DNA of 64,000 nucleotides from Fibrobacter succinogenes. GTDB lineage: Bacteria; Fibrobacterota; Fibrobacteria; Fibrobacterales; Fibrobacteraceae. The position numbers were made by a program, and so were the translations under genes. The stretch spans positions 62,001 to 126,000 of the forward strand of contig CACWPM010000003.1 of the NCBI GenBank assembly GCA_902762795.1, given 5' to 3'. Position 1 is the stretch's first letter. Every line of letters begins with the position of its first letter. Shown here in pieces: positions 1-64,000 of the stretch. The notes under the pieces were generated by a model. It was given only the letters and a program-made list of their open reading frames with translations. It made no database searches and had not been told where the DNA came from.

Positions 1-1
1 T

Positions 2-526
2 GAAACGGCTGGGAACAAACTCATTGCAAGCTTCAATGGGCGCGGACAAAATGTCGAGGAACTTCTCTCCTTTGTTGAAAGGGAAGCGCACGAATTCTTC
101 GGGATGATTCGCAAGGTTACCCGCCCGACAGAAAATGGTGGCAAGGTTGCTGAAAACAATGTCGGTAGCGAAAAAATCGATAGCGCCAAATCCGATGAGG
201 TCAAGGTCGAACGTGAAATTAGCGATAAGGATAGTAAAGCGGGCGAAAGCGTTCCTACGAATGTGAACGCTACGGAAACCATGGCGAAGAAACGCGGCGT
301 TCATTGGGTTCCGCTGTGTATCAGTGCTGTTGCAACTGTGACTGGAGTCGTGCTTGCCGTGGTCGGGAATAGCAAGGCGAAAAGTGAAAGCGAAAAAAAG
401 CCTGCCTCGCAAGATGAATACAACAAGCGTCACGACGATATAGGAACTTATCAGACGATGCGGGCAGTGGGAATAGGTATCGCAATCACAGGTGCCGTTG
501 GTATTGGCTTGAGCTTTGCTTTTTAG
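2..526 (+). CDS. C-terminal part of an unrecognised membrane protein (5' end outside window)
   Basis: The reading frame is open from the first bases of the window, so the start lies upstream; an internal ATG at 104 is not needed. The visible part is a soluble segment, then a charged, Lys/Glu/Ser-rich stretch, then two hydrophobic segments near the C terminus (around HWVPLCISAVATVTGVV and MRAVGIGIAITGAVGIGL) separated by a short charged loop. This suggests a tail-anchored or hairpin-anchored inner-membrane protein. The stop codon TAG at 524-526 sits inside the Shine-Dalgarno region (AGGAGAGG) of the FISUMP lipoprotein gene starting at 536, so the two are probably co-transcribed. I do not recognise the family. 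Confidence 0.7.
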   Translation, partial: ETAGNKLIASFNGRGQNVEELLSFVEREAHEFFGMIRKVTRPTENGGKVAENNVGSEKIDSAKSDEVKVEREISDKDSKAGESVPTNVNATETMAKKRGVHWVPLCISAVATVTGVVLAVVGNSKAKSESEKKPASQDEYNKRHDDIGTYQTMRAVGIGIAITGAVGIGLSFAF

Positions 527-535
527 GAGAGGATT

Positions 536-2668
536 ATGTTTTTATACAAGAAAAAAAACGCTTTTGCGAGGACCGAATGGACGAAGCAACCTATCCGTCG
601 AAAAATCTCTCTCTCGTTTCTCATCTTTAGTCTCTCATCTTTCGTCTTGTTCTCCGCTTGCACGGATTATCAGGAAGAATTTGAAAATGCTTTCGGGGCG
701 CTGGAATATTCGAACGAATCTAGCGATTCTACGCAGGATATTTCTAGCGATAGTGGCACCGGAAAGTCATCGTCTTCGGCCAATGAAAAATCTAGCAGTT
801 CGGTAAAGTCGTCTTCATCGAGCAAAAAAGAAAGTTCATCTTCTAGTGTAGGGTCTTCTTCTGCCGTTAAAATTGTTGTGGATGAAGAGGGGGTATTTAC
901 AGATAAACGTGATAACCAGAAATACAAGGTTGTAAAGGTTGGCGACCAAGTGTGGTTGGCGCAAAACTTGGCTTACAATATGGGAAATGGAATAAGTCCT
1001 TGCTACCAATATGATTGTTCCGCCGAAGACCATTCCTATGGAAGGTTTTATACCTGGATTGATGCTCAAAAAGCGTGCCCTGATGGCTGGCACTTGCCAT
1101 CGAAGGGTGAAATTGGTGCGCTTACGGCTTTCGTGGGTGGAGACGAAAAGGCTGTGAAATCGCTTAAGGCGAAAGAAACTTGGACAAAAGGCGCCGGAAC
1201 GGATGATTTCGGATTCGCTTTACTTGCTGCCGGTTCTTGGAACGGGAAAAATGCCGGCATTTCAAGCAATTATTCTGACAGGGGGCAATTTGCGTTTGTT
1301 TGGAGTGGGGACGAATATGTTGAAGGAGCTCAAGCTTATGTTGTGATGGTGAATGCTGATAAATGGGATGTGACGTACCATAAAAAAGATATGGGATTTA
1401 GCGTCCGTTGTGTTGTTGATGCGAAGAATGTTGATTTTAAGTCGGGTTCGGGAGCGAAGTCTTCGTCATCGGCAATGTCCAGCAGTTCGGCGAAGTCTTC
1501 GTCGTCGGCAACGTCCAGCAGTTCGGCGAAGTCTTCGTCATCGGCAATGTCCAGTAGTTCAGCGAAGTCTTCGTCATCGGTTGCATCCTCTTCTAGCCGC
1601 ACTCCGATAAGCTACGGAACCATGAGCGATGGAAAAAATTCGTATAAGACGGTGAAAATCGGTTCGCAGGTCTGGATGGCTGAAAATCTCAATGGCCCGG
1701 AAGTCGAAGGCTCCTCTTGCTATGATGGTAATCCGGTGCTCTGTGCCGAATATGGTCGCCTGTATAACTTGGCTGCGGCTCAGGAAGCGTGCCCTACAGA
1801 CTGGCATTTGCCAACGGAGAAAGAGTTTAAAACGCTCGTTGATGCGGTTGGTGGTTACAGTCGCGCAGGCAAGATACTTAAAGCTCAAAATTTTGGTGGA
1901 GATGATACTTTAGGCTTCGGTGTCCTTGCTGGCGGTCAAAAAAGTCTTTATGGCTATTTTGTCGGGGCTGGGGATTCCGCATATTTCTGGATGGCTCCTG
2001 AAGGACAAGAAAACTATCACGCCACCATGTCTTTGGATGCGGATGATGTGCATATATACAGTGCTAGCGCAGGTGGCAATTGGCCCAAAGCTCAGATGTC
2101 GATTCGTTGTGTGCAGGATACGCCTAAGTGCGGTAAGAAAGAATACGATCCCGAGGTGCAGTTTTGCGACAAACGCGACAGCACCATTTATAAACAAGTG
2201 ACTATCGGCGACCAGACTTGGATGGCGGAAAACTTGAACGTTGAAGTGACTGATAGTTACTGTTATAACGATACTGCCAAGTATTGCGGAAAATACGGTC
2301 GTCTCTATACTTGGTCAGCGGCGAACACTTCATGCCCTTCCGGTTGGCATTTGCCAACATCCAATGAAATTTTTGACATGAAACATGCTGTTGGGTGGGG
2401 TGTTGCTGGTGTGGTTCTCATGTCTGAAACCGATTGGAATGGTAAGAATGGGGTTGGCTTTGATGCCTTGCCTGCTGGTTATATGTCTAACACAGGATCG
2501 TATTCATACATCAATAGTAGAGCCTTTTTTTGGACTAGCACGGAGGAAAAAAACGGCGTGACTTTTTTGGAACTCAAGTATAGCGATAACGCTAATAACT
2601 GGGTTGCTGATATTACTTTGGGAGGCTCCAAGGAATATGCTTACTCCGTTCGTTGCGTGAAAAATTAG
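536..2668 (+). CDS. FISUMP-domain surface lipoprotein with three modules and polyserine linkers
   Basis: A 710-residue predicted lipoprotein. The N terminus is basic, then hydrophobic (about residues 25-42), ending in a lipobox-like LFSAC; the Cys would be lipidated. It then has a Ser-rich linker, FISUMP (Fib_succ_major) module 1 (~118-293), a second Ser-rich linker (~300-355), module 2 (~360-527) and module 3 (~533-710). Each module repeats the signatures W(L/M)A(E/Q)NL, YGR(L/F)Y.W/L, CP.(G/D)WHLP and a terminal VRCV. This family is strongly expanded in Fibrobacter and is taken to be surface exposed; the ligand is unknown. The Shine-Dalgarno AGGAGAGG overlaps the previous gene's stop. The alternative start at 516 is in another frame. 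A strong hairpin terminator follows at 2773. Confidence 0.9.
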   Translation: MFLYKKKNAFARTEWTKQPIRRKISLSFLIFSLSSFVLFSACTDYQEEFENAFGALEYSNESSDSTQDISSDSGTGKSSSSANEKSSSSVKSSSSSKKESSSSSVGSSSAVKIVVDEEGVFTDKRDNQKYKVVKVGDQVWLAQNLAYNMGNGISPCYQYDCSAEDHSYGRFYTWIDAQKACPDGWHLPSKGEIGALTAFVGGDEKAVKSLKAKETWTKGAGTDDFGFALLAAGSWNGKNAGISSNYSDRGQFAFVWSGDEYVEGAQAYVVMVNADKWDVTYHKKDMGFSVRCVVDAKNVDFKSGSGAKSSSSAMSSSSAKSSSSATSSSSAKSSSSAMSSSSAKSSSSVASSSSRTPISYGTMSDGKNSYKTVKIGSQVWMAENLNGPEVEGSSCYDGNPVLCAEYGRLYNLAAAQEACPTDWHLPTEKEFKTLVDAVGGYSRAGKILKAQNFGGDDTLGFGVLAGGQKSLYGYFVGAGDSAYFWMAPEGQENYHATMSLDADDVHIYSASAGGNWPKAQMSIRCVQDTPKCGKKEYDPEVQFCDKRDSTIYKQVTIGDQTWMAENLNVEVTDSYCYNDTAKYCGKYGRLYTWSAANTSCPSGWHLPTSNEIFDMKHAVGWGVAGVVLMSETDWNGKNGVGFDALPAGYMSNTGSYSYINSRAFFWTSTEEKNGVTFLELKYSDNANNWVADITLGGSKEYAYSVRCVKN
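1454..1597 (+). repeat. 36-nt coding minisatellite (AKSSSSAxSSSS linker)
   Basis: Four consecutive 36-nt units each encode a 12-residue block of the form AKSSSSAMSSSS (the variable position is M, T, M; the last unit has VA). The units are nearly identical at DNA level, so they could expand or contract by slippage in whole-codon steps, changing the linker between FISUMP modules 1 and 2 without a frameshift. Confidence 0.85.
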
Positions 2669-2772
2669 TAAACCGAGTGGTAAAGGATGTGGTTATCCCG
2701 ATTTTGATGAATCTGATGGATGATTGGAGTCTTTTAGAGTTTCTGTGCTTAATTTATATTAATTCGATATGC

Positions 2773-2808
2773 TGCATAAAAAGACCCCTTTCGGGGTCTT
2801 TTTATGCA
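2773..2808. terminator. Bidirectional rho-independent terminator
   Basis: A perfect 16-bp inverted repeat (2773-2788 with 2793-2808) has a 4-nt loop TTTC, a GACCCC/GGGGTC core and A/T runs on both arms. It lies between the convergent FISUMP gene (+) and Rpn gene (-) and should terminate both. Confidence 0.9.
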
Positions 2809-2822
2809 TTTAAGAAGCTTCG

Positions 2823-3830
2823 TTATTTGCTTTGCGTAAGACTTTCCTTGATTGCAAAAACTTCGGCATCAGAAAGCTTGGAAATGCGTACGACCTTTTC
2901 AACGGAGTCGCCTTCTGCAAGCATCGCTTTGGCCATTTCACGACGTTCTTCATCAGCTTTTTTGCGCTCTTCAGCACGTCCTTTTGCAAACCCTTCAGAA
3001 TGCCCTTCAGCACGTCCTTCTGCAAGACCTTCTGCACGGGCGTGCTTCTTTTCAACATACATTTCGTAAAGACGGTCGCTCATGGCCATAGCCTCACTTA
3101 CAAGAAACTCTTCTGTAAAGATACTCAATTCGGCCTTTTTCTGCAATACAGCGAATAAGGAATCATTTGGAACCGCTATAGGGGTCTCGTTGTTGAGCCC
3201 GTCTATAACGCGAAGCCATTGTGCGAGAAGGCTTTGGTCGGAAACGTAGTTCCCTTTTATGAATTTGGGAATTTCAACAAGAGTGACAGTCTGTTTTTTG
3301 AAAAATTCTTCGTTATCTTGATTTTTAAGCCTGATGCTATGTCGATAATTTTTAGAATTAGGAAAACCGTTGAACATTTGCAGGCTAATGAGATTTAAAT
3401 CGCGAAGCCAGTAGCTGTCGCCCCGAACCTTGCTTGCAATGGTGTGTTTTGCCGTATAGAATACAAGTCGATCGCTGTAGGTTTCATCTTCTATGTGCTG
3501 GACTTCAAGAACAATACGTTCAAGGCGTTTGTTCTCTGCAACAACATCCGAGGTGGTCGTTTTGCTGAAAGGACTGTTTACTGTAGGGTTTACGAACGTC
3601 AGATTGTCGATGCAGTCTCCGCCATCCAACTTGAGGATTGCGTTCAGGAAATTTGCGGTCAATTCCATGTTTTCGGGATTTCCGAAAAGCATTTTGAAAA
3701 TTGTATCGTTGTAAATATAGGCGTATTTGTATTTTTCGCGGTATTCCGCAATGCATTTATGGGTGTTGCCTCCTTGCCTGTGTGTTTCGCTGATGTCTTT
3801 GAGCATTGCTGCGTATTGTTTTTGGTTCAT
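2823..3830 (-). CDS. Rpn/PD-(D/E)XK nuclease family 'transposase' (recombination-promoting nuclease-like)
   Basis: A 335-residue protein of the Rpn/COG3464-like family. The N-terminal half has the family's recognisable layout: YNDTIFKMLFG near residue 37, then NPENMELTANFLNAIL, and the nuclease-core strand IVLEVQHIEDETYSDRLVFY. The C-terminal third has an Ala/Glu/Gly repeat (EGLAEGRAEGHSEGFAKG) predicted to be coiled, ending with the common tail GDSVEKVVRISKLSD. Family members are putative DNA endonucleases linked to recA-independent recombination; the role here is inferred. The start ATG at 3830 has GGAG upstream, and a 16-bp perfect palindrome lies 11 nt before it. A second, divergent family member is at 46201-47106. 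Confidence 0.85.
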   Translation of the reverse strand: MNQKQYAAMLKDISETHRQGGNTHKCIAEYREKYKYAYIYNDTIFKMLFGNPENMELTANFLNAILKLDGGDCIDNLTFVNPTVNSPFSKTTTSDVVAENKRLERIVLEVQHIEDETYSDRLVFYTAKHTIASKVRGDSYWLRDLNLISLQMFNGFPNSKNYRHSIRLKNQDNEEFFKKQTVTLVEIPKFIKGNYVSDQSLLAQWLRVIDGLNNETPIAVPNDSLFAVLQKKAELSIFTEEFLVSEAMAMSDRLYEMYVEKKHARAEGLAEGRAEGHSEGFAKGRAEERKKADEERREMAKAMLAEGDSVEKVVRISKLSDAEVFAIKESLTQSK

Positions 3831-3841
3831 AGGACTCCAAG

Positions 3842-3857
3842 TCCGCTATATAGCGGA
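3842..3857 (-). promoter_or_regulatory. Perfect 16-bp palindrome upstream of the Rpn gene (possible operator)
   Basis: TCCGCTATATAGCGGA is a perfect palindrome with a TATATA centre, 11 nt upstream of the ATG on the minus strand and adjoining its Shine-Dalgarno. It could be a repressor site overlapping a -10 box, or an mRNA hairpin near the ribosome-binding site. A second inverted repeat (ATACAC 3880-3885 with GTGTAT 3891-3896), flanked by A and T runs, lies just beyond. Confidence 0.45.
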
Positions 3858-3954
3858 GGAAATGTGTACGTCAAAAAACATACACTGTTTGTGTATTTTT
3901 GTGGTTAGTTTGTTTTAAAGCCTGCATTCTTTTTTAGAACTGTCGGGATATGTA

Positions 3955-4135
3955 TCGCAGCGCATTCCGCATGGGTTTTCCAAGGCAGGGGTGGTCAAGC
4001 CACCGCTTCCGTCAATACCGGACCTACAACTGCGAGAAGGAATGTTCCCGCTCGTGGATGCGTACGCCTCTGTCAGCGGGCCTTTCTCGTCGTAATAGTG
4101 AAAATAAATAATGCGGAGAGAACGTGCAATAGGTC
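3955..4135. ncRNA. Candidate structured RNA, unidentified (strand uncertain)
   Basis: This gene-free, more GC-rich interval holds several complementary segments. TCCGCAT (3966-3972) pairs with ATGCGGA (4111-4117) and could close the domain. GGTGG/CCACC forms a hairpin at 3990-4004. CGAGAAGG (4033-4040) pairs with CCTTTCTCG (4081-4089, one bulge), continuing through CCCGCT (4047-4052) with AGCGGG (4075-4080). I compared it by eye with 6S RNA, SRP RNA, tmRNA and RNase P RNA and found no convincing match. It may be a small RNA gene or a distal leader of the rimP operon. A minus-strand transcript could end at the hairpin plus T-run near 3873-3896. Confidence 0.4.
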
Positions 4136-4138
4136 GCG

Positions 4139-4171
4139 TTGCGGGGCCGTATACCCCCTAATTCATATAAT
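4139..4171 (+). promoter_or_regulatory. Probable promoter of the rimP-nusA-infB operon
   Basis: A perfect TATAAT at 4166-4171 is the best -10 match upstream of rimP. A TTGCGG at 4139-4144 is a possible -35, but the 21-nt spacer is long, so the -35 is doubtful. Transcription from here would give a leader of about 120 nt containing the three-stem element at 4219-4274. Confidence 0.45.
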
Positions 4172-4218
4172 AACAGTTGCCTAGAGCGAAAAAAATTTCT
4201 CTATTTGGTGTGTACTGA

Positions 4219-4274
4219 CGTTCGTGGGTTCAAATTTGGCTTGAACGAGCCGGATTCGGGTCCGAATACGAACG
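4219..4274 (+). promoter_or_regulatory. Three-way-junction leader structure upstream of rimP
   Basis: An outer stem CGTTCGT (4219-4225)/ACGAACG (4268-4274) encloses two hairpins: GTTCAA (4228-4233)/TTGAAC (4241-4246) with a 7-nt loop, and ATTCG (4254-4258)/CGAAT (4263-4267) with a GGTC tetraloop. All three stems are perfect. The element ends 11 nt before the rimP Shine-Dalgarno. In many bacteria this operon is controlled through its leader; a regulatory role here is inferred from position and structure. It is not a tRNA although it contains GGTTCAAAT. Confidence 0.5.
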
Positions 4275-4296
4275 CCGTTTATTGTAAGAGGTTTAT

Positions 4297-4746
4297 TTGG
4301 TCGCCCAAGAAAAACTGAATTCTCTCATTGCCGATGCATGCAAGTCCGCATCTGTTACGCTTGTGGAAGCTGATGTGTTCCGTGCCGGCAAGCGCAAGAC
4401 ATTGCGAATTTTTATCGACAAGCCCGAAGGTGTTACTATCGATGACTGCACGAACGTGAGTCATTTCCTTTCGGATGCTCTGGACCAGGATCCCGAGTTG
4501 ATCGAGGGCGCTTATACGCTAGAAGTTTCTTCTCCGGGAATAGACCGCCCCCTCAAGTCTTTGGCGGATTTTAACCGCAACAAGGGCCGTTTGCTCCGCG
4601 TGACTCGCTCAACGGGTAAGCCAGTGACTGGCAAACTTTTGAATGCCGATGAAGAAAATTTGACGCTCAAGCTCAAGGGCAATGCCGGCGAAATCGTCAT
4701 ACCTCGGTCCGAAGTGCTTTCGGCCAAAGTAGAAGTGGAAATTTAA
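4297..4746 (+). CDS. rimP: Ribosome maturation factor RimP
   Basis: A 149-residue RimP, which assists 30S subunit maturation in the cytoplasm. Visible family signatures are LVEADVFRAGKRKTLRIFIDKPEGVTIDDC.. in the N-terminal domain, LEVSSPGIDRPL in the middle and a C-terminal Sm-like domain (NRNKGRLLRVTR..). Length is normal. The start is TTG at 4297 with AGAGG at 4286-4290, six nt upstream; no in-frame ATG fits. It heads the conserved rimP-nusA-infB cluster and nusA follows after 15 nt, so coupled expression is expected. Confidence 0.93.
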   Translation: MVAQEKLNSLIADACKSASVTLVEADVFRAGKRKTLRIFIDKPEGVTIDDCTNVSHFLSDALDQDPELIEGAYTLEVSSPGIDRPLKSLADFNRNKGRLLRVTRSTGKPVTGKLLNADEENLTLKLKGNAGEIVIPRSEVLSAKVEVEI

Positions 4747-4761
4747 TAGGAAGGTCAACTT

Positions 4762-5985
4762 ATGAAGAATGAACCGAAAGTAAACTTGCTCGACGTGCTC
4801 AAGGAAGTCGTTGAAGACAAGAGTGTCGATGATGCTGTGATTTTGGATGCCCTCAAGAAGGCTCTTATTTCTGCGGCCCGCAAGTATCTGCACATTGAAA
4901 AGAAAATCAACGTCGATATCGACATGGAGACAAACGAAGTCCATGTGTTCCTGAATGTCGAAGTTGTCGATGACTATCCGGACTACGACCCGAACATGAC
5001 TGCCGAAGAAGTTGCAGAAATGGACGAAGGCTACATGCTCGTCGATGAAGCTCGCGACTTTAACGAAGATGCTCAGGCAGGCGACAGTCTTTATATGGAG
5101 CTCCCGACCTCCTCCTTCGGTCGTCAGGCAATCCAGACTGCTAAGCAACTCTTGACTCAACACATTCGCAGTGCAGAATGCCAGCGCATCATGGATATCT
5201 ACCGTAGCCGCATTGGTACGATCATCAACGGTACGGTTCTTCGTTTGGAACAACGTAATGTCATCGTTGATCTTGGCAACAAGATTGAAGCTGAACTTCC
5301 GGCCCGCGAACAGATTCCTCACGAACGCTTGACTCAGGGCGCTTCTGTGAAGGCCGTGATTGCTCGTGTCGAAGAATCGACGAAGAGCGGTGCTCAGGTT
5401 ATTTTGTCTAGAGCGAATGCGGACTTCCTCAAGGCTCTTCTCCGCCAGGAGGTTCCGGAAATCTACGAAGGCACTGTCGAAATCAAGGCTGTGGCCCGTG
5501 ACTCCAAGAATCGCCGTGCGAAAATTGCCGTCTATTCTCGTGACGAAAAGATTGACCCGGTTGGCGCTTGCGTCGGCATGAAGGGTGCTCGCGTTCAGAC
5601 GATCGTTCGCGAACTTGGCAACGAACGTATCGATATCGTCCACTGGGACGAAAACTTCGATGTGTTCGTACAACGTTCCTTGGCTCCGGCATCTGTCCTC
5701 AAGATGTTCCCGGTTCCGGATACAGACCGTATCGTAATCATCGTCGATGACGAAAACCTCGCTCAGGCTATCGGTAAAGGTGGCCAGAACGTGGAACTTG
5801 CCGGTCGCCTCGTAGATCGCAAGCTCGATGTTCATGGAGAACAGGAATGGTCCCAGATGGATGAAGACGCCAAGAACAGTATCCTCGCTCCGAACTATGA
5901 GGATGAAAGAAGAATGAGAGCGAAGCGCATGGACGAAGACAGAAAGGCGAAGGCCGCTGCTGTCAAGAAGGATGCAAACGCTTAA
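4762..5985 (+). CDS. nusA: Transcription termination/antitermination factor NusA
   Basis: A 407-residue NusA that binds RNA polymerase and nascent RNA and affects pausing, termination and antitermination. Order: an N-terminal RNAP-binding domain (~1-130), an S1 domain (~IGTIINGTVLRLEQRNVIVDLG), then KH1 and KH2 with the signatures DPVGACVGMKGARVQTIVREL and AQAIGKGGQNVELA. It ends soon after KH2 in a charged Lys/Arg/Asp-rich tail and lacks the C-terminal acidic repeats of the E. coli protein, like many non-proteobacterial NusAs. A good Shine-Dalgarno (AGGAAGG) precedes the ATG. Confidence 0.95.
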   Translation: MKNEPKVNLLDVLKEVVEDKSVDDAVILDALKKALISAARKYLHIEKKINVDIDMETNEVHVFLNVEVVDDYPDYDPNMTAEEVAEMDEGYMLVDEARDFNEDAQAGDSLYMELPTSSFGRQAIQTAKQLLTQHIRSAECQRIMDIYRSRIGTIINGTVLRLEQRNVIVDLGNKIEAELPAREQIPHERLTQGASVKAVIARVEESTKSGAQVILSRANADFLKALLRQEVPEIYEGTVEIKAVARDSKNRRAKIAVYSRDEKIDPVGACVGMKGARVQTIVRELGNERIDIVHWDENFDVFVQRSLAPASVLKMFPVPDTDRIVIIVDDENLAQAIGKGGQNVELAGRLVDRKLDVHGEQEWSQMDEDAKNSILAPNYEDERRMRAKRMDEDRKAKAAAVKKDANA

Positions 5986-6048
5986 AAACTTTTGCGCAGG
6001 GCAATAAGTTTAACGGAAGAATAAGAAAAGGAATTGAATAGGCTATTC

Positions 6049-9000
6049 ATGACGAATGAATCTCAAATGAAACCTAAGGATTGGGCTGATGCTCATGGAT
6101 TGAAGGTTGATGTGGTGATGAAGCTGCTTCGCGATGCAGGCGTTGCTGTTCGTACCCATATGTCCAAATTGGATATGGCAGACTTTGAAAAGATTGAGGA
6201 GGCTGCCGCTGCCGAAAAACAGAAGCAGGATGCCCGCAACAAGAATCTCAAGAGGCCCGCTGCTTCTGAATCTGATTCTTCCGCTTCCGCTCCTGCAAAG
6301 AAGAAGGAAACGTCGGTTGCGACGAACAGACTTGGCTTGAAGGTTAGTTTAAAGAAAGGTCCGGGAACCCGCAAGGATGCTCCGAGGCCCGTTGCAAAAC
6401 AGGATCCAAAATCGCCAGTGGCGAAGCCTGCCGCTCCTGCTTTTGTAAAACCGGCCGCCCCGATTCCTGTACATGTGGCTCCGAAGCCTGCGGCTCCCGC
6501 TCCGGCTCAGGTTGCTCCTGCAGTTCCGGTATCGAAGCCGGCTGCATCTACTCCTGTACCTGCTGCAGCGCCCGTTGCCGCTCCTGTTCCGGCCTCTTCG
6601 GCTGCAACATCGGTTTCTGCCCCGGCCCCGGCACCTCAGGCAAAGCCTGTCGCCCCGGCGCCTGCACAAGTTGCTCCGAAGCCAGCTGCTCCTGCTCCGG
6701 CTGTAAAGCCCGCCGCTCCGGCCGTAAAGCCTGCTGCTCCGCAGCCGACAATGATGTCTGCAACGACGGAACTCAAGCAGCCGCCAATGAAGGCGCAGGT
6801 GTTCAAGCCCGATGCTGCAATTCTTGCCCGTATCGAGAAGTCCCGCCAGCAGGCGCAGGCCGCTCGCAACAACCACCGCCCGAACGGTTCCCGCAATGGA
6901 AACGGTGGCAATAACGGTCAGGGTTACACGGGTACGTTCGGCCGTCTTTCGAACAACGGAAACGGTGGTAACGACAACCGCAACAATAACAACAATCGTC
7001 GCCAGAACGGCGGCAATGCTAGCAGCAGTAGTCGCGGCTATACCGGTCGTAATGGTGGATTCTCCAGCGGTTCCATGCAGGAAGCTTTCAACGCTTCTAG
7101 CAACAACCAGTCTCTTGGCCAGAACAACCAGAATAGCAAGGGCAATAATGGTAAGGGAAATAATGGTCGTCACGCCAACGACAAGAACCGTCGTAGCAAT
7201 ACTAAAGACCGCCAGGAAATGCAGAAGGAGCAGCAGCAGGAAGTCGTACGTCAGAACGTTTCCCGCGTGATGGCCTCCCTCTCCAAGAACCCTGTCAAGA
7301 AAGTTTATCATAAAGATCATTCCGAAAACAACTCGGGCGAAGAAAAGAAGATTCTCAAGACGTCTGACTTCATTACTGTGGGCGAACTCGCTGGCCTTAT
7401 GGACCAGATGCCGGCACGCGTCATCGCGAAGTGCATGGAAATGGGCATGATGGTGACTATCAACGCTCGCCTCGATTTCGAAACGATTCAGATTTTGGCT
7501 GATGAATTCGGTTACGAAGCTCAGCTGATGGAAGAATACGAAGAAGAAGCTCTCGGCATCGAGGAAGAATCCCAGGAAAATCTCCAGCCGCGTCATCCGG
7601 TGGTTACCGTCATGGGCCACGTGGACCACGGTAAGACTTCTCTCCTCGACTGGATTCGCAAGACCCACGTGGTGTCCGGCGAATCGGGTGGCATTACGCA
7701 GCACATCGGTGCATACGAGGTCACCACCAAGCAGGGCAAGGTTACCTTCCTCGATACTCCGGGTCACGAAGCGTTCAGCGCTATGCGTGCTCGCGGTTCC
7801 CAGGTGACCGACGTTATCGTTCTCGTCGTGGCAGCAGACTCCATGGTCATGCCGCAGACGGTTGAATGTATTGAACTTGCAAAGCGCGAAAACGTCCCGA
7901 TGGTCGTCGCCATTACAAAGATGGACCTCCCGACCGCAAATCCGGACAAGATCCGCGCCCAGCTCGCAGAACGCGGTGTGGAAGTCGAACAGTGGGGCGG
8001 CCAGACCAGCTGTATCGAAGTTTCTGCACGTACGGGTCAGGGCATGGATGTGCTCCTCGAAACGCTCGCTCTCGAAGCTGAAATCTTGGAACTCAAGGCC
8101 AACCCGGATACGCACGCCCGTGGCGCTGTCGTTGAATCCAAGCTCGACGTGGGTAAGGGTTCCATGGCTACAATCCTCGTGCAGAACGGTACGCTCCATG
8201 TGGGTGACCCGTTTGTTTGCGGTATCTACGCTGGCCGTGTCCGTGCCATGTTCAATGAACGTGGTGCCCAATTGAAGGAAGCTCCTCCTTCTGCTCCGTG
8301 TCAGGTGCTCGGCTTTGACGGTACTCCGCAGGCCGGTGACGAACTTGTCGTGGTCGAAGATGAAAAGACCGCACGTGAAATTGCTTCCAAGCGTCGTATG
8401 GCCGCTCGTGAACGCGATCTCCGTGCCCGTAAGACAGTCTCTCTCGAAAACTCCTTCAACGCAAAGAAGGAAGGCACGCTCTCCGAACTCAACCTCATCG
8501 TCAAGGCCGACGTGGGTGGTTCTGCAGAAGCTTTGGCCGCTTCCCTCGAAAAGCTTACCAACAAGGAAGTCCGCGTCAACATCATCCGCAAGGGTGTGGG
8601 TACGATTACGGAATCCGATATCCTGTTTGCAACGACCGCGCAGGCAATCATCATCTCCTTCCACTTGATGCCGTCTCTTGCTGTCCGCGAAATGGCCCAG
8701 AAGGAAGGCATCGAAATCCGCAACTACCGCGTGATTTACGACTGCATTGAAGATATCAAGAACGCTGTGGAAGGCCTCCTCAAGCCGATCATGCGCGAAG
8801 AACTCGTTGGCGAAGCCGAAATCCGCCAGGTGTTCAAGGTCCCGAAGGTCGGCCTCATCGCTGGCTGTATGGTTACCGACGGCGAAGTGGACCGCACGAG
8901 CCATGTCCGCGTTTACCGCAACGGTATCGAACTCGGTACGACCGCGGTACAGTCTCTCAAGCGCATGAAGGACGACGTCAAGTCTGTCGCTCGTGGCTTC

Positions 9001-9171
9001 GAGTGCGGTATCGGCCTCAAGGGTTACGACGATATCAAGGAAGGCGATAGCCTCATCTTCTTCAAGGAAGTCAAGGTCGCCCGTACGTTGGAAGACGTTG
9101 CCCGCGAGGAAGCTGAAGAAAAGGCGAAGAAGGCTGCTGAAGAAGCCGCCGCCGCGAAGGAAAGTAACTAG
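6049..9171 (+). CDS. infB: Translation initiation factor IF-2
   Basis: About 1040 residues. The N-terminal IF2N-type helical domain (KPKDWADAHGLKVDVVMKLL) is followed by a long Pro/Ala-rich segment, an Asn/Gly/Gln-rich disordered segment (~residues 285-400), and a second IF2N-like domain (VGELAGLMDQMPARVIAKC). The GTPase core has G1 GHVDHGKT, G2 within GGITQHIGAYEV, G3 DTPGHE and G4 TKMD (T in place of the usual N, a permitted variant), followed by the beta-barrel and C domains. I prefer ATG 6049: the in-frame TTG at 6034 is too close to AAGGA. The disordered linker is unusually long. It brings fMet-tRNA to the 30S subunit. Confidence 0.93.
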   Translation: MTNESQMKPKDWADAHGLKVDVVMKLLRDAGVAVRTHMSKLDMADFEKIEEAAAAEKQKQDARNKNLKRPAASESDSSASAPAKKKETSVATNRLGLKVSLKKGPGTRKDAPRPVAKQDPKSPVAKPAAPAFVKPAAPIPVHVAPKPAAPAPAQVAPAVPVSKPAASTPVPAAAPVAAPVPASSAATSVSAPAPAPQAKPVAPAPAQVAPKPAAPAPAVKPAAPAVKPAAPQPTMMSATTELKQPPMKAQVFKPDAAILARIEKSRQQAQAARNNHRPNGSRNGNGGNNGQGYTGTFGRLSNNGNGGNDNRNNNNNRRQNGGNASSSSRGYTGRNGGFSSGSMQEAFNASSNNQSLGQNNQNSKGNNGKGNNGRHANDKNRRSNTKDRQEMQKEQQQEVVRQNVSRVMASLSKNPVKKVYHKDHSENNSGEEKKILKTSDFITVGELAGLMDQMPARVIAKCMEMGMMVTINARLDFETIQILADEFGYEAQLMEEYEEEALGIEEESQENLQPRHPVVTVMGHVDHGKTSLLDWIRKTHVVSGESGGITQHIGAYEVTTKQGKVTFLDTPGHEAFSAMRARGSQVTDVIVLVVAADSMVMPQTVECIELAKRENVPMVVAITKMDLPTANPDKIRAQLAERGVEVEQWGGQTSCIEVSARTGQGMDVLLETLALEAEILELKANPDTHARGAVVESKLDVGKGSMATILVQNGTLHVGDPFVCGIYAGRVRAMFNERGAQLKEAPPSAPCQVLGFDGTPQAGDELVVVEDEKTAREIASKRRMAARERDLRARKTVSLENSFNAKKEGTLSELNLIVKADVGGSAEALAASLEKLTNKEVRVNIIRKGVGTITESDILFATTAQAIIISFHLMPSLAVREMAQKEGIEIRNYRVIYDCIEDIKNAVEGLLKPIMREELVGEAEIRQVFKVPKVGLIAGCMVTDGEVDRTSHVRVYRNGIELGTTAVQSLKRMKDDVKSVARGFECGIGLKGYDDIKEGDSLIFFKEVKVARTLEDVAREEAEEKAKKAAEEAAAAKESN

Positions 9172-9179
9172 AACTTAGA

Positions 9180-9335
9180 AGTGTAGCTATGGGCTATGGG
9201 CACGGACCTTCGGTCCTCTGAGGTATGAGCTAATTGCATGAAATTGACATGCTTTTGCTCATAAGCTCAAAGCGAAGCGTGCCCAGAGCGCTTTAGCGCG
9301 ACCCCATACCTATAACCTACAACCTAAAACCTAAT
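9180..9335 (+). repeat. Structured intergenic element between infB and rbfA
   Basis: This 160-bp spacer inside the operon contains nested perfect inverted repeats: GGGCACG (9198-9204)/CGTGCCC (9278-9284), GGACC-ttc-GGTCC (9204-9216), TATGAGC (9224-9230)/GCTCATA (9257-9263) enclosing GCATG/CATGC, and GCGCT-tt-AGCGC (9288-9299). It ends in a CATACCTATAACCTA-like run. A related arrangement (GGGCTATGAGG ... hairpins ... CCTCATACCTAA) lies at 34348-34508. No coding potential is apparent. Confidence 0.65.
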
Positions 9336-9336
9336 A

Positions 9337-9690
9337 ATGACTAGAAGAACCGATAGATTAGGCGAGCAGTTCCGCGAAGAGATCGGAAAGCTTATTCAAA
9401 AGGGCTTGAAGGATCCGCGCGTGAGTTCTCTCGCAAGCATTACCCGAGTGGATATTACCGAAGACCTGAGCTATGCAAAGGCCCTCGTCTCGGTGATGGG
9501 TTCCGATAAAGAAAAGCGCGATACGCTTGTCGGGCTCAACAATTCCGCTGGCTTTATCCGTGGCGTCTTGGGCAAGTCCTTGAAAATTTTCAAGGTTCCT
9601 GAACTCAAGTTCGTTCTGGACGAAAATCTCGAACATGCCATGCATATTGAAGACATTCTTGCAGAACTGAAGCAGAAAGGGGAACTTTAA
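9337..9690 (+). CDS. rbfA: 30S ribosome-binding factor RbfA
   Basis: A 117-residue RbfA, a cold-shock-associated factor for 16S rRNA 5'-end processing and 30S maturation. Recognisable features are the N-terminal RTDRLGEQFREEIGKLIQKG, the central strand region VSSLASITRVDITEDLSYAKALVSV, and the C-terminal PELKFVLDENLEHAMHIEDIL. Length is normal. The ATG at 9337 follows an A-rich stretch with no clear Shine-Dalgarno. The stop TAA at 9688-9690 directly abuts the TTG start of truB, so translation is probably coupled. Confidence 0.93.
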   Translation: MTRRTDRLGEQFREEIGKLIQKGLKDPRVSSLASITRVDITEDLSYAKALVSVMGSDKEKRDTLVGLNNSAGFIRGVLGKSLKIFKVPELKFVLDENLEHAMHIEDILAELKQKGEL

Positions 9691-10698
9691 TTGGCCTCTT
9701 CCGGCTTCGTCTTGTTGGACAAAACTGCAGGTGAAACATCTTTTAAGGCCCTTTTCCCTCTGAAAAGGGTCTTTTGTACTAAACGCGTGGGTCATGCTGG
9801 AACGCTCGACTTGCGTGCAAGCGGGCTCATTATTGCGGCTACGGGGCGTGCAACGCGCCTTTTGCCCTACATTGAGGCGAAGGACAAGTGCTATACATTC
9901 AGGCTCCACCTTGGCTACGAAACCGACACCCTAGAATGGGACGGGGAAGTGGTGCGTACAGATGAGAGAGTAGAGACGAGAGACGAGAGAGGCGAGGTTG
10001 AATGCCATTCTGAAGGTGTCATCCTGAGCGAAGCGGAGCGAAGTCGAAGGATCCAGTGCGGTGCGCCTTCGGTGACGCGCGCGGACCTCGAAGCGGTCCT
10101 TCCGCAGTTCATAGGCGATATTGACCAGGTTCCACCGAATTACTGTGCTTTAAAAATAAATGGTCGCCGCGCCAGCGACCTTATGAATCGCGGTCGTGAA
10201 ATCGAACTCAATCCTCGCCGCATCCATATCGAATCTCTCAAAGTTATAGGCGAGGGCCTTGTGACGGAAGGCTGTACCGGCAAGTGCTTTGCTACATTTG
10301 ATTTGGAATGCAACTGCAGCAAGGGAACGTACATCCGTTCGCTCGGTCGAGATTTGGCACGTGCGCTCGGAACGTGCGGCTGCGTCTCGATGATCCGCCG
10401 CCATCGCATTGGTAATGTGACTGTGGATCGCGCTGTTCGCGGGGACGCTCTTACGCCGGAACATTTGCTCCCTGTGGACCAGGTGCTTGATTTTCCGGTT
10501 GTCCGTTTGAATGACGACCAGGTGAAAGCCATACGTTTAGGAAATTGGGTGCCGTGGCGCACTCCTGTTGAAAATTTAAGCACGACGCCAGGAACGGAAA
10601 AGTTTGTCTTTACCGCCGATAAAGATGGCGCTGTGATTGGGCTTGGCGTTTATGACCCGGGCCGCATTTGCCCCAAGTTCTTTTTAGGTGATGATTAA
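9691..10698 (+). CDS. truB: tRNA pseudouridine(55) synthase TruB with a repeat-derived insertion
   Basis: A 335-residue TruB, which makes pseudouridine 55 in the T-loop of tRNAs. The motif GHAGTLDLRASGLI carries the catalytic Asp; YCALKINGRRASDLMNRGREIE and CSKGTYIRSLGRDLARALG are further family signatures. The start is TTG 9691, immediately after the rbfA stop, with AAAGGGG upstream. Residues ~91-124 (DERVETRDERGEVECHSEG and following) have no place in the family and are encoded by dispersed-repeat DNA (9961-10073) that keeps the frame. The insert lies between conserved blocks, probably in a surface loop, so the enzyme is likely still active. ribF begins directly after the stop. Confidence 0.92.
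   Translation: MASSGFVLLDKTAGETSFKALFPLKRVFCTKRVGHAGTLDLRASGLIIAATGRATRLLPYIEAKDKCYTFRLHLGYETDTLEWDGEVVRTDERVETRDERGEVECHSEGVILSEAERSRRIQCGAPSVTRADLEAVLPQFIGDIDQVPPNYCALKINGRRASDLMNRGREIELNPRRIHIESLKVIGEGLVTEGCTGKCFATFDLECNCSKGTYIRSLGRDLARALGTCGCVSMIRRHRIGNVTVDRAVRGDALTPEHLLPVDQVLDFPVVRLNDDQVKAIRLGNWVPWRTPVENLSTTPGTEKFVFTADKDGAVIGLGVYDPGRICPKFFLGDD
9961..10073 (+). repeat. Dispersed repeat inserted in frame within truB
   Basis: It combines two elements seen elsewhere. 9961-9991 is the reverse complement of 609-639 with 27 of 31 positions identical by eye. The second part is a CATCCTGAGCGAAGCG ... GAAGGATCCAG palindromic element of the type seen at 56413 and, degenerate, at 35943 and 51432. 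It adds about 34-38 codons. Confidence 0.75.
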
Positions 10699-11592
10699 AT
10701 GAAACGCGCTGTGACAATGGGTAATTTTGACGGATGCCATTTGGGGCACCAGGCGCTTTTCCGCACGCTGAAAGCGGTTGCCGAAGTGAACCATTTGCAG
10801 CCGACGGTCATCAGCTTTGAACCGCATTCTAATTACGTCTTGCGTGGGCCGGGCGATCCGTTGCTCCTCACGACGACCGAAGAAAAACGCGAGTTTATCG
10901 AAAGCTTTGGCCTCGAATTTTTGGTACTGCCGTTCACGCACGAATTGGCAAAACTCCCGTTTGATGAATTTGTCCGCACGGAACTGATTGAAAAACGCGA
11001 AGTCGTTTCGATGTTCTTTGGTCACGACCATTGCTTTGGCGCTGGCGGCAAAGGCAATTACGAGACGATTACCGCCGCTTTCCCGGAACTCTCGACGCAG
11101 ATGCTTTCGATGGTCTTGCACAAGGGTGAGCGCGTGAGCTCTTCTGCCGTGCGCAATGCTCTTTTGAACGGCGATGTGGACCGTGCGCAGACATATCTGG
11201 GTCGCCCGTATCGCTTGTCTGGAACGGTCGTGGTCGGCAAGCGCCTTGGCCATACGATTGGATTCCCGACGGCCAACGTGCAAATGGAACAGTACAAGTT
11301 CTTGCCGAAAGGTGGCGTGTATGTCGCAAGCGCAAGACTCTCGGATGGTCGCATTTACCGCTCCGTCGTGAATATCGGAACGCAACCGACAACGCCCGGA
11401 ACGCACTTGCTCGCCGTCGAAGCGTACCTTCTCGACTTTGACGAAGACATTTACGGTCAGCATTTAGCGCTGGACTTGCTCGCCTTTTTGCGCCCTGAAA
11501 AGAAATTCGCAAGCATTGAAGATTTGGTTCGTCAAATCGGCATGGACGCGGACACCGCCAAGAATTACAACGGAAACCATTGGGCGGAGTAG
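10699..11592 (+). CDS. ribF: Bifunctional riboflavin kinase/FAD synthetase RibF
   Basis: A 297-residue RibF, converting riboflavin to FMN and then FAD. The N-terminal nucleotidyltransferase domain shows MGNFDGCHLGHQALF, FGHDHCFGAGGKGN and the SSSAVRNALLNGDVDRAQ motif. The C-terminal flavokinase domain begins at GTVVVGKRLGHTIGFPTANV and ends with LRPEKKFASIEDL. The ATG starts immediately after the truB stop. The truB-ribF order is a common arrangement downstream of rbfA. It closes the operon; a gene in the opposite orientation follows. Confidence 0.94.
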   Translation: MKRAVTMGNFDGCHLGHQALFRTLKAVAEVNHLQPTVISFEPHSNYVLRGPGDPLLLTTTEEKREFIESFGLEFLVLPFTHELAKLPFDEFVRTELIEKREVVSMFFGHDHCFGAGGKGNYETITAAFPELSTQMLSMVLHKGERVSSSAVRNALLNGDVDRAQTYLGRPYRLSGTVVVGKRLGHTIGFPTANVQMEQYKFLPKGGVYVASARLSDGRIYRSVVNIGTQPTTPGTHLLAVEAYLLDFDEDIYGQHLALDLLAFLRPEKKFASIEDLVRQIGMDADTAKNYNGNHWAE

Positions 11593-11634
11593 GTCTAGGA
11601 ACAGATCCTATTTCCGAGAACTATTGCGGCTGAA

Positions 11635-12447
11635 TTATTTTTTTGCTTTTTTCATTTCTAGATAAGCTTTCTCGCTTTTCTCAAGGTATTTCTTGTCTAT
11701 TGTGCGTAGAAGAAGCTTGCCTTGTCCTTCCCGTTTTGGTGGAGTTTCCAGTCCCAATGTCTTGTACATATCCTGGACCAAAATCGCGATATCACCATAG
11801 TCAAGTCCAGTTTCTTTAATGTTATGTGTTGTAATAGCGATGGCGATGTAGGTAAACCCTGCATCTTTTATCATCTGTATTAGTGGCTTATAGGATTGAA
11901 TTTTCTTCAAGAAGTTTTCTCTATTATCATTCGGTTCTGCAATTTTATCTGGGTCCAAAACAATGACAATATCATTTGTGTCATATTTTGGTGCATAACT
12001 TGGTGCATGACGGTATTTAAGCAGGTCCCTAAAAACTTCATCGAATATGGATAAAGGGGCGACGGCGACTTTATCGTCCCTGTGTGGTGTAAGTTTGTGC
12101 TTCAGATGGGGCGGCCATATCCCGCCTTCGCCGAGGCCAACGGCTGAATAGATATCGTTGTTCTCATCGACAATCACGCTATCCAGCATGCCGTTCTTTT
12201 CGGAGTAAATTGCCCATACGATACGTCCGGCATCATCTTCGTATTCCTTGTGAAGCGAAATGTAGCGGCTCTCATATAAGTCGTGTGCGGCTCTATAATA
12301 AAAATTTTTTGAAAAACCTCCGAATGCACCGATGAACATATAGTTCTTCGTGATTTGCAGGGATAGATTTAGCATTTGTTCTTCCGCCCAGCAAAGGGCA
12401 GAACATACCAAGGCTAACGCCAGTATCTTTCTAACACTTTTGAGCAT
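11635..12447 (-). CDS. Secreted protein of unknown function
   Basis: A 270-residue protein with a typical Sec signal peptide (MLKSVRKILALALVCSALCW-AEE, predicted cleavage after Ala). The mature part is mixed alpha/beta with a central segment TNDIVIVLDPDKIAEPNDN, a second strand-like stretch AGFTYIAIAITTHN, and a Lys-rich tail. I recognise no catalytic motif. Its ATG lies 17 nt inside the end of the upstream PPOX gene on the same strand, so the two are probably translated from one message. Periplasmic location is inferred from the signal peptide. Confidence 0.75.
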   Translation of the reverse strand: MLKSVRKILALALVCSALCWAEEQMLNLSLQITKNYMFIGAFGGFSKNFYYRAAHDLYESRYISLHKEYEDDAGRIVWAIYSEKNGMLDSVIVDENNDIYSAVGLGEGGIWPPHLKHKLTPHRDDKVAVAPLSIFDEVFRDLLKYRHAPSYAPKYDTNDIVIVLDPDKIAEPNDNRENFLKKIQSYKPLIQMIKDAGFTYIAIAITTHNIKETGLDYGDIAILVQDMYKTLGLETPPKREGQGKLLLRTIDKKYLEKSEKAYLEMKKAKK

Positions 12448-12976
12448 AATCGTTTTTCGCTTTGCCGGTAAAGTTGGTGCTCGTAATTTTGAAGACGGTC
12501 ACGGTGGCGGCCTGCTCGGGCGTGAATTCGAACTTGTGTGGCGCGGCGGATTGCGTGGAATGCGCGGAATCTGGGTGGTGCGATGCAGCGGATTGCTGTT
12601 CCATCAGGAGCGAGAGCCCGTGGCATTTTTCAGCGACGTCTTCGACGATTTCGGCCTTGCCCTGCCCGACAACGCTTGCGTAAAAACGACCGCTTTTGCA
12701 ATAAACGTCTTCGTGAATTTCGATGAGGTTTTCAACGCACATGCTGAATGCGACATTCGGATTTTTGCGGATGCAGTCGAGTTTTTTGCCGATGTGTGCG
12801 CAATGGAAATACAGTTCCAGAACTCCGCTGTTAAGGCTGTAACCGAACGACAGCGGAATCACGTAAGGCATGTTTGCATCTGCATCATCTATCATCGCGA
12901 CATGGCAAGTTGTGCACTGTTCGATAATCTTCGCGATGTTTTCGTCGCCTAAAACTTCTCTGTCCTTGCGTCGCAT
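12431..12976 (-). CDS. Pyridoxamine 5'-phosphate oxidase-like (PPOX-fold, NimA-type) flavoprotein
   Basis: A 181-residue protein with the split-barrel flavin-binding layout of the NimA/PPOX group: an N-terminal MRRKDREVLGDENIAKIIEQ, then CHVAMIDDADANMPYVIPLSFGY, LYFHCAHIGKKLDCIRKNPNVAFSM and a later SVVGQGKAEIVED. The CAHIGKK segment matches the FMN-phosphate-binding HxAxxGxK-like motif of such proteins. A His/Ser/Ala-rich insert (HHPDSAHSTQSAAPH) lies before the last strands. The Shine-Dalgarno GAGGT precedes ATG 12976. Probable substrates are unknown; nitroimidazole reductases are relatives. Confidence 0.8.
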   Translation of the reverse strand: MRRKDREVLGDENIAKIIEQCTTCHVAMIDDADANMPYVIPLSFGYSLNSGVLELYFHCAHIGKKLDCIRKNPNVAFSMCVENLIEIHEDVYCKSGRFYASVVGQGKAEIVEDVAEKCHGLSLLMEQQSAASHHPDSAHSTQSAAPHKFEFTPEQAATVTVFKITSTNFTGKAKNDYAQKC

Positions 12977-13037
12977 TTTACCTCAACTTTTTTTCGATCT
13001 TCGATTTTAAATATAATATAGGCTTCGATTTAAATTT

Positions 13038-16000
13038 CTACACAATTGTGTTGTCCAGGCAGAAAACTTCGGCGAGTTGCTTGTCGTCCATGTCGGCGAG
13101 CCATGTTTCGCCAGCGTTCACGGTCAAGTTGGCGATGGCTTTTTTGGTTTCGAGGAGCGCATTGATTTTCTCTTCGAAGGTGCCTTTGGTGATAAAGCGG
13201 TGGACTTGAACGTTGCGCTTTTGACCGATACGGAAGGCACGGTCGGTGGCTTGTGCTTCGATGGCGGGGTTCCACCACAAATCGTAATGGATGACTTGCG
13301 AGGCGGCGACAAGATTAAGGCCGGTGCCACCTGCCCTGAGTGAGAGAATGAGCACTTTGCAATCCGGATTTTCTTGGAAATCCTGGATCATTTCGGAACG
13401 CTGCGTTTGTGTGCAACCGCCGTGGTAGAAGTGCGTGCGGAGGCCGAGTTCGCTTTCGATTGTGGATTTTAGCAAGTGGCCCATTTCGGCAAATTGCGTG
13501 AAGATGAGAGTCTTTTCGCCTTGCTCTTGGATGGATGTCAGAAGGTCCAGGAGCATTTGCATCTTGCCGGATTCGAGCTTGCTGGACTTTTGGGATGCGG
13601 CGCTCTCGTCTTTCGTCTTTGGACTTTCGCTTCGCTCAATTCCCAACCATTCGGCTCGGTCATGCCCAACTCCCGTTGGTCGCGACTCTCGCCTTAAATG
13701 GTTGTCGTCTAACCCCTTGAGGAATGTGGCGGGATGGTTGCAAATCTGCTTGAGCGCGAGAATCATCTGCAAGATGATGCCCTTGCGTTTGAAGAGTGCG
13801 TGGGCATCGTTCGCTTTTTCGCTGAGTTGTTGTTCTTCTTCGAGCTGCGCCAAGAAATGGTCGAGGGTGCGTTTGTAAAGGGCGGCTTGCGAGCGCGTGA
13901 GTTCGGCGTATTCGTCCTGGATGATTTTGTCGGGCAAGTCGCTGATGATACTCTTGTCGGTCTTGAGGCGGCGCAGCATGAACGGTGCCGTGATTTTGCG
14001 GAATGTTTCAGCGACAATCTGGTTGCCGTTCTTTTGAATCGGCGTTTCGAACTTTTCGCGGAATTCGCTTGCGCTGGGGAAAAATCCGTGGTTCGCAAAA
14101 TCCATGATGGTCCAGAATTCCATGAGGCGATTTTCAACGGGTGTACCGCTCATGGCGATTTTCATGGGCGCCTTCATTTTGCGCAGTAGCTTGCTCTGTT
14201 CGCTATCGGCGTTCTTGATGTTCTGTGCTTCGTCGATGATAATCGTTTGCCATTCGTGTTTATCGAGTTCGGCAAAGTCCTTGCGGAATGTCGCATATGT
14301 TGTTAGTAGAACATCGGCATTGAATTTTTCGAGGTTGCGGCGACCGCCGTGATAAGCGAAGAACGTGAGGTCCGGTGCGAACTTCTTGATTTCGACTTGC
14401 CAGTTGCAAAGGAGGCCGGCGGGCATTACGACGATGGCTTTTTTCTCTGCGAATTTGCCTTCCTGCTTCATTTTGAGGAGGAACGTGATGACTTGTAGCG
14501 TCTTGCCAAGGCCCATGTCATCGGCGAGAATGCAACCGAATCCGATTTCCAAATTCTTGTACATCCAGGAGTAGCCGCGCATTTGGTAGGGGCGGAGTGT
14601 CGCGTTCAAATTTTCGGGCAGCGGAATTTCCGTTTCTGCACGCCATGCATCGAACTGTTGTTTGAAATCGCTCGCCATTTCGACCGGGATGTTGTCGCAT
14701 TCACCGGTGAAGCACGCTTGTACGAGTTTGGCTTGCGTGATTTCTGGAACGGAATCTTCTTCGAGGATTTCGTCTGTGGAGGTCGCGGCGTTTCCAGTAG
14801 CGCCCTCGGCTGCATTTTCAGAAGACGTTCCCGCATCATCCCCAGCAGCTTTTTTGCTTCTGCCGTTTTTCGCAGAGTCGCTAGACTTGCCTTCAATTTT
14901 ATCGCGGATGGATTGCAAATCCTGTTCGGTAATTTGTACGTAACTAGACTTGTATTTTAAAAGTCCGTCCGCTTGTTCGGCGAGTTCCAAGAATTCCTTT
15001 GCCGAAATGTTTTCATCACCGATGGCGATTTCCCAATCGAAGTCGAGCAGGTCGCCGGCAGTAAATGCTCCAAAGCTCATGCTACCTTGCAAACGCATTT
15101 TGGGTTTCGGCTTCCCGATGTTCAACAAGTTTTTTGGAATTTCGGCTTGGATGCCGAACAGTTGGAGCTTTTTAAGGCAATCTTGCAAAAAATCGAGAAG
15201 TTCGGCGCCTCGCATCAAAATGGGTTCACTCGCACGGCGTTCCAAATAGGCGTCAAGCGGCTTGAAGCCATCGGCAATGCCATTCAGAACGCTCAAAATC
15301 GAGAGCAATCGCGAGTCGTTGTTTTCAAATAGTTCCGAAAGCGGCGTGCGTCTCGCGGCATTTAGCTGTCCCGCGGCATTCCCGGCAGCACTTGATGCAT
15401 CATTTCCGGCGGCATTCGTGGCTTCATTCCCTGTGGCTTTCGTAGTCGCATTCCCGGCGGTACTTGCTGCGTCTTCGTCAAGTACAAAAACGTCCAGCGC
15501 CACATCTTCGTCCATTTCGCTACAGACAAAGAGAATTTGCGTACGGCAACCGAGGCAAGAATAAACCGAGAGCCATTGCTGGATTTTCCCCGGAATGGCG
15601 TGAGCGTTGTTTGCGAGCTTCCCTGAAACGCTATCGAAAAAGAACGAGAGCAAGTTGCCGTGATTCGTCTTGAGCGGAGTCTTGTACTTGCGTGCAAATT
15701 TCAAAAGCTGCGAGATGAACAGCGAAAGAATGTGCTCGGCGGGTTCTGCAATTTCAAAGAACGATTCGTCCTTACTTGTCCATGCGAGTTCTCGCGGGGC
15801 GGTGACTTCGAGGTCGGCGACAATGTACAGAATCTCGGGGAGCATCTCGGCAGGGAGCCAACGCATTTGCGCCACGTCTTTTCCGATCCAGAAAACTTGC
15901 GGATAAATCGCTCCGGTGCGTACAAGGTAAAATGCCACTTGCAACATCAAGTGCAAGTAGCGCACGGAATAGTGGTGCCACGAAAAATTGCCGGCGCTGA

Positions 16001-17246
16001 GGCAGCAAAGTGCGCCCATCACGTTTGTGACGGTGAGGTTGCTGTTGATGATTTTGCCGGCCATGGACTGTTCGAAATTCCAATGCCATCCGGGCTTGTG
16101 GAACAGTCTCAGCTGTTCATTTTCCATCAGGAACGTCTTTGCGTTATTCACGCGGAACTGTTCCGAGAATGCGTCAAAATTCTCGAAGTCGCAAAAGAAC
16201 TTATGGCACGCTTGGAGTTCGTCTGTAAAACTCTTGCGGAAATTCCCGGCGGGGCAGAACTTGGGGAAGTTTTGTAACATCGCGGGCAAAATATGTGAGT
16301 AGTCTTTCCAACTATTGAAATCGAATGTCGGCAGTTGCTTGGGCGGAATGCTGTTTAGCGATTCGCGGCCCGAGCCTTTATACCCACCAAATAAACTAGC
16401 GCTCGCGTCTTCTGCGTTTGAAAGTTCGGCTGCGTTTTGTTCTTCACGTTCCGCTCGTTCGACGTGTTCGGCACTTTTCCCATTACCGTTTTCGACGATT
16501 CTCGTAATAGTGCCATCCGCACTGTTCCCGGCGCTGTTCCCATTACTTTCCGCGGCGTTTCCTACGGCAATTCCGGCGCGGTTCTCGTTTGCATTTCCCG
16601 AGCCTTCGGCGGCATTCCCGTTAGCGGATGCGTATGCGTTCCCGGCTGCATTCTCGGCACTTGAGCCCACGAGTCTTGTCGCCTTGCTGAACGATCTCAC
16701 GAGATTCGCTTCGGGCGGAGCTTCCATTTCCATCGCGTCTGGCTTGTAGTCCTTGATAAATTCAAGGTCGAGTCCGTGAATTTTGAAAAGAACATTTGGC
16801 TCCTTGTCCGCCTGTTCTGCGATTTTCAGGAACGTGGCAACGAGGTACTTGCATGGGCGTTCGTCGCGACAGTCGCAACCCATGTTGACTTTGGCGGGGT
16901 CATCGAAAAGCTGGAGTCCGCTTTTATTCATCAGAAGTTCAAGCGATGGGCTTAAAGCTTTATTGTTGAATGCCAACAGTTCGGCTGGCTGTTGCTTCAA
17001 AAAACTCACGAAGATTTCGGAAGATTCTTTAGAAAATTTCGGGAAGACGATGTAGTTGTTGTGTAGCCCGCCATTCGGACCTTTTACCACGGAAATTACG
17101 CGGTTATCGACAATATCGACACTTGTCACCTGGCCACGTGCGGCGAACTTGAGTCCTTGCAAAACAGCTTGATCGCTTGCCGTCGCAAGAATAGAGCAAA
17201 GCCACTTGTTTGCCCACCAAGTCTTACCATAACTTCCAAAATCCAT
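13038..17246 (-). CDS. Giant SWIM-type SNF2 family helicase
   Basis: A 1402-residue Swi2/Snf2 ATPase. A SWIM-like zinc motif lies near residue 124 (CDCRDERPCKY; the usual final His is replaced by Lys). The ATPase core has Walker A DDMGLGKT (~910), DEAQ box (IIDEAQNIKN, ~1005), then a helicase C lobe with LIFTQFAEMGHLL (~1249), LRAGGTGLNLVAAS and DRAFRIGQ. Three Asn/Ala/Gly/Ser-rich linkers interrupt the N-terminal half. About 35 residues (~1178-1212) in the C lobe derive from dispersed repeats (13605-13712). The start ATG has no Shine-Dalgarno, but TATATT lies 7 nt upstream (17254-17259), suggesting a leaderless mRNA. Likely role: nucleoprotein remodelling; partner unknown. Confidence 0.9.
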   Translation of the reverse strand: MDFGSYGKTWWANKWLCSILATASDQAVLQGLKFAARGQVTSVDIVDNRVISVVKGPNGGLHNNYIVFPKFSKESSEIFVSFLKQQPAELLAFNNKALSPSLELLMNKSGLQLFDDPAKVNMGCDCRDERPCKYLVATFLKIAEQADKEPNVLFKIHGLDLEFIKDYKPDAMEMEAPPEANLVRSFSKATRLVGSSAENAAGNAYASANGNAAEGSGNANENRAGIAVGNAAESNGNSAGNSADGTITRIVENGNGKSAEHVERAEREEQNAAELSNAEDASASLFGGYKGSGRESLNSIPPKQLPTFDFNSWKDYSHILPAMLQNFPKFCPAGNFRKSFTDELQACHKFFCDFENFDAFSEQFRVNNAKTFLMENEQLRLFHKPGWHWNFEQSMAGKIINSNLTVTNVMGALCCLSAGNFSWHHYSVRYLHLMLQVAFYLVRTGAIYPQVFWIGKDVAQMRWLPAEMLPEILYIVADLEVTAPRELAWTSKDESFFEIAEPAEHILSLFISQLLKFARKYKTPLKTNHGNLLSFFFDSVSGKLANNAHAIPGKIQQWLSVYSCLGCRTQILFVCSEMDEDVALDVFVLDEDAASTAGNATTKATGNEATNAAGNDASSAAGNAAGQLNAARRTPLSELFENNDSRLLSILSVLNGIADGFKPLDAYLERRASEPILMRGAELLDFLQDCLKKLQLFGIQAEIPKNLLNIGKPKPKMRLQGSMSFGAFTAGDLLDFDWEIAIGDENISAKEFLELAEQADGLLKYKSSYVQITEQDLQSIRDKIEGKSSDSAKNGRSKKAAGDDAGTSSENAAEGATGNAATSTDEILEEDSVPEITQAKLVQACFTGECDNIPVEMASDFKQQFDAWRAETEIPLPENLNATLRPYQMRGYSWMYKNLEIGFGCILADDMGLGKTLQVITFLLKMKQEGKFAEKKAIVVMPAGLLCNWQVEIKKFAPDLTFFAYHGGRRNLEKFNADVLLTTYATFRKDFAELDKHEWQTIIIDEAQNIKNADSEQSKLLRKMKAPMKIAMSGTPVENRLMEFWTIMDFANHGFFPSASEFREKFETPIQKNGNQIVAETFRKITAPFMLRRLKTDKSIISDLPDKIIQDEYAELTRSQAALYKRTLDHFLAQLEEEQQLSEKANDAHALFKRKGIILQMILALKQICNHPATFLKGLDDNHLRRESRPTGVGHDRAEWLGIERSESPKTKDESAASQKSSKLESGKMQMLLDLLTSIQEQGEKTLIFTQFAEMGHLLKSTIESELGLRTHFYHGGCTQTQRSEMIQDFQENPDCKVLILSLRAGGTGLNLVAASQVIHYDLWWNPAIEAQATDRAFRIGQKRNVQVHRFITKGTFEEKINALLETKKAIANLTVNAGETWLADMDDKQLAEVFCLDNTIV
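13605..13712 (-). repeat. Dispersed repeats inserted in frame within the SNF2 helicase gene
   Basis: It contains a TCTCGTCTTTCGTC-type element (13609-13630), an inverted repeat CCAACCATT...AATGGTTG (near 13643-13705) and one copy (13653-13693) of the fixed-flank/variable-arm hairpin unit also found at 51630-51831 and 32281-32325. The encoded residues lie between LKQICNHPATFLKGLDD and SSKLESGKMQMLLDLL, two segments that normally follow each other closely in SNF2 proteins. Confidence 0.75.
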
Positions 17247-17253
17247 GAGCGCA

Positions 17254-17259
17254 AATATA
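17254..17259 (-). promoter_or_regulatory. Candidate -10 box for a leaderless SNF2 transcript
   Basis: TATATT on the minus strand ends exactly 7 nt before the ATG, so transcription would start at or next to the start codon. No Shine-Dalgarno is present. No clear -35 is seen. Confidence 0.4.
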
Positions 17260-17316
17260 GTAAAAAGTGCTCAAATGAACAAATGAACCGGGCGCAAGTA
17301 TTTGTATTATTACTGC

Positions 17317-17748
17317 ATGAAGTTCTTTTTTCCGTTGTTTGTTTTGCTCTTGACTGGCTGCGTATTGCCGAGTCACGTTATACGCGTCAACGAATCTTTA
17401 CCCAAAGATGCCCCCATCGAACAGCAATCGGTTGTTTCTTATTCTTACGCGACTTCGGATTCGTGCTTGGAAAAAGACTGCGGTAACGACATACCTGTAA
17501 TGAATCATACTACAATCCGTTATGATGGAACGCGGCGTCAGATCGAATTTAATCGAATGGGAAGGTTTCCGTGCGACCCAAAGTTGCCTGACGGCCCTCA
17601 ATCCGTCATTTGGTATAAGAACAACATTCCGTATAAAACTTTAAAGATGTTCTGTGAAGATGCTTCGCAAAAGTTCAAGGCAGTCCTTTACGAAGGCGAA
17701 AAACAAGTTCGTGAAATCCAAGTAGAAGGTGTGATTATTGATTTATGA
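17317..17748 (+). CDS. Small lipoprotein, first of a related pair
   Basis: A 143-residue predicted lipoprotein: MKFFFPLFVLLLTGC gives a short signal peptide with lipobox LTGC. ATG 17317 is preferred over the TTG at 17302 because the lipoprotein signal then starts normally; TATTAT (17305-17310) lies 6 nt upstream, as in other candidate leaderless genes here. The mature part contains NNIPYKTLKMFCEDASQKFKAVLYEG, which resembles NGVPYQTVNIEYATKGGYVLGVKAF in the next gene, so the two look like diverged duplicates. Its stop overlaps the next start. Function unknown. Confidence 0.75.
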   Translation: MKFFFPLFVLLLTGCVLPSHVIRVNESLPKDAPIEQQSVVSYSYATSDSCLEKDCGNDIPVMNHTTIRYDGTRRQIEFNRMGRFPCDPKLPDGPQSVIWYKNNIPYKTLKMFCEDASQKFKAVLYEGEKQVREIQVEGVIIDL

Positions 17749-18353
17749 TGAAATTTTTATGGTTCATTTTGATGATGGCACTTGTTGCTTGTGCCCCGAA
17801 GCGGGACTTTGATGCAGAATTAGATCGTGATCTTATTCATATCGAAAATTCGAGTGCTGTTCGTGTTCGTGGTGACCTCCCGGATGATATTTTGTTTGAA
17901 GAATTTCAAGCGGTCGTCTATCGCAGCGATTCCGTTAAAAAGCGGATTCCTTATAAATTAGATATAGGTTATGGACGGGGAAATGTCGGTACTTCAGAAT
18001 TCAAAGTTTTTGATATTGCCTTTGACGAAAATGATCAAGCCAATGAAATTGTTTTTTACAGGAATGGTGTTCCTTACCAAACTGTAAATATCGAATATGC
18101 AACGAAGGGTGGATATGTTCTTGGAGTTAAAGCTTTTTTGAATAAAGAAAAAGAACTGTGTGTCGCCAATCATTCAAATTATAATTCTAGCGAAAGATGG
18201 AACATCCACCTTCCTGGATCGCATCCTGATTTTTTGTTTTACTATCCAGTATATGCGAGCGATCCTGATTGTAAAAAAGTTCGCGATGAACATTCTGGCA
18301 TCTATTTGCAACGCCATTATAGCGATGTTATTCATGAAAAATACAACAAGTAA
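17745..18353 (+). CDS. Lipoprotein, second of a related pair
   Basis: A 202-residue predicted lipoprotein with signal MMKFLWFILMMALVAC (lipobox LVAC). The start overlaps the previous gene's stop by 4 nt (ATGA), typical of translational coupling. The segment EIVFYRNGVPYQTVNIEY matches IWYKNNIPYKTLKMF of the upstream protein, suggesting common ancestry and possibly a shared envelope complex. No enzymatic motif is seen. An A/T-rich spacer separates it from the LTA-synthase-like gene. Confidence 0.75.
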   Translation: MMKFLWFILMMALVACAPKRDFDAELDRDLIHIENSSAVRVRGDLPDDILFEEFQAVVYRSDSVKKRIPYKLDIGYGRGNVGTSEFKVFDIAFDENDQANEIVFYRNGVPYQTVNIEYATKGGYVLGVKAFLNKEKELCVANHSNYNSSERWNIHLPGSHPDFLFYYPVYASDPDCKKVRDEHSGIYLQRHYSDVIHEKYNK

Positions 18354-18436
18354 TCTTTTGAACTGCAAAAAAACGAATCGTCTGTAGTAAGCCGTTTGCT
18401 TGTTTTTTATATTTCATTCCGGTTGTCTATTTTTCT

Positions 18437-20386
18437 TTGGGTACGATTATCAAACAGTTTCTTAAAAATCCGTTTATATTGATTACGTTTGTTGCATTTG
18501 TGCTGCAAACGGCCATGCTTGTCTTGTTTTATGCTTTGCCGGATCCGCTAGGGCTTTCGATGTCCGAAATGTTTGCGGGCAAGACCATTTGGCAAATTTT
18601 CATGGCGTATGGCGCAATTCTCGTGATGTCTTCCATCTTCACGTTCTTGAAAAGCCCTCGGGCGCTTGCCGTTTTTTACGTCGTTTACTTTTTCTTCGCA
18701 ATTGCCGATTACGAAATTTTCCGTTTCAATCACCAGCGCCTTTCGTATTCGTTTATACGGACCTATTTCCATGTTTCGAATATTACGGATGCGACTACGG
18801 TCTCGACGCTCGGTGGCGATGGCGTAGGGACGGTTCTCTGGCTTGGGCTTGTGTTCCTGATTTTGGCGGGGGGCATTGCGTTTTGCATGACGTATTCCAT
18901 CCGCAGAAAACGCATGACGATGATGGATGTCGCCATTGCACAGAAGCCGAACAAGAAAATTGCTGTCACGATGCTTTCATCTGGTGCAATCCTTTCGTTG
19001 ATTCCCTTGCTTCTGTTCCTTGTGGGGGCCCGTGGCGTTACGACAGTTCCTATAATCAAAACGCAAATCGACTGGCGCTTTACGCTCGGAAAATACACGC
19101 TGACGGCACCGGTTTTGCATATCGCCGGACTTGAAACTTTTGAATTTATGCGTGACGGTTACGCCATTACCGATGAACTTGTTCATGACTTGGACGCTTT
19201 CTTGCCAGCCGATTTCGCAGGTGCTCGCTTGGACAAAAATTATCCGGGATACCGTAATGCTTCGCAGCATGAATACAAAGCGACGAGACCGTACAACATC
19301 GTCTTTATATTCGGTGAATCCTACAAAGGCCGCGTGCTGAACAAAATGCTCGAAGGCGATACGTCGATTGCGCCGCACTTGTGGAAAATGGCAAATGTGG
19401 GCGGACTTTGGTTCAAGAATGCGTTTAGCGGGAGCTACCCGACCGTTCGTGGCACGACCTCGACGTATCTCGGTTTCCCGTCGCACCCGAACCGAGACGT
19501 TCCCGCGTTTTATGCTTCGAACCATTTCAAGGGCTTCCAGGAATATCTGACAAATTATCACCGTGCGTACATGACGGTTTCAAATCCGGTTTTTGACCAT
19601 ACGTTGCCTTTCGTAGAACGCTTTTATGGCGACAACTGGCGTGTTATCGAAGACCCGAAAATTCCTGGAACGTCGGACAGCCTCGGGATGGACCTTGCAA
19701 TTGAAATGCTCAAGACGATGCCAACCGATAGCACTTGGTTCTTTGCTGCAAATACGATTGCGACGCACATTCCGTTTTACGGTTACCCGGACAGCTATGC
19801 GCCAAAGCCAGAAGATGCGATGGTGCGTTTCAAGAATGCACTTCGCTACACGGATGAGCAGATGGGACGCTTTTTCGAGGCGCTCTACGCAAGGCCCGAC
19901 TTTGACCGTACTGTTGTCGTAATTCTTGGGGATCATGATACTCCTGTCGATTCCATTGATTACAAAGTGCCGCAACCGCTTGGCGTTTCTGCAGCACAGA
20001 TTTTCATGGGCATATTCTCTGCGGATACGAATCTTTTCAAGGGCCTTGAAATCCGTGAAGATGTGGCGTCTCAGCTGGATATCGGCCCTACGATTTTCGA
20101 TTTGGCGCAAGTTCGAGCCCCGAACCATTTTTGGGGTTATGACTTGCTTTCCGAAAAACGCCCGGCAGAACAGCCTGCGCTATTTTACACGCAGAACGCC
20201 TATTATCTAGGTTTCCGCGATTCTGTGCTCACGGGCGGGCTCGAATCCGATGAAGTCTATAAGGGCAAGGGCGAAACGTATGAATCTGTTTCGGATTCCC
20301 TGTCGCTTTATTGGAAGTCGCGCGCCGTTGGGGCTAGCAAATTATTGCGTTCCCTCCTCCGCAACGACAACATGCAGCCCAATTAG
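18437..20386 (+). CDS. LTA synthase-like membrane sulfatase/phosphoethanolamine transferase family protein
   Basis: A 649-residue protein. The N-terminal third has about five membrane segments (for example FILITFVAFVLQTAMLVLF and GLVFLILAGGIAFCM). The C-terminal two thirds is an extracytoplasmic alkaline-phosphatase-fold domain: YNIVFIFGESYKGRV (~residue 290, metal-binding Glu), TVRGTTSTYLGFPS (~335, likely Thr nucleophile), TIATHIPF and VVILGDHDTP (~494, metal-binding Asp/His). The family transfers glycerol-phosphate or phosphoethanolamine groups to envelope glycans or lipids; Gram-negative members usually modify periplasmic glucans or lipid A. The substrate here is unknown. The start is TTG 18437 with no strong Shine-Dalgarno, so the start is uncertain. 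Confidence 0.83.
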   Translation: MGTIIKQFLKNPFILITFVAFVLQTAMLVLFYALPDPLGLSMSEMFAGKTIWQIFMAYGAILVMSSIFTFLKSPRALAVFYVVYFFFAIADYEIFRFNHQRLSYSFIRTYFHVSNITDATTVSTLGGDGVGTVLWLGLVFLILAGGIAFCMTYSIRRKRMTMMDVAIAQKPNKKIAVTMLSSGAILSLIPLLLFLVGARGVTTVPIIKTQIDWRFTLGKYTLTAPVLHIAGLETFEFMRDGYAITDELVHDLDAFLPADFAGARLDKNYPGYRNASQHEYKATRPYNIVFIFGESYKGRVLNKMLEGDTSIAPHLWKMANVGGLWFKNAFSGSYPTVRGTTSTYLGFPSHPNRDVPAFYASNHFKGFQEYLTNYHRAYMTVSNPVFDHTLPFVERFYGDNWRVIEDPKIPGTSDSLGMDLAIEMLKTMPTDSTWFFAANTIATHIPFYGYPDSYAPKPEDAMVRFKNALRYTDEQMGRFFEALYARPDFDRTVVVILGDHDTPVDSIDYKVPQPLGVSAAQIFMGIFSADTNLFKGLEIREDVASQLDIGPTIFDLAQVRAPNHFWGYDLLSEKRPAEQPALFYTQNAYYLGFRDSVLTGGLESDEVYKGKGETYESVSDSLSLYWKSRAVGASKLLRSLLRNDNMQPN

Positions 20387-20451
20387 TCGCAGTTTTTTGC
20401 CGTTCGTCGGTTTTTGCCGACGGTTCCATTTATGGATTGTGGGGATATTTT

Positions 20452-20457
20452 TATATT
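20452..20457 (+). promoter_or_regulatory. Candidate -10 box for a leaderless transporter transcript
   Basis: TATATT ends 7 nt before ATG 20465 with no Shine-Dalgarno between, the same geometry as upstream of the SNF2 gene. No clear -35. Confidence 0.4.
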
Positions 20458-20464
20458 TCTACGT

Positions 20465-23095
20465 ATGAATACGAAAAAATCGTTTGCAGAAAAATTTTCA
20501 CAGTGGTATATCCCGCTTATTTGTAAACACAAGTACAAGGCGCTTGTTTTCTATTTCCTCCTTGCGTTGCTCCTCGCGTTTCCGATTCTCGTGAAGCCGG
20601 GGTTAAAACTCGATGCCGACCTTTCGCACCTCTTGCCCGAAGATACGCCGAGCGTCAAGGCGCTTGAAGAATCGTACGAACGCTTTGGCAGTACCGACCG
20701 TTTCATGATTGCCATCCAGAGCGAAAGCGTTGAACTCGCAGCCGCTTTGCAGGATTCCATCAGCGATTATATTCATAAGAATTGGCAGGGCGATTTCGTC
20801 TCGACGCAGGTCGATAACGATAACCAGTTTTTCAAGGATAACGCACTTTTATACCTTCCGGTCAAGCATCTCGAAAAGATTCGCGATAATTTGGAAGATT
20901 TGCAGCTTGAAATTGGCCGCAAAAATGGCCCGCTCGTTGTCGATTTGTTGGGGGACGATTCCGGCAATTCTACGGATCCGGCAAACGGCGAAAAATCGTC
21001 GAAAACGGAACGCGTCTGGTTCGATGCCAATTTGCCAATGGAACTCGGGCTCCCCGAAGAAGCCGTGAGCGCATTCGATGCATTCTTTAAAAAAGATACC
21101 CCGGTCGATACCGTTAGCGGAAAGAAGGAATGGAATCCGAAAGCTTATCTGCCGGATAGCTTGAAAAACCGCCTGATTGGCAGCCCGGAACCTGATAGCA
21201 CGGGGAAAATTCTCTTTAACGCTGTCGTGAACGCGAAACTGATCAAACCCTCGACCGACTATGAATTTGTTACGAAAATTTTGGCAAAAACCGATGACCT
21301 ATTGAAATATTTCCGCAGCAAGAACTACCCGGTGCCCACCCGCTTTACCGTTGAAGGAACTTATGAAGGATTGAAAGAGGTGGATGAAGTCGCTAACGAC
21401 AGTATTTTCTCGTTCGGCATCAGCCTTGTGCTCATCTTCCTTTTGACGGCGTTCTTCTTCAGGAGCGTGAAAGGCCCGATTCTCGTGACCGGTTCCGTGC
21501 TTTACGCATGCCTCCCGACGCTTGCGTTTACGGCGCTGTTCTATGGCAAGCTGAACCCGTTTACGGTGTTTGTGGCATCGATTATTTTGGGTATCGGCAT
21601 TGACTATTCCATCCATATTTTGGGAAACGCACAAAAGTTGCTCTGCAAGTACGATTCGCTGGAGGCCGTGCTCGAAGAAACGCAACGCAAGATGCTCAAG
21701 CCGTTCATCTTGGCAAGCTTCACGACGATTGCCGCGTTCCTCACGCTCCTGGTCGCGCATTTCCGCGGATTCTATGAATTCGGGATTGTCGCCTCGATGG
21801 GTGTGCTCTTTAGCATGATGACATCGATTCTCGTGTTGCCGGTATTTGTCGCTTGCATGGGTGGCATCCCGCCTGCACCGCAAAAGTCGCTCTTGCCTGC
21901 GTCTTGGAGTGAACAGCGCATATTCAGTTTCTTCAAGCATGTGGCGCTTGTAGGTTTCGTTCTCGGGGCCGTTGCTTTGTGGTTTGCACCGCATGTCGAT
22001 TTTGAACATAACTTGAAAAATTTGCGCCGAGTCCATACGGACAAGGTTGTCCCCGCTGCCGAAAAGAAAATTTCCACCAAGGTGACGCGTGCGACAAACC
22101 GTGCGGTGACATCGACGCCAGCAGCAGTGATGGGTTCCAAGCCCGAGCAGCTTGATAAACTTTATGACACCTTGATGATCCGCCTCCACGACGAAAAGGA
22201 TACGCTTCTTGGAAGCTTCCTTACGCTCAAGAGTTTTGTGCCTCCCGCGGATTCGCAGGAAAAACGTCTGGAAGTCATCGAAGAAATTCGTGACTTGGTC
22301 GAGGCAAGAGTCTTTGACAAAGCCGAAGGCGAGGATTCGACAAATGTATCGAAACTTCGCAAACTTGCTCAAGTCGATAAACCTTTTACCGCCGAAGATG
22401 TCCCCGCTTGGACGCTTGACTTGCTCCGTGAAAAAGATGGCTCGTATGGCAAGATTGGCTTTATTTACGGCGACTTCCCGAGTTGGGATGCTCATGCGTT
22501 GCACCGCTTCCAGGAACGTTATGGCAATTGGAACTTTGATGGCGAACGCCTGCGCACGTTCTCTTCGCAGTTCATCCTTTCAGATGTGATTGAATCGGTG
22601 AAAGCGGATAGCTTTAACCTCGCATCGGTCATCGTGCTCGTGATATTCCTTACTTTGATTGTATCTTTCCGCAAGCCGTCGATGTTCTTGGCGGGTGGCG
22701 TCTCGTTTGGCATGGGCGCGCTTCTCACGCTTGGCCTTTTGGGGGCGTTGACGTATTTCTTTGAATTCGGAAAAATCAGCATTTACAACGTGATTGTTAT
22801 TCCGATGACTCTTGGTATTGGTATTGATGCAACGATCCACTTTATCACATCGTGGTCTTCGAAGTCTAACAAGGGTATGAATCTCCGTCAGCTCTTTGAT
22901 ACGACCGGTCGTAATGTGATGGCGAGTTCCACAACGACAATCGCAGGCTTTGTGGGCTTCTTGTTCACGACTCATCGTGGATTGCAGGGAATAGGGCATT
23001 TGGCTTGCATTGGAATCTTTATGTTCCTTGTGACTAGCGTTATTTTCTCGATGTACCTTTGCGGCTCTTGGCTCAAGAAAAGGGATGACGAATAA
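20465..23095 (+). CDS. RND-superfamily (MMPL/hopanoid-type) exporter
   Basis: An 876-residue transporter with two similar halves. Each has one membrane segment, a large periplasmic domain, then a block of five. The conserved TM4-like motifs are GIGIDYSIHILG (~residue 375) and GIGIDATIHFITSW (~785). The first periplasmic loop begins DADLSHLLPEDTPSVKALEE, typical of COG1033 exporters. It carries no adaptor-type features and is likely to move lipids or other hydrophobic compounds out of the inner membrane. ATG 20465 (MNTKKSF) is chosen over an upstream in-frame start because TATATT sits 7 nt before it. The aspartoacylase-like gene follows after 9 nt. Confidence 0.9.
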   Translation: MNTKKSFAEKFSQWYIPLICKHKYKALVFYFLLALLLAFPILVKPGLKLDADLSHLLPEDTPSVKALEESYERFGSTDRFMIAIQSESVELAAALQDSISDYIHKNWQGDFVSTQVDNDNQFFKDNALLYLPVKHLEKIRDNLEDLQLEIGRKNGPLVVDLLGDDSGNSTDPANGEKSSKTERVWFDANLPMELGLPEEAVSAFDAFFKKDTPVDTVSGKKEWNPKAYLPDSLKNRLIGSPEPDSTGKILFNAVVNAKLIKPSTDYEFVTKILAKTDDLLKYFRSKNYPVPTRFTVEGTYEGLKEVDEVANDSIFSFGISLVLIFLLTAFFFRSVKGPILVTGSVLYACLPTLAFTALFYGKLNPFTVFVASIILGIGIDYSIHILGNAQKLLCKYDSLEAVLEETQRKMLKPFILASFTTIAAFLTLLVAHFRGFYEFGIVASMGVLFSMMTSILVLPVFVACMGGIPPAPQKSLLPASWSEQRIFSFFKHVALVGFVLGAVALWFAPHVDFEHNLKNLRRVHTDKVVPAAEKKISTKVTRATNRAVTSTPAAVMGSKPEQLDKLYDTLMIRLHDEKDTLLGSFLTLKSFVPPADSQEKRLEVIEEIRDLVEARVFDKAEGEDSTNVSKLRKLAQVDKPFTAEDVPAWTLDLLREKDGSYGKIGFIYGDFPSWDAHALHRFQERYGNWNFDGERLRTFSSQFILSDVIESVKADSFNLASVIVLVIFLTLIVSFRKPSMFLAGGVSFGMGALLTLGLLGALTYFFEFGKISIYNVIVIPMTLGIGIDATIHFITSWSSKSNKGMNLRQLFDTTGRNVMASSTTTIAGFVGFLFTTHRGLQGIGHLACIGIFMFLVTSVIFSMYLCGSWLKKRDDE

Positions 23096-23104
23096 GGATG
23101 AATT

Positions 23105-24013
23105 ATGAGTAAAATCAACACAATTGTCGTTGCCGGTGGAACGCATGGCAACGAACGCACGGGCGTGAGCCTGGTCGAAAAGTGGAAGGCTCATCCTGAA
23201 TGTTATAATACGCTTTGTAAATCGGCGAAGGTTGATGTTGTGCTTGCGAATCCGGAGGCGGTTCGCCTCAATCGTCGTTACCGCGACCATGACTTGAATC
23301 GCGCGTTTTCGCAGACCTGCTTGGATATGTCTGTAGAACCTGTTCAGTACGAATTTCGCAGAGCACGTGAACTCAATAAGATTTATGGGCCCAAGGGCGA
23401 AAATACGCGCACCGACTTGATTTTGGACGTGCACAACACGGGTGCGAACATGGGCTATTGCCTAATCCTTTCGACCCGCGATCCGTTTACGATGAAGGCT
23501 TCGGCAGTGCTCATGCAAGAATTCGAAGACGCTTGGATTTACTACCAGCCCGAAGAACGCAGTGCTTCGCCGTATTTTGGAACAGTCGCGAAAGCGGATG
23601 TTTGCATTGAAATTGGTCCGCAACAGCACGGGACCTTGAATGCCGAAATTTTTGAACGCTCCGAAAAACTTGTAAAACGTTATCTGGAACTTGCCGATGA
23701 ATGGAACCGCGGTGAACTGCAAAAGCGCGAACCGGTTGAGGTTGAAGTTTATACGCAATTACGAGATTTGGGTTATCCCAAGCCGCAAGGTGGTGGCGCA
23801 ATACAAGCGATGATCCATCCGGAATTGGACGGTCACGATTACCGAGAACTCAAGAAGGGCGACAAGCTTTTCCGCACGTTCGATGGTAAGGACATCTTGT
23901 TCGAGGGCGAACCGGACGGGCGTAGCGTCTACCCGATTTTCATCAACGAACCCGCGTACTACGAAAAAGACATCGCCATGAGTCTCACCGTGAAAACCGT
24001 GGAAAAGTGGTAG
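23105..24013 (+). CDS. Aspartoacylase/succinylglutamate desuccinylase (AstE/AspA) family protein
   Basis: A 302-residue zinc-dependent amidohydrolase-like protein. GGTHGNERTG (residues ~11-20) provides the first His and the Glu of the zinc site; RRYRDHDLNRAF is the substrate-carboxylate Arg region, DVHNTGANMG (~110) holds the third ligand His, and EIGPQQHG carries the likely catalytic Glu. The size fits aspartoacylase rather than the longer AstE. It would deacylate an N-acyl amino acid such as N-acetylaspartate; the exact substrate cannot be read from sequence. It lies 9 nt after the RND exporter and may share its transcript. Confidence 0.85.
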   Translation: MSKINTIVVAGGTHGNERTGVSLVEKWKAHPECYNTLCKSAKVDVVLANPEAVRLNRRYRDHDLNRAFSQTCLDMSVEPVQYEFRRARELNKIYGPKGENTRTDLILDVHNTGANMGYCLILSTRDPFTMKASAVLMQEFEDAWIYYQPEERSASPYFGTVAKADVCIEIGPQQHGTLNAEIFERSEKLVKRYLELADEWNRGELQKREPVEVEVYTQLRDLGYPKPQGGGAIQAMIHPELDGHDYRELKKGDKLFRTFDGKDILFEGEPDGRSVYPIFINEPAYYEKDIAMSLTVKTVEKW

Positions 24014-24157
24014 TAAAGTAGTCGAAAGTAGACTGTAGGAAGAAAATGCTGCGGCGAGTTTGCTTTGTCGTCCACGCGTAGGCGGGGATCGCCTTTTTCC
24101 ACTGCACATTTCCCTCACGCGGAAAATATTATCTTTGATGTTCAAAGGAATGACTTT

Positions 24158-24820
24158 ATGATAGACTTCGATGAATCTAGTGTGCCGAGTGCTGATTTGA
24201 CTCAAGTGACGGGTGAAGAAAGCCTCAAGAACTTTATGGACATCGTCCAAGAACTCAAGGAAAAACCTTGGGATTCCCGCTTGAACGACATTCTCGATGC
24301 GTTCGAAGACTTCTTGACGATGCGTCCGGAACCGCCGCAGTCTTGGCAAGACAATTATGCCGCTAGTGGAAAGCAATTTGATTATTATCAGATTGTCTTG
24401 CCTGAAGATTTCCAGGACCCGTACGAAGACGATCTTGGAAACATCAACCGCTTGCGCGGAGAATTTGCGCGCGTGCCGAGTACGATGGCTTTGGAGCACG
24501 AACTCATCAGCCGTAATTACTTTATTTTTGAAAATGGTCATGCTGAACCGATTCCTGCTCCGCGCCCGATTCTGATGCTCGAAAGCAAGGACCGCGAAGA
24601 TGACGAAGAACCGCAGGAAGGCGACATCACGTGGGATTGCTGCATCTCGATTTTTGCGGATGGTAGTTATGTTGCTTACAACCTTGACCATGATGATGAC
24701 GAAGAGCTTGGCGAAGACTTCAAGGTCGTTTTTGAAAAGCACATCAAGACACTTTCAAAGTTGCAACTCGTGATTCCCGTGGAAGGCCGCGACTACGGCA
24801 TTCTCCGCAGCGACGCATAA
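24158..24820 (+). CDS. Acidic cytoplasmic protein of unknown function
   Basis: A 220-residue, strongly acidic protein (stretches such as DREDDEEPQEGD and DHDDDEELGED) without signal peptide or membrane segment. ATG 24158 (MIDFDESS) has AAAGGA at 24144-24149; a longer reading from 24065 lacks support. The middle contains FDYYQIVLPEDFQDPYEDDLGNI and the end a strand-rich segment VAYNLDHDDDEE...FKVVFEKHI. I do not recognise the family. The HAD gene begins 5 nt after the stop, so they probably form an operon. Confidence 0.75.
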   Translation: MIDFDESSVPSADLTQVTGEESLKNFMDIVQELKEKPWDSRLNDILDAFEDFLTMRPEPPQSWQDNYAASGKQFDYYQIVLPEDFQDPYEDDLGNINRLRGEFARVPSTMALEHELISRNYFIFENGHAEPIPAPRPILMLESKDREDDEEPQEGDITWDCCISIFADGSYVAYNLDHDDDEELGEDFKVVFEKHIKTLSKLQLVIPVEGRDYGILRSDA

Positions 24821-24825
24821 TCGCT

Positions 24826-25920
24826 ATGGATCTATTCGAAACAGAAATCTATCTCCGTTACAAGCAAATTATTCAGAATTCTGTTATCCTCGAAGCTTGT
24901 CATTCTCGACCGGAGGGAGGGAAACCATCATTTCTTGGATTGCACTTGCGTAGGGAATCCATTATTTCTCGCGATCGCATTAGGGAGGACTATCCCGAAC
25001 CTCGTCATGTTCACATGGTGGATTTGCTAGACCGTTATGACGCGTTTTGCTTTGACGGTTATGGCACGCTCTACAATCGCGGTAGTTTTGTTTACCCCGG
25101 TGCAATGGAATGGTTCAAGATGCTTCGCCATGCCGGCAAGCACCTCCGCTTGGTGACGAATGCCGCTTCGGATGTCGATGAAGTCTTGGCTCGCGATGCG
25201 GACAAACGCGGTTTCGATTTTTCGACTGAAGAAACGATTTCGTCGGGGAGCTTGTTGCGAGAACTCGTGGAACGCTTGCGTCGTGGTGAACGTGTAAAAG
25301 GGAATGTTGCGCTATGTAGGGCTGTCGCGAAACCGCTTGAATTGCGTGGTCACGGGCTTGAATTGCGCGAGGTCTATTACATCGGTCGCGACACGGGCAA
25401 GCATGTGCTTGAAGCTTGTGGAATCACAGCTGTTGCGATGGATGCGGAACCTGCCGAGCCGATTGTTGCTATTTCTTCAGCGAAAGATACGCCTGAAACG
25501 TATGCGCGTGCGGTCAAAATTTTGCAGAAACCGGGTGCAATTCTTCTCGTGCTCAATTCAGATGCTTGGGCTCCAAAAATTCCAGACGAAAATGGTGTGA
25601 CTGTTCGTGAACCGGTTTCAGGAGCTCTCTCAGAACGCTTGCGTTGTGCGTCGATGTGCGATGCGAATGGGGGAGAAGGCTGTGAAACTTATTACTTGGG
25701 CAAGCCGTTCCCCACAATTTGGGAAAAAGTAAAACGCTCGCTTCCGTCGGGCTCTCGCGTATTGATGATAGGCGATACGCTTGGAACAGACGTTTATGGC
25801 GCAAAAATTGCTGGATTTGATAGCGCTCTTGTTGTGGGGCGAAATGTGCCCGCTACGGACTTAGAAGCTGACGAAACAGCTCTTGGAATCCGCCCGGATT
25901 ATTATTTGTTTCCTGGTTGA
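24826..25920 (+). CDS. HAD-superfamily (subclass IIA-like) hydrolase with repeat insertion
   Basis: A 364-residue HAD-type protein. Motif I is FCFDGYGTLY (~residue 75): the nucleophile Asp is present but the second Asp of DxD is Tyr, so classical phosphatase acid/base chemistry may be changed. Motif II is LVTNAAS (~105), and motif IV is RVLMIGDTLGTDVYGAKIAGF near the C terminus, with a IIA-type cap between. Residues ~24-60 (from CHSRPEGG to REDYPEPR) are encoded by dispersed-repeat DNA and separate the N-terminal helix from VDLLDRYDAF. The last 68 nt overlap the end of the convergent FGE-like gene. Confidence 0.82.
   Translation: MDLFETEIYLRYKQIIQNSVILEACHSRPEGGKPSFLGLHLRRESIISRDRIREDYPEPRHVHMVDLLDRYDAFCFDGYGTLYNRGSFVYPGAMEWFKMLRHAGKHLRLVTNAASDVDEVLARDADKRGFDFSTEETISSGSLLRELVERLRRGERVKGNVALCRAVAKPLELRGHGLELREVYYIGRDTGKHVLEACGITAVAMDAEPAEPIVAISSAKDTPETYARAVKILQKPGAILLVLNSDAWAPKIPDENGVTVREPVSGALSERLRCASMCDANGGEGCETYYLGKPFPTIWEKVKRSLPSGSRVLMIGDTLGTDVYGAKIAGFDSALVVGRNVPATDLEADETALGIRPDYYLFPG
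24896..25005 (+). repeat. Dispersed repeat inserted in frame within the HAD gene
   Basis: It starts with GTCATTCTCGACCGGAGGGA, a form of the GTCATYCT-type repeat seen elsewhere in the window, and continues with GGATTGCACTTGCGTAGGGA. It adds about 36 codons near the N terminus, upstream of HAD motif I, without breaking the frame. Confidence 0.6.
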
Positions 25921-27229
25921 AATATCGATTTTGTTGGTTGTTTTGTTCTGAATTTTGCTTGATCTCTGTCCATTTGGCGTTATTGCCGATGTTGCGGATG
26001 AGGCGGAAACCGCCTGGTTGGCATCCCGTGTAATTTGGTGTTCTGTATGCATAATTTACATCTTTCCAAGTTTCTGTTATGTGGGTGTTACCTCCTTTGA
26101 AACAGGATGGTCTTTCTTTGAGGTAGCAAAAAGGATTTAATTCTTCAAATAGCACATGCTCCTCGACAAGACCAAAGATGTCATAAAGACCATAGCCGTT
26201 TGGTTTTAATAGGCCAACCCGCCCTGCATCATAAAAATTATCTTCTTCTTCATATGTAAATTTTGCGTATTTGGAAACATCTTCAAATGTTGCGGAATTA
26301 TTCCATTGGGCTTTATTTTTCTTGTCTCCGCCTCGAGCGAACATCATCCATTCATCATAATAGGGGAGTCTGTAGCCGTCAGATGAATAATTTACGGAAA
26401 CTCGTATATATTCGTTTTTTTGTATGGTAAAGTCGGTGTTACAAATGTCGTATAGACCTTTACTTTGAATTCTTGAAGATTGTGCATTTATTGCAGAAAA
26501 AATGTAGTATGGTTTTAGTCCCTCACGAATACTACGTGCGTTAGCGTATTTCATGGCTTGGTATATGGATATTGTATTTGCTGCAGAGTCATGAACTACA
26601 CAAAAGCCATTACGCTCAGTTGTTTTTTTTCTAGATATCCAGCCGTTTTTTAGGAAAGCTCTCTCAGATTGAACATTATTAGGAATGCTATCCCACATCA
26701 TCTGCACGATTTCACATTGTGTTACTGGACGTTTGTCAACTAAATATGTACCTGTAACTGAAATGTATCTTTCAGGATCTGCTTCTCCATGTGAACGACA
26801 ATTCCATACAGGATTGATTCTTGCTCCAAATTCTCTTTCATTGTATCCCAATAGCACTTCTTCATTTTTGAAATCAAGATACTTCATGCCTATAGCTAAA
26901 TTGATATTATGGGAGCTGTCGCTGTTGGGAAAAATGACCTTAATAATGTCAACGCCGACAAGTGCTGGAACTTGAAACGCAAGGCAAGAATCATTGAGAC
27001 TTTTGGAGTGAAGATTTCTTTTCCAGGTTTGAACTTTGCTGTCTAAACAAATTTTAATAACTTCGTTCTTTTCAACTTCAAGCCAAATCTCGTTTCTCAA
27101 AGAATCACGGGTTATGTCGATTGTCCTTTGAATTTGGCTTAAATCGGCTTTGTTTTGTGAATCGTTGGAACATGCGGTGATGAAAACCGATAGAAAAACA
27201 AAAGATAATGTGACAAAAAGATTTTTCAT
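25853..27229 (-). CDS. FGE-sulfatase (SUMF1-like) domain lipoprotein
   Basis: A 458-residue predicted lipoprotein: MKNLFVTLSFVFLSVFITAC with lipobox ITAC. After an N-terminal beta-rich domain, the C-terminal ~300 residues follow the formylglycine-generating-enzyme fold: GTYLVDKRPVTQCEIVQMMW, GYRLPYYDEWMMFARGG, LKPNGYGLYDIFGLVEEHV and CQPGGFRLIRN. I do not see the catalytic Cys pair in its usual setting, so this is probably a non-catalytic, possibly carbohydrate- or protein-binding member. It ends in an Asn/Gln-rich tail and overlaps the convergent HAD gene by 68 nt. Outer-membrane location is inferred. Confidence 0.82.
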   Translation of the reverse strand: MKNLFVTLSFVFLSVFITACSNDSQNKADLSQIQRTIDITRDSLRNEIWLEVEKNEVIKICLDSKVQTWKRNLHSKSLNDSCLAFQVPALVGVDIIKVIFPNSDSSHNINLAIGMKYLDFKNEEVLLGYNEREFGARINPVWNCRSHGEADPERYISVTGTYLVDKRPVTQCEIVQMMWDSIPNNVQSERAFLKNGWISRKKTTERNGFCVVHDSAANTISIYQAMKYANARSIREGLKPYYIFSAINAQSSRIQSKGLYDICNTDFTIQKNEYIRVSVNYSSDGYRLPYYDEWMMFARGGDKKNKAQWNNSATFEDVSKYAKFTYEEEDNFYDAGRVGLLKPNGYGLYDIFGLVEEHVLFEELNPFCYLKERPSCFKGGNTHITETWKDVNYAYRTPNYTGCQPGGFRLIRNIGNNAKWTEIKQNSEQNNQQNRYFNQETNNNPGGFQELFRQLLSP

Positions 27230-27336
27230 TTTAACACGCTTTTTTCATCAACCTTATACAATGGAATATACAAAAGGTTTTTTGAAAATATCTTTAATGC
27301 ATGATAAAAGAAATTTTCATTGGATTTGGGGGAGGG

Positions 27337-27776
27337 GTCGAACCCTCTTCTCGGGTTCTCGACCTTATTTACGAATAAAAGCAAAAACGACACCATAAAG
27401 GTGTCGTCTTTGCATTAGAGCGGGAACGGGTTTGACGTCTTCGCCAGTCACCGCTTCGCGGCTGGCTTGCCGCCCTACGGGCTTATCGCTTACGCAATAA
27501 TTCCAAAATTCGCTCTTTGCACTTCGTGCATGACCGAATTTTGTCGAACCCTCTTCTCGGGTTCTCGACCTTATTTACGAATAAAAGCAAAAACGACACC
27601 ATAAAGGTGTCGTCTTTTCTTTAGAGCGGGAACGGGTTTGACGTCTTCGCCAGTCACCGCTTCGCGGCTGGCTTGCCGCCCTACGGGCTTATCGCTTACG
27701 CGATAATTCCAAAATTCGCTCTTTGGACTTCGTCCATGATCGAATTTTGTCGAACCCTCTTCTCGGGTTCTCGACC
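27337..27776. repeat. 206-bp tandem repeat (two full copies plus a partial third) beside tRNA-Gly
   Basis: Copies start at 27337, 27543 and 27749, an exact 206-bp period; the third runs only ~28 bp before diverging into the region downstream of the tRNA. Each full copy contains GGGTTC/GAACCC, a terminator-like hairpin ACGACACC-ataaa-GGTGTCGT (27387-27407 and 27593-27613), CCGC-ttc/gaa-type hairpins and a 9-bp stem CAAAATTCG/CGAATTTTG around a small hairpin. The copies differ at that inner hairpin by paired changes: GCAC-ttc-GTGC in copy 1, GGAC-ttc-GTCC in copy 2. A GAGCGGGAA segment in each copy resembles the tRNA-Gly 3' end. Confidence 0.9.
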
Positions 27777-27790
27777 CTTTTTTACCATAT

Positions 27791-27821
27791 AAAAAAAGAA
27801 AAACCACCTGATAGGTGGTTT
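27791..27821 (-). terminator. Terminator of tRNA-Gly
   Basis: On the minus strand, AAACCACCT-atc-AGGTGGTTT (27801-27821) is followed by a T-rich run (A-run on plus, 27791-27800), 12 nt beyond the tRNA 3' end. Confidence 0.85.
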
Positions 27822-27832
27822 CTCTTTTTTCG

Positions 27833-27905
27833 AGCGGGAAAAGGGTCTCGAACCCTCGACATCGACCTTGGGAAGGTCGCGCTCTACCAACTGAGCTACT
27901 CCCGC
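27833..27905 (-). tRNA. tRNA-Gly (anticodon CCC)
   Basis: On the minus strand: acceptor GCGGGAG pairs with TTCCCGC (one G-T), the D arm is GCTCAGTTGGTAGAGC, the anticodon stem-loop is CGACC-TTCCCAA-GGTCG giving CCC, and the T arm contains GGGTTCGAGACCC. The 3' CCA is not encoded. It reads GGG codons. A promoter-like sequence lies upstream and a terminator hairpin downstream. Confidence 0.93.
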
Positions 27906-27917
27906 GTGGGTAGTGTT

Positions 27918-27945
27918 AATTTAGTAAAATTAAGGGGCTTGTAAA
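27918..27945 (-). promoter_or_regulatory. Promoter of tRNA-Gly
   Basis: On the minus strand, TTTACA (27945-27940) and TAAATT (27923-27918) are separated by 16 nt. Transcription would start about 5 nt before the tRNA 5' end at 27905. Confidence 0.55.
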
Positions 27946-27976
27946 GGGATGGCGTCTTTTTTTCTATTATTAGAAT

Positions 27977-28624
27977 ATGCAAAATTTTAGGTTAAGATCT
28001 ATTTGTGGGGCTTTATCGGTCCTCTTTTGTCTTGGATGTTTGAACAATGTGAATGCTGAAGAACGTTCGATGTGGCAGCGTTTCGCAAATTTTTTCACAC
28101 CGACAGGCTCCATTAAAGGCGAAGGTCCTGTTTACGATGAACTCAGGGGCGTTGAGTCGCAGATAGATAAGATTGAAGTCCAGTATTCCAGAGAACGCCG
28201 TCCGGGCAATAAGACGCGTTACCGCAAACAGTTGGATAGCCTTCGCAATGTACGCGATTCCTTGATTACGGTAATCGAAAAAATGCCAACGTCATCGGCT
28301 GTGATTGCTAGTTCTTCGAGTGTGAGTGTCGCGCAATCAAGTGCTGCGCTTTCGGGGCGTGTGCAGTCTGGCTCAAGTGCTGTTCAGTCGAGTTCTTCTT
28401 TGGTTGCGTCTTCGTCGGCGATGTCGCCTGTTCCAGCATCAAGCAGTTCCGCAAACATTTTGTGCGCTCGCGATACAGTTCTTGTTCACGATACGCTTGT
28501 CGTGCGCGATACGGTCGTGATTCACGATACGTTATATGTTGTCCTCGCAAATAAGCCCGATGCAACGCCGAAAGCGGTTCCGAGCAAGCCCAAGAAAAAA
28601 GCGGATAAAGCCTCGGAAAAGTAA
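27977..28624 (+). CDS. Exported Ser-rich protein with RDTVxxHDT repeats
   Basis: A 215-residue protein with an N-terminal hydrophobic signal (ICGALSVLFCLGCLNNVNAEE; either type I cleavage after NA or a lipobox-like CLGC). A short helical region (residues ~45-95, Arg/Glu-rich) is followed by a Ser-rich spacer with SSS blocks, then RDTVLVHDTLVVRDTVVIHD, a repeated motif common in Fibrobacter exported proteins, and a Lys/Pro-rich tail. TATTAT (27965-27970) ends 6 nt before the ATG and no Shine-Dalgarno is visible, so it may be leaderless. Function unknown; envelope-associated by inference. Confidence 0.72.
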   Translation: MQNFRLRSICGALSVLFCLGCLNNVNAEERSMWQRFANFFTPTGSIKGEGPVYDELRGVESQIDKIEVQYSRERRPGNKTRYRKQLDSLRNVRDSLITVIEKMPTSSAVIASSSSVSVAQSSAALSGRVQSGSSAVQSSSSLVASSSAMSPVPASSSSANILCARDTVLVHDTLVVRDTVVIHDTLYVVLANKPDATPKAVPSKPKKKADKASEK

Positions 28625-28699
28625 CTGGATTTTTCGCCTCGTGAGGCTCAGTACGACGTGTTGAAATGTCATACCAGTCTTAATGCTGGGTACGCTTTT

Positions 28700-28747
28700 A
28701 TTGAAAATGCGCGGCTTCTCGGTCGCGCATCTTTCATAATTTTCAAT
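28700..28747. terminator. Hairpin between convergent genes
   Basis: ATGCGCG (28707-28713) pairs with CGCGCAT (28724-28730), within a longer ATTGAAAAT (28700-28708)/ATTTTCAAT (28739-28747) inverted repeat. It lies between the gene ending at 28624 and the end of nudC at 28774 and probably acts as a terminator for one or both. Confidence 0.55.
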
Positions 28748-28773
28748 GGATTGTCCGCAATTTGGGCTGTCTA

Positions 28774-29604
28774 CTATTCCTTTATCGTATATCCTGAGCG
28801 GAAATTTTCGATTAAACAACTGCTGATGCTCACGCTCGTATCGTATTCGGGAATGTCTTCGCGCTTGACCCAAGTGGCGCAAGCGAGTTCGGCTTCTTGC
28901 ATGTGAATGGTCGGGTCGCCGTCGAGTTCTGCTGTGAAACCCGATATCATGGATTCGGAGAACGGCCACGGCTGGCTGCCAAAGTACTTGATGTTCTTGA
29001 CGCGGACGCCCGCTTCTTCCATAACTTCGCGCTTGACCGCTTGTTCGAGCGATTCTCCGATTTCTACGAATCCCGAAATTAGGAACATGCGCGTCCTGTC
29101 CGGATTGTCCAAGTTGCGAGCCATCAAAAGTTCGTTGCCGTTATGCACGGCGACAATCACGACTGGCGAAATCTTGGGATAAACCGTGTTCTTGCAGGCG
29201 GGGCAGACCATGGCGCGTTCCTTGGTACTTCGTTTCATCATGCATCCGCATTTGCCGCAGAATTTATTCAAACTTTCCCACTTGGCGATGTGTGCGGACG
29301 TTGCTCCGCCGAGGCGCTCCAAATGATTTTCAAGCGTGCGGAACGTACGGTTTCCACGGAATTCATAGCCTTCGGGAATTTCAGGAAAGTTCGAATTGCA
29401 CAAGAAATAAGCGTCACCGTCAATGCTGATCAAGTAATGGCAATCGCATTGCGGAAAATCGCTTACACGCGGGATTGCAAAATTGTCACCCGCCTTCTTG
29501 AAAAGCGTTTGTTCGCCATTGAAAATAATCAAGTAATCGGTGGACTTCGGCGCGATTGCCTTAAATTCGTTATCTAACTTGTGCGGTGCAATTTCGTGAA
29601 TCAT
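28774..29604 (-). CDS. nudC: NAD(+) diphosphatase NudC (Nudix family)
   Basis: A 276-residue NudC-type hydrolase that cleaves NAD(H), or NAD caps on RNA, to NMN plus AMP. A four-Cys zinc ribbon is visible (CGKCGCMMKR...CPACKN), followed by the Nudix box GFVEIGESLEQAVKREVMEE with the usual Glu residues, and the NudC signature SQPWPFS, which distinguishes NAD-type from other Nudix enzymes (last residue Ser, usually Pro). The N-terminal domain is shorter and divergent. The start ATG at 29604 was taken because the N-terminal domain begins naturally there. Confidence 0.9.
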   Translation of the reverse strand: MIHEIAPHKLDNEFKAIAPKSTDYLIIFNGEQTLFKKAGDNFAIPRVSDFPQCDCHYLISIDGDAYFLCNSNFPEIPEGYEFRGNRTFRTLENHLERLGGATSAHIAKWESLNKFCGKCGCMMKRSTKERAMVCPACKNTVYPKISPVVIVAVHNGNELLMARNLDNPDRTRMFLISGFVEIGESLEQAVKREVMEEAGVRVKNIKYFGSQPWPFSESMISGFTAELDGDPTIHMQEAELACATWVKREDIPEYDTSVSISSCLIENFRSGYTIKE

Positions 29605-29661
29605 AGGATAGTCAATAGTTATTAGTTATTTTTGTTCGTCATGGCGGACAAAATCCGTCAT

Positions 29662-30603
29662 CTATTTTTTCTTGAAGAATTTTTTGGCGGTTGAAACGCC
29701 GACAAAAGAGAATAAAATTCGTCCAATCATTTTGTGAGCGCTGTGAACCTGCGGATAAATGTTGCGAGCGTTCTTGACAATCCACGGAAACCACAGTGGC
29801 GATAAAAACGCATGGCTAAAGCGCAATTCTAGGAATTGAATGAATTTGTCCAAAAATCGGCGGCTCTCGTCCGGCAATTTTTCAAAAACACTCGAATTTC
29901 TTACCGCTTTTGCCCATTGCAAATTCGTCAGGAGTTTTTCACTCCAAGTCTTGTTGCCTTCACCGATGGCGTTGTTGCCGTGAATGCGGTATTGAATAAC
30001 TTTATCTGCGATGGCGCGGTAGCCGTTTTCTACAGTGGCGCAAAGCGTAATCCACTGGTCGTGAACGGGAACCCCTTGCGGAATCGGAAGGGTCGTCTTC
30101 AATAGCTCGGCCTTGAAAGCAACCATGCAACCGGTTACATTCGTGTATCCGGTGAGGAGTGCGCTTTGGCTCAAATGTTCGACAATTTCAGCTTTTTTGC
30201 GCCAAGACGAATCCGTGACATTGCCTTCTCTATCAATAATTTCGGCATCGCCAAAAATCATGGAACTTTCGTCAATCTTTTGGCTCATGACTTCTAATTT
30301 ATTCGGGAGCCAAATATCATCTTGGTCGGCAAGGAAAATCAAGTCGTCATCAGCGAGCAATTCGCAAGCCTTTTCCAAAGCAGTCGAGAAGGCGGCGCGA
30401 TGCCCTCTGTTCTTTTCGAATCTCGTAATTTCGAGCGGGAGCTTGCCTTTGTAACGTTCCAAAATTTCGCATGTAGAATCCTTGGATCCGTCATCCACTG
30501 CAATTATAACATCGGCCAGTCTCGTTTGCGCGACCAAGGAATCAAGCATCTGTGCGAGATACTTTTCGCCGTTATAAGTTGCGAGTGTAATGCAAATTCT
30601 CAT
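29662..30603 (-). CDS. Family 2 glycosyltransferase (third gene of a GT2 operon)
   Basis: A 313-residue GT-A-fold glycosyltransferase: ITLATYNGEKYLAQMLDSL at the N terminus, VDDGSKDSTCEILE, and the DQDDIW metal-binding region (FLADQDDIWLPNKLEVM). The C-terminal half includes PVHDQWITLCATVENGYR with the probable catalytic Asp. It is cytoplasmic, possibly membrane-associated, and adds a sugar to a surface polysaccharide, perhaps rhamnose-type given the similarity to rhamnosyltransferases. ATG 30603 is favoured; GTG 30612 is an alternative. It starts a few bases after the stop of the preceding GT2 gene. Confidence 0.87.
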   Translation of the reverse strand: MRICITLATYNGEKYLAQMLDSLVAQTRLADVIIAVDDGSKDSTCEILERYKGKLPLEITRFEKNRGHRAAFSTALEKACELLADDDLIFLADQDDIWLPNKLEVMSQKIDESSMIFGDAEIIDREGNVTDSSWRKKAEIVEHLSQSALLTGYTNVTGCMVAFKAELLKTTLPIPQGVPVHDQWITLCATVENGYRAIADKVIQYRIHGNNAIGEGNKTWSEKLLTNLQWAKAVRNSSVFEKLPDESRRFLDKFIQFLELRFSHAFLSPLWFPWIVKNARNIYPQVHSAHKMIGRILFSFVGVSTAKKFFKKK

Positions 30604-30612
30604 GCTCAACAC

Positions 30613-31314
30613 CTAACGCCAAAGGATATGCCACGCGAGATATGCGCGGTACGCTATTCTAAAATAGAGACTGTTCGTGCTCTTGCCGCCCGTGAACGAG
30701 ACAGTGTTTTCATGACGGCGGTAAAGCTGCAAAACTTCATCTAGGTAGCCGCACTTGAAATGCTTCTGTGCGTAATACGAGACCCACAAATCGTGTGCGA
30801 CGACTTTCGGCGGGAACGGCATACACGCTTCTTTTACATGCTTCGTAAAGCACATACAAGCGCCAAGCCAGCAGTTGTTGATGATGTTTCGCAAGAGCGA
30901 TTTCTTCATCGGCCATTTTTCGTCGTAATGGCGTTCCTTGATTACATTCAGGTTTGCATCCACAAGCGAGCAGTTGCAAAGAATCGTGTCGTAGCCGCCT
31001 TCCGTCAAAAACTTTTCCATCTTGTCGAGCTTGCCCGGCAACCAGACATCGTCTTGGTCGGCGAAGTAAATCAAGTCGCCCGTGGCCTCACGCATGGCGT
31101 TTTCAAAGTTGTGTGCAACACCGTGATTCTCGTTGTGGAAAATCTTGATGCGCGGGTCGTTGTAGCTTTCAACGATTTTCAAGGTATCGTCTTTCGAAGC
31201 GTCATCAGAAACGATGAGTTCGTCATCATCCCTAAGCTGCGGAATAATGCTGTCCAGCTGTTCTTTGATGTACTTGGCACCGTTGTAGGTCGCCATGCAA
31301 ATGCTTCTTCTCAT
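30613..31314 (-). CDS. Family 2 glycosyltransferase (second gene of a GT2 operon)
   Basis: A 233-residue GT2 enzyme with SICMATYNGAKYIKEQLDSI, VSDDASKDDTLKIVESY, and the DQDD region (YFADQDDVWLPGKLDKME), plus CFTKHVKEACMPFPPKVVAHDLW. It is shorter than its neighbours at the C terminus. ATG 31314 is chosen; a TTG at 31326 would overlap the previous gene. It shares clear similarity with both adjacent genes, so the operon probably arose by duplication and the enzymes act in sequence on one glycan. Confidence 0.87.
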   Translation of the reverse strand: MRRSICMATYNGAKYIKEQLDSIIPQLRDDDELIVSDDASKDDTLKIVESYNDPRIKIFHNENHGVAHNFENAMREATGDLIYFADQDDVWLPGKLDKMEKFLTEGGYDTILCNCSLVDANLNVIKERHYDEKWPMKKSLLRNIINNCWLGACMCFTKHVKEACMPFPPKVVAHDLWVSYYAQKHFKCGYLDEVLQLYRRHENTVSFTGGKSTNSLYFRIAYRAYLAWHILWR

Positions 31315-31316
31315 AC

Positions 31317-32192
31317 CTAGAACCAACTATACAAAATTTTGTACATCAAGAACTTTAAGTACGATAATCCGAAATCCTTGTGGAGCAATTTTGCGACTTG
31401 GAAGAACTGTTTTTGCCCTGCGCGTGCGATGGCGCGTGCGAAAAAGCCTTTGCGGGCCTGTTCTGCGCCAAGCGTATTGCTTGTGTGCTGGCGGTAAAGA
31501 ATTGTCGCATCGTCAAGGATCGAGATGACTCCGCCTTTAAAGTGGACGCAAAGGGCGACCCATTCGTCATGCATTGTCGCACGTGGCGACATCGGAAGCG
31601 ACGCCAATTTTGCGGCGCGGTTGAACATCATCGTGCAACCGGTAACCACGTGGCGCACACAAATTAATTCCGGGTGCTTGCGGAAAACGTCAATTTTCAG
31701 GTCTTTGTTGAACGATTCCGAAAGCAGATTAAGCTGTTCATCGACAACACCCAAGTCCGTCGCCACGAGAATCGGCACGTTTTTCGCGACCTTCTCGGCT
31801 TCGGCTGTCCCACTAACTTGCGCAGCCCCAGCGTAGGCAACTTCGACTTCCTTCATCCGGGCAAACGTCTTTTCGATTTTCTCCAGCAACCAAATATCGT
31901 CCTGGTCGCAGAACATGTAATACTCGGAATCCACATTTTCGAGCAAATACATAAAAGACTTTGCCGCACCCCTGTGCTTTTGCGAGTCTTTTAAAATCGT
32001 AACTTTGTCTGGAAACATTTCGTGGAATTGCTGAACTATTTTCAACGTATCGTCCGAGGATCCATCATCGCGAACATACAAATGGAACAGTTTACAAGAC
32101 TGCTGGAACAGCGATTCAAGCTGTTCCCAAATGTACTTGCCGCCATTGTACGTGGCCAGCAAAATCGCAATATCGTAGTTGTTCCGTTCCAT
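31317..32192 (-). CDS. Family 2 glycosyltransferase (first gene of a GT2 operon)
   Basis: A 291-residue GT2 enzyme: IAILLATYNGGKYIWEQLES, VRDDGSSDDTLKIVQQF, the metal-binding YMFCDQDDIWLLEKIEKT and the acceptor region PRATMHDEWVALCVHFKGGV. It is the first of three head-to-tail GT2 genes separated by only a few bases (stop TAG, then GT, then the next ATG), implying one mRNA and coupled translation. Substrate sugars cannot be inferred reliably. Upstream is a repeat-rich spacer. Confidence 0.87.
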   Translation of the reverse strand: MERNNYDIAILLATYNGGKYIWEQLESLFQQSCKLFHLYVRDDGSSDDTLKIVQQFHEMFPDKVTILKDSQKHRGAAKSFMYLLENVDSEYYMFCDQDDIWLLEKIEKTFARMKEVEVAYAGAAQVSGTAEAEKVAKNVPILVATDLGVVDEQLNLLSESFNKDLKIDVFRKHPELICVRHVVTGCTMMFNRAAKLASLPMSPRATMHDEWVALCVHFKGGVISILDDATILYRQHTSNTLGAEQARKGFFARAIARAGQKQFFQVAKLLHKDFGLSYLKFLMYKILYSWF

Positions 32193-32280
32193 TGTTTAGC
32201 CGTTCGTTTTTTTTTAAAAGGCGACCCCGACCCCGTCCCCATACGCGGATCATGACCACATAAGAACTAGTTGCATTCAA

Positions 32281-32325
32281 GGCGAGTGTCGCGACAGGCT
32301 GCTTGCAGACTGTCATGATTGAGCC
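32281..32325 (-). repeat. 45-bp fixed-flank/variable-arm hairpin unit
   Basis: On the minus strand the outer parts read GGCTCAATCATG and CGACACTCGCC, matching the flanks of the units at 51630-51831; the inner part is its own hairpin, GACAG...CTGTC enclosing CTGC-tt-GCAG. The unit is 45 bp, the same length as the 51.6-kb copies. It lies in the 256-bp spacer between the GT2 operon promoter side and the 3' end of speA; the rest of that spacer also holds a TCTCTCGTCT-type repeat (32408-32432) and GCCC-gaaa-GGGC. Confidence 0.8.
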
Positions 32326-32448
32326 GAAGATGCTGACGCAAAGCGTCAAAGTTCTAAGTGGTCAAAGAGCATCAATCCGGGGTGACATTTAGAATCTTTG
32401 ACTTACTCTTTCGTCTCTCGTCTGTAGCCCGAAAGGGCGTTCTCTCGT

Positions 32449-34347
32449 CTACTCCAGATACGTGTACCCGTAAAGTCCGGAACGATAGATGTTCAAGAAT
32501 TCCTTGCCTTCCTGAAGCGTAATCTTTCCTTCCTTCACAGAGCGCGTGACCCAGTTTTCCATGTTGCGGACAAGCGCCTTGTCGCTGAAGTTCACGTAGT
32601 CGAGCACGTCTTCCACGGATTCGCCGTCAATCACCTTGTCGATATCGTAGCCGCCCTTGTCGTTGCAGACAATGTGCACAGCGTTCGTATCGCCAAAGAG
32701 GTTGTGGAGGTCACCGAGAATTTCCTGGTATGCGCCGACGAGGTAAACCGCAATAAAGTACGGTTCGTCCTTCTTGATCGGGTGGAGCGGAATAGTGCGA
32801 GCCACTTCGCCACCGCGAACGAACATGTCAATCTTTCCGTCGCTATCGCAAGTCACGTCCTGAATGGTCGTTTCAATCGTCGGCTCTTCGTCCAAACGCT
32901 GGATCGGCATAATCGGGAACACCTGATCCACGCCCCAGCTGTCCGGGAGACTCTGGAACAAACTAAAGTTGCAGAAGTACTTTTCGGCCAAGAGTCGCGG
33001 GAGTTCGCTCAATTCATAAGGCGGATGGCGCAAGTCGCGGGCGAGCAAATCTACCTTGCGGGCGATGCTCCAGAACAAACGTTCGCTCATGGCGCGGGTC
33101 TGTAAATCCACGTCGCCCATCTTGAAACCGCTCAAGGTGTCGTCGTTAATTTGCATGGCATCGTGCCAGCTTTCGAGCAAGTTCTTCGGCGAAAGCCCCT
33201 TGTAAATGCTGTACAAGTCCTTCAATTCTGCAGGGGCGTCGTCGCTAATCTCGTGAACACTCTCGTCAAAGAAAGCCTGACCGGCCGTTTCAAGTACATT
33301 GAACACCAAGATGGAATGGTGCGCCGAAAGTGCACGGCCCGATTCCGCAATGATATTCGGGTGAGGAACATTGCCGTTTTCGCAAGCTTCGTACATCGCG
33401 TACACGACGTCGTTTGCGTATTCCTGGATGGAATAGTTCACGGAGCTCGCATTAGAACTGCGCGTGCCGTCGTAATCCACGCCCAAGCCGCCGCCCACGT
33501 CCACGAATTCAAGGCCCATGCCCATCTTTCTAATTTGAACGTAAAACTGCGAAACTTCGCGCAAGCCATTCTTGATATGGCGAATGTTCGTAATCTGGCT
33601 TCCCAAGTGGAAGTGGATGAGCTTCATGCAGTCTTCCATCTTCTCTTCCTTGATAAAGTCCAGAGCTTCCAAAAGTTCAGAACTATTCAGGCCGAACTTG
33701 CTGTGGTATCCGCCGGATTCTTCCCACTTGCCGCTGCCGGAGCTTGCAAGCTTGATGCGGATGCCGATATTCGGGCGCACGCCGATGCGGCGGGACAAAT
33801 CCACGACCAAGTGAAGCTCGTTCATCTTCTCGACGACAATGAAAATCTTCTTGCCCATCTTCTGCGCGAGGAGAGCAAGCTCGATAAAGTCTTCGTCCTT
33901 GTAGCCGTTGCAGATAATTAACGCATCCGGATTTTCCATGTTCGCAAGTACCGCGTGGAGTTCCGGCTTGGAACCTGCCTCGAGGCCGATGTTGAACTTG
34001 GAACCGTGACTCACCACTTCTTCCAAAACCGCACGCTGTTGGTTCACTTTGATCGGGAAAATGCTGTAATGGCCACCCTTGTAGCCATATTCAGTCGTCG
34101 CCTTCGTGAAGCACTCGTGAATCTTTTCGATGCGGCTGTCCAGAATATCCGGGAAGCGGAGCAACACCGGGGTCGAAACATCGCGCAAGGAAAGTTCCTG
34201 CACGAGCTCGTAAAGGTCGATGCTCGGCCCGCCGTTCTTGATCGGCGAAACCGTCGCGTGACCCTTGTCGTTGATGTCAAAGTAACTTACGCCCCAACCC
34301 TTTACGTTGTAAAGATCTCGGGAATCGTCAATGCGCCATTTTTTCAT
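32449..34347 (-). CDS. speA: Biosynthetic arginine decarboxylase
   Basis: A 632-residue PLP enzyme of the SpeA group (alanine-racemase fold), converting arginine to agmatine for polyamine synthesis. Visible features are the N-terminal WRIDDSRDLYNVKGWGVSYF, the PLP-Lys motif FPIKVNQQRAVLEEV, IGLEAGSKPELHAVL, HFHLGSQITNIRHIK, VDVGGGLGVDYDGTRS and a C-terminal GAYQEILGDLHNLFGDTNAVH with the catalytic Cys equivalent in TCDSDGKID. Length is normal. It lies downstream of a carboxynorspermidine-synthase-like gene in the same direction, 161 nt apart, so together they suggest a polyamine pathway. Confidence 0.94.
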   Translation of the reverse strand: MKKWRIDDSRDLYNVKGWGVSYFDINDKGHATVSPIKNGGPSIDLYELVQELSLRDVSTPVLLRFPDILDSRIEKIHECFTKATTEYGYKGGHYSIFPIKVNQQRAVLEEVVSHGSKFNIGLEAGSKPELHAVLANMENPDALIICNGYKDEDFIELALLAQKMGKKIFIVVEKMNELHLVVDLSRRIGVRPNIGIRIKLASSGSGKWEESGGYHSKFGLNSSELLEALDFIKEEKMEDCMKLIHFHLGSQITNIRHIKNGLREVSQFYVQIRKMGMGLEFVDVGGGLGVDYDGTRSSNASSVNYSIQEYANDVVYAMYEACENGNVPHPNIIAESGRALSAHHSILVFNVLETAGQAFFDESVHEISDDAPAELKDLYSIYKGLSPKNLLESWHDAMQINDDTLSGFKMGDVDLQTRAMSERLFWSIARKVDLLARDLRHPPYELSELPRLLAEKYFCNFSLFQSLPDSWGVDQVFPIMPIQRLDEEPTIETTIQDVTCDSDGKIDMFVRGGEVARTIPLHPIKKDEPYFIAVYLVGAYQEILGDLHNLFGDTNAVHIVCNDKGGYDIDKVIDGESVEDVLDYVNFSDKALVRNMENWVTRSVKEGKITLQEGKEFLNIYRSGLYGYTYLE

Positions 34348-34508
34348 TTACAATCCTTCGGATTGAGGAATTGGGCTATGAGGTCGTTCGCTCCGCTCAC
34401 TTTGAGGTCGGGAGCCTTGCTCCCTCTGGGCTATAAATTGTGCCGAAGGCACCTAACATAACCCCAAAGCGACCGTAGGTCGCGTGCTCATACCTCATAA
34501 CCTCATAC
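34348..34508 (-). repeat. Structured intergenic element between the polyamine genes
   Basis: It contains AATCC-ttc-GGATT, GGGAGC-ctt-GCTCCC, GTGCC-gaa-GGCAC and GCGACC-gta-GGTCGC, all perfect hairpins with 3-nt loops, enclosed by GGGCTATGAGG ... CCTCATACCTAA-type ends. It is the same class of element as 9180-9335 between infB and rbfA. No gene is seen in it. Confidence 0.7.
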
Positions 34509-35783
34509 CTAATCCACCAGCACCGGGTTGAAGTCTTCATTCCACGGAAGACCGTACTTCGTGAGGGCTTCCATGAACGGATCCGGATCGAACTCTTCGA
34601 CCGTATGCACACCCGGCTTGTTCCACTTGCCCGTGAGTACCATCATGGCACCGCACATGGCTGGCACGCCTGTGGTGTAGGCAATAGCCTGGCTGCCGAG
34701 TTCCTTGTAGCATTCCTGGTGGTCGCAAACGTTGTACAGATAGTAAGTCTTCGGCTTGCCATCCTTGGTGCCCTTGAAAATGCAACCGATGTTCGTCTTG
34801 CCCACAGTGCGGGGGCCGAGACTTGCCGGGTCCGGGAGGAGAGCCTTGAGGAACTGGATAGGAACAATGTCCTGACCCTGGAACTTGATCGGCTGCGTGC
34901 TGAGCATGCCCACATCTTCGAGGCAACGCATGTGGTCGAGATAGCTCTGGCCAAACGTCATGAAGAAGCGGATGCGCTTCACGCCCGGAATGTTCTGGGC
35001 GAGGGATTCAATTTCTTCGTGGTGGAGGAGGTACATGTCCTTCTTGCCGACCTGTGCGAAGTTGTATTCACGCTTGATGCTCATAGCCGGAATTTCAACC
35101 CAGTGGCCCTTGCCGTTCTCGTCCGTGTCCCAGTAGCTGCCCGGAGCAGAAACTTCACGGAGATTGATTTCCGGGTTGAAGTTCGTTGCGAACTTGTAAC
35201 CGTGATCGCCGCCGTTGCAGTCGAGGATGTCGATTTCTTCGATGGTGTCGAACTGGTGCTTCAAGGCGTAGGCGCAGTATGCCTGAGAAACACCCGGGTC
35301 AAAGCCGGAACCGAGCAAAGCCGTGAGGCCAGCTTTTTCAAACTTTTCTTTGTAAGCCCACTGCCAGCTGTAATCGAAGTAGGCGCTAAAGCCCTTTTCC
35401 TTGCAGCGCTTGTCGTAAACCTTGCGCCATTCCGGATCGTCGATATTTTCCGGCTCGTAGTTAGCCGTGTCCATGTAGTTCACGCCACATTCAAGGCATG
35501 CATCCATGATGGCCAAGTCCTGGTAGGGGAGAGCGATATTCATCACCAGGTCCGGCTTATATTCTCTAATAAGAGCAGAGACGTTCTCGGCCTTGTCAGC
35601 GTCCACGGCGGCAGTCGTGATGACCGTCTTCGTATTCGGGCGGAGTTCCTGAGCCAACTTCTCGCAATTTTCGCGATGACGGCTGGCGATGCAGATTTCG
35701 CTAAAAACTTCGCTGCAGGTGCAGCACTTCTTGATAGCAACTGTGGCAACGGCGCCACAACCGATAATCAATGCTCTTGCCAT
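34509..35783 (-). CDS. Carboxynorspermidine synthase-like saccharopine dehydrogenase family protein
   Basis: A 424-residue NADPH-type reductase of the saccharopine dehydrogenase/carboxynorspermidine dehydrogenase group. The Rossmann start is MARALIIGCGAVATVAIKKC; other family signatures are PDLVMNIALPYQDLAIMDAC, GVNYMDTANYEP, LLGSGFDPGVSQAYCAYAL and CDHQECYKELGSQAIAYTTG. In relatives it condenses aspartate semialdehyde with a diamine to a carboxy-polyamine. ATG 35783 is preferred because GAGGA lies ~10 nt before it; the longer start at 35801 includes that Shine-Dalgarno in its codons. Adjacent to speA, so polyamine synthesis is the likely role; no decarboxylase partner is in the window. Confidence 0.87.
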   Translation of the reverse strand: MARALIIGCGAVATVAIKKCCTCSEVFSEICIASRHRENCEKLAQELRPNTKTVITTAAVDADKAENVSALIREYKPDLVMNIALPYQDLAIMDACLECGVNYMDTANYEPENIDDPEWRKVYDKRCKEKGFSAYFDYSWQWAYKEKFEKAGLTALLGSGFDPGVSQAYCAYALKHQFDTIEEIDILDCNGGDHGYKFATNFNPEINLREVSAPGSYWDTDENGKGHWVEIPAMSIKREYNFAQVGKKDMYLLHHEEIESLAQNIPGVKRIRFFMTFGQSYLDHMRCLEDVGMLSTQPIKFQGQDIVPIQFLKALLPDPASLGPRTVGKTNIGCIFKGTKDGKPKTYYLYNVCDHQECYKELGSQAIAYTTGVPAMCGAMMVLTGKWNKPGVHTVEEFDPDPFMEALTKYGLPWNEDFNPVLVD

Positions 35784-35934
35784 TTTTTGTTTGTTCCTCA
35801 TTTGTTGAGAGTTAATCCATCGGGATGGCGATCCCGGTAGAGAATGTTACTAACTAAAATTTAGGAACTTTTGCGTGGTGTGTACGCAAAAGCAAGATAA
35901 TAATGCTTTGAAAAAGCGGCTAAAACAGATGTAC

Positions 35935-36400
35935 GAGAAACACGTCATTCTGAGCGCAGCGAAGACAACTCGGCAGGCGAGAGTTGCGACCACAGTCATC
36001 CTCCGTTAGGAGACTCCCTTTAAGGCGAACGTCGCTGCCACGGTCATCCTCCGTTAGGAGGATCCATACAGTTCTAATCGCTCTTGTATGAACATGACCG
36101 AATCTAAAGGGAGGGGCTTTGCCCCATCCATACAGTTTCGGATGCATTTGTATATTCTTGCCGAGCTAAAAATTGGGACTTTAGCCCAATCCAGTTGAAT
36201 CGCGCGGCAATCTTCAATTACGTTGGGCGTTCCCTTGCCTTGGGCAAGGTCGGGCTATATCGCAAGGCCGCCCGTGTGCACCTACGGTACCCCCGCGCAG
36301 CTCTTGCGACGGACCTTCGGCAGAATAGCATTGGAAAAGGTCCCTGAGCTTGCCGAAGGGCCGCCACACCGTGGTCACTATCCCTAACGCAAAATTCACC
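35935..36400. repeat. Gene-free 650-bp spacer packed with dispersed repeats
   Basis: Between 35784 and 36450 I see no gene. 35943-36062 carries GTCATTCTGAGCGCAGCG, GGCGAGAGTTGCGACC and two copies of GTCATCCTCCGTTAGGAG (a CTCC-gtta-GGAG hairpin). 36080-36150 holds ATGACCGAATC and two ATACAGTTYK-type repeats. 36215-36260 has CCTTGCCTTGGGCAAGG. 36295-36370 has GGACC-ttc-GGYC-like pieces. Reading frames here are produced by the repeats and are not believable. Confidence 0.6.
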
Positions 36401-36450
36401 CGAAGTCCGACGCCTTGACCGCCAAAATTGGCGTGTGTAGATTATAGGGC

Positions 36451-37293
36451 ATGACCTACTATTTTATCAGCGATTTGCATGTCGATTTCTATGCACCAAT
36501 GACCCGCACCGTCGCCATGTTGCGCAAACATTTTCAGCTTTTTTTCGAACGATGCTTTCTACCGGCGGACGCGTGTTGCATCGCGGGCGATATCGCGAAC
36601 GACTACTTCACTTACATGGAATTCTTGAAGTTCATTGCCAAAAAATACAGCACCGTTTATGTGTGCCTCGGAAATCACGACATCATCACCGAATACATGG
36701 GGCGATTTGGCTCTGATCGCGATTTCGCAACATCCGAAAGCAAAATAAAATACTTCCTTGCTGAGGTGGAAAATATTCCGAACGTTCAGCTGCTTGAAAA
36801 CCGGATTGCCGACGATGTCGCAGGCTGCATGGGAATGTGCGATTTCAAGTACAAGCATTCACCCGCCTCATCAGAAATAGCAAATAAAATATTATGGGCA
36901 ACGCGCTGGTTCGATGGCCGTCATTGGAAATACATGCAGAACGATACGGGCAAACTCTGGCGACATTACGACAGAGTTTTTCGCAAACTTACCGCACAGC
37001 GCCCAAAAATCATGATGTCTCACTTTCTGCCACTAGAATTCGAAATGGCGGAGCGTTACAAGCACGATCCTTACTCAAACTTTTTCTACTTCCACGGAGC
37101 CAAATACCTCGAAAACTTAGATGATGGGAGCATTTGGCAAGCGGGCCACACCCACACCGCCATCAAGCGCGAATACACCGACGTACTTGGCAAAAAACAT
37201 CTATTGCTTTGCAATCCTGTGGGTTACCCTGACGAAAATCCCTATGCAGAACATGGACTAAAACAGGAAGACTTTTTGGTGGAGATTGGGTAA
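36451..37293 (+). CDS. Calcineurin-like metallophosphoesterase
   Basis: A 280-residue protein with the ordered metallophosphoesterase motifs: YFISDLHVDFY (D-x-H, residues ~4-12), CIAGDIAND (GD), VCLGNHDII (GNHD), MMSHFLPLE and QAGHTHTAIKRE (GHTH). These residues bind a dinuclear metal centre; the substrate may be a phosphodiester or nucleotide but is unknown. Length is typical. No Shine-Dalgarno precedes ATG 36451; TAGATT (36438-36443) ends 7 nt before it, matching the leaderless pattern seen for other genes here. It is monocistronic. Confidence 0.9.
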   Translation: MTYYFISDLHVDFYAPMTRTVAMLRKHFQLFFERCFLPADACCIAGDIANDYFTYMEFLKFIAKKYSTVYVCLGNHDIITEYMGRFGSDRDFATSESKIKYFLAEVENIPNVQLLENRIADDVAGCMGMCDFKYKHSPASSEIANKILWATRWFDGRHWKYMQNDTGKLWRHYDRVFRKLTAQRPKIMMSHFLPLEFEMAERYKHDPYSNFFYFHGAKYLENLDDGSIWQAGHTHTAIKREYTDVLGKKHLLLCNPVGYPDENPYAEHGLKQEDFLVEIG

Positions 37294-37348
37294 AATGACC
37301 GTTTTTTGCGTAAATTTGCAATTTTTACGTGTGATTTTAACTTTTTTC

Positions 37349-37390
37349 TTGCATTTAACATTTTGAAATGTTATATTATAGAAAAATGTT
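37349..37390 (+). promoter_or_regulatory. Promoter with embedded palindromic operator for the AbiE-like module
   Basis: TTGCAT (37349-37354) and TATATT (37372-37377) are spaced 17 nt apart. The spacer contains the perfect 16-bp palindrome AACATTTTGAAATGTT (37357-37372), and an extra AAATGTT half-site follows at 37384-37390. This is the arrangement expected for an autorepressed toxin-antitoxin promoter, with the downstream HTH protein as the likely repressor (inferred). Confidence 0.6.
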
Positions 37391-37476
37391 AAAACGAGGG
37401 TAAAGCCTTCTTTTTCTTCTTCTTTTTTAAAGACGAAATCGGACCAAAAATTGAAAAGGCCTTCAACGATTTCGGT

Positions 37477-38427
37477 ATGAAATGTGAAATTCGACCTTGT
37501 GACGGGCCGAAGGGGCTCCCTTTCTATATTAGCCAGGGAAAAGAGTTCCACGAAGTTCATGTTCTTGGCGGATGTTTTCTGCTTGTATCCTATGTTGGAG
37601 CAAGCAGCCTACGTTGGCAAACCCAGAAGAAAATTCTAGATCAAATTGAATTGAACACAAACATGCCTGTTGCATTAGGCTTTGACGTGTTGAACGAAAT
37701 ACAAAGAAAGGGACTGGTCCAAACAAAAATTCCTTATGTTTCGACATCGTCCTTTTTCTTGCCGTTTCTCGGAATTGCTTATCGTAAGCAGAGGAAAACG
37801 TCCTCGAAAAATAATCAGGAAAGAAACGTCACCCTGCCGAAGTTGACTGCTTCAGCACAGGCTTTTTTCCTGTTCATGATGTACAAAGTCAAAAAATCCA
37901 AGATATCTAAAAGTGAAGCGGCTCGGCAAAATAATCTCACTCCGATGTCCGTTTCTCGTTATTGTAGGGAGCTTCTGGATCGCGGACTCATAAACGAAAC
38001 TAAGGAAGGAAATTCCTCATTAATCAGCTGCTCCGAAATAGGAAAAATGCTTTTCGATAAGGCTCTCCCTTATTTGGATTCTCCTATCAAAAAAGAAATA
38101 ATACTTCTTCCGTCACAGGCTTTTAATTCGCTCCCTAAAGCTGGAGAAACCGCCCTTTCTGAAGTTTCCATGCTGGCACCGCCCAAAGAAAGCCTTGCTG
38201 CATGCGGTCCCCATGCGAATTTAGCTAAAGAGAAAGGTCAAGCGATTGAAAATTTGGGATTTTTTAAGAATAGTTTTGTCCGACTGCAAATCTGGAAATA
38301 CGACCCGGTCCCATTTGTAAAGGACGGGCGAATCGATATAGTTTCATTATACCTGTCGCTTAAGGATTCGCCTAATGAACGCGTTCAGGCATGCTTAAAA
38401 GAAATGTTGGAGAAGGCTCAATGGTAA
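37477..38427 (+). CDS. HTH regulator/antitoxin-like partner of an AbiEii-type nucleotidyltransferase
   Basis: A 316-residue protein with a central winged-helix segment (ISKSEAARQNNLTPMSVSRY...RELLDRGLI, ~residues 140-180) and a C-terminal segment LQIWKYDPVPFVKDGRIDIV then SLYLSLKDSPNERVQACLKE, typical of proteins encoded next to AbiEii-like toxins. It likely neutralises or represses its partner. The N terminus is uncertain: the frame stays open and protein-like back to 37393 (DEIGPKIEKAFNDFG...), but contains no ATG, GTG or TTG before 37477, and a Shine-Dalgarno-like ACGAGGG lies at 37394, ahead of a pyrimidine tract. Its stop overlaps the toxin start. Confidence 0.72.
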   Translation: MKCEIRPCDGPKGLPFYISQGKEFHEVHVLGGCFLLVSYVGASSLRWQTQKKILDQIELNTNMPVALGFDVLNEIQRKGLVQTKIPYVSTSSFFLPFLGIAYRKQRKTSSKNNQERNVTLPKLTASAQAFFLFMMYKVKKSKISKSEAARQNNLTPMSVSRYCRELLDRGLINETKEGNSSLISCSEIGKMLFDKALPYLDSPIKKEIILLPSQAFNSLPKAGETALSEVSMLAPPKESLAACGPHANLAKEKGQAIENLGFFKNSFVRLQIWKYDPVPFVKDGRIDIVSLYLSLKDSPNERVQACLKEMLEKAQW

Positions 38428-39200
38428 ACGGATTGGATTTATTCAAGGAAAAATTTCAATCATTTGAAGACTGTTACACAGTAATTGGCGGTACCGCCTG
38501 TTCCGTGCTAATGGAAAACGCGACATTGGAATTCCGTGCAACACAGGATATCGATATGATATTGCTTGTTGATTCACCTCGATTCAATGAGTTTGCCGAG
38601 CAACTTTTGGAATTCATTGATGACGGTGATTACTATTGTGAAGAAAGAGCGAATGGAACAAAGAGATTGTACCGTTTTAAGGAACCGAAAACTAAAGGTT
38701 TCCCCACAATGATAGAGCTGTTTTCTCGGAATGCTTTAAATATGAAGGGGAAAAGGCGGATTACTTATGTAAAAACAGATAAAGATCCGTCTGGACTTTC
38801 CGCCATGCTACTTTCGGACTCTTATTACAATTTTGCAATGCAAGGACGTGAAAAAATCAATGGCGTGTGGACTCTCCAAGCTCCATATCTGATTCCTTTG
38901 AAAATGTACGCGTGGATTAATTTGGATGCGGAAAAGCGAAAAGGGCGCACCGTAGAAGAATATGATTTGAACAAACATAAGTACGATGTATTCCGCTTGT
39001 TGCCACTTGTAAGAGATGGAGAAACAGTTTCTTGCGGTGAGGAAATTCAGAAAGATGTTTCAAAGTTTATTGGCGCTATGGTTGATGAATCATTATCTGC
39101 AGAAGGCGTCTTTGGAGACTGGGCTTTAGAAGAAATGCGGACAAACTTTGATAAGGATCGGGATTTGGATAGATTGAGGGGAATTTATTTGAGATTCTGA
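38421..39200 (+). CDS. AbiEii-type nucleotidyltransferase toxin
   Basis: A 259-residue nucleotidyltransferase-fold protein. The signature VIGGTACSVLMENATLEFRA followed by TQDIDMILLV provides the GG(T/S) loop and D-x-D metal-binding pair. Type IV-like toxins of this family transfer nucleotides to tRNA or other targets; the target here is unknown. ATG 38421 overlaps the antitoxin-like gene's TAA by 7 nt (ATGGTAA), with GGAG upstream, indicating translational coupling. The reading from 38391 would overlap further and is less likely. Confidence 0.8.
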   Translation: MVNGLDLFKEKFQSFEDCYTVIGGTACSVLMENATLEFRATQDIDMILLVDSPRFNEFAEQLLEFIDDGDYYCEERANGTKRLYRFKEPKTKGFPTMIELFSRNALNMKGKRRITYVKTDKDPSGLSAMLLSDSYYNFAMQGREKINGVWTLQAPYLIPLKMYAWINLDAEKRKGRTVEEYDLNKHKYDVFRLLPLVRDGETVSCGEEIQKDVSKFIGAMVDESLSAEGVFGDWALEEMRTNFDKDRDLDRLRGIYLRF

Positions 39201-39220
39201 AATTTTCCGTATTTTGTTGA

Positions 39221-39529
39221 AATCCTCGTAAACGAAAACTTGTATTGCCCGAATTCCCTCCAATAACGCTTTATTATTGGTCGGATCATCTGCTGGAATT
39301 CGGAACCACAATAGCAGAAGTACATGGGCATAAGGTACATGTCACCGACTTGGAGCGCTCCGTCTGCGATGCGGTAAAATATCGCAATAAAATAGGACTA
39401 GATGTATGCGCGGAAATAGTTAAGACATATCTTCGTCGCCACGATAGGAACATTCCTAAGCTAATTGAATATGCAAAAAAACTCCGTGTGGCGGCAACAC
39501 TAAAAACATATTTGGAAATAGGACTTTAA
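39221..39529 (+). pseudogene. Remnant of an AbiEi-type antitoxin (C-terminal part only)
   Basis: The frame, open from 39221 and readable to 39529, encodes about 100 residues that match only the C-terminal part of AbiEi antitoxins: HVTDLERSVCDAVKYRNKIG, then DVCAEIVKTYLRRHDRNIPK and LIEYAKKLRVAATLKTYLE. The N-terminal winged helix and the domain before it are missing, and a stop at 39218-39220 blocks extension. A TTG at 39245 is the only start. It is probably the left-over of a second abi-type module directly after the intact pair. Confidence 0.65.
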
Positions 39530-39563
39530 ACTTTTTTCACCTTTTTTATAGTATATTTAAAAT

Positions 39564-39764
39564 ATGGTCACTCCCGAAATGAGCAACCGCTTTGATGCAG
39601 AAGATATCCGCAAACTGCGCGAATACAATTCCCTGAAGCATTCCAAGATGTCCCACAAGGAAATCTTAGATGATATTCGACAGGGTGCAGAATCCTTTAT
39701 GTCGGAATTCAGTAGTTGTGTTGCTGAGAAACAAGCTGCTTACGACGCAAGCAAGAAGAAATAG
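39564..39764 (+). CDS. Small hydrophilic protein of unknown function
   Basis: A 66-residue highly charged, helix-prone protein (FDAEDIRKLREYNSLKHSKM...KEILDDIRQGAESF). It has no signal or membrane segment. TATATT (39552-39557) ends 6 nt before the ATG and no Shine-Dalgarno is visible, so it may be leaderless. It lies between the antitoxin remnant and the 3' end of hsdR. A short antitoxin-like or regulatory role is possible but nothing in the sequence proves it. Confidence 0.6.
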   Translation: MVTPEMSNRFDAEDIRKLREYNSLKHSKMSHKEILDDIRQGAESFMSEFSSCVAEKQAAYDASKKK

Positions 39765-39775
39765 CAATCCCCCCT

Positions 39776-42700
39776 CTACTCCTCATACTTCTTGAAATTC
39801 TCAACCTGTTTCAAGACTTCGTCGTAGGCTTCGTCGATTACGGTTGGCGGGTAGCCGTTCTTTTTCAAAAGTACGGCCAAGTCGGAATAGAGTTCGTCGC
39901 GGATATCCTGCCGATTGGTCCAATCGGCGTATTTTGCTTTGCCGTTGACGAGTTCCCTGATTTTTCGGGCTAGTTCGATATAGGTTTCTTCGGTCAGGGC
40001 CTTACGGAAATTGTGTTCATCTGCAACGGCAACAAGGATGTCGTAAAAGGCCTTTTCAATGTAAGAAATTCCCATTTTTTCAAAGGAACTCTTTTCCTTC
40101 TTCAAATCCTTGAATACTTTTTCAAGTTCTTCGCTCAAGTTATCGACGGTTTCTTCGATAATTTCTTCAACTTCGCTGAGTTCGTTACGACTGTTATAGC
40201 GGTCAATGATGTTTTTCAGGCGTTTTGAAAATTCAGCGGCCTTCAACATGTTCGTCTTGCCGAATTCCTTGATGGCGCGTTTCAGCAACTTGACCAACGC
40301 AAAGTATTTCGTATTCGGGAATTTTATCTTCTTTAACTTTTCCAGAAACTCATCGCTGAATAAGTTTTGCACGTCATCTTTAGCAGAATCGTCAAATGTG
40401 AAATCCTTGCCCTCGTATGACGAGCAGATGGCCTTGTCCACAAGTTCTGCGATTTTCTTGTTCATCAAAGTGGCATCGGGCGTATCGCCAATGGTCATCT
40501 TGAAAATCACGGAACGGACACACAAGAAGTAATGCAACAAATCTACTTCACGTTCTGTAATTTGATCGTGACCGATACACACATCAAACGCTTTCTTGGC
40601 GCGCTGCGTAAAGCCCATAAAGCGGTCGCGACGTTCCTTGAACGCCATTACAAATTCAACCCCCTTGTTGATGATATCCAGCCGTTCAAGAGGTGTAGCC
40701 GTCTCTTCAAAGAACCTGCTATAATCAACATCATTCATCAAGTCCATCGTCTTTTGCAAGAAGTCCTTGAAGATGACGAGCGCCGCATCTGTTCCGTTAA
40801 CAGGCTTGATATCGCCATTATACAACTTCATCGCTTTTGCGATAGACGATTCAAGACCGATGTAGTCAACAATCAACCCGTATTCTTTTCCCTTGAAAAC
40901 TCGGTTTACGCGGGAAATCGTCTGAATCAAATTATGACGTTCTACGGGTTTGTCAAGATACATGGTGTCAAGCGAAGGGACATCAAAACCGGTAATCCAC
41001 ATATCGACAAGAATGACTATCTTGAAATTCGATTTTTCATTCTTGAATTCCTTGGCGTAGTTTTTACGGTCATCATCGGTCCCGATTATCGCCTTCATTT
41101 CGGCGGTATCGTTCTTGGAGCCGCTACAGACGAACTTGACCTTTTCAATGTCCATCGCATCGCGGCTAATTTCATTTCCGTCGTATTCAGGCGCACACTT
41201 GCGTTTTTCAAACCATTCCGGGCGGAGCGTCTTGATTCGTTTATAGACTTCAAGCCCGATTTCACGGTCATAGCACACAAACATTGCCTTGCCGTTTACG
41301 GTAGCATTTTCACGGCAACGTTTTTCATAATGACCAATAAAGTGATTGACAACAATATCAAGGCGACTTGTAGCCCCCAGAATTGTCTTGATCTTGAGCA
41401 TATCCCGTTGCGATTGTTGAATCTGGTCGGGGTTTGTGCCAGCATTTGCCATAGATTCGTAGAATTTATCGCAAATTTCAGCTTGTCGTTCATTTAATTG
41501 AACTTCTCGCGGACCGTTCAATCGGGAAATTTGAACCGTTGCACCGTCTTCTTTTGACTGGAACATCGTGTATTTGAAGGCGATGTCTCCAAAGACCTGC
41601 AAAGTTGCATCTACGGGTGTGCCAGTAAAGCCGATATAAGTGGCATTAGGGAACGAATCTCGCAAGTATTTCGCGAAACCGTAAACCGTCTTTGCGCCCT
41701 TGGTTTGCGACATCACGATTTTACTGTTTACATTCGTTTGCGTTCGGTGCGCTTCGTCAGAAATACAGAAGATATTCCTGCGGTCACTGAGCAAGTTCAA
41801 GTCTTCCCTGAACTTTTGAATGGTCATCAAGTAAACGCCACCGCTTTGGACATCCTTCAATTTTTGTGTCAGCATCAGCCGGTTCTTGATTTGCAGAGTA
41901 TTCGCTTCTACAAAGTATTCCTTGGCGTTTTCGAAATCTTCGGACAGCTGGTCGTCCAAATCATTGCGGTCCGTAAGCATGATGACAGTCGGCTTGTCAA
42001 AATCCTCGTAAGTCGTAATCTTTTTTGCGAGGAACAGCATGATGTACGATTTTCCGCAGCCGGTCGCACCCCAGAACGTGCCGCCCTTGTGTGTATTTGC
42101 AGCATATTCCTTGACGATGCCGTTAAACATCGCCTCTGCACCGTAATACTGATAGTATTTGGGCAAGATAACGAGATTCTTGTCGCTGTTGTCAGGAATA
42201 TAGATGTAATTGCGCAAAAAATTCAGTAACGTGCGGCGTTCAAAAATGCCTTCGATAAGGTTGTCTATTCCCTGCGGGCCATCGGCACTTCTGTAAGCAT
42301 CGCCTTCCTTGAGTTTCCACTTGAAATAGAATTCGTATGGGCTGAACAACGCTCCGTATTTGTTATTTGCACCGTCGCTGATGACATTGATAAAGTCAAA
42401 CTTCATTAGCGAAGGAATATTCTGAGCGTAGCGGATATGCGTCTGTTCGTATGCATCTGCAATGGTTACGGAATCATCGGCAGGATTCTTGAGCTCAATA
42501 ACGGAAACAGGAATGCCGTTAATGAACAGGACAATATCAGGGCGTTGTAGCTTATATTCCTGGAATTCAAACTGGTTTACGACGCGAAAGATGTTGTTTG
42601 TCTCGGCATCGTCGCCAAAGTCAAAGAAATTGATAAACAGCCTTGAACCATCGTCTCGCAAGAGATCGAAACCCTTGAAAAGTCGCTTGTAGGTTTCTTT

Positions 42701-42934
42701 TAACGCACGATAAAGCGACTGGTTTGAATACTCCGTAATATAGCTTGTGACCTGGTCAAATTCGTTATCCGAAAGCGAATCATAATTCTGGTCCAAGTAA
42801 GTGCGAAGGTCTTGCTTAAGAATGGGCGAATCCAATTCACGGCTGATATCGTAGCCACAAAGGTATTCCCAGGAATTGTTCTCGAACTTTTCAAGAACAG
42901 CCTGCTCGAATTCATTTTCGCAAAACTTGGCCAT
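39776..42934 (-). CDS. hsdR: Type I restriction enzyme R subunit
   Basis: A 1052-residue HsdR, the ATP-driven translocase/endonuclease subunit. An N-terminal PD-(D/E)XK nuclease is visible (RPDIVLFINGIPVSVIELKN, ~residues 132-151), then SF2 motifs: Walker A GATGCGKS (~293), DEAHRTQ (~397), IGFTGTPVD, and motif VI region HNLIQTISRVNRVFKGK. A C-terminal helical region would contact the methylase. Length and order are normal, with no frameshift. It starts 6 nt after the hsdS stop in the operon order hsdM-hsdS-hsdR. Confidence 0.94.
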   Translation of the reverse strand: MAKFCENEFEQAVLEKFENNSWEYLCGYDISRELDSPILKQDLRTYLDQNYDSLSDNEFDQVTSYITEYSNQSLYRALKETYKRLFKGFDLLRDDGSRLFINFFDFGDDAETNNIFRVVNQFEFQEYKLQRPDIVLFINGIPVSVIELKNPADDSVTIADAYEQTHIRYAQNIPSLMKFDFINVISDGANNKYGALFSPYEFYFKWKLKEGDAYRSADGPQGIDNLIEGIFERRTLLNFLRNYIYIPDNSDKNLVILPKYYQYYGAEAMFNGIVKEYAANTHKGGTFWGATGCGKSYIMLFLAKKITTYEDFDKPTVIMLTDRNDLDDQLSEDFENAKEYFVEANTLQIKNRLMLTQKLKDVQSGGVYLMTIQKFREDLNLLSDRRNIFCISDEAHRTQTNVNSKIVMSQTKGAKTVYGFAKYLRDSFPNATYIGFTGTPVDATLQVFGDIAFKYTMFQSKEDGATVQISRLNGPREVQLNERQAEICDKFYESMANAGTNPDQIQQSQRDMLKIKTILGATSRLDIVVNHFIGHYEKRCRENATVNGKAMFVCYDREIGLEVYKRIKTLRPEWFEKRKCAPEYDGNEISRDAMDIEKVKFVCSGSKNDTAEMKAIIGTDDDRKNYAKEFKNEKSNFKIVILVDMWITGFDVPSLDTMYLDKPVERHNLIQTISRVNRVFKGKEYGLIVDYIGLESSIAKAMKLYNGDIKPVNGTDAALVIFKDFLQKTMDLMNDVDYSRFFEETATPLERLDIINKGVEFVMAFKERRDRFMGFTQRAKKAFDVCIGHDQITEREVDLLHYFLCVRSVIFKMTIGDTPDATLMNKKIAELVDKAICSSYEGKDFTFDDSAKDDVQNLFSDEFLEKLKKIKFPNTKYFALVKLLKRAIKEFGKTNMLKAAEFSKRLKNIIDRYNSRNELSEVEEIIEETVDNLSEELEKVFKDLKKEKSSFEKMGISYIEKAFYDILVAVADEHNFRKALTEETYIELARKIRELVNGKAKYADWTNRQDIRDELYSDLAVLLKKNGYPPTVIDEAYDEVLKQVENFKKYEE

Positions 42935-42939
42935 AGGTG

Positions 42940-44071
42940 TTAACCTCTTTTGGATTTACCTTCTTCGATTGCCCCTTTGATTAGGATGGGGCAGATGTTC
43001 TTGATTTGCTGTTTAAGTTTTTCGTTTAGATTTTTACGAATATTGAATGCTTTGTAAATTTCGGCAATATTCTTTTGGGTTGTTATATCAGGTATCGGAA
43101 TTTTGTAATCACAGAGTGCGTTCCAATCAAAAGTCTCGCGAGCAGACCCCCAAGAGTTAAAACGAGCATAACGGTCAAACTCGGATCTAACAAAGAAAAG
43201 CATTAAATAATCGGAGTCAAGTTTAGAGTCGTCTTTTGGCCTAAAAACAATATAAGATGAAGAGACCAAGTAGGTGTCGTTTGTTGAATTAAGTGCAATC
43301 GTTATTTTATCACCATTTCTTGATGTGACAGGAACATATGCAAACGAATTACGAGACACCTGTAAATACGGATTCAAAGACACGCCCGTCATATCAGCCT
43401 TAGTTTCAATAAACTCTTTTTGAATTGAAACGCCTTTTACATCATCAACTGTTAATTTTCCACTTTCATTTCTCTTATCACTCTGCGATATGTATAATCC
43501 AATTTTCTCGCAGGGCATTTTGCGGCGGAGTTCTTCAATGTAGGCGTCGCAGGTGAGTTTCAGGTCATCAAGGCCTTTTTCATAAGCCTTTTGGTTTGCA
43601 CACATTGCATCATAGATATCAACATACTTCTGCTGTGTCGGGACATCGGGTATTTCAAACTCTAAGTCACAAAAGACATCCCAATCCAAATTTGCTCTTA
43701 CGCTACCGTCGCTATGAAACCATCCTAACCGATCTTTTTTCCTTTGAGAGAAAAAGCATAAAGAAGTATTCCGGCAAAATCTTTTCTTGATCAACTTCAA
43801 ATGTCGTATATGCCGGCGATACGATAACAGGTGAATCTTTCATAAACATGCTTATTCGAATACACTTATCTCGCCCCGTTTGCATGCCACTATATACAAA
43901 ACGATTCTTTCTAACAATTTTATATTTCGTGTTATCTAAATTTTCTGTATTTGCCACAGTAGGCATAAATTCTTTAAAAATATTTATGCCGTAAAAATCT
44001 GTTATTCCAAACGAATTTCTTTCATCAACCAATGAAATAACATCGCCAATTCGAATCTTACTTAATCCCAT
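42940..44071 (-). pseudogene. hsdS: Type I restriction S subunit, frameshifted at an A6 run
   Basis: The gene reads in two frames. The first (ATG 44071, MGLSKIRIGDVI) runs through target-recognition domain 1 to EYFFMLFLSKEK, then stops soon after. The second frame resumes at DRLGWFHSDGSVRANLDWDV, the central helix, then domain 2 (ending ARFNSWGSARETFDWN ...) and the final helix to SKRG. Removing one A from the six-A run at 43735-43740 (T-run on plus) joins them exactly. So HsdS is either inactive, phase-variable, or a sequencing error. It overlaps the hsdM end by 14 nt, and hsdR follows. Intact, it would be about 376 residues with two recognition domains. Confidence 0.85.
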
Positions 44072-45629
44072 ACCCAATCCCCTTGAACGCATTTACGAGC
44101 ATTTCTTGAGACTTGATTTCTTCGGCAATGACTTCTTGCATTTCCTTTTGGATCCGTTTCATCTCTTTCTTGTAATCGATATCCAAATCGTGGTCAATGA
44201 ACTCGATATACTTACTCGGAACAAGCGAATAATCCTTTTCAATGATTTCACTCATCGGGGCAGAGTAGCAATATTCCGCTTCGTCCTTGTACAAGTTTTT
44301 CCAATCAGGGGATTGCCAGTTGAAAAGAGTCTGCGCAATGCGTTGCTTGCTTTCTTCCGTTAAAAGGGTAAAGCCGTCTTCGTTTGCGCCACCATCACCA
44401 AGCTGGCGAGCATCAATGAACAAAATCTCGTTTTCGCGGTTGCGGAGCTTGACATTCTTGCCGTTGCGTTTTACGGTCTTTTCTTTCTTGTGATTGCCCA
44501 CAATCCAAAGCGTCACCGAAATATCCGTCGCATAGAACATATCTCGCGGCAACACGATAATTGCTTCTACCTTATGCTCTTCAATCAATTTCTTGCGGAT
44601 CTTGTATTCATCGCCATCGGCGTTCAATGCACCATTCGCCAAAAGGAAGGCTGCCGTCCCGTTATAGCTCAAGTGCGAAATCATGTGCAAAATCCACGCA
44701 TAGTTCGCATTGCTTACCGGCGGAACTTCGTAGCCCTTCCAACGGGCATCATTTTTCAACTCTTCTTCCGTTCGCCAGTTCTTCAGGTTGAACGGCGGAT
44801 TAGCCAAGATAAAGTCCGCCTTCAAGTCCTTGTGTTTGTCGTTCGTAAAGCTCGAAGCGTCGGTATCACCCAGGTTGCAATTCAAGCCGCGAATGGCCAG
44901 GTTCATTCGGGCAAGTTTATAAGTTTTGTCGTTCGACTCCTGACCATAAATGGTAATGTTCTTCTTATTGCCTTTGTGGCGCTTGATAAATTCGGCCGAC
45001 TGCACGAACATTCCACCCGAACCGCAGGCCGGGTCAAAAACGGAACCCGTATAGGGCTGCACGATTTCGGTCATCAGTTCGACAATATTCCCCGGCGTGT
45101 AGAACTCGCCTTTTTCGGACTTTGCCGCAATGCAGAACTTACGCAAGAAGTATTCGTAAACGCGACCGATTACATCGTCCGTTTCATCGGTGCTGTATTG
45201 CATCTTGTTGATTTCGTCCATCAGCGAAGAGAACTTGTTCGCCTCGATATGCAGGTCGCGATAGAAGCCTATCGGGAGAGCGCCCTTGAGCGAAGGATTG
45301 TTCTTTTCCATATTGTTGAACGCATCGTCAATCTGCTTGTAGATGTCGTTCTTCTTGGAATTCTTGAGCAAGTAGTTCCAGCAGTCCGTCTCTTCGAGAT
45401 AGAATACGTTTTCCTTGGAGTAAAAACGCGGATTGTTGACGAAATCCTTCGTATCTTCGTTTGCAAGGAGAGTCTGGCGTTGCGCTTCGAACTTGTCATA
45501 GGCGAACCGCAGGAACAATAGTCCCAACACGACGTTCACGTAATCCGTGGCACTCACGCTTCCGCGCAGCTTGTTACACGCAGCCCAAAGTCCCGCTTCG
45601 AGCGACACCTGCTTCTTTTCCTTCGCCAT
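44058..45629 (-). CDS. hsdM: Type I restriction-modification DNA methyltransferase M subunit
   Basis: A 523-residue N6-adenine methyltransferase. The N-terminal helical domain starts MAKEKKQVSLEAGLWAACNK. SAM-binding motif I lies in SVFDPACGSGGMFVQSAEF (~residue 200) and catalytic motif IV NPPF near residue 278 (ADFILANPPFNLKNW). ATG 45629 has GGAGAT upstream and is preferred over an upstream in-frame start. It heads the hsdM-hsdS-hsdR operon. If hsdS is off, both modification and restriction would be lost together. Confidence 0.94.
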   Translation of the reverse strand: MAKEKKQVSLEAGLWAACNKLRGSVSATDYVNVVLGLLFLRFAYDKFEAQRQTLLANEDTKDFVNNPRFYSKENVFYLEETDCWNYLLKNSKKNDIYKQIDDAFNNMEKNNPSLKGALPIGFYRDLHIEANKFSSLMDEINKMQYSTDETDDVIGRVYEYFLRKFCIAAKSEKGEFYTPGNIVELMTEIVQPYTGSVFDPACGSGGMFVQSAEFIKRHKGNKKNITIYGQESNDKTYKLARMNLAIRGLNCNLGDTDASSFTNDKHKDLKADFILANPPFNLKNWRTEEELKNDARWKGYEVPPVSNANYAWILHMISHLSYNGTAAFLLANGALNADGDEYKIRKKLIEEHKVEAIIVLPRDMFYATDISVTLWIVGNHKKEKTVKRNGKNVKLRNRENEILFIDARQLGDGGANEDGFTLLTEESKQRIAQTLFNWQSPDWKNLYKDEAEYCYSAPMSEIIEKDYSLVPSKYIEFIDHDLDIDYKKEMKRIQKEMQEVIAEEIKSQEMLVNAFKGIGYGIK

Positions 45630-45708
45630 AACATCTCCAAGCAAAAGTGGCGAAATCCATCCTCATTTGCACGGAGACCTTGGCCCAAGATGTCGCAAAA
45701 ACAAAAAA

Positions 45709-45788
45709 GGCGTGGAGTCGCTTAGCGTGCCTATCATCGCTGCGGGCTACCACACCCTTTCGTACAATAAGCACAAACGACCCACGCC
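45709..45788. repeat. Hairpin-forming intergenic element upstream of hsdM
   Basis: GGCGTGGAGTCG (45709-45720) pairs with CGACCCACGCC (45778-45788) with one bulged base; A-run precedes the left arm. The ~57-nt interior includes GCGGGCTACCACACCCTTTCG. It lies 80 bp upstream of the hsdM start. It may be a repeat element or a small structured RNA; I cannot identify it. Confidence 0.5.
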
Positions 45789-46010
45789 CCAGATGGGACG
45801 TAAAGTGGTAGTTTCAGCGATAAGAATAAGAGACGAATCTCAAAATTTTCCGGTCGCCCCATGCCGGGTGGCAAAGGGCTATGTCAATGATAATATAAGT
45901 AAAAAGACAAGACTTCATCTGAAATTGCTAGTCTTATATGCGAAATTTGCTTATATGTCGGTTAAAATCAAAAAAGTCTTGAATAAATTTAAGTGATGGG
46001 TGTTCATTTT

Positions 46011-46139
46011 TTTATCGCCGACGAAAATCAGAAATCGGCGATAAATCGGTGATAAATATGAAAAACGGCGATAAAAAGTGGCGATAAACGCGGAAAGCGG
46101 CGATAAAAAATGGCGATAAATCTCAAAAATGGCGATAAA
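46011..46139. repeat. Iteron-like array of GGCGATAAA boxes with 32-bp period
   Basis: Seven direct copies of GGCGATAAA (second is GGTGATAAA) start at 46037, 46048, 46067, 46080, 46099, 46112 and 46131. From 46048 the spacing alternates 32-bp sets (19 + 13). One inverted copy, TTTATCGCC, lies at 46011-46019 and can pair with the first direct copy. Between the hsdM promoter side and the 3' end of an Rpn gene. A 67-codon reading frame across the array is a by-product of the repeats. Confidence 0.9.
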
Positions 46140-46200
46140 ATGATTGCTAAACATGTTAGAAAATCCACAGCATGTTACCGTGGATTTTCCAAATGAGTTT

Positions 46201-47106
46201 TTAGCGTTGCGCTCTACGCTTTTGGATTTCGTCTACCGGGAAACCTGAAATGACGGCTATTTCCTCGTCCGTAAATTTATTGTTTGCGAGCATGGCGTCA
46301 ACCATTTCGAGCTTGGTATCTTTAATCTTGGCTTCAAGTTCTTCTTCTTCGACTTCGGCAATAGACTTGTAGCCGTAAACTTCGCTGCATTTCTTGAAAT
46401 CCATTTTGAACTGCTCCTTGGCATCGCCCTTGAACCAATGTTTCAAATATATAAAAGTTTGAGTGAGAAAGTCTTCAGCCTCTTCGCGGGGGAGTGACTT
46501 GAGTCCCGCCATGGCTGGCTTCAAGTATTTCTTTAGTTTTTCCCCATTAAAAACGTACTTCAACGCAACTAATGCAAGTGCAATTTTTGGCGAAATCATC
46601 GAGATTTCAAAGTCTTCGAAAATTTCACTCACGTCAACGACTTCCAGTAAAAATGGTAATCCAATCTTGTGGTAGTATTCAGGATAATTCGGGTACATGA
46701 CTTCTTTTTCGATGTGGTAGGGATCTTTTCCGTTATACAACACGATGGCTACAGTCGGAATATTCTTCTGATTGCGAAACATAATCTGAAACCAGTATTT
46801 GACCAGCTGCGGGATAATTCCCGTTTCAGGATAACTCTTGTGTTCTTCGATAATGCCGACCAGAAGTTCGGCTTGCTTGGGTTCATCGCTATCGAGTTTT
46901 ACGGTAAATGCTAGGTCGCCATCGCCATGAGTTGCGGTATCGCTGAACGCTTCAGAAATCTCTTGTAGTGTGTCAAGATTTACCGTCGCAAGAAATTGTG
47001 CGAGATTGTTGTTTTTCCGTGATGCAAGTCGAAGAAGTTCTGCGGTTCGAGCAGGGTCTTTAAGCACTGAGCGAACATAAGAGTCATGAGAGAATTTTTG
47101 AGTCAT
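46201..47106 (-). CDS. Rpn/PD-(D/E)XK nuclease family 'transposase'
   Basis: A 301-residue protein of the Rpn (PF04754-type) family: [20 protein letters not shown] at the N terminus, then the core [14 protein letters not shown]...[30 protein letters not shown], and a helical C terminus ending [19 protein letters not shown]. The Asp plus Glu-x-Lys-like residues (D of DLAF, E-H-K of EEHK) fit a PD-(D/E)XK site. It would be a DNA nuclease involved in recombination. It is divergent from the family member at 2823-3830 in the N-terminal half. AGGAGG-like Shine-Dalgarno upstream (47114-47119). Borders the GGCGATAAA array. Confidence 0.85.
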
Positions 47107-47145
47107 TGATTAACCTCCTGATAAGTTTAGAGGCTCTAATCTACA

Positions 47146-47241
47146 ATGGCGAATCTCAAAAAAGTGAAGCTTTGCAAATTTTGCAATCAACCGTTAGCAA
47201 AAACGTTCATTTTGTCAACTGTAGGTGGCGTGTTTTTTTAA
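47146..47241 (+). CDS. Possible 31-residue CxxC microprotein (uncertain)
   Basis: A short frame, ATG 47146 to TAA 47241, encodes a basic start, a CKFC motif and a short hydrophobic end (FILSTVGGVFF). It sits just upstream of the 62-residue zinc-ribbon membrane protein and has a similar layout (CxxC then GVGG-like hydrophobic segment), so it may be a decayed third copy. No good Shine-Dalgarno. I cannot show it is expressed. Confidence 0.25.
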   Translation: MANLKKVKLCKFCNQPLAKTFILSTVGGVFF

Positions 47242-47329
47242 ATCCGTAATCCCCACTACTCTCATTTAAAAAATTTTGGTATTTTGCAAAGACTTCTAAG
47301 CCCACTCCCAAAAAATTAGGAGTTTGTCT

Positions 47330-47518
47330 ATGCTTCAGAAATTGTGGAATAAATGCAAAAAATGCGGCTGCGATAAAGCTTACGACTCTGAAAAACTTTG
47401 CGAATCGTGCAAAGAAAAGCGTCGCGAATTTTGGAGCGATATCAAGAAGATTGTGGGTGTAGGCGGTGCCGCCTTTTTAGTGCTTATTGCTGGCGGCAAA
47501 TTGACGAAAAAATCCTAA
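47330..47518 (+). CDS. 62-residue zinc-ribbon/single-TM small protein, copy 1
   Basis: The protein has a CKKCGC...CESCKEK four-cysteine ribbon (two CxxC pairs about 16 residues apart), a charged hinge (RREFWSDIKK) and a C-terminal hydrophobic segment IVGVGGAAFLVLIAGG ending in KLTKKS. It is probably a small membrane-anchored zinc protein with the ribbon in the cytoplasm. AGGAG at 47318-47322 supports ATG 47330. Its end overlaps the 3' end of the convergent DUF4419 gene by 4 nt. A near-identical paralog is encoded at 49356-49544. Function unknown. Confidence 0.75.
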   Translation: MLQKLWNKCKKCGCDKAYDSEKLCESCKEKRREFWSDIKKIVGVGGAAFLVLIAGGKLTKKS

Positions 47519-48591
47519 TTTCTTTCTCTTGTCAGCGCGTATCCGCGGATGGTTTTCAATCGCTTTGTTTTCGGGTCGATGGTCACGCCCCAGAATCCGG
47601 TGGATAGTAGTAAGTAAATTTCCTTGCCAAGATGTTTCCATGTAATGAAAACATCGTTTTTCCCGGCTGAAATGTCTTTGTATTGGATTTGTTCATCCCA
47701 ATTGGTTCTGTGTTCCTGTTCTCCATTGACAATGTAGGGGAAGAATTTTGTTATCCATCCGTTGATGTGCGGGGTAGCTCCGCAACTGAGATCCTCCGGA
47801 AAATATTTGTAGATTCCCCTCCAGAATTTCATGTTAATCTTGTTGTTGAAAGTCTGGATAAATTCATTTAGAATCGGATCGAGTTGTTCAGCCCACCAGG
47901 GCATGTCAAAAATATTCGCTAGTTTATCGAATGAATCTTTCAGTTTTTGCCAATCTCGCTTTTTTCCTTTGATGATAATTTGGGGAATCCCGCACAAAGT
48001 GTGTATGGAGTAAGAGTAATATTCCGAGCTGATGGCCATGAGCGTTGCTTTTGCAACGAACTTGTCAATTGCAGTGGATGTTGAAAAGTCGATGTCGAAT
48101 GAACTTCTTGTCTCTTCTGGGAGTTTTTGGTAAAGTGAATCGTATATTTGTGCAATGTTCTTTTTCCATGCGCTGGGTGGTGAATGCAAAGTAAGGGCGT
48201 TGTCGTTTATGACAAGATTTGTGTCCGCCTCGTTTTTTACGAATTTATCTTTAAATTTATCGCGGTTGTATTTGACATGCAGGCGGATTCCATCCATAAT
48301 CAAAAGCCAAATGTCATCGGGATAAATCTCGATAGAGTGATGATTCGCAAAAGCGGTCCCGACCATGGCAACAAAAGGGTGTGGAAATTTGTAATCATCG
48401 ATGTATAAATCCTGGATAAACTTTTTGTCTGTACGTTCTTCTAGGAGAACTTGCTGACCATCAAAATCCATGATTTCGTTCATGGCGTATTTGGGTATTT
48501 TTTCCTTGATTTTTTTTTCTTTGACGATTGAGTCCGCTGCGGCGGTTCCAAGTCCGACCGCCAAAAGCAAGATGAAAATAAATTTATTCAT
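47515..48591 (-). CDS. Exported DUF4419-like protein
   Basis: A 358-residue protein; MNKFIFILLLAVGLGTAAAD is a Sec signal peptide. The body shows the DUF4419 pattern: HPFVAMVGTAFANHHSIEIY followed by PDDIWLLIMDGIRLHVKYN, and later a Trp/Gly-rich segment SCGATPHINGWITKFFPY. DUF4419 proteins have no established biochemical role. ATG 48591 is preferred over the longer start at 48675 because it places the signal peptide at the N terminus. It follows the lipoprotein gene ending at 48608 by only 16 nt, so they are probably one operon. Confidence 0.75.
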   Translation of the reverse strand: MNKFIFILLLAVGLGTAAADSIVKEKKIKEKIPKYAMNEIMDFDGQQVLLEERTDKKFIQDLYIDDYKFPHPFVAMVGTAFANHHSIEIYPDDIWLLIMDGIRLHVKYNRDKFKDKFVKNEADTNLVINDNALTLHSPPSAWKKNIAQIYDSLYQKLPEETRSSFDIDFSTSTAIDKFVAKATLMAISSEYYSYSIHTLCGIPQIIIKGKKRDWQKLKDSFDKLANIFDMPWWAEQLDPILNEFIQTFNNKINMKFWRGIYKYFPEDLSCGATPHINGWITKFFPYIVNGEQEHRTNWDEQIQYKDISAGKNDVFITWKHLGKEIYLLLSTGFWGVTIDPKTKRLKTIRGYALTRERN

Positions 48592-48607
48592 GACCTGATA
48601 TATAGGT

Positions 48608-49216
48608 TTATTTCTGGGCCGTTTTTTCGTCAACGCTTTCGATTGTGGAAACAATCCATTTTTTAACGTTTTCATCGGATCTTGTCGGAGCGGTCATTTC
48701 TACGGCCACAAAATTTCTTTGGGGCGTTATGCGGAGCGCTACGCAATGAATGACATCGGGATCCTTGGGATAATGGCAACTGTAACCGTAGTTGAGTTCG
48801 TTGTTGTAGATTGCATCTTCTTTTGTTGTTGATGGGTAGAAATTCGTGAGAACGTATTTGATGTAAAAGTCGATATATTCCGGGTCGTTCAAGTTTTCTG
48901 CAGGGTGAAAGTTTGTATCGGCTTTCATAAACCTTGGTGCCATTGCCCTAATTCTTGTAATGACGTCGTCTTTGATAAATGTAAACGCGGAGAGGCTTCT
49001 TTCATAAGTGTAAATAGGGGTTGAGTATTTGTATTCGTGATGCTTGTAGATGAAATTGAGGTCAATTTCTGTGGGTACTGGAATTTCGGTATGGAGGTAC
49101 AGGTTGCCCGTCAAGAAACGATAGTTTGTATATGAAGGGTTGCTGCTGCCGGATCCTGCACAGCCCGCAAAAAACAGGGCAAAAGTAAAGGTGATGTAAA
49201 AGATTAATTTTTTCAT
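48608..49216 (-). CDS. Lipoprotein of unknown function
   Basis: A 202-residue predicted lipoprotein: MKKLIFYITFTFALFFAGC with lipobox FAGC. The mature protein is rich in aromatic and charged residues (YIDFYIKYVLTNFYPSTTKE) and ends with ENVKKWIVSTIESVDEK. No known domain is recognised. AAAGGAG precedes the ATG (minus strand). It is upstream of and close to the DUF4419 gene, and both are flanked by the two copies of the small zinc-ribbon gene, so the four genes may form one repeated neighbourhood. Confidence 0.78.
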   Translation of the reverse strand: MKKLIFYITFTFALFFAGCAGSGSSNPSYTNYRFLTGNLYLHTEIPVPTEIDLNFIYKHHEYKYSTPIYTYERSLSAFTFIKDDVITRIRAMAPRFMKADTNFHPAENLNDPEYIDFYIKYVLTNFYPSTTKEDAIYNNELNYGYSCHYPKDPDVIHCVALRITPQRNFVAVEMTAPTRSDENVKKWIVSTIESVDEKTAQK

Positions 49217-49355
49217 AAAACTCCTTTTTATTTGAAAATAATATAAAAATATCCTTTTGCTTAAAAATAACCCTTGATATTGTTTAGTTTTTGTGTGGCT
49301 AAAAATCTATTTTAAAGAAAAGACTCTGTCAATTGAATCATCAAGGGAATTTTCT

Positions 49356-49544
49356 ATGGCTCAAAAATTGTGGAATAAATGTAAAAAATGTGGTTGCGAT
49401 AAAACCGAAGATTCCGAAAAGCTTTGCGAGGCATGCAAAGAAAAACGTCGCGAATTTTGGAGCGATATCAAGAAAATTGTGGGCGTTGGCGGTGCTGCCT
49501 TTCTGGTGCTTATCGCGGGCGGCAAATTAACGAAAAAAACTTAG
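49356..49544 (+). CDS. 62-residue zinc-ribbon/single-TM small protein, copy 2
   Basis: It is almost identical to the protein at 47330-47518: CKKCGC...CEACKEK, RREFWSDIKKIVGVGGAAF, ending KLTKKT. Differences are confined mainly to the first residues and the inter-ribbon loop (TEDSEKLCEA against YDSEKLCES). ATG 49356 is used: an in-frame start at 49293 adds residues not shared by copy 1. AAGGGAA lies upstream. High conservation at the protein level with silent changes at the DNA level suggests both copies are under selection. Confidence 0.72.
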   Translation: MAQKLWNKCKKCGCDKTEDSEKLCEACKEKRREFWSDIKKIVGVGGAAFLVLIAGGKLTKKT

Positions 49545-49751
49545 ATAAGTTGTTCAAAACTTTACCGTTTTTCATCCACTAGCAAAATACGGCGATGGCG
49601 GAGAGGTTCCGATCATAAGCGCATATGAAAGTATTGTTCATTCAAACATCTTGAGTTTGTTTGCTGAATGACAAAAAGATATCTGCTTGTTGAGAATGTT
49701 TATCCGCTAACTTTCGTTTTTTATGGTGCTAAAATCGCGTTTTAGTGAATT

Positions 49752-49766
49752 GTATCATAATGATAC
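49752..49766 (+). promoter_or_regulatory. Palindromic site upstream of the CBM gene
   Basis: GTATCAT-a-ATGATAC is a perfect 7+1+7 palindrome about 75 bp upstream of the -35 box, within a 350-bp A/T-rich spacer otherwise without visible genes. Two AAATCGCG words flank it (49732 and 49770 regions). It is a candidate activator or repressor site. Related but different dyads (GATACG-gtg-CGTATC near 52961) lie upstream of the TIGR02147 gene. Confidence 0.35.
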
Positions 49767-49839
49767 GCTCAAATCGCGAAAAAAAACGTAACATGACAGA
49801 ATTTTATGGAAAAGAGGCAAATGTGAGCAATTTATATGC

Positions 49840-49868
49840 TTGACATGGGGTGTTCTTGAAGTTAAATT
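49840..49868 (+). promoter_or_regulatory. Promoter of the CBM protein gene
   Basis: A consensus TTGACA (49840-49845) and a TAAATT (49863-49868) are separated by 17 nt; the leader to ATG 49893 would be under 20 nt and contains the strong Shine-Dalgarno GGAGGAA. Confidence 0.65.
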
Positions 49869-49892
49869 ATATTTCAACTAATTGGAGGAACA

Positions 49893-51410
49893 ATGGATAA
49901 GAAAATCCTATTTACGCTGTGTGCAACTGCCACTATGGCTTCTGCTCAGACCACTGCAAACATCGACGATTTCGAAGACGGAAACGGCTTGGCTAGCACT
50001 GGTACTGACGATGCTTGGTACGCCTATAACGATAAGAACGACAAGGGCGCTTCTTCTTACACGAATACGGAAGATCAGTATGGTCTTGTCGTTGTGTTGG
50101 AAGAGGCTGCTGCAGGTGGTTCTAAGTATGGTGCCGGCTTGACGGGCATTAATCTTGATCAGGGTGACAATGAGTACGATCCGTACGTGGTTCTTGGTTT
50201 GAATGTTGCTGGAGGTCTTTCTGGCTGCACTTCGATTTCTTATAAGTACAAGGGCGCCGGCCATAATTTCAAGGCCGTGATGGATGGTGACGAAACGGGC
50301 TCGTTGACTAAATACAACAGACATTATAAGGCTGTTCCTGGCAGCACTAGCTGGAGCACGGCTACTATTCCGGTATCGTCACTTGCTCAAGATAAGGGCT
50401 GGGGTACTACTGTAGCCTTGAAAATGGCTAACGTTGTGCAACTTGCTTGGGAAGTCAAGGGCGAAGCAACATCTAATTATCTCTACATCGATGATGTGAA
50501 CTGTGCCGGCTATGCTGGTGGTGGTTCTTCGAATCCTGGTGGCTCGACTAACCCTGGTGGCGGTAAGACGCCGTCTGGTACGACAACCGTTATTGACGAC
50601 TTTGACGACGCCAATACTACTGCTGAGAGTCTGGGCAAGAAGGCTTATTGGTACTTGTATGCAGCCGGTGGCTCGTTTACCAATACGCAGGATGCTCATG
50701 AATCCTGGGATATGATTGTTACGGAAGGTACTAATTCTTATGCTGCGATGAAGGGTATTTCCGGTATCGCTTCGGGTGATACGACTTATCCGTCCGTAGG
50801 CATGGAAGTCGCCTTTGATGTTGGTGTTCTTTCTAATTGCACTGCAGTGCAGTATGATTACAAGGGTTCCGGCCATCACATGCGTGCTTCTGTAACTGGA
50901 GTTAAGGCTGACAACGGTTATGAACATGTCGCTCCGAATCAAAATGCATCTACAGGTTGGAAAACAGTGACTGTTTCTACTATGGAACAGCCGGAATGGG
51001 TTGCAGACGCAGCTCCGAGCAGCATTAAGGCTTTCTCTTGGGCTGCTGTTTCCAAGTTGACGTGGGTTGTCGATGAAAAACTCACTGCAGCGAACATTGG
51101 AACCGAATTGGATATTGACAATGTGAAGTGCGTGGGCACCCTTAAGTCCAACGTGGGTATCGCAGGCGTTAAGGCTCCAGCCGCTTTCAAGGCTACGGTT
51201 TTGGGTAACACGTTGCATATGACGGTTGCTAAGGCCGGTCTCGTGAAAGTTCAGGTGTTCGATATGATGGGTCATGTTGTCGAAAGCCATAGTGAAAAAA
51301 TGGCCGCAGGTAACTTCGCTCATACATTCAATGCCGTTGCGAATGGATCCTATGTGGTTCGTGTGCAGCAGGGTTCTGCTGTCAACACCATGAAAATGCA
51401 GGTAAAGTAA
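49893..51410 (+). CDS. Secreted protein with two CBM11-like domains and a C-terminal sorting-like domain
   Basis: A 505-residue exported protein. Signal peptide MDKKILFTLCATATMASAQ. Domain 1 (~20-205) starts with the CBM11-type IDDFEDGNGLAS and ends YLYIDDVNC; a Gly/Ser/Asn/Pro linker follows (~208-230). Domain 2 (~233-415) repeats the pattern (IDDFDDANTT...ELDIDNVKC). The last ~80 residues (GLVKVQVFDMMGHVVESHSE...SYVVRVQQGS) resemble the C-terminal beta-sandwich of type-IX-like sorting domains in Fibrobacter and Bacteroidota. No catalytic domain is seen, so a binding role on beta-glucan or cellulose is inferred. Strong promoter and Shine-Dalgarno suggest high expression. Confidence 0.85.
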   Translation: MDKKILFTLCATATMASAQTTANIDDFEDGNGLASTGTDDAWYAYNDKNDKGASSYTNTEDQYGLVVVLEEAAAGGSKYGAGLTGINLDQGDNEYDPYVVLGLNVAGGLSGCTSISYKYKGAGHNFKAVMDGDETGSLTKYNRHYKAVPGSTSWSTATIPVSSLAQDKGWGTTVALKMANVVQLAWEVKGEATSNYLYIDDVNCAGYAGGGSSNPGGSTNPGGGKTPSGTTTVIDDFDDANTTAESLGKKAYWYLYAAGGSFTNTQDAHESWDMIVTEGTNSYAAMKGISGIASGDTTYPSVGMEVAFDVGVLSNCTAVQYDYKGSGHHMRASVTGVKADNGYEHVAPNQNASTGWKTVTVSTMEQPEWVADAAPSSIKAFSWAAVSKLTWVVDEKLTAANIGTELDIDNVKCVGTLKSNVGIAGVKAPAAFKATVLGNTLHMTVAKAGLVKVQVFDMMGHVVESHSEKMAAGNFAHTFNAVANGSYVVRVQQGSAVNTMKMQVK

Positions 51411-51492
51411 AGACTCTAATGCGGCTGGATTGCCCTGAGCAACGTCGAAGGGCATCGGCACTAGCTGGCTTTATCAGTTGCTGAAAATTTGT

Positions 51493-51522
51493 CCCGGCTC
51501 GAATGGAGTCGGGGCTTTTTTT
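51493..51522 (+). terminator. Terminator of the CBM gene
   Basis: CCCGGCTC (51493-51500) pairs with GAGTCGGG (51506-51513, one G-T) around a 5-nt loop and is followed by a run of seven T. Confidence 0.88.
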
Positions 51523-51551
51523 ACGAGCTGAGAAAGTTACGAATCAAAAAA

Positions 51552-51582
51552 GCGCCGGAAATTTATCCGGTGCCATTTTTTT
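51552..51582. terminator. Second, bidirectional terminator-like hairpin
   Basis: GCGCCGGA (51552-51559) pairs with TCCGGTGC (51566-51573); A-run before and T-run (51576-51582) after allow function on both strands. Confidence 0.75.
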
Positions 51583-51629
51583 AAGCGAAGAACCGTGCGT
51601 CTCGAGGCTGCTCTTGGTAGTTGCGCGAG

Positions 51630-51831
51630 GCCTCGGTTATGCCGGCGTGTAAGCACGCCGCCGCGACACTCAGCTCTTAGCAATGGCGCTAAAGCGCTTT
51701 ACTAAGAGCCTCGGTCATAGAAAAATGCAAGCATTTTTCTGCGACACTCGGCTTTTTAGTAATGGCGTTAAAGCGCCTTTCTCTTCGCCTCGGTCATGTC
51801 GGCGTGTGAACACGCCGCCGCGACTCTCGGC
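51630..51831 (-). repeat. Three 45-bp fixed-flank/variable-arm hairpin units
   Basis: Units at 51630-51674, 51708-51752 and 51787-51831 are each exactly 45 bp, starting 78 and 79 bp apart. On the plus strand each begins GCCTCGGT(C/T)AT and ends CGAC(A/T)CTC(A/G)GC. The inner parts are hairpins of different sequence: CGGCGTG-taag-CACGCCG, AGAAAAATG-caag-CATTTTTCT and GGCGTG-tgaa-CACGCC. Between units 1 and 2 is another hairpin (CTCTTAG...CTAAGAG enclosing GCGCT/AGCGC). They lie between the CBM gene terminators and the 3' end of rubrerythrin. Any reading frame across them is spurious. Confidence 0.92.
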
Positions 51832-51833
51832 TC

Positions 51834-52373
51834 TTAGAAATTTTCCTCATGTACTTCGAAGTAGGCTTGCGGGTGTGCGCAGACGGGGCAGACTTCCGGG
51901 GCCTTGGTGCCTACGACAATGTGTCCGCAGTTGCGGCATTCCCAAACTTTGACTTCGCTCTTTTCGAACACTTGTGCGGTTTCCACGTTCTTGAGGAGGG
52001 CGCGGTAGCGTTCTTCGTGCATCTTTTCGATGGCGGCGACTTTGCGGAACTTGGCGGCGAGAGCGGTGAAGCCTTCTTCTTCGGCGGTTTTTGCGAAACC
52101 TTCGTACATGTCCGTCCATTCGTAGTTTTCGCCGTCAGCGGCGGCTTTCAGGTTCTGGGCGGTGTCGCCAATGCCTTCGAGTTCCTTGAACCACAGCTTT
52201 GCGTGTTCTTTTTCGTTGTCGGCTGTCTTCTGGAACAAAGCTGCGATCTGCTCGAATCCGTCCTTTTTGGCGCGGCTTGCGAAGTAGGTGTACTTGTTGC
52301 GAGCCTGCGATTCGCCGGCGAACGCGGCTTCAAGGTTCTTTTCGGTTTGGGTTCCTGCGTATTTGTTTGCCAT
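51834..52373 (-). CDS. rbr: Rubrerythrin
   Basis: A 179-residue rubrerythrin, a peroxide-scavenging di-iron protein of anaerobes that reduces H2O2 to water. The N-terminal ferritin-like four-helix domain carries the iron ligands in [35 protein letters not shown] and [22 protein letters not shown]. The C-terminal rubredoxin domain has two CxxC-type pairs (WECRNCGH...[11 protein letters not shown]). ATG 52373 (MANKYAG) has AAAGGAG upstream, so the longer reading from 52412 is rejected. This fits an obligate anaerobe. Confidence 0.95.
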
Positions 52374-52445
52374 AATAACTCCTTTGGATAGGTTTGCTTT
52401 GAAATATACCACTTTTTATGCAGGGCTACGAAGCGCTGAGTTGTG

Positions 52446-52813
52446 TTTACGTACTAAACAAGTTTGTTTTTGCGGCTAGGTACGTAATTGAAATGGTTCT
52501 GTTTTCGTTTTACGTACTAAAACGCTTTTTGACGCTAGGTTAGTACGTAATTAAAAAAGTGGTTTTTCGGGTTTACGTACTAGAGCACCTTAGCGGTAGG
52601 ACTTAGTACGTAATTTTGAGGTGAAAACGGTAATTTTGGGGCTTTTGGGCGTGGAAAAGGGCCGCCTAGGGTGGATTTCTCGTTTTTGAACGTTTTTTTA
52701 GCCTGATTTTACGTAATAAATGGGGGTTGTCGTACTTTATGTACGTAACAAATAAATTAAGCATTTCTGCTTTACGTACTAAGGTGCCTTTTTATTCGGG
52801 GTTGGTACGTAAT
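52446..52813. repeat. Array of TTTACGTACTAA / TTAGTACGTAAT inverted repeats, three at exact 63-bp spacing
   Basis: Left arms (TTTACGTACTA(A/G)) start at 52446, 52509 and 52572 and right arms (TTAGTACGTAAT, first degenerate as CTAGGTACGTAAT) end 42 bp later; both series have a 63-bp period. Two less regular units follow (52717-52749, 52771-52813), and a degenerate right arm near 52863. The ~785-bp spacer (52374-53158) between the divergently placed rubrerythrin and TIGR02147 genes holds no gene that I can support. Spacing of 63 bp equals six helical turns. Confidence 0.9.
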
Positions 52814-53158
52814 TGAATACGCTTCTTCGGCATTCCGAACAAAAAAGCCCTTGCGGTGGAGCTTAGTATGTAAATGGCGGAAAATGGAGTACATGAACAG
52901 AGCTGAATGAGAAAAGGTTGGCGACTTGTTTTATTGCATTTCGCCCAGCCTGCCTCTAAATGATACGGTGCGTATCTTTTAGTTTTTAAAAATGAAAGTT
53001 TGATTTGAAAATTGCTGAAAAATTATAAAATTCTTTAATTTTGTATCATTTTGGTATTGCGTGTGTCCCGCTGAAAATCTAAATTTATTCATGTAAAGCT
53101 CGGGATTGAATCCTGTTTACTAACCACTAACCACTAATCACTAACCCTTAAACCTAAC

Positions 53159-53992
53159 ATGAAACCGATAACAGAATACAAAGATTACCGCCTGTACATG
53201 CAGGACTTTTACGAAGAGCGTAAAAGGACGAGCGCGTTTTCGTGGCGGGAATTTTCCAAACTGGCGGGGTTCAAGTCGCCGGTTTATTTGAAACTTGTAT
53301 GCGATGGCAAGAGCAGTTTGAGTTTGGTCAAGATGCCGCAGGTCGCGCATGCGATGGGGCTTGTGGGGCACGAGTTTGCGTATTTCACGCAAATGGTCAA
53401 GTTCGGCAATGCCACGAAAGACTCTGTGAAAAAAGAGGCGCTCCTTGAAATGCAGAATATTGCTCGCGAGCACAAAGTGCGTGTTGTCGATGCCGAAGCA
53501 TTTCAATTTTACGATTCTTGGAAAAATCCGACGATTCGCGAACTTGCTCCGATGATGCCCGGAAAGCGTCCGCTGGAAATGGCGAAAACTTGCCATCAGG
53601 TGATTTCTGCAGAACAGGTGCGTGATTCGCTTGCGTTCCTCGTGCAGACGGGTTTTCTCAAGCGCGAGGCCGAGCATACTTACGTGCAGACGGAAAAGAC
53701 TGTCATCGGCACAAAAGAGTCGCTCCCCATTGCGGTTCGCGGAATGCACAAAGAAATGGCATCGCTTGCGAGAACGGCTATCGACAAGTTCCCGATTGAA
53801 GAACGTCATTTTACGGGTACAACGCTTGGGCTTTGCGAAGAAGCCTATGCCCGCATTTCGCAGGAACTAGACGCGTTTGTGCGCAAGGTGGCAAACATCG
53901 CTGCCGAATATGAAAACATCAACCAAGTTTATCGACTGAATCTTCAGTTGTTCCCTTTAACAAAAAAAGTTCAGGAGGAGTCTCATGAATAA
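53159..53992 (+). CDS. TIGR02147-family (Fibrobacter-type) regulator-like protein
   Basis: A 277-residue protein of the TIGR02147 family, known mainly from Fibrobacter. It opens MKPITEYKDYRLYMQDFYEERKR, then a helix-turn-helix-like segment FSWREFSKLAGFKSPVYLKLVCDGKSSLSL (read as two blocks, FSWREFSKLAGFKSP and VYLKLVCDGKSSLSL), a middle domain with NPTIRELAPMMPGKRPLEM, and HKEMASLARTAIDKFP near the end. It overlaps the following lipoprotein gene by 8 nt. Family members commonly sit just upstream of a lipoprotein gene, suggesting they control or partner it; the mechanism is unknown. Start ATG 53159 follows an AACCTAAC run rather than a clear Shine-Dalgarno. Confidence 0.85.
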   Translation: MKPITEYKDYRLYMQDFYEERKRTSAFSWREFSKLAGFKSPVYLKLVCDGKSSLSLVKMPQVAHAMGLVGHEFAYFTQMVKFGNATKDSVKKEALLEMQNIAREHKVRVVDAEAFQFYDSWKNPTIRELAPMMPGKRPLEMAKTCHQVISAEQVRDSLAFLVQTGFLKREAEHTYVQTEKTVIGTKESLPIAVRGMHKEMASLARTAIDKFPIEERHFTGTTLGLCEEAYARISQELDAFVRKVANIAAEYENINQVYRLNLQLFPLTKKVQEESHE

Positions 53993-55337
53993 CGTAATTA
54001 AATTCACCATGGTGGCGAGTGTTCTCGCTTTAATGGGCTGTACCGACAACAATGTCAGTGGTGCCGCGATTGAGGGTAATGCTGTTGCTCAAAACAGCAG
54101 TTCGTCGAAAGCAAACGGCAGTAGCAATTCGATGAATGGACCTTCTCAGATTGTCTTTTCCACCAAAGCGACAAAGGTGATGAATGTCGACAATGTCGAT
54201 ATTTCTGTCTATGGTGAAGAAAACGGCGCTGATGCAGCTTGCACGGCTGATGGAAAATCCTATGAGGCAAGACTCAAGGTAAATAACGGCCTTGTTGAAA
54301 AATCCATAGAAATGAAAAACTTTGGAAGCTCTTGTGATAGCGTGCTTGCGGAATTTATTGCTTCGTGCCATTCCAATGTTTCTGTCAATAATGGAAAGAA
54401 TAGCGAACAATCTTGTGATGAAAATGGCAACGTGAAGGCGTATTGCTTTGATGATGGATCAATTCCTGCGGATACGACCGTTGATTTCAATAAAGCCTTT
54501 AATAGCTTATTTAATTTCTCGGGCGAATTGTGCTATGCTATTACTACAGGCGCAAACTCAACGACTATGCGTTTTTCAACTCTGTCTTCGACATCCCGTG
54601 ATATGTCAAGCTCAAGTGGTATATATGTTCCGCCAACAAACCCTGTTGACCCGAATGAAAAATGCTTGGAAGAAACAGGGGAAAAGTGTGATGATCCGTA
54701 CGAGCCGCCCGTGGATCCTCGTCAGGAATTGCCGTCTTATTCCGCTGTTGGTATAGATACGAATTCTAATCGTTCTTTTGTTATCAAGCCAAATGTTGAA
54801 GTTTTGAATGTGTCTGATGCAGAACGCTCTGTTTTGGATAGCCTTGCGAGAGCTTATCCTCGAAAGACAAAGACTGATGCTATTGATGGCATGACGATAT
54901 TTTTAAGTTACGAAGCCGAATATCGTTTTACGACTGAAATGGATGAATACTATGTCCGTGGTGATGGTTCGGAACGCAGCGCGATAGATGTATATCGCGA
55001 AGAAAAAGGTGTAAAAAGCTCTATGGTTCTTCCGCTAGATGTATATTATGGTGGTCTGGGCTATATTTCTGTAACGACTCTTCAAGTTTCTGAATCCTCT
55101 ATACTTTATTTGGTGCGAGCTACGCTTGGTTCCTATGCAAGTCTGCTTATAGACCCTTTCAGAACGGAATGTGAAGCTACCAGTGGTTCCTTCTATGAAT
55201 ATGGTCCGATGGCTGATGTGGCTGTTGCGTGTGCCGTCAAGAATTTCTCGGGCATAACGTTTGACGGAATTTTGAGTCAACAGAAAAACTTGTTCAGAAA
55301 TGCGTATGCAACTTTTGTGCAGCCCGTTGTAGACTGA
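53985..55337 (+). CDS. Lipoprotein co-encoded with a TIGR02147 protein
   Basis: A 450-residue predicted lipoprotein: MNNVIKFTMVASVLALMGC with lipobox LMGC, then a short Ser/Asn linker. The remainder includes a Cys-containing N-terminal domain (DAACTADGKSYEARL, CDSVLAEFIASCHSN), a Pro/Asp/Glu-rich connector (PPTNPVDPNEKC...EPPVDP) and a C-terminal alpha/beta region. No recognised domain. GGAGGAG at 53973-53979 is an excellent Shine-Dalgarno inside the preceding gene, and the ATG overlaps it by 8 nt, so translation is coupled. The surface location is inferred from the lipobox. Confidence 0.82.
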   Translation: MNNVIKFTMVASVLALMGCTDNNVSGAAIEGNAVAQNSSSSKANGSSNSMNGPSQIVFSTKATKVMNVDNVDISVYGEENGADAACTADGKSYEARLKVNNGLVEKSIEMKNFGSSCDSVLAEFIASCHSNVSVNNGKNSEQSCDENGNVKAYCFDDGSIPADTTVDFNKAFNSLFNFSGELCYAITTGANSTTMRFSTLSSTSRDMSSSSGIYVPPTNPVDPNEKCLEETGEKCDDPYEPPVDPRQELPSYSAVGIDTNSNRSFVIKPNVEVLNVSDAERSVLDSLARAYPRKTKTDAIDGMTIFLSYEAEYRFTTEMDEYYVRGDGSERSAIDVYREEKGVKSSMVLPLDVYYGGLGYISVTTLQVSESSILYLVRATLGSYASLLIDPFRTECEATSGSFYEYGPMADVAVACAVKNFSGITFDGILSQQKNLFRNAYATFVQPVVD

Positions 55338-55371
55338 TAACTTGCAATTTTTCTATAAATAATTCTAGATT

Positions 55372-55400
55372 GTTCTCCGTACAGTACGGAGAACTTTTTT
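55372..55400 (+). promoter_or_regulatory. Hairpin and T-run that sequesters the cysK Shine-Dalgarno (also a possible terminator)
   Basis: GTTCTCCGTAC (55372-55382) and GTACGGAGAAC (55384-55394) form an 11-bp perfect inverted repeat followed by six T that run directly into the cysK ATG at 55401. The only Shine-Dalgarno, GGAG (55388-55391), lies in the right arm. It could terminate the upstream lipoprotein transcript and, in read-through mRNA, hide the cysK ribosome-binding site. Confidence 0.75.
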
Positions 55401-56321
55401 ATGGCCATTTATAACAACATTCTTGAAACGATTGGCAATACGCCACTCGTCCGCATCAACAAGCTCAACAAGGGTGATGCCGAAGTCTATGTGAAACTCG
55501 AAATGTTCAACCCGCTCGGTAGCGCAAAAGACCGCGTAGCGTTAAGCATGATTGAAGCCGCTGAACGCGAAGGCAAGCTCAAGCCGGGGGCGCTCATCAT
55601 TGAACCGACGAGCGGTAACACGGGTGTGGGTCTTGCTTATGTCGGTGCCGTCAAGGGCTACAAGGTCGTGCTCACGATGCCGGATTCTATGAGTATGGAA
55701 CGCCGTATGCTTTTGAAATCGCTTGGCGCCGAAGTGGTGTTGACCGAGGGCGCTAAGGGCATGGCTGGCTGCATTGCAAAGGCAAACGAAATCGCAGCCG
55801 CTAATCCGGGGAGCTTCATTCCGCAGCAGTTCGACAATCCGGCAAACCCGGAAGCGCATTACCGCACGACAGGTCCTGAAATTTGGCGCGATACGGACGG
55901 CAAGGTGGACGTGTTTATCGCGACCGCAGGCACGGGCGGAACTGTTTCTGGCACGGCGAAGTACCTCAAGGAAAAGAACCCGAACGTCTACGTGATTGCG
56001 ATTGAACCGGACGATTCTCCGATGATTTCGAAGGGTGTCGCGGGTCCGCATAAGATTCAGGGCATCGGTGCAAACTTTGTCCCCAAGAATTACGATTCGA
56101 AGGTGATTGACGAGGTGTACCTCACGAGTACCGAGAAGGCGGGGAATACTGCTCGCGCTGCCGCTGCCGAAGAAGGAATCTTTGTCGGGATTTCGTCGGG
56201 AGCTGCTTTGGAATGTGCGCTCACCGTTGCAAAGCGCTCGGAATTCAAGGGCAAGCGCATTGTCGCAGTGCTCCCGGATACCGGTGAACGTTACCTCAGC
56301 ACCTGGCTCTGGAACACGTAA
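55401..56321 (+). CDS. cysK: Cysteine synthase (O-acetylserine sulfhydrylase)
   Basis: A 306-residue PLP enzyme that makes L-cysteine from O-acetylserine and sulfide. The PLP-binding Lys is in NPLGSAKDRVAL (K43). Other signatures are EPTSGNTGVGLAYVGAVKGY, the substrate loop region TAGTGGTVSGTAKYLKE, and GIFVGISSGAALECAL near the C terminus with PDTGERYLSTWLW at the end. Length is normal. The gene stands alone, with its Shine-Dalgarno in a hairpin directly upstream, and ends in front of a bidirectional terminator. Confidence 0.95.
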   Translation: MAIYNNILETIGNTPLVRINKLNKGDAEVYVKLEMFNPLGSAKDRVALSMIEAAEREGKLKPGALIIEPTSGNTGVGLAYVGAVKGYKVVLTMPDSMSMERRMLLKSLGAEVVLTEGAKGMAGCIAKANEIAAANPGSFIPQQFDNPANPEAHYRTTGPEIWRDTDGKVDVFIATAGTGGTVSGTAKYLKEKNPNVYVIAIEPDDSPMISKGVAGPHKIQGIGANFVPKNYDSKVIDEVYLTSTEKAGNTARAAAAEEGIFVGISSGAALECALTVAKRSEFKGKRIVAVLPDTGERYLSTWLWNT

Positions 56322-56460
56322 CTGAAAGTACGCTCGCTTCGGTAAACTCGGCGATCTAGACTTTCGTTCGTCATCAATCGCGATGACTGGCTCAGCGATA
56401 TTTATTTACATTAGTCATCCTGAGCGAACGCGAAAGATCTAGTGAAATTCCTAAAAAGGA

Positions 56461-56487
56461 AAATGCCGACTCATGAAGTCGGCATTT
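56461..56487. terminator. Bidirectional terminator between cysK and the CotH-like gene
   Basis: AAATGCCGACT (56461-56471) pairs perfectly with AGTCGGCATTT (56477-56487) with a 5-nt loop; A- and T-rich ends. Upstream of it (56322-56460) is a repeat-derived spacer containing GTCATCCTGAGCGAACGCG (56413-56431). Confidence 0.88.
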
Positions 56488-56514
56488 CTATTAAGTGAGG
56501 AATTCTCTTAATAG

Positions 56515-58365
56515 TTATCTCGAAAGCATTTTGCCGTTGAGCGTTGCAATCCAATGCTTGTCTCTTGCTTTGGCCGGAATGGTCAGGCTGGTGACGCCCG
56601 TTTTGATTTGGGTCTTGTACAGCACGGCTCCGTTCAGGTCAACAAGGGCGAACGTTCCACCCCAATTCGTATGAATTTCAAGAACGTTACCGTTTACGTC
56701 ATAGAAATTCATCGGAGAGAGTCTGCTGAAATTGTCATACAAAGCTTCTGTAGTGTCGTGTCCCTGCTTGATGGTGTCCTTTGGAATTGTATCCTTTGGA
56801 ATGGTATCCTTGGCAAGCGTGTCAACTTTTACAGTATCCTTCTGCCAATCGGGTTCGTGAATGGAGGGGTCCACAGGTGCGGTTACAACGGGTTGTGCCG
56901 GTTCCGTAAATCCAAATTTCTGGTCCATCCACTGCATTCTTTCTTTCATCTTCTTGCGGAGATGTTCCACTTCGCCGTCCCAGGTGTTGGCGTTGTTTCC
57001 GCCCATGCCCATCTTCATGCCGGAGCTTCCGCTGCCGTTACAGTATTTCATTGGCTGCGGGTCAGTGTCGCCCTGGCCGCTGTTTTGCCCTAGGTTCGGC
57101 CAACGCTTGAAGTTTCTGTCGGCTGCGCTCTTCAGATATGTCTTCATGGAATCCAGGTAGGCGTCCATGACTTTGGTGTGCCAAACGCCACTACGGAGCT
57201 CTGCCCAGCGTTTTTTCATTTCGCTCTGGTAATCGCTTCTCTTCCACAGTCCGATGAGCCAGTTCGGGGCTTTCAGGCTACCCATGCCGCCGCCGCCGAA
57301 GCCGAAACCGCCGCCAAAGCCGCCGCCCATGCCGCCTTTGCTTTCAATTTGCCAGCTGTTGCCTCCGCCGCCCATGCCCATCATGCCGCCATTGCTCATG
57401 GCGAGGTTGAAGTCCCACGGTGGGCCAAGTGTCACTTTGCCTTCCTTGAATTCCTTGCCGTTCTTGCCGCCCTTGTTTTTGGGCTTGTACAAGAAGAAGC
57501 TGCACCAGTAGGAGTCGCCATTGTTGGTGATTTCCTGATGCAAGACGTAGTCGACGGCAGAAGCGAGATCCACATATTTTTCGAATCCGTCACCGTTCTT
57601 GCCGTTCTTGAACAAAGCTTCAAGGTCGTTCAAGTATTTCTTCAGGTATTCTTCCTGTTCTTTTTGAATGTTCGCTTTCTTGGGATAGTGCAAAATGACG
57701 TTCAAACCGTCGGAGGTGTTGAAACCTTCGGCTTGGATGCCGCCCTGGTTGTTGCTGCCGCCGCCGCCGGTATTGGTTCCGACTTTGTCAAATGCCCAAA
57801 GGTAACCACCGGTAAGGCTGTCGCCGGCAATGTCTGTTTCTTTGAGCTTGCTGATGTTCACGCGGTACTTGCCGCGCTTGATTTTTTCAACCATCACATA
57901 CACACCACGGTACACTCCGTTGATGTAGAGGTCGAAATGCTTGGTGCGCGGAGCGTAACGGCCTGCCTGCCTAAAGAGCCAGTAGGCGAGTGCGTTGCGC
58001 AACATGCTCTTGTCTACATAGGGGCCGTGCAGCACCCAGTCGTCGCTGGGCGGGAGCCCGAACATGCTCACGTCCGTGCCTTCGCCCTTATCGTCGCGAA
58101 TCTCGATGCTGTAGCCAGGCTTGGGGAACATGGCGGAAGACTGACCGCGAACCTTGATGCCGATGTCATAGAGGGTTCCCTTGGCACTGTCGGCCACGTT
58201 GTTGGTCTTGCCGTCCAATACCCTCATTGTAGCGGGAATTTTGTCGGTGACCTTGTTGTCTAGGCACTTTTGTTTGGTGTCAACAAAAATAATTGGTAAA
58301 TCGTATGTTTGCGCAAGAGTTAATCCTGCTGCAAAACATGTCGATAAAATGATTTTTTTTATCAT
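56515..58365 (-). CDS. Exported CotH-kinase-like protein with Fibrobacter-type C-terminal domain
   Basis: A 616-residue protein. Signal peptide MIKKIILSTCFAAGLTLAQ. The CotH domain shows GIKVRGQSSAMFPKPGYSIE, DKSMLRNALAYWLFRQAGRY, FDLYINGVYRGVYVMVEKIK, a GYLWAFDKVG segment and PPWDFNLAMSNG with the metal-binding-like Asp. Spore-coat CotH is a protein kinase; function here is unknown. A long Gly/Met/Phe-rich segment (~350-385) follows, then three KDTIP repeats and a final beta-sandwich-like domain (LVDLNGAVLYKTQIKTGVTS) resembling sorting domains. ATG 58365 is favoured because the signal peptide then starts normally; AAAGGAG lies 12 nt upstream. Confidence 0.8.
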   Translation of the reverse strand: MIKKIILSTCFAAGLTLAQTYDLPIIFVDTKQKCLDNKVTDKIPATMRVLDGKTNNVADSAKGTLYDIGIKVRGQSSAMFPKPGYSIEIRDDKGEGTDVSMFGLPPSDDWVLHGPYVDKSMLRNALAYWLFRQAGRYAPRTKHFDLYINGVYRGVYVMVEKIKRGKYRVNISKLKETDIAGDSLTGGYLWAFDKVGTNTGGGGSNNQGGIQAEGFNTSDGLNVILHYPKKANIQKEQEEYLKKYLNDLEALFKNGKNGDGFEKYVDLASAVDYVLHQEITNNGDSYWCSFFLYKPKNKGGKNGKEFKEGKVTLGPPWDFNLAMSNGGMMGMGGGGNSWQIESKGGMGGGFGGGFGFGGGGMGSLKAPNWLIGLWKRSDYQSEMKKRWAELRSGVWHTKVMDAYLDSMKTYLKSAADRNFKRWPNLGQNSGQGDTDPQPMKYCNGSGSSGMKMGMGGNNANTWDGEVEHLRKKMKERMQWMDQKFGFTEPAQPVVTAPVDPSIHEPDWQKDTVKVDTLAKDTIPKDTIPKDTIKQGHDTTEALYDNFSRLSPMNFYDVNGNVLEIHTNWGGTFALVDLNGAVLYKTQIKTGVTSLTIPAKARDKHWIATLNGKMLSR

Positions 58366-58498
58366 AAGAGATGTACACTCCTTTTCCATCTCGCATAAAA
58401 ATAAACGCACCCATATTAATTAGGTGTGTTTATAAATGTTTACGTGCGTTTTTCGTTTATAGCTTTACAACAGTTGTAAATTTTGTGAAAAACAGGAA

Positions 58499-59683
58499 TT
58501 ATGCTTTTATTCGTAGTCGTGCATATTCGTAAAGGCCAAGCGATAGCGCTACAGATGCGTTATAGGAATGGGCTTCGGGCTTCATTGGAATGCGGAGAAC
58601 GGCGTCGCACTGTTTTCTGATGAACGGGGGGAGGCCCACGTCTTCACCACCGACGGCGAGCACCACATGGTCAGCAAAATCAAAGCCGGCAAGGTTTGTT
58701 TCTGTGTCGGCATCGAGACCCAAAATCTGGTAGCCCGCCATCTTGAGTTCGCCAATGGCGCCTTCAAGATTGTCCGGACGGCAGATGCGGAGCTTTTCGA
58801 GCGCTCCTGCGGATGTGCGGGCAACGCTTGGCGTAATGCCGCACATTCCCTTTGCGGGGAGGAGCAGAATATCGACTCCTAGGGCGAGGCTGCTACGGAT
58901 GCAGGCACCGAGGTTACGCGGATCTTCGATGTTTGTCGCGACGGCAATCAGCTTCTTTTCGCCGGTATCGCGGGCCTTGAAAAATTCTTCGCGGACGTCC
59001 ATCCAGTTTAGGAGTTCCTTCTCGTTCATGAGGGCGACAACACCGTGGTTCGGGCGGGCATAGCTATCGAGAATCTTTGAATCGACTTGCTGCACGTGCA
59101 CGTGAGCGCGTTTGGCGAGTTTCTGGAGTTCATAGAGCTTTGGGTTGCCGGACTTGTGCATGAAGAGCACTCGGTGGACCTGCAACGGGTTTTTGTTCAA
59201 AAGTTCTTCGACTTCCTTGATGCCTCCCACGGCGACTTGCGGTGCAGCATCGGCGTCACCGACTGCGGGTACGATGTTGTCCTGAATGGCGCGACGGTCA
59301 TCAAATGTAGGGCGATCGTTTAAACTACGGCGTTCTGCGGGGATGTCTCGACGATCGGCATTGAAACTGCGCTCGTTGTCGAAACGATGTTCTTCAAAAC
59401 GGCTCGGGCGACCTCCAAAATTGTCGCGGTCACGGCGGAGGTGGGCTTGGCTTCCGATGCCACCACGGCGTTCAGAAGGAAATTCACGGCGCTCGCCAAA
59501 GCTACGGCGCTCTGGACGTTCACCAAAGCCGCGATTTTCATGGTCATTGTGCGGTGCGGGGGCTTCGTCCGGGTGTTCGCGGTTGAACTTGTTTTCATCA
59601 AAATTCGGGCGCGGGGAGCGGCCAAAATTGCGCTTGCGATCGTTGCCAAAACCGCGACGGCTATCGTCATTGTTGAAACTCAT
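58499..59683 (-). CDS. TrmH/SpoU-family rRNA 2'-O-methyltransferase with Arg/Gly-rich extension
   Basis: A 394-residue SpoU-type methyltransferase. Residues ~1-135 are an Arg/Asn/Gly/Phe-rich, disordered, probably RNA-binding extension (RRGFGNDRKRNFGRSPRP). The substrate-binding domain follows (VLFMHKSGNPKLYELQKLAK), then the SPOUT knot: motif 1 NIEDPRNLGACIRSSLALG, motif 2 VVLAVGGEDVGLPPF and motif 3 SYNASVALSLGLYEYARL. It methylates a ribose of rRNA or tRNA; RlmB (23S G2251) is a plausible relative but I do not assign the target. No Shine-Dalgarno is prominent; the start at 59683 gives the full extension. Confidence 0.88.
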   Translation of the reverse strand: MSFNNDDSRRGFGNDRKRNFGRSPRPNFDENKFNREHPDEAPAPHNDHENRGFGERPERRSFGERREFPSERRGGIGSQAHLRRDRDNFGGRPSRFEEHRFDNERSFNADRRDIPAERRSLNDRPTFDDRRAIQDNIVPAVGDADAAPQVAVGGIKEVEELLNKNPLQVHRVLFMHKSGNPKLYELQKLAKRAHVHVQQVDSKILDSYARPNHGVVALMNEKELLNWMDVREEFFKARDTGEKKLIAVATNIEDPRNLGACIRSSLALGVDILLLPAKGMCGITPSVARTSAGALEKLRICRPDNLEGAIGELKMAGYQILGLDADTETNLAGFDFADHVVLAVGGEDVGLPPFIRKQCDAVLRIPMKPEAHSYNASVALSLGLYEYARLRIKA

Positions 59684-59890
59684 TTTCTGGATTCTCCGTT
59701 TTTAGTCGACTCGACCCCAATGTTGGGATCGCTTATGTTGTTTTTTGAGTCCGGCCCTGATGCATGTCATCCTCCGAAGGAGGTTCCATGCTATTCTGCT
59801 TTACCTTTGGGCGGTCTTCTCCTTTAAAAATTTAGCATTCGCGTGCAGTTCAAAATTTACATTCGTAGAATTCGCATGTCTTGTTGCGTG

Positions 59891-60475
59891 CTAGTACTTT
59901 TCTCTACAAGCAATTACTGTGTGCATCTTCACGTCGGTTTCTTTTTGCTCAAGCGGTTCTTTGGAAAGCTGTGCCGGAGTCATGATGCCTGCTTTGAACG
60001 AATTCGGGTACTTGGCGAGGAACCTGTCATAGTAGCCCTTGCCGTGCCCTTGTCTACTCCCGTCCCAGTTGAACTTGACACCGGGAACCAGGAACACCGG
60101 AATGTCCCCTTCGAACATTTCGATGCATTCGCGGGGCTCCATAATACCATAGTGTCCCTTGACCAAGTCCTTCTTGAGATTGCTTATTTTGTAAAAATTC
60201 ATGATGCCGTCACCCTCGCATTTGGGTAGCAACAAGCGGCCCTCGATTGCTAGTTCTTCAAGGATGGGCATGATATTGGGTTCGCCTTTGAGAGGGTAAA
60301 ATGCGGCGATGTTCCTTGCATCGTGGTAGCCCGGAATGTCGTGGATTTCCTGCCACGGTTCCTTGATGATGTCGTCGCCCTTTTTCATGCGGCGCATCTT
60401 CAAAATCATCTCGACAATGGGACTGCTGCCGAAAATCAGCAACACTAAGATTACAATAACGATGGACGCAGCCAT
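59891..60475 (-). CDS. 5-formyltetrahydrofolate cyclo-ligase-like protein with N-terminal membrane segment
   Basis: A 194-residue protein. Its C-terminal two thirds match 5-FTHF cyclo-ligase: NIAAFYPLKGEPNIMPILEE, GRLLLPKCEGDGIMNF, VPGVKFNWDGSRQGHGKGYYDRFL and TDVKMHTVIACREK. The GYYDR loop binds the folate/ATP. Unlike typical enzymes, it starts with a hydrophobic segment (AASIVIVILVLLIFGSSPIV) and lacks the normal N-terminal basic helix, suggesting a membrane anchor or a wrongly placed start. The usual reaction is ATP-dependent conversion of 5-formyl-THF to methenyl-THF. Runs into rnd with 24 nt between. Confidence 0.78.
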   Translation of the reverse strand: MAASIVIVILVLLIFGSSPIVEMILKMRRMKKGDDIIKEPWQEIHDIPGYHDARNIAAFYPLKGEPNIMPILEELAIEGRLLLPKCEGDGIMNFYKISNLKKDLVKGHYGIMEPRECIEMFEGDIPVFLVPGVKFNWDGSRQGHGKGYYDRFLAKYPNSFKAGIMTPAQLSKEPLEQKETDVKMHTVIACREKY

Positions 60476-60499
60476 TTAAAAAACCTTTATTATGATGCT

Positions 60500-61657
60500 C
60501 TATTCTTCATCACCAATGCGCTTTGCTGTTGGCAACTTGTCACGCAAAATCTCGTTCCAGAGGCCTTGCTGCCAGTGCATCAAGTGAGCTTCTTCGTAAC
60601 GCTTTTCCCAAGGAATGTTCCCCGGCGCGGCAAGCCAAATCAACTGTGACTTGTTTGCGAGGAGCGCTGCATCGATTTTCAGCTCTTCTGCTTTTTCGTC
60701 ACGCCATGTCTTGAGTGCGTTGAGCAAGTCCGAATGCGGGATGACTGGCGGTGGTGGAGCCTTGGGAAGTCGCATGGGCCAATCGCATTCCGGAACGGCG
60801 GCAGCTTCGCGGAGCATGTTGAGGAAAGATTCCAGTCGGTCTCCCTTGAAATTGCGCGGGAGCTTGGGGAGAAACTTCTCATCGACATCCGGGAAGTGCG
60901 AATTCTGGGCGTTCACAATCGCAAGCATTAGCTCGGACTGCATTACCTTATAAGGCGGCCGGTCGAGTTCCGCGGCTTGCTTCTCGCGCCATTCCCACAA
61001 GTGTTTGAGTATGTTTAGTGCGCATGGTCCGTAAATGCTTGAACCCGTAATGCGCCATGGATCTTTTTTAGGGGCGTTTGGGGTCCTTGCGTGTTCGATA
61101 AGTGCGTTGCATTGCTCCGTAAGCCAGCACATTCGCCCGGCCTGTTGAAGCTTTTCTGCTAAAATGGCACAAAGCTCGTGAAGGTAGAATGTATCGTGGA
61201 TGGCGTATTCGCACATGTCCAGTGAAAGTGGTCGGATGGTCCAGTCGGCTCTCTGGTTTTCCTTCTTGAGCTCGTCGCCAAAATATTCCTTGACCAAGTC
61301 GGCGAGTCCGAGGTGCTGTTCGCCCAAAATTTTAGCAGCGAGCATTGTATCGAATATACTTTTTGGAGAAAATCCGTAAGTCTGCCACAAAAGTCTCAGG
61401 TCGTAGTCGGCACCGTGGAAAATCAGCGTCTGCATTGCACGCGCCTTGAACAGCGGTGCAAGGTCCAGTCCACAAAGCGGGTCTACAATATAATGGTGTT
61501 CGCCAATGGTAATCTGGATAAGACAGAGACGAGCCGTGTAATGGTACATGGAATCCGCTTCGGTGTCGACTGCGGCCATGTCATAGAGCTCCAAATCCGC
61601 AAGCAAATCTGCTAGCGATTCTTCGCTATCTACCAATATGTATTTCTCGTCTTTCAT
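60500..61657 (-). CDS. rnd: Ribonuclease D-type 3'-5' exoribonuclease
   Basis: A 385-residue DEDD-superfamily exonuclease for tRNA and stable RNA 3' ends. Exo I: MAAVDTEADSMYHY (D and E); Exo II: LIFHGADYDLRLLW; Exo III: CEYAIHDTFYLHELC, with the DEDDy pattern near it. An HRDC domain (HLWEWREKQAAELDRPP) follows and a second helical HRDC-like domain (LLNALKTWRDEKAEELKID) ends it. ATG 61657 (MKDEKY) is chosen because upstream in-frame codons encode a hydrophobic stretch with no counterpart in the family. No Shine-Dalgarno is seen. Confidence 0.87.
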   Translation of the reverse strand: MKDEKYILVDSEESLADLLADLELYDMAAVDTEADSMYHYTARLCLIQITIGEHHYIVDPLCGLDLAPLFKARAMQTLIFHGADYDLRLLWQTYGFSPKSIFDTMLAAKILGEQHLGLADLVKEYFGDELKKENQRADWTIRPLSLDMCEYAIHDTFYLHELCAILAEKLQQAGRMCWLTEQCNALIEHARTPNAPKKDPWRITGSSIYGPCALNILKHLWEWREKQAAELDRPPYKVMQSELMLAIVNAQNSHFPDVDEKFLPKLPRNFKGDRLESFLNMLREAAAVPECDWPMRLPKAPPPPVIPHSDLLNALKTWRDEKAEELKIDAALLANKSQLIWLAAPGNIPWEKRYEEAHLMHWQQGLWNEILRDKLPTAKRIGDEE

Positions 61658-61771
61658 CATTTGGAAAAGAAATGTAATTAAAAGAAATAAAATGTGTATC
61701 ATGTTATTGCTGAATTGCATAAAACACGACATATTTCAGCGGAAAATGGATTTTTGAAAAAGCTTTCGCTG

Positions 61772-62068
61772 ATTTTGGGCGATTTTTACGTAAGAAATGT
61801 GCGATTTCTTGCACTCTTTACGTAAAATTTGTAACAAATTAAACAAACTTGCGCCCAAATTTGTCCCCAAAATAGGGACATTGCGATTTTTGGCATGCGA
61901 AATAGGGCTGTTCTCGTCCGAAAAGAACATTTTGAGGGCTGAAATGAAGGCGCTTTACGTAGAATCTTGAATTTTATTGTTGATAAACTAAAAATTTTAC
62001 GTAAGATTTTGGCTTTTCGGACGTTTTTTTACGTAAAAAACAGCGTTTTTTCAATTTCGGCTTTTTTT
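61772..62068. repeat. Left ~290-bp direct repeat flanking the PD-(D/E)XK-like gene
   Basis: It matches 63044-63330 over nearly its whole length, including GCGATTTTTACGTAAGAAAT near its start and CGTCCGAAAA, GTTTTTTTACGTAAAAA and CAATTTCGGC later. It contains TTACGTAA palindromes at 61786, 61818, 61955 (degenerate), 61997 and 62029. The repeat begins 115 bp upstream of the rnd start and ends 109 bp before the gene. No gene is visible inside it. Confidence 0.85.
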
Positions 62069-62176
62069 ACGCATTGTTAATTTGTATATTAAAGTGGTTC
62101 CTATATCAGTTCTTATATCCTTTTTTAAATCGCTTCGTTTATGAAATAGCCATTATAGTACGGCGAGGGTATTTAA

Positions 62177-63007
62177 ATGAACATGATGAAATTAGATGGG
62201 AGCGCTCTCTCTGTTGATAGTATCTTGTCTCAAGCTCAAAAAAGAATTGATGATCTTCAGCAGGTTATTGATTTCTTACAGGTGCAATTGGAAAGGGCTC
62301 CGGAGGGGACTCTTTATGGCACGAGCAGTCATTCTCAGGTGCAATGGCAACGTATTGTAGGGGCGAAGCGCTTCTATTTGTCCAAGGGCAAAACGAAATT
62401 GATTCGGGCTCTTGCTCAAAAGAAATACAATACTTTGCTTCTGGATGATTTTAAACGGCAGAGGAGCGCTTTGGACCAATTGGTGAATTCCTATGATCCG
62501 CAAAATGGTGAAAAAACTTTTATGTCCATGGGGGAACGGTGGAGGGAACAAATTGCGCCGCTAAATATTCCTGATTCGGATTTTGCGGATTTATGGCAGA
62601 GCCAGCGCTATAGGGGGAAACCTATTGAAAAAACTGGACTTTTGACCGCAAAGGGGGAGTGCGTTCGCTCGAAATCAGAGATTATAATTGCCGATGTTTT
62701 AGCAAGCTTAGGCGTTCCTTATCGCTATGAGTTTCCGCATGAGTTGAAAAGCGTGGAATCATCGCATTGCGTTAAGGTTTATCCTGATTTTACTTGTTTG
62801 AATGTTCATACCCGTAGGGAGTTTGTGTGGGAACATTTTGGAATGATGGATGATGCTGAATATGCTCAAAATGCCGTTGTGAAAATCGAAATGTATCAAA
62901 ATAGCGGGTATTTCCTTGGGGACAATTTCATATTTACGATGGAAACTCATGATAAACCATTAAATTCCCAAATGGTGAGAATGCTTGTAAAAAAATATCT
63001 AATGTAA
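62177..63007 (+). CDS. PD-(D/E)XK-like nuclease-fold protein of unknown function
   Basis: A 276-residue protein. The N-terminal half is a coiled-coil-prone helix region (ILSQAQKRIDDLQQVIDFLQ). The C-terminal domain has a nuclease-like layout: VRSKSEIIIADVLASLGVPY, RYEFPHELKS, VYPDFTCLNVHTRREF and VWEHFGMMDDAEYAQN, with Glu, Asp and a Glu-x-His set possibly forming a metal site, then DNFIFTMET. Similar genes are widespread in gut anaerobes, but none has a proven role. GGCGAGGGT-like weak Shine-Dalgarno. It is enclosed by two ~290-bp direct repeats, so it may be a moveable cassette. Confidence 0.65.
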   Translation: MNMMKLDGSALSVDSILSQAQKRIDDLQQVIDFLQVQLERAPEGTLYGTSSHSQVQWQRIVGAKRFYLSKGKTKLIRALAQKKYNTLLLDDFKRQRSALDQLVNSYDPQNGEKTFMSMGERWREQIAPLNIPDSDFADLWQSQRYRGKPIEKTGLLTAKGECVRSKSEIIIADVLASLGVPYRYEFPHELKSVESSHCVKVYPDFTCLNVHTRREFVWEHFGMMDDAEYAQNAVVKIEMYQNSGYFLGDNFIFTMETHDKPLNSQMVRMLVKKYLM

Positions 63008-63043
63008 ATAAAGTAATTTATGGCATTGCAGGGCCGATTCTCA

Positions 63044-63330
63044 ATTTTGGGCGATTTTTACGTAAGAAATGTGCGTTTTCGTGCGGTTTTTACGTAAAAT
63101 TTACAACAAATTAAGTTAATTGAGCGTTACGAATAGGGTTTTCGTGGGTTTTGGCGTGCGAAAATGGTAGGTCTTCGTCCGAAAAGGACATTTTGGGTGC
63201 TGATTTGGAGGCGTTTTTCGTAAAATTTTGAATTTTGTTACTAATAAACTAAAAAAATTTACGTAAGATTTTGGCTTTTCGGATGTTTTTTACGTAAAAA
63301 CAGCGTTTTTTTTCAATTTCGGCTTTTTTT
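63044..63330. repeat. Right ~290-bp direct repeat flanking the PD-(D/E)XK-like gene
   Basis: The second copy of 61772-62068, offset by about 1272 bp. It carries the same order of TTACGTAA palindromes, one of which (near 63216) has decayed to TTCGTAAA. It starts 36 bp after the stop of the enclosed gene and ends about 100 bp before trpS. The two copies differ at many positions, so the duplication is not recent. Confidence 0.85.
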
Positions 63331-63433
63331 TTGTGTTGTGAAAATGCGTTTTAAACCTGCTTTGCTGCAGATTTGCGGAGTTTCGCAATTGTTTTGCATT
63401 CGCGACTATCTAAAATTTCCTAAATTGCTCCCC

Positions 63434-64000
63434 ATGAAAAAGATTTCTCTTACTGGTATCAAGCCGACGGGCACCCCCCATCTCGGCAACTATGTGGGCG
63501 CTATCCGCCCGGCTCTTGAACTTACGAAGACTTACGACACGGTCTATTTTATCGCGGACTATCACGCTTTGACGACTGTGCAGAACGGCGCCGAAATGCG
63601 CGCGAACATCTACAAGGTCGCAGCCACTTGGCTCGCTCTCGGCCTTAACCCCGAAGAATCCCTGTTCTACAAGCAGAGTGATATTCCTGAAATCTTTGAA
63701 CTTAGCTGGGCTCTCAGCTGCTTCACGCCGAAGGGCTTCATGAACCGTGCCCACGCCTACAAGGCCAAGGTCGAAGCCAACACTGCCGCTGGTGTTGATG
63801 TGGACTCCAACGTGAACATGGGCCTTTACTGCTACCCGTGCCTCATGGATGCCGATATCCTCATGTTCAGCGCCGACATCGTGCCGGTGGGCAAGGACCA
63901 GAAGCAACACGTCGAATTTGCGCGCGATATCGCCATCAAGTTCAACAAGCACTTTGGCGAAAACGTGTTCACCGTTCCGGAACCGGTTTTCCAGGAATCC
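63434..64000 (+). CDS. trpS: Tryptophan--tRNA ligase, N-terminal part (runs off window)
   Basis: The frame is open from ATG 63434 to the window end, 189 codons. It shows the class I HIGH-like motif KPTGTPHLGNYVGAI, the tryptophan-binding region DYHALTTVQNG, YKQSDIPEIFELSWALSCF and MGLYCYPCLMDADILMFSAD followed by VPVGKDQKQHVEFARD. It charges tRNA-Trp with tryptophan in the cytoplasm. The KMSKS motif lies beyond the window. TATCTAAAAT about 20 nt upstream could be a -10 box; no strong Shine-Dalgarno is seen. Confidence 0.95.
   Translation, partial: MKKISLTGIKPTGTPHLGNYVGAIRPALELTKTYDTVYFIADYHALTTVQNGAEMRANIYKVAATWLALGLNPEESLFYKQSDIPEIFELSWALSCFTPKGFMNRAHAYKAKVEANTAAGVDVDSNVNMGLYCYPCLMDADILMFSADIVPVGKDQKQHVEFARDIAIKFNKHFGENVFTVPEPVFQES

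Follow-up and report, generated by a model that had tools for sequence, protein, structure and literature searches.

Three hairpin-bearing repeats stand in tandem at positions 51630-51831 of the window, the 64,000-nt stretch of Fibrobacter succinogenes DNA analysed here (C3:62001-126000 of the genome that we call G000). They raise the question of what kind of unit can keep its shape while its core sequence varies. The sequence-only reading had placed five copies in the window, and all five were confirmed. A covariance model built from related element copies recovered each of them at E<=0.001 and gave no sixth match in the window. The same reading had given four copies as exactly 45 bp and the one in the SNF2 gene as 41 bp. 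This was too short: the element also includes an outer stem specific to each locus, along with a second hairpin, and whole inserts measure 89-99 bp. The features are as follows.

13603..13701, minus strand: 99-bp in-frame insertion (33 codons) holding the copy in the SNF2-like gene, missing from the orthologous gene of G014 and G039
13642..13706, minus strand: element copy within the SNF2-like gene; core 13653-13693; 59.6 bits
32269..32336, plus strand: solitary element copy; core 32281-32325; 50.7 bits
51618..51687, minus strand: element copy, the most diverged of the tandem trio; core 51630-51674; 41.6 bits
51675..51786, minus strand: second (A-type) hairpins between successive cores of the trio, at 51675-51707 and 51753-51786, recognised by sequence and fold
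51697..51765, minus strand: element copy, middle of the trio; core 51708-51752; 76.1 bits, E 4.9e-20 in that search
51776..51844, minus strand: element copy; core 51787-51831; 67.6 bits

The trio has a period of 78-79 bp, and its copy at 51776..51844 starts 2 bp past the stop codon of a 192-aa gene at 51834-52412 (minus strand). The outermost helix, P1, is TTACTAA/TTAGTAA in the middle copy and CAACCATT/AATGGTTG in the SNF2-gene copy. Heptamer-like repeats of the YTYTCGT type (CTCTCGTCTTTCGTC...) flank some elements (window 13603-13625 and 32410-32450; L053-L056, L064), and they also occupy the hypervariable SNF2-gene linker of relatives in which the hairpin element is missing.

We took as the folding strand the one beginning GGCGAG, which is the minus strand in four window copies and the plus strand in the copy at 32281. 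On this strand the scaffold is P1 – (NYAA/GNN) – GSC – tandem GA·GA – G-C – non-G bulge – P3 – G·U/C·A – variable hairpin B. The linear order is X1 – NYAA – GSC – GA – G – N – P3 – GC – hairpin B – AT – P3' – C – GA – GSC – GNN – X' – hairpin A – X2, where X1 is the left target. The flanks, which had been read as fixed, are not. A relaxed structural scan showed GTC/GAC to be a helix that changes on both sides, to GCT/AGC, GTT/AAC, GAA/TTC, GAT/ATC or GCC/GGC, and within the window the copy at 32281-32325 already deviates in its 3′ flank (GATTGAGCC). GGC/GCC is likewise exchanged for GCC/GGC in some copies.

The view that a hairpin is kept while its core varies was borne out. The B arms were 86% Watson-Crick paired, and arms swapped between equal-length cores were 54% paired (maximum 59%, 500 trials). 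There were 116 distinct cores among 125 unique elements, mostly in three length classes (18, 22 and 25 nt). The copies do not share one arm sequence, since 128 distinct inner sequences occurred among the 135 distinct aligned elements, and their pairing was far above that of swapped or shuffled controls. In an alignment of 40 flank-dereplicated copies, which was not fitted to the covariance model, we counted 212 two-sided compensated cells against 87.5±7.2 after shuffling. Helix 2 was paired at 97.5% in these copies, and the covariation score was 0.50 in register but about 0.15 after a slide of one column. The 135 distinct copies of the own genome gave 800 such cells against 272.7±13.8 (best slid register, 252), in an alignment that was fitted to the model and so leans towards it. 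All helices covary, the supposedly constant GTC/GAC included.

Between these freely changing helices, the non-Watson-Crick positions are fixed. Among the 135 own-genome copies, GA/GA was present in 131/135, G·U in 132/135 and C·A in 127/135, and the bulged base was A, C or T but never G. GGCGAG/CGAGCC is a classic sheared tandem G-A context. Where the outer stem meets the inner one, the internal loop often has YAA facing GAN (columns 10-13 and 91-94 of alignment A2) and resembles the UAA/GAN internal-loop motif of RNA. A kink-turn was considered and rejected by inspection, because the arrangement of the loop does not fit. The second hairpin is often conserved in shape as well (stem, GA, two pairs, a GAA or similar loop, two pairs, GA, stem), as in CTTGAGCGAAGCGAAAG, ATGAACGAAGTGAAT and CTTGAACAAAGTGAAAG, at L015, L013, L030, L028 and L160 and at window positions 13626-13645. 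These second hairpins are apparently another covarying family.

The two strands are not equivalent. In P2, x and P3, GU pairs were found 37 times and AC pairs 14 times (p = 0.0018). At the second core pair, 53 cases were G·A or A·G and none was C·T. Predicted folding was stronger on the folding strand in 107/135 copies with RNA parameters and in 114/135 with DNA parameters. Therefore, one strand is the folding strand. These fixed mismatches and this asymmetry agree with the earlier suggestion of a substrate whose shape matters. In hairpin B, GU (8) and AC (14) were both infrequent among 959 cells, and thus arms kept exactly complementary at the DNA level would fit better than drift at the RNA level.

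The family is large and narrowly distributed. In the own genome, the strict two-flank pattern matched 32 copies and its reversed form 0, and the relaxed structural scan found 144 elements against 0 in the reversed-sequence control. The covariance model gave at least 147 matches at E<=0.01, which is a lower bound because 150 candidates were scored. Copy number is put at about 150 per Fibrobacter genome. When Fibrobacter genomes were scanned with the strict pattern, as the sequence-only reading had proposed, matches appeared in 18/19 genomes of the genus and in 0/12 genomes outside it. With the covariance model, 79/151 genomes of the phylum had matches, all in one family (f1), comprising all listed members of genus g1 together with g6, g7, g8, g10 and g14. 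Among the same 151 genomes, none was found in g9, g11, g12, g13, g15 or the other sampled families. Every sampled Fibrobacter genome and five other Fibrobacteraceae genera have the element. A GTDB-wide pattern scan returned at least 97 matches with paired cores (mean 0.90) in records titled Fibrobacter; matches listed elsewhere were scattered and their cores unpaired, except in two MAGs titled Clostridiales. Their contigs, L266 (LVAV01000030.1) and L326 (JAISQX010000179.1), have copies with pairing cores, two of them in L326. These may represent misbinned Fibrobacteraceae or horizontal transfer. A phage origin was rejected, as all five viral pattern matches had unpaired cores.

The copies are insertions. 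Comparison of filled and empty orthologous sites revealed derived inserts of 89–99 bp flanked by degenerate target repeats of 9–14 bp. In the SNF2 gene, the 99 bp present in G000 and missing in G014 and G039 keep the reading frame and add 33 residues between GLDDN and AASQKSS. At the L022 site, an 89-bp stretch of G031 is missing in G004 and G014, with GAGTGCAAA(T/G)ATAG on either side. This site is filled in G000, G031 and G050 and empty in G001, G004, G006, G014, G039 and the more distant G045. Because most relatives and the distant G045 are empty, insertion rather than deletion would be the simpler reading. In the L028 array, one 89-bp unit is missing in G014; the duplicated sequence at this array comprises the final codons and the stop of the gene.

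Target repeats are often degenerate and of variable length, and both they and the stem complementary to the target exceed their controls. Among 58 dereplicated elements, 31% had flanking direct repeats scoring at least 9, compared with 3.5% of swapped pairs. The left target X1 was complementary to the post-element sequence (score at least 8) in 24%, compared with 2.6% of swapped pairs. P1 pairs the target with an inverse copy of that target. This inverse copy, X', is the reverse complement of target sequence also present in empty alleles (L022, L014, and the G004 and G039 copies at the L007 site); L029 is among the sites that do not have a target-complementary arm. The end arms of the element pair, but they are locus-specific and not common to the copies. 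Between L087 and L240, a synonymous change by the stop codon (GAGTTG in one, GAGTTA in the other) is matched in the post-element complementary arm (TATC and TATT), so that the outer stem tracks the coding sequence. As the copies share a fold and hardly any stem sequence, and the outer stem pairs with the site, the family is defined by structure, not by sequence.

Cores turn over at fixed sites. We compared 31 orthologous sites, with coding flanks about 72-98% identical. Among their 125 pairs of copies, the core was identical in 32 and less than 65% identical in 46. In the most different equal-length pair of each site, 48 base pairs had changed from Watson-Crick to Watson-Crick on both sides, and 10 had changed on one side or become unpaired. 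Orthologs at one unchanged site can hold wholly different cores. In the L028 array, the slot 1 core of G010 (L116) is the slot 3 core of G000 and G004 (L028, L104). To judge from these few genomes, cores appear not only to mutate but also to be swapped as whole units. In G045, the copy orthologous to the L014 site (L190) has a core with a further hairpin-rich repeat inside it (GTGTGCAAGGCGAG...GACGTC), which looks like the insertion of one repeat into the loop of the other.

Taken together, these observations suggest, with a probability of roughly 60%, a miniature mobile element of about 90 bp, specific to Fibrobacteraceae, that has no gene of its own and is recognised as a folded single strand. 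The identity of a copy would lie in the fold of one strand, a long hairpin with fixed non-Watson-Crick positions between paired helices of free sequence. A trans-acting enzyme, or the replication-repair machinery, would recognise the folded strand, as single-stranded DNA or as a transcript, and insert the unit, often just past stop codons and in the DNA of gene borders; the host would draw no benefit from it. Insertion duplicates 9-14 bp of target and leaves the inverse target copy between hairpin B and the second hairpin A; snap-back copying of the target arm would be its simplest origin. A mobile element defined by shape explains the insertions, the target repeats, the copy number, the restriction to a lineage, the fixed mismatches and the strand bias.

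A fuller version is tentative and rather doubtful. Here the fold and not the sequence would be the heritable identity, insertion would be self-primed by snap-back so that the outer stem is built from the site, and cores would be exchanged whole. The folded 3′ end would copy the adjoining target, each copy thus building its own outer stem, the second hairpin would turn synthesis back, and whole cores would be swapped between sites.

A different explanation is a cis-acting RNA of the host. The element would be transcribed with the upstream gene and act in its 3′ UTR, in mRNA stability or as a site for an RNase or a protein, and compensatory change would be driven by selection for the RNA fold. 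In 30 cases a sense stop codon is found no more than 30 bp upstream, whereas the antisense side gives 4. This asymmetry is confounded, however, because the A hairpin on the other side shifts the antisense distances, and it is no proof of an RNA function. Orientation relative to flanking genes shows only a slight bias (71:54), and by ORF calls the copies inside genes occur on both strands (18:26). The tolerance of GU in P2-P3 of the folding strand and the RNA-like look of the internal-loop motifs would agree with an RNA, but B helices almost free of GU (8/959 cells) are unusual for selection at the RNA level. Some orthologous copies are unchanged across species, and the 32/125 identical cores could also mean host selection. 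RNA-level selection explains the covariation and the adjacency to stop codons, but it leaves unexplained that close relatives differ in which insertions they have. We consider a host RNA unlikely.

The sequence-only reading had also suggested a template-switching generator of hairpins, which is possible given the X-X'-X flanks and the whole-core exchange. A replicating polymerase that stalls would turn back at hairpins and produce X-E-X'-A-X, with no dedicated enzyme, and jumps at short homologies would swap cores between copies. The inverse and direct target copies would be expected from such a process. It would also account for the wholesale core differences at fixed sites, with two-sided pair changes outnumbering one-sided ones by 48 to 10, and for the core shared between slots 1 and 3 of the L028 array. 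On its own, however, such a process would remove mismatches, yet over 94% of copies retain them, and it would show no preference for either strand. The narrow range, within part of a single bacterial family, is a further point against it. As the whole explanation it is distinctly improbable; as the copying step of a mobile element, template switching may have a part.

For the mobile element, no mobilising enzyme was found. RAYT/IS200 was rejected as the mobiliser: Y1_Tnp was found in 8/26 genomes and missing from the element-rich ones, and among 12 Y1 loci only two G033 copies carry an element, one each, whereas the other ten have none. These two loci (L073:1941-2005 and L081:1845-1909) are near-identical IS200-like copies with one element copy inside their common sequence. 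A reverse transcriptase was rejected as well, as RVT_1 is missing from G000 and most other genomes. Target site duplication and empty sites were present here (filled and empty orthologs; direct repeats above control), as in MITEs. These also share terminal inverted repeats with an autonomous transposon; here the end arms pair with each other and are locus-specific, and no autonomous partner was found.

The repeat had been called unlike REP elements and terminators. This stood for the tag sequence and the terminator T-run, but not as to kind, since small mobile palindromic repeats are known. GTAG was found in 3/135 copies on the folding strand and in 1/135 on the other, 0/135 start or end with CGTC, and a T-run directly after the hairpin occurred in 0/58; separate good terminator-like sites lie at 51491 and 51552. 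In Rfam, only a tRNA was matched in the window at the gathering threshold, and five element loci had no match up to E=1. The attC sites of integrons are recognised as folded single strands, have variable stem sequences and lie after stop codons. Paired RYYYAAC ... GTTRRRY boxes were present in 1/135 copies. The host genes keep their fixed chromosomal positions, for which reason integron-like cassettes were rejected. A diverged ordinary family of the REP/RAYT, intrinsic-terminator or attC type shares small palindromic repeats, frequent position at gene ends and tandem arrays, but with these tags so rare, no RAYT correlate and no Rfam match it is very improbable.

A family defined by shape alone is easily missed or split by repeat finders, because these work by sequence. 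With more than 130 different versions of a single fold, one bacterial genome amounts to a natural mutagenesis experiment, from which the non-canonical positions that matter, and the strand concerned, can be read. Thus, what mobilises the bacterial palindromes that lack a transposase (CGTC-REP, RPE, YPAL) becomes testable with a defined bait.

Among the nearest known systems, REP/REPIN and CGTC-REPs are likewise high-copy short palindromes at gene ends, and CGTC-REPs have no known transposase and form subsets with different stems (PMC3733652). The Fibrobacter element differs in having no GTAG or terminal CGTC and no associated Y1 transposase, and in its head-to-tail tandem units, second hairpin, fixed GA·GA, G·U/C·A and bulge. 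The mitochondrial hairpin elements (fungal double-hairpin elements and the sponge RHE) occur in ones or twos and are structurally repetitive and probably mobile (PMC2800124). They are organellar, the stems of RHE are described as conserved (PMC2800124), and the Allomyces elements are reported without target duplications, unlike the present element. Our literature search found no description of this repeat in Fibrobacter, which is weak evidence as subscription journals were mostly outside its coverage. None of the papers PMC2229807, PMC3733652 and PMC2800124 describes an element whose stems vary freely, with compensation, and whose outer stem derives from the target. If they are mechanistic, the target-complementary arm and whole-core exchange would be a mode of spreading absent from those three papers. 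Rickettsia palindromic elements (RPE) are long hairpins of about 100-150 bp found between genes and in frame within protein genes (PMC2229807), as is the 99-bp, 33-codon insertion in SNF2. Compared by description, RPE are sequence families with terminal inverted repeats, whereas here stem sequence is unconserved and the outer stem differs from locus to locus. For YPAL/RU-2 of Yersinia, both filled and empty sites are described, the target duplications vary over 3-26 bp, the inverted repeats are internal and not terminal, and the target is associated with dyad symmetry (PMC2229807). The Fibrobacter element resembles it in the empty and filled sites, the variable length of the duplications, the internal inverted repeats and the dyad-symmetry target. 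YPAL is a 168-bp sequence family, however, for which PMC2229807 describes neither compensated core diversity nor a target-complementary arm. RPE and YPAL are the closest known kinds.
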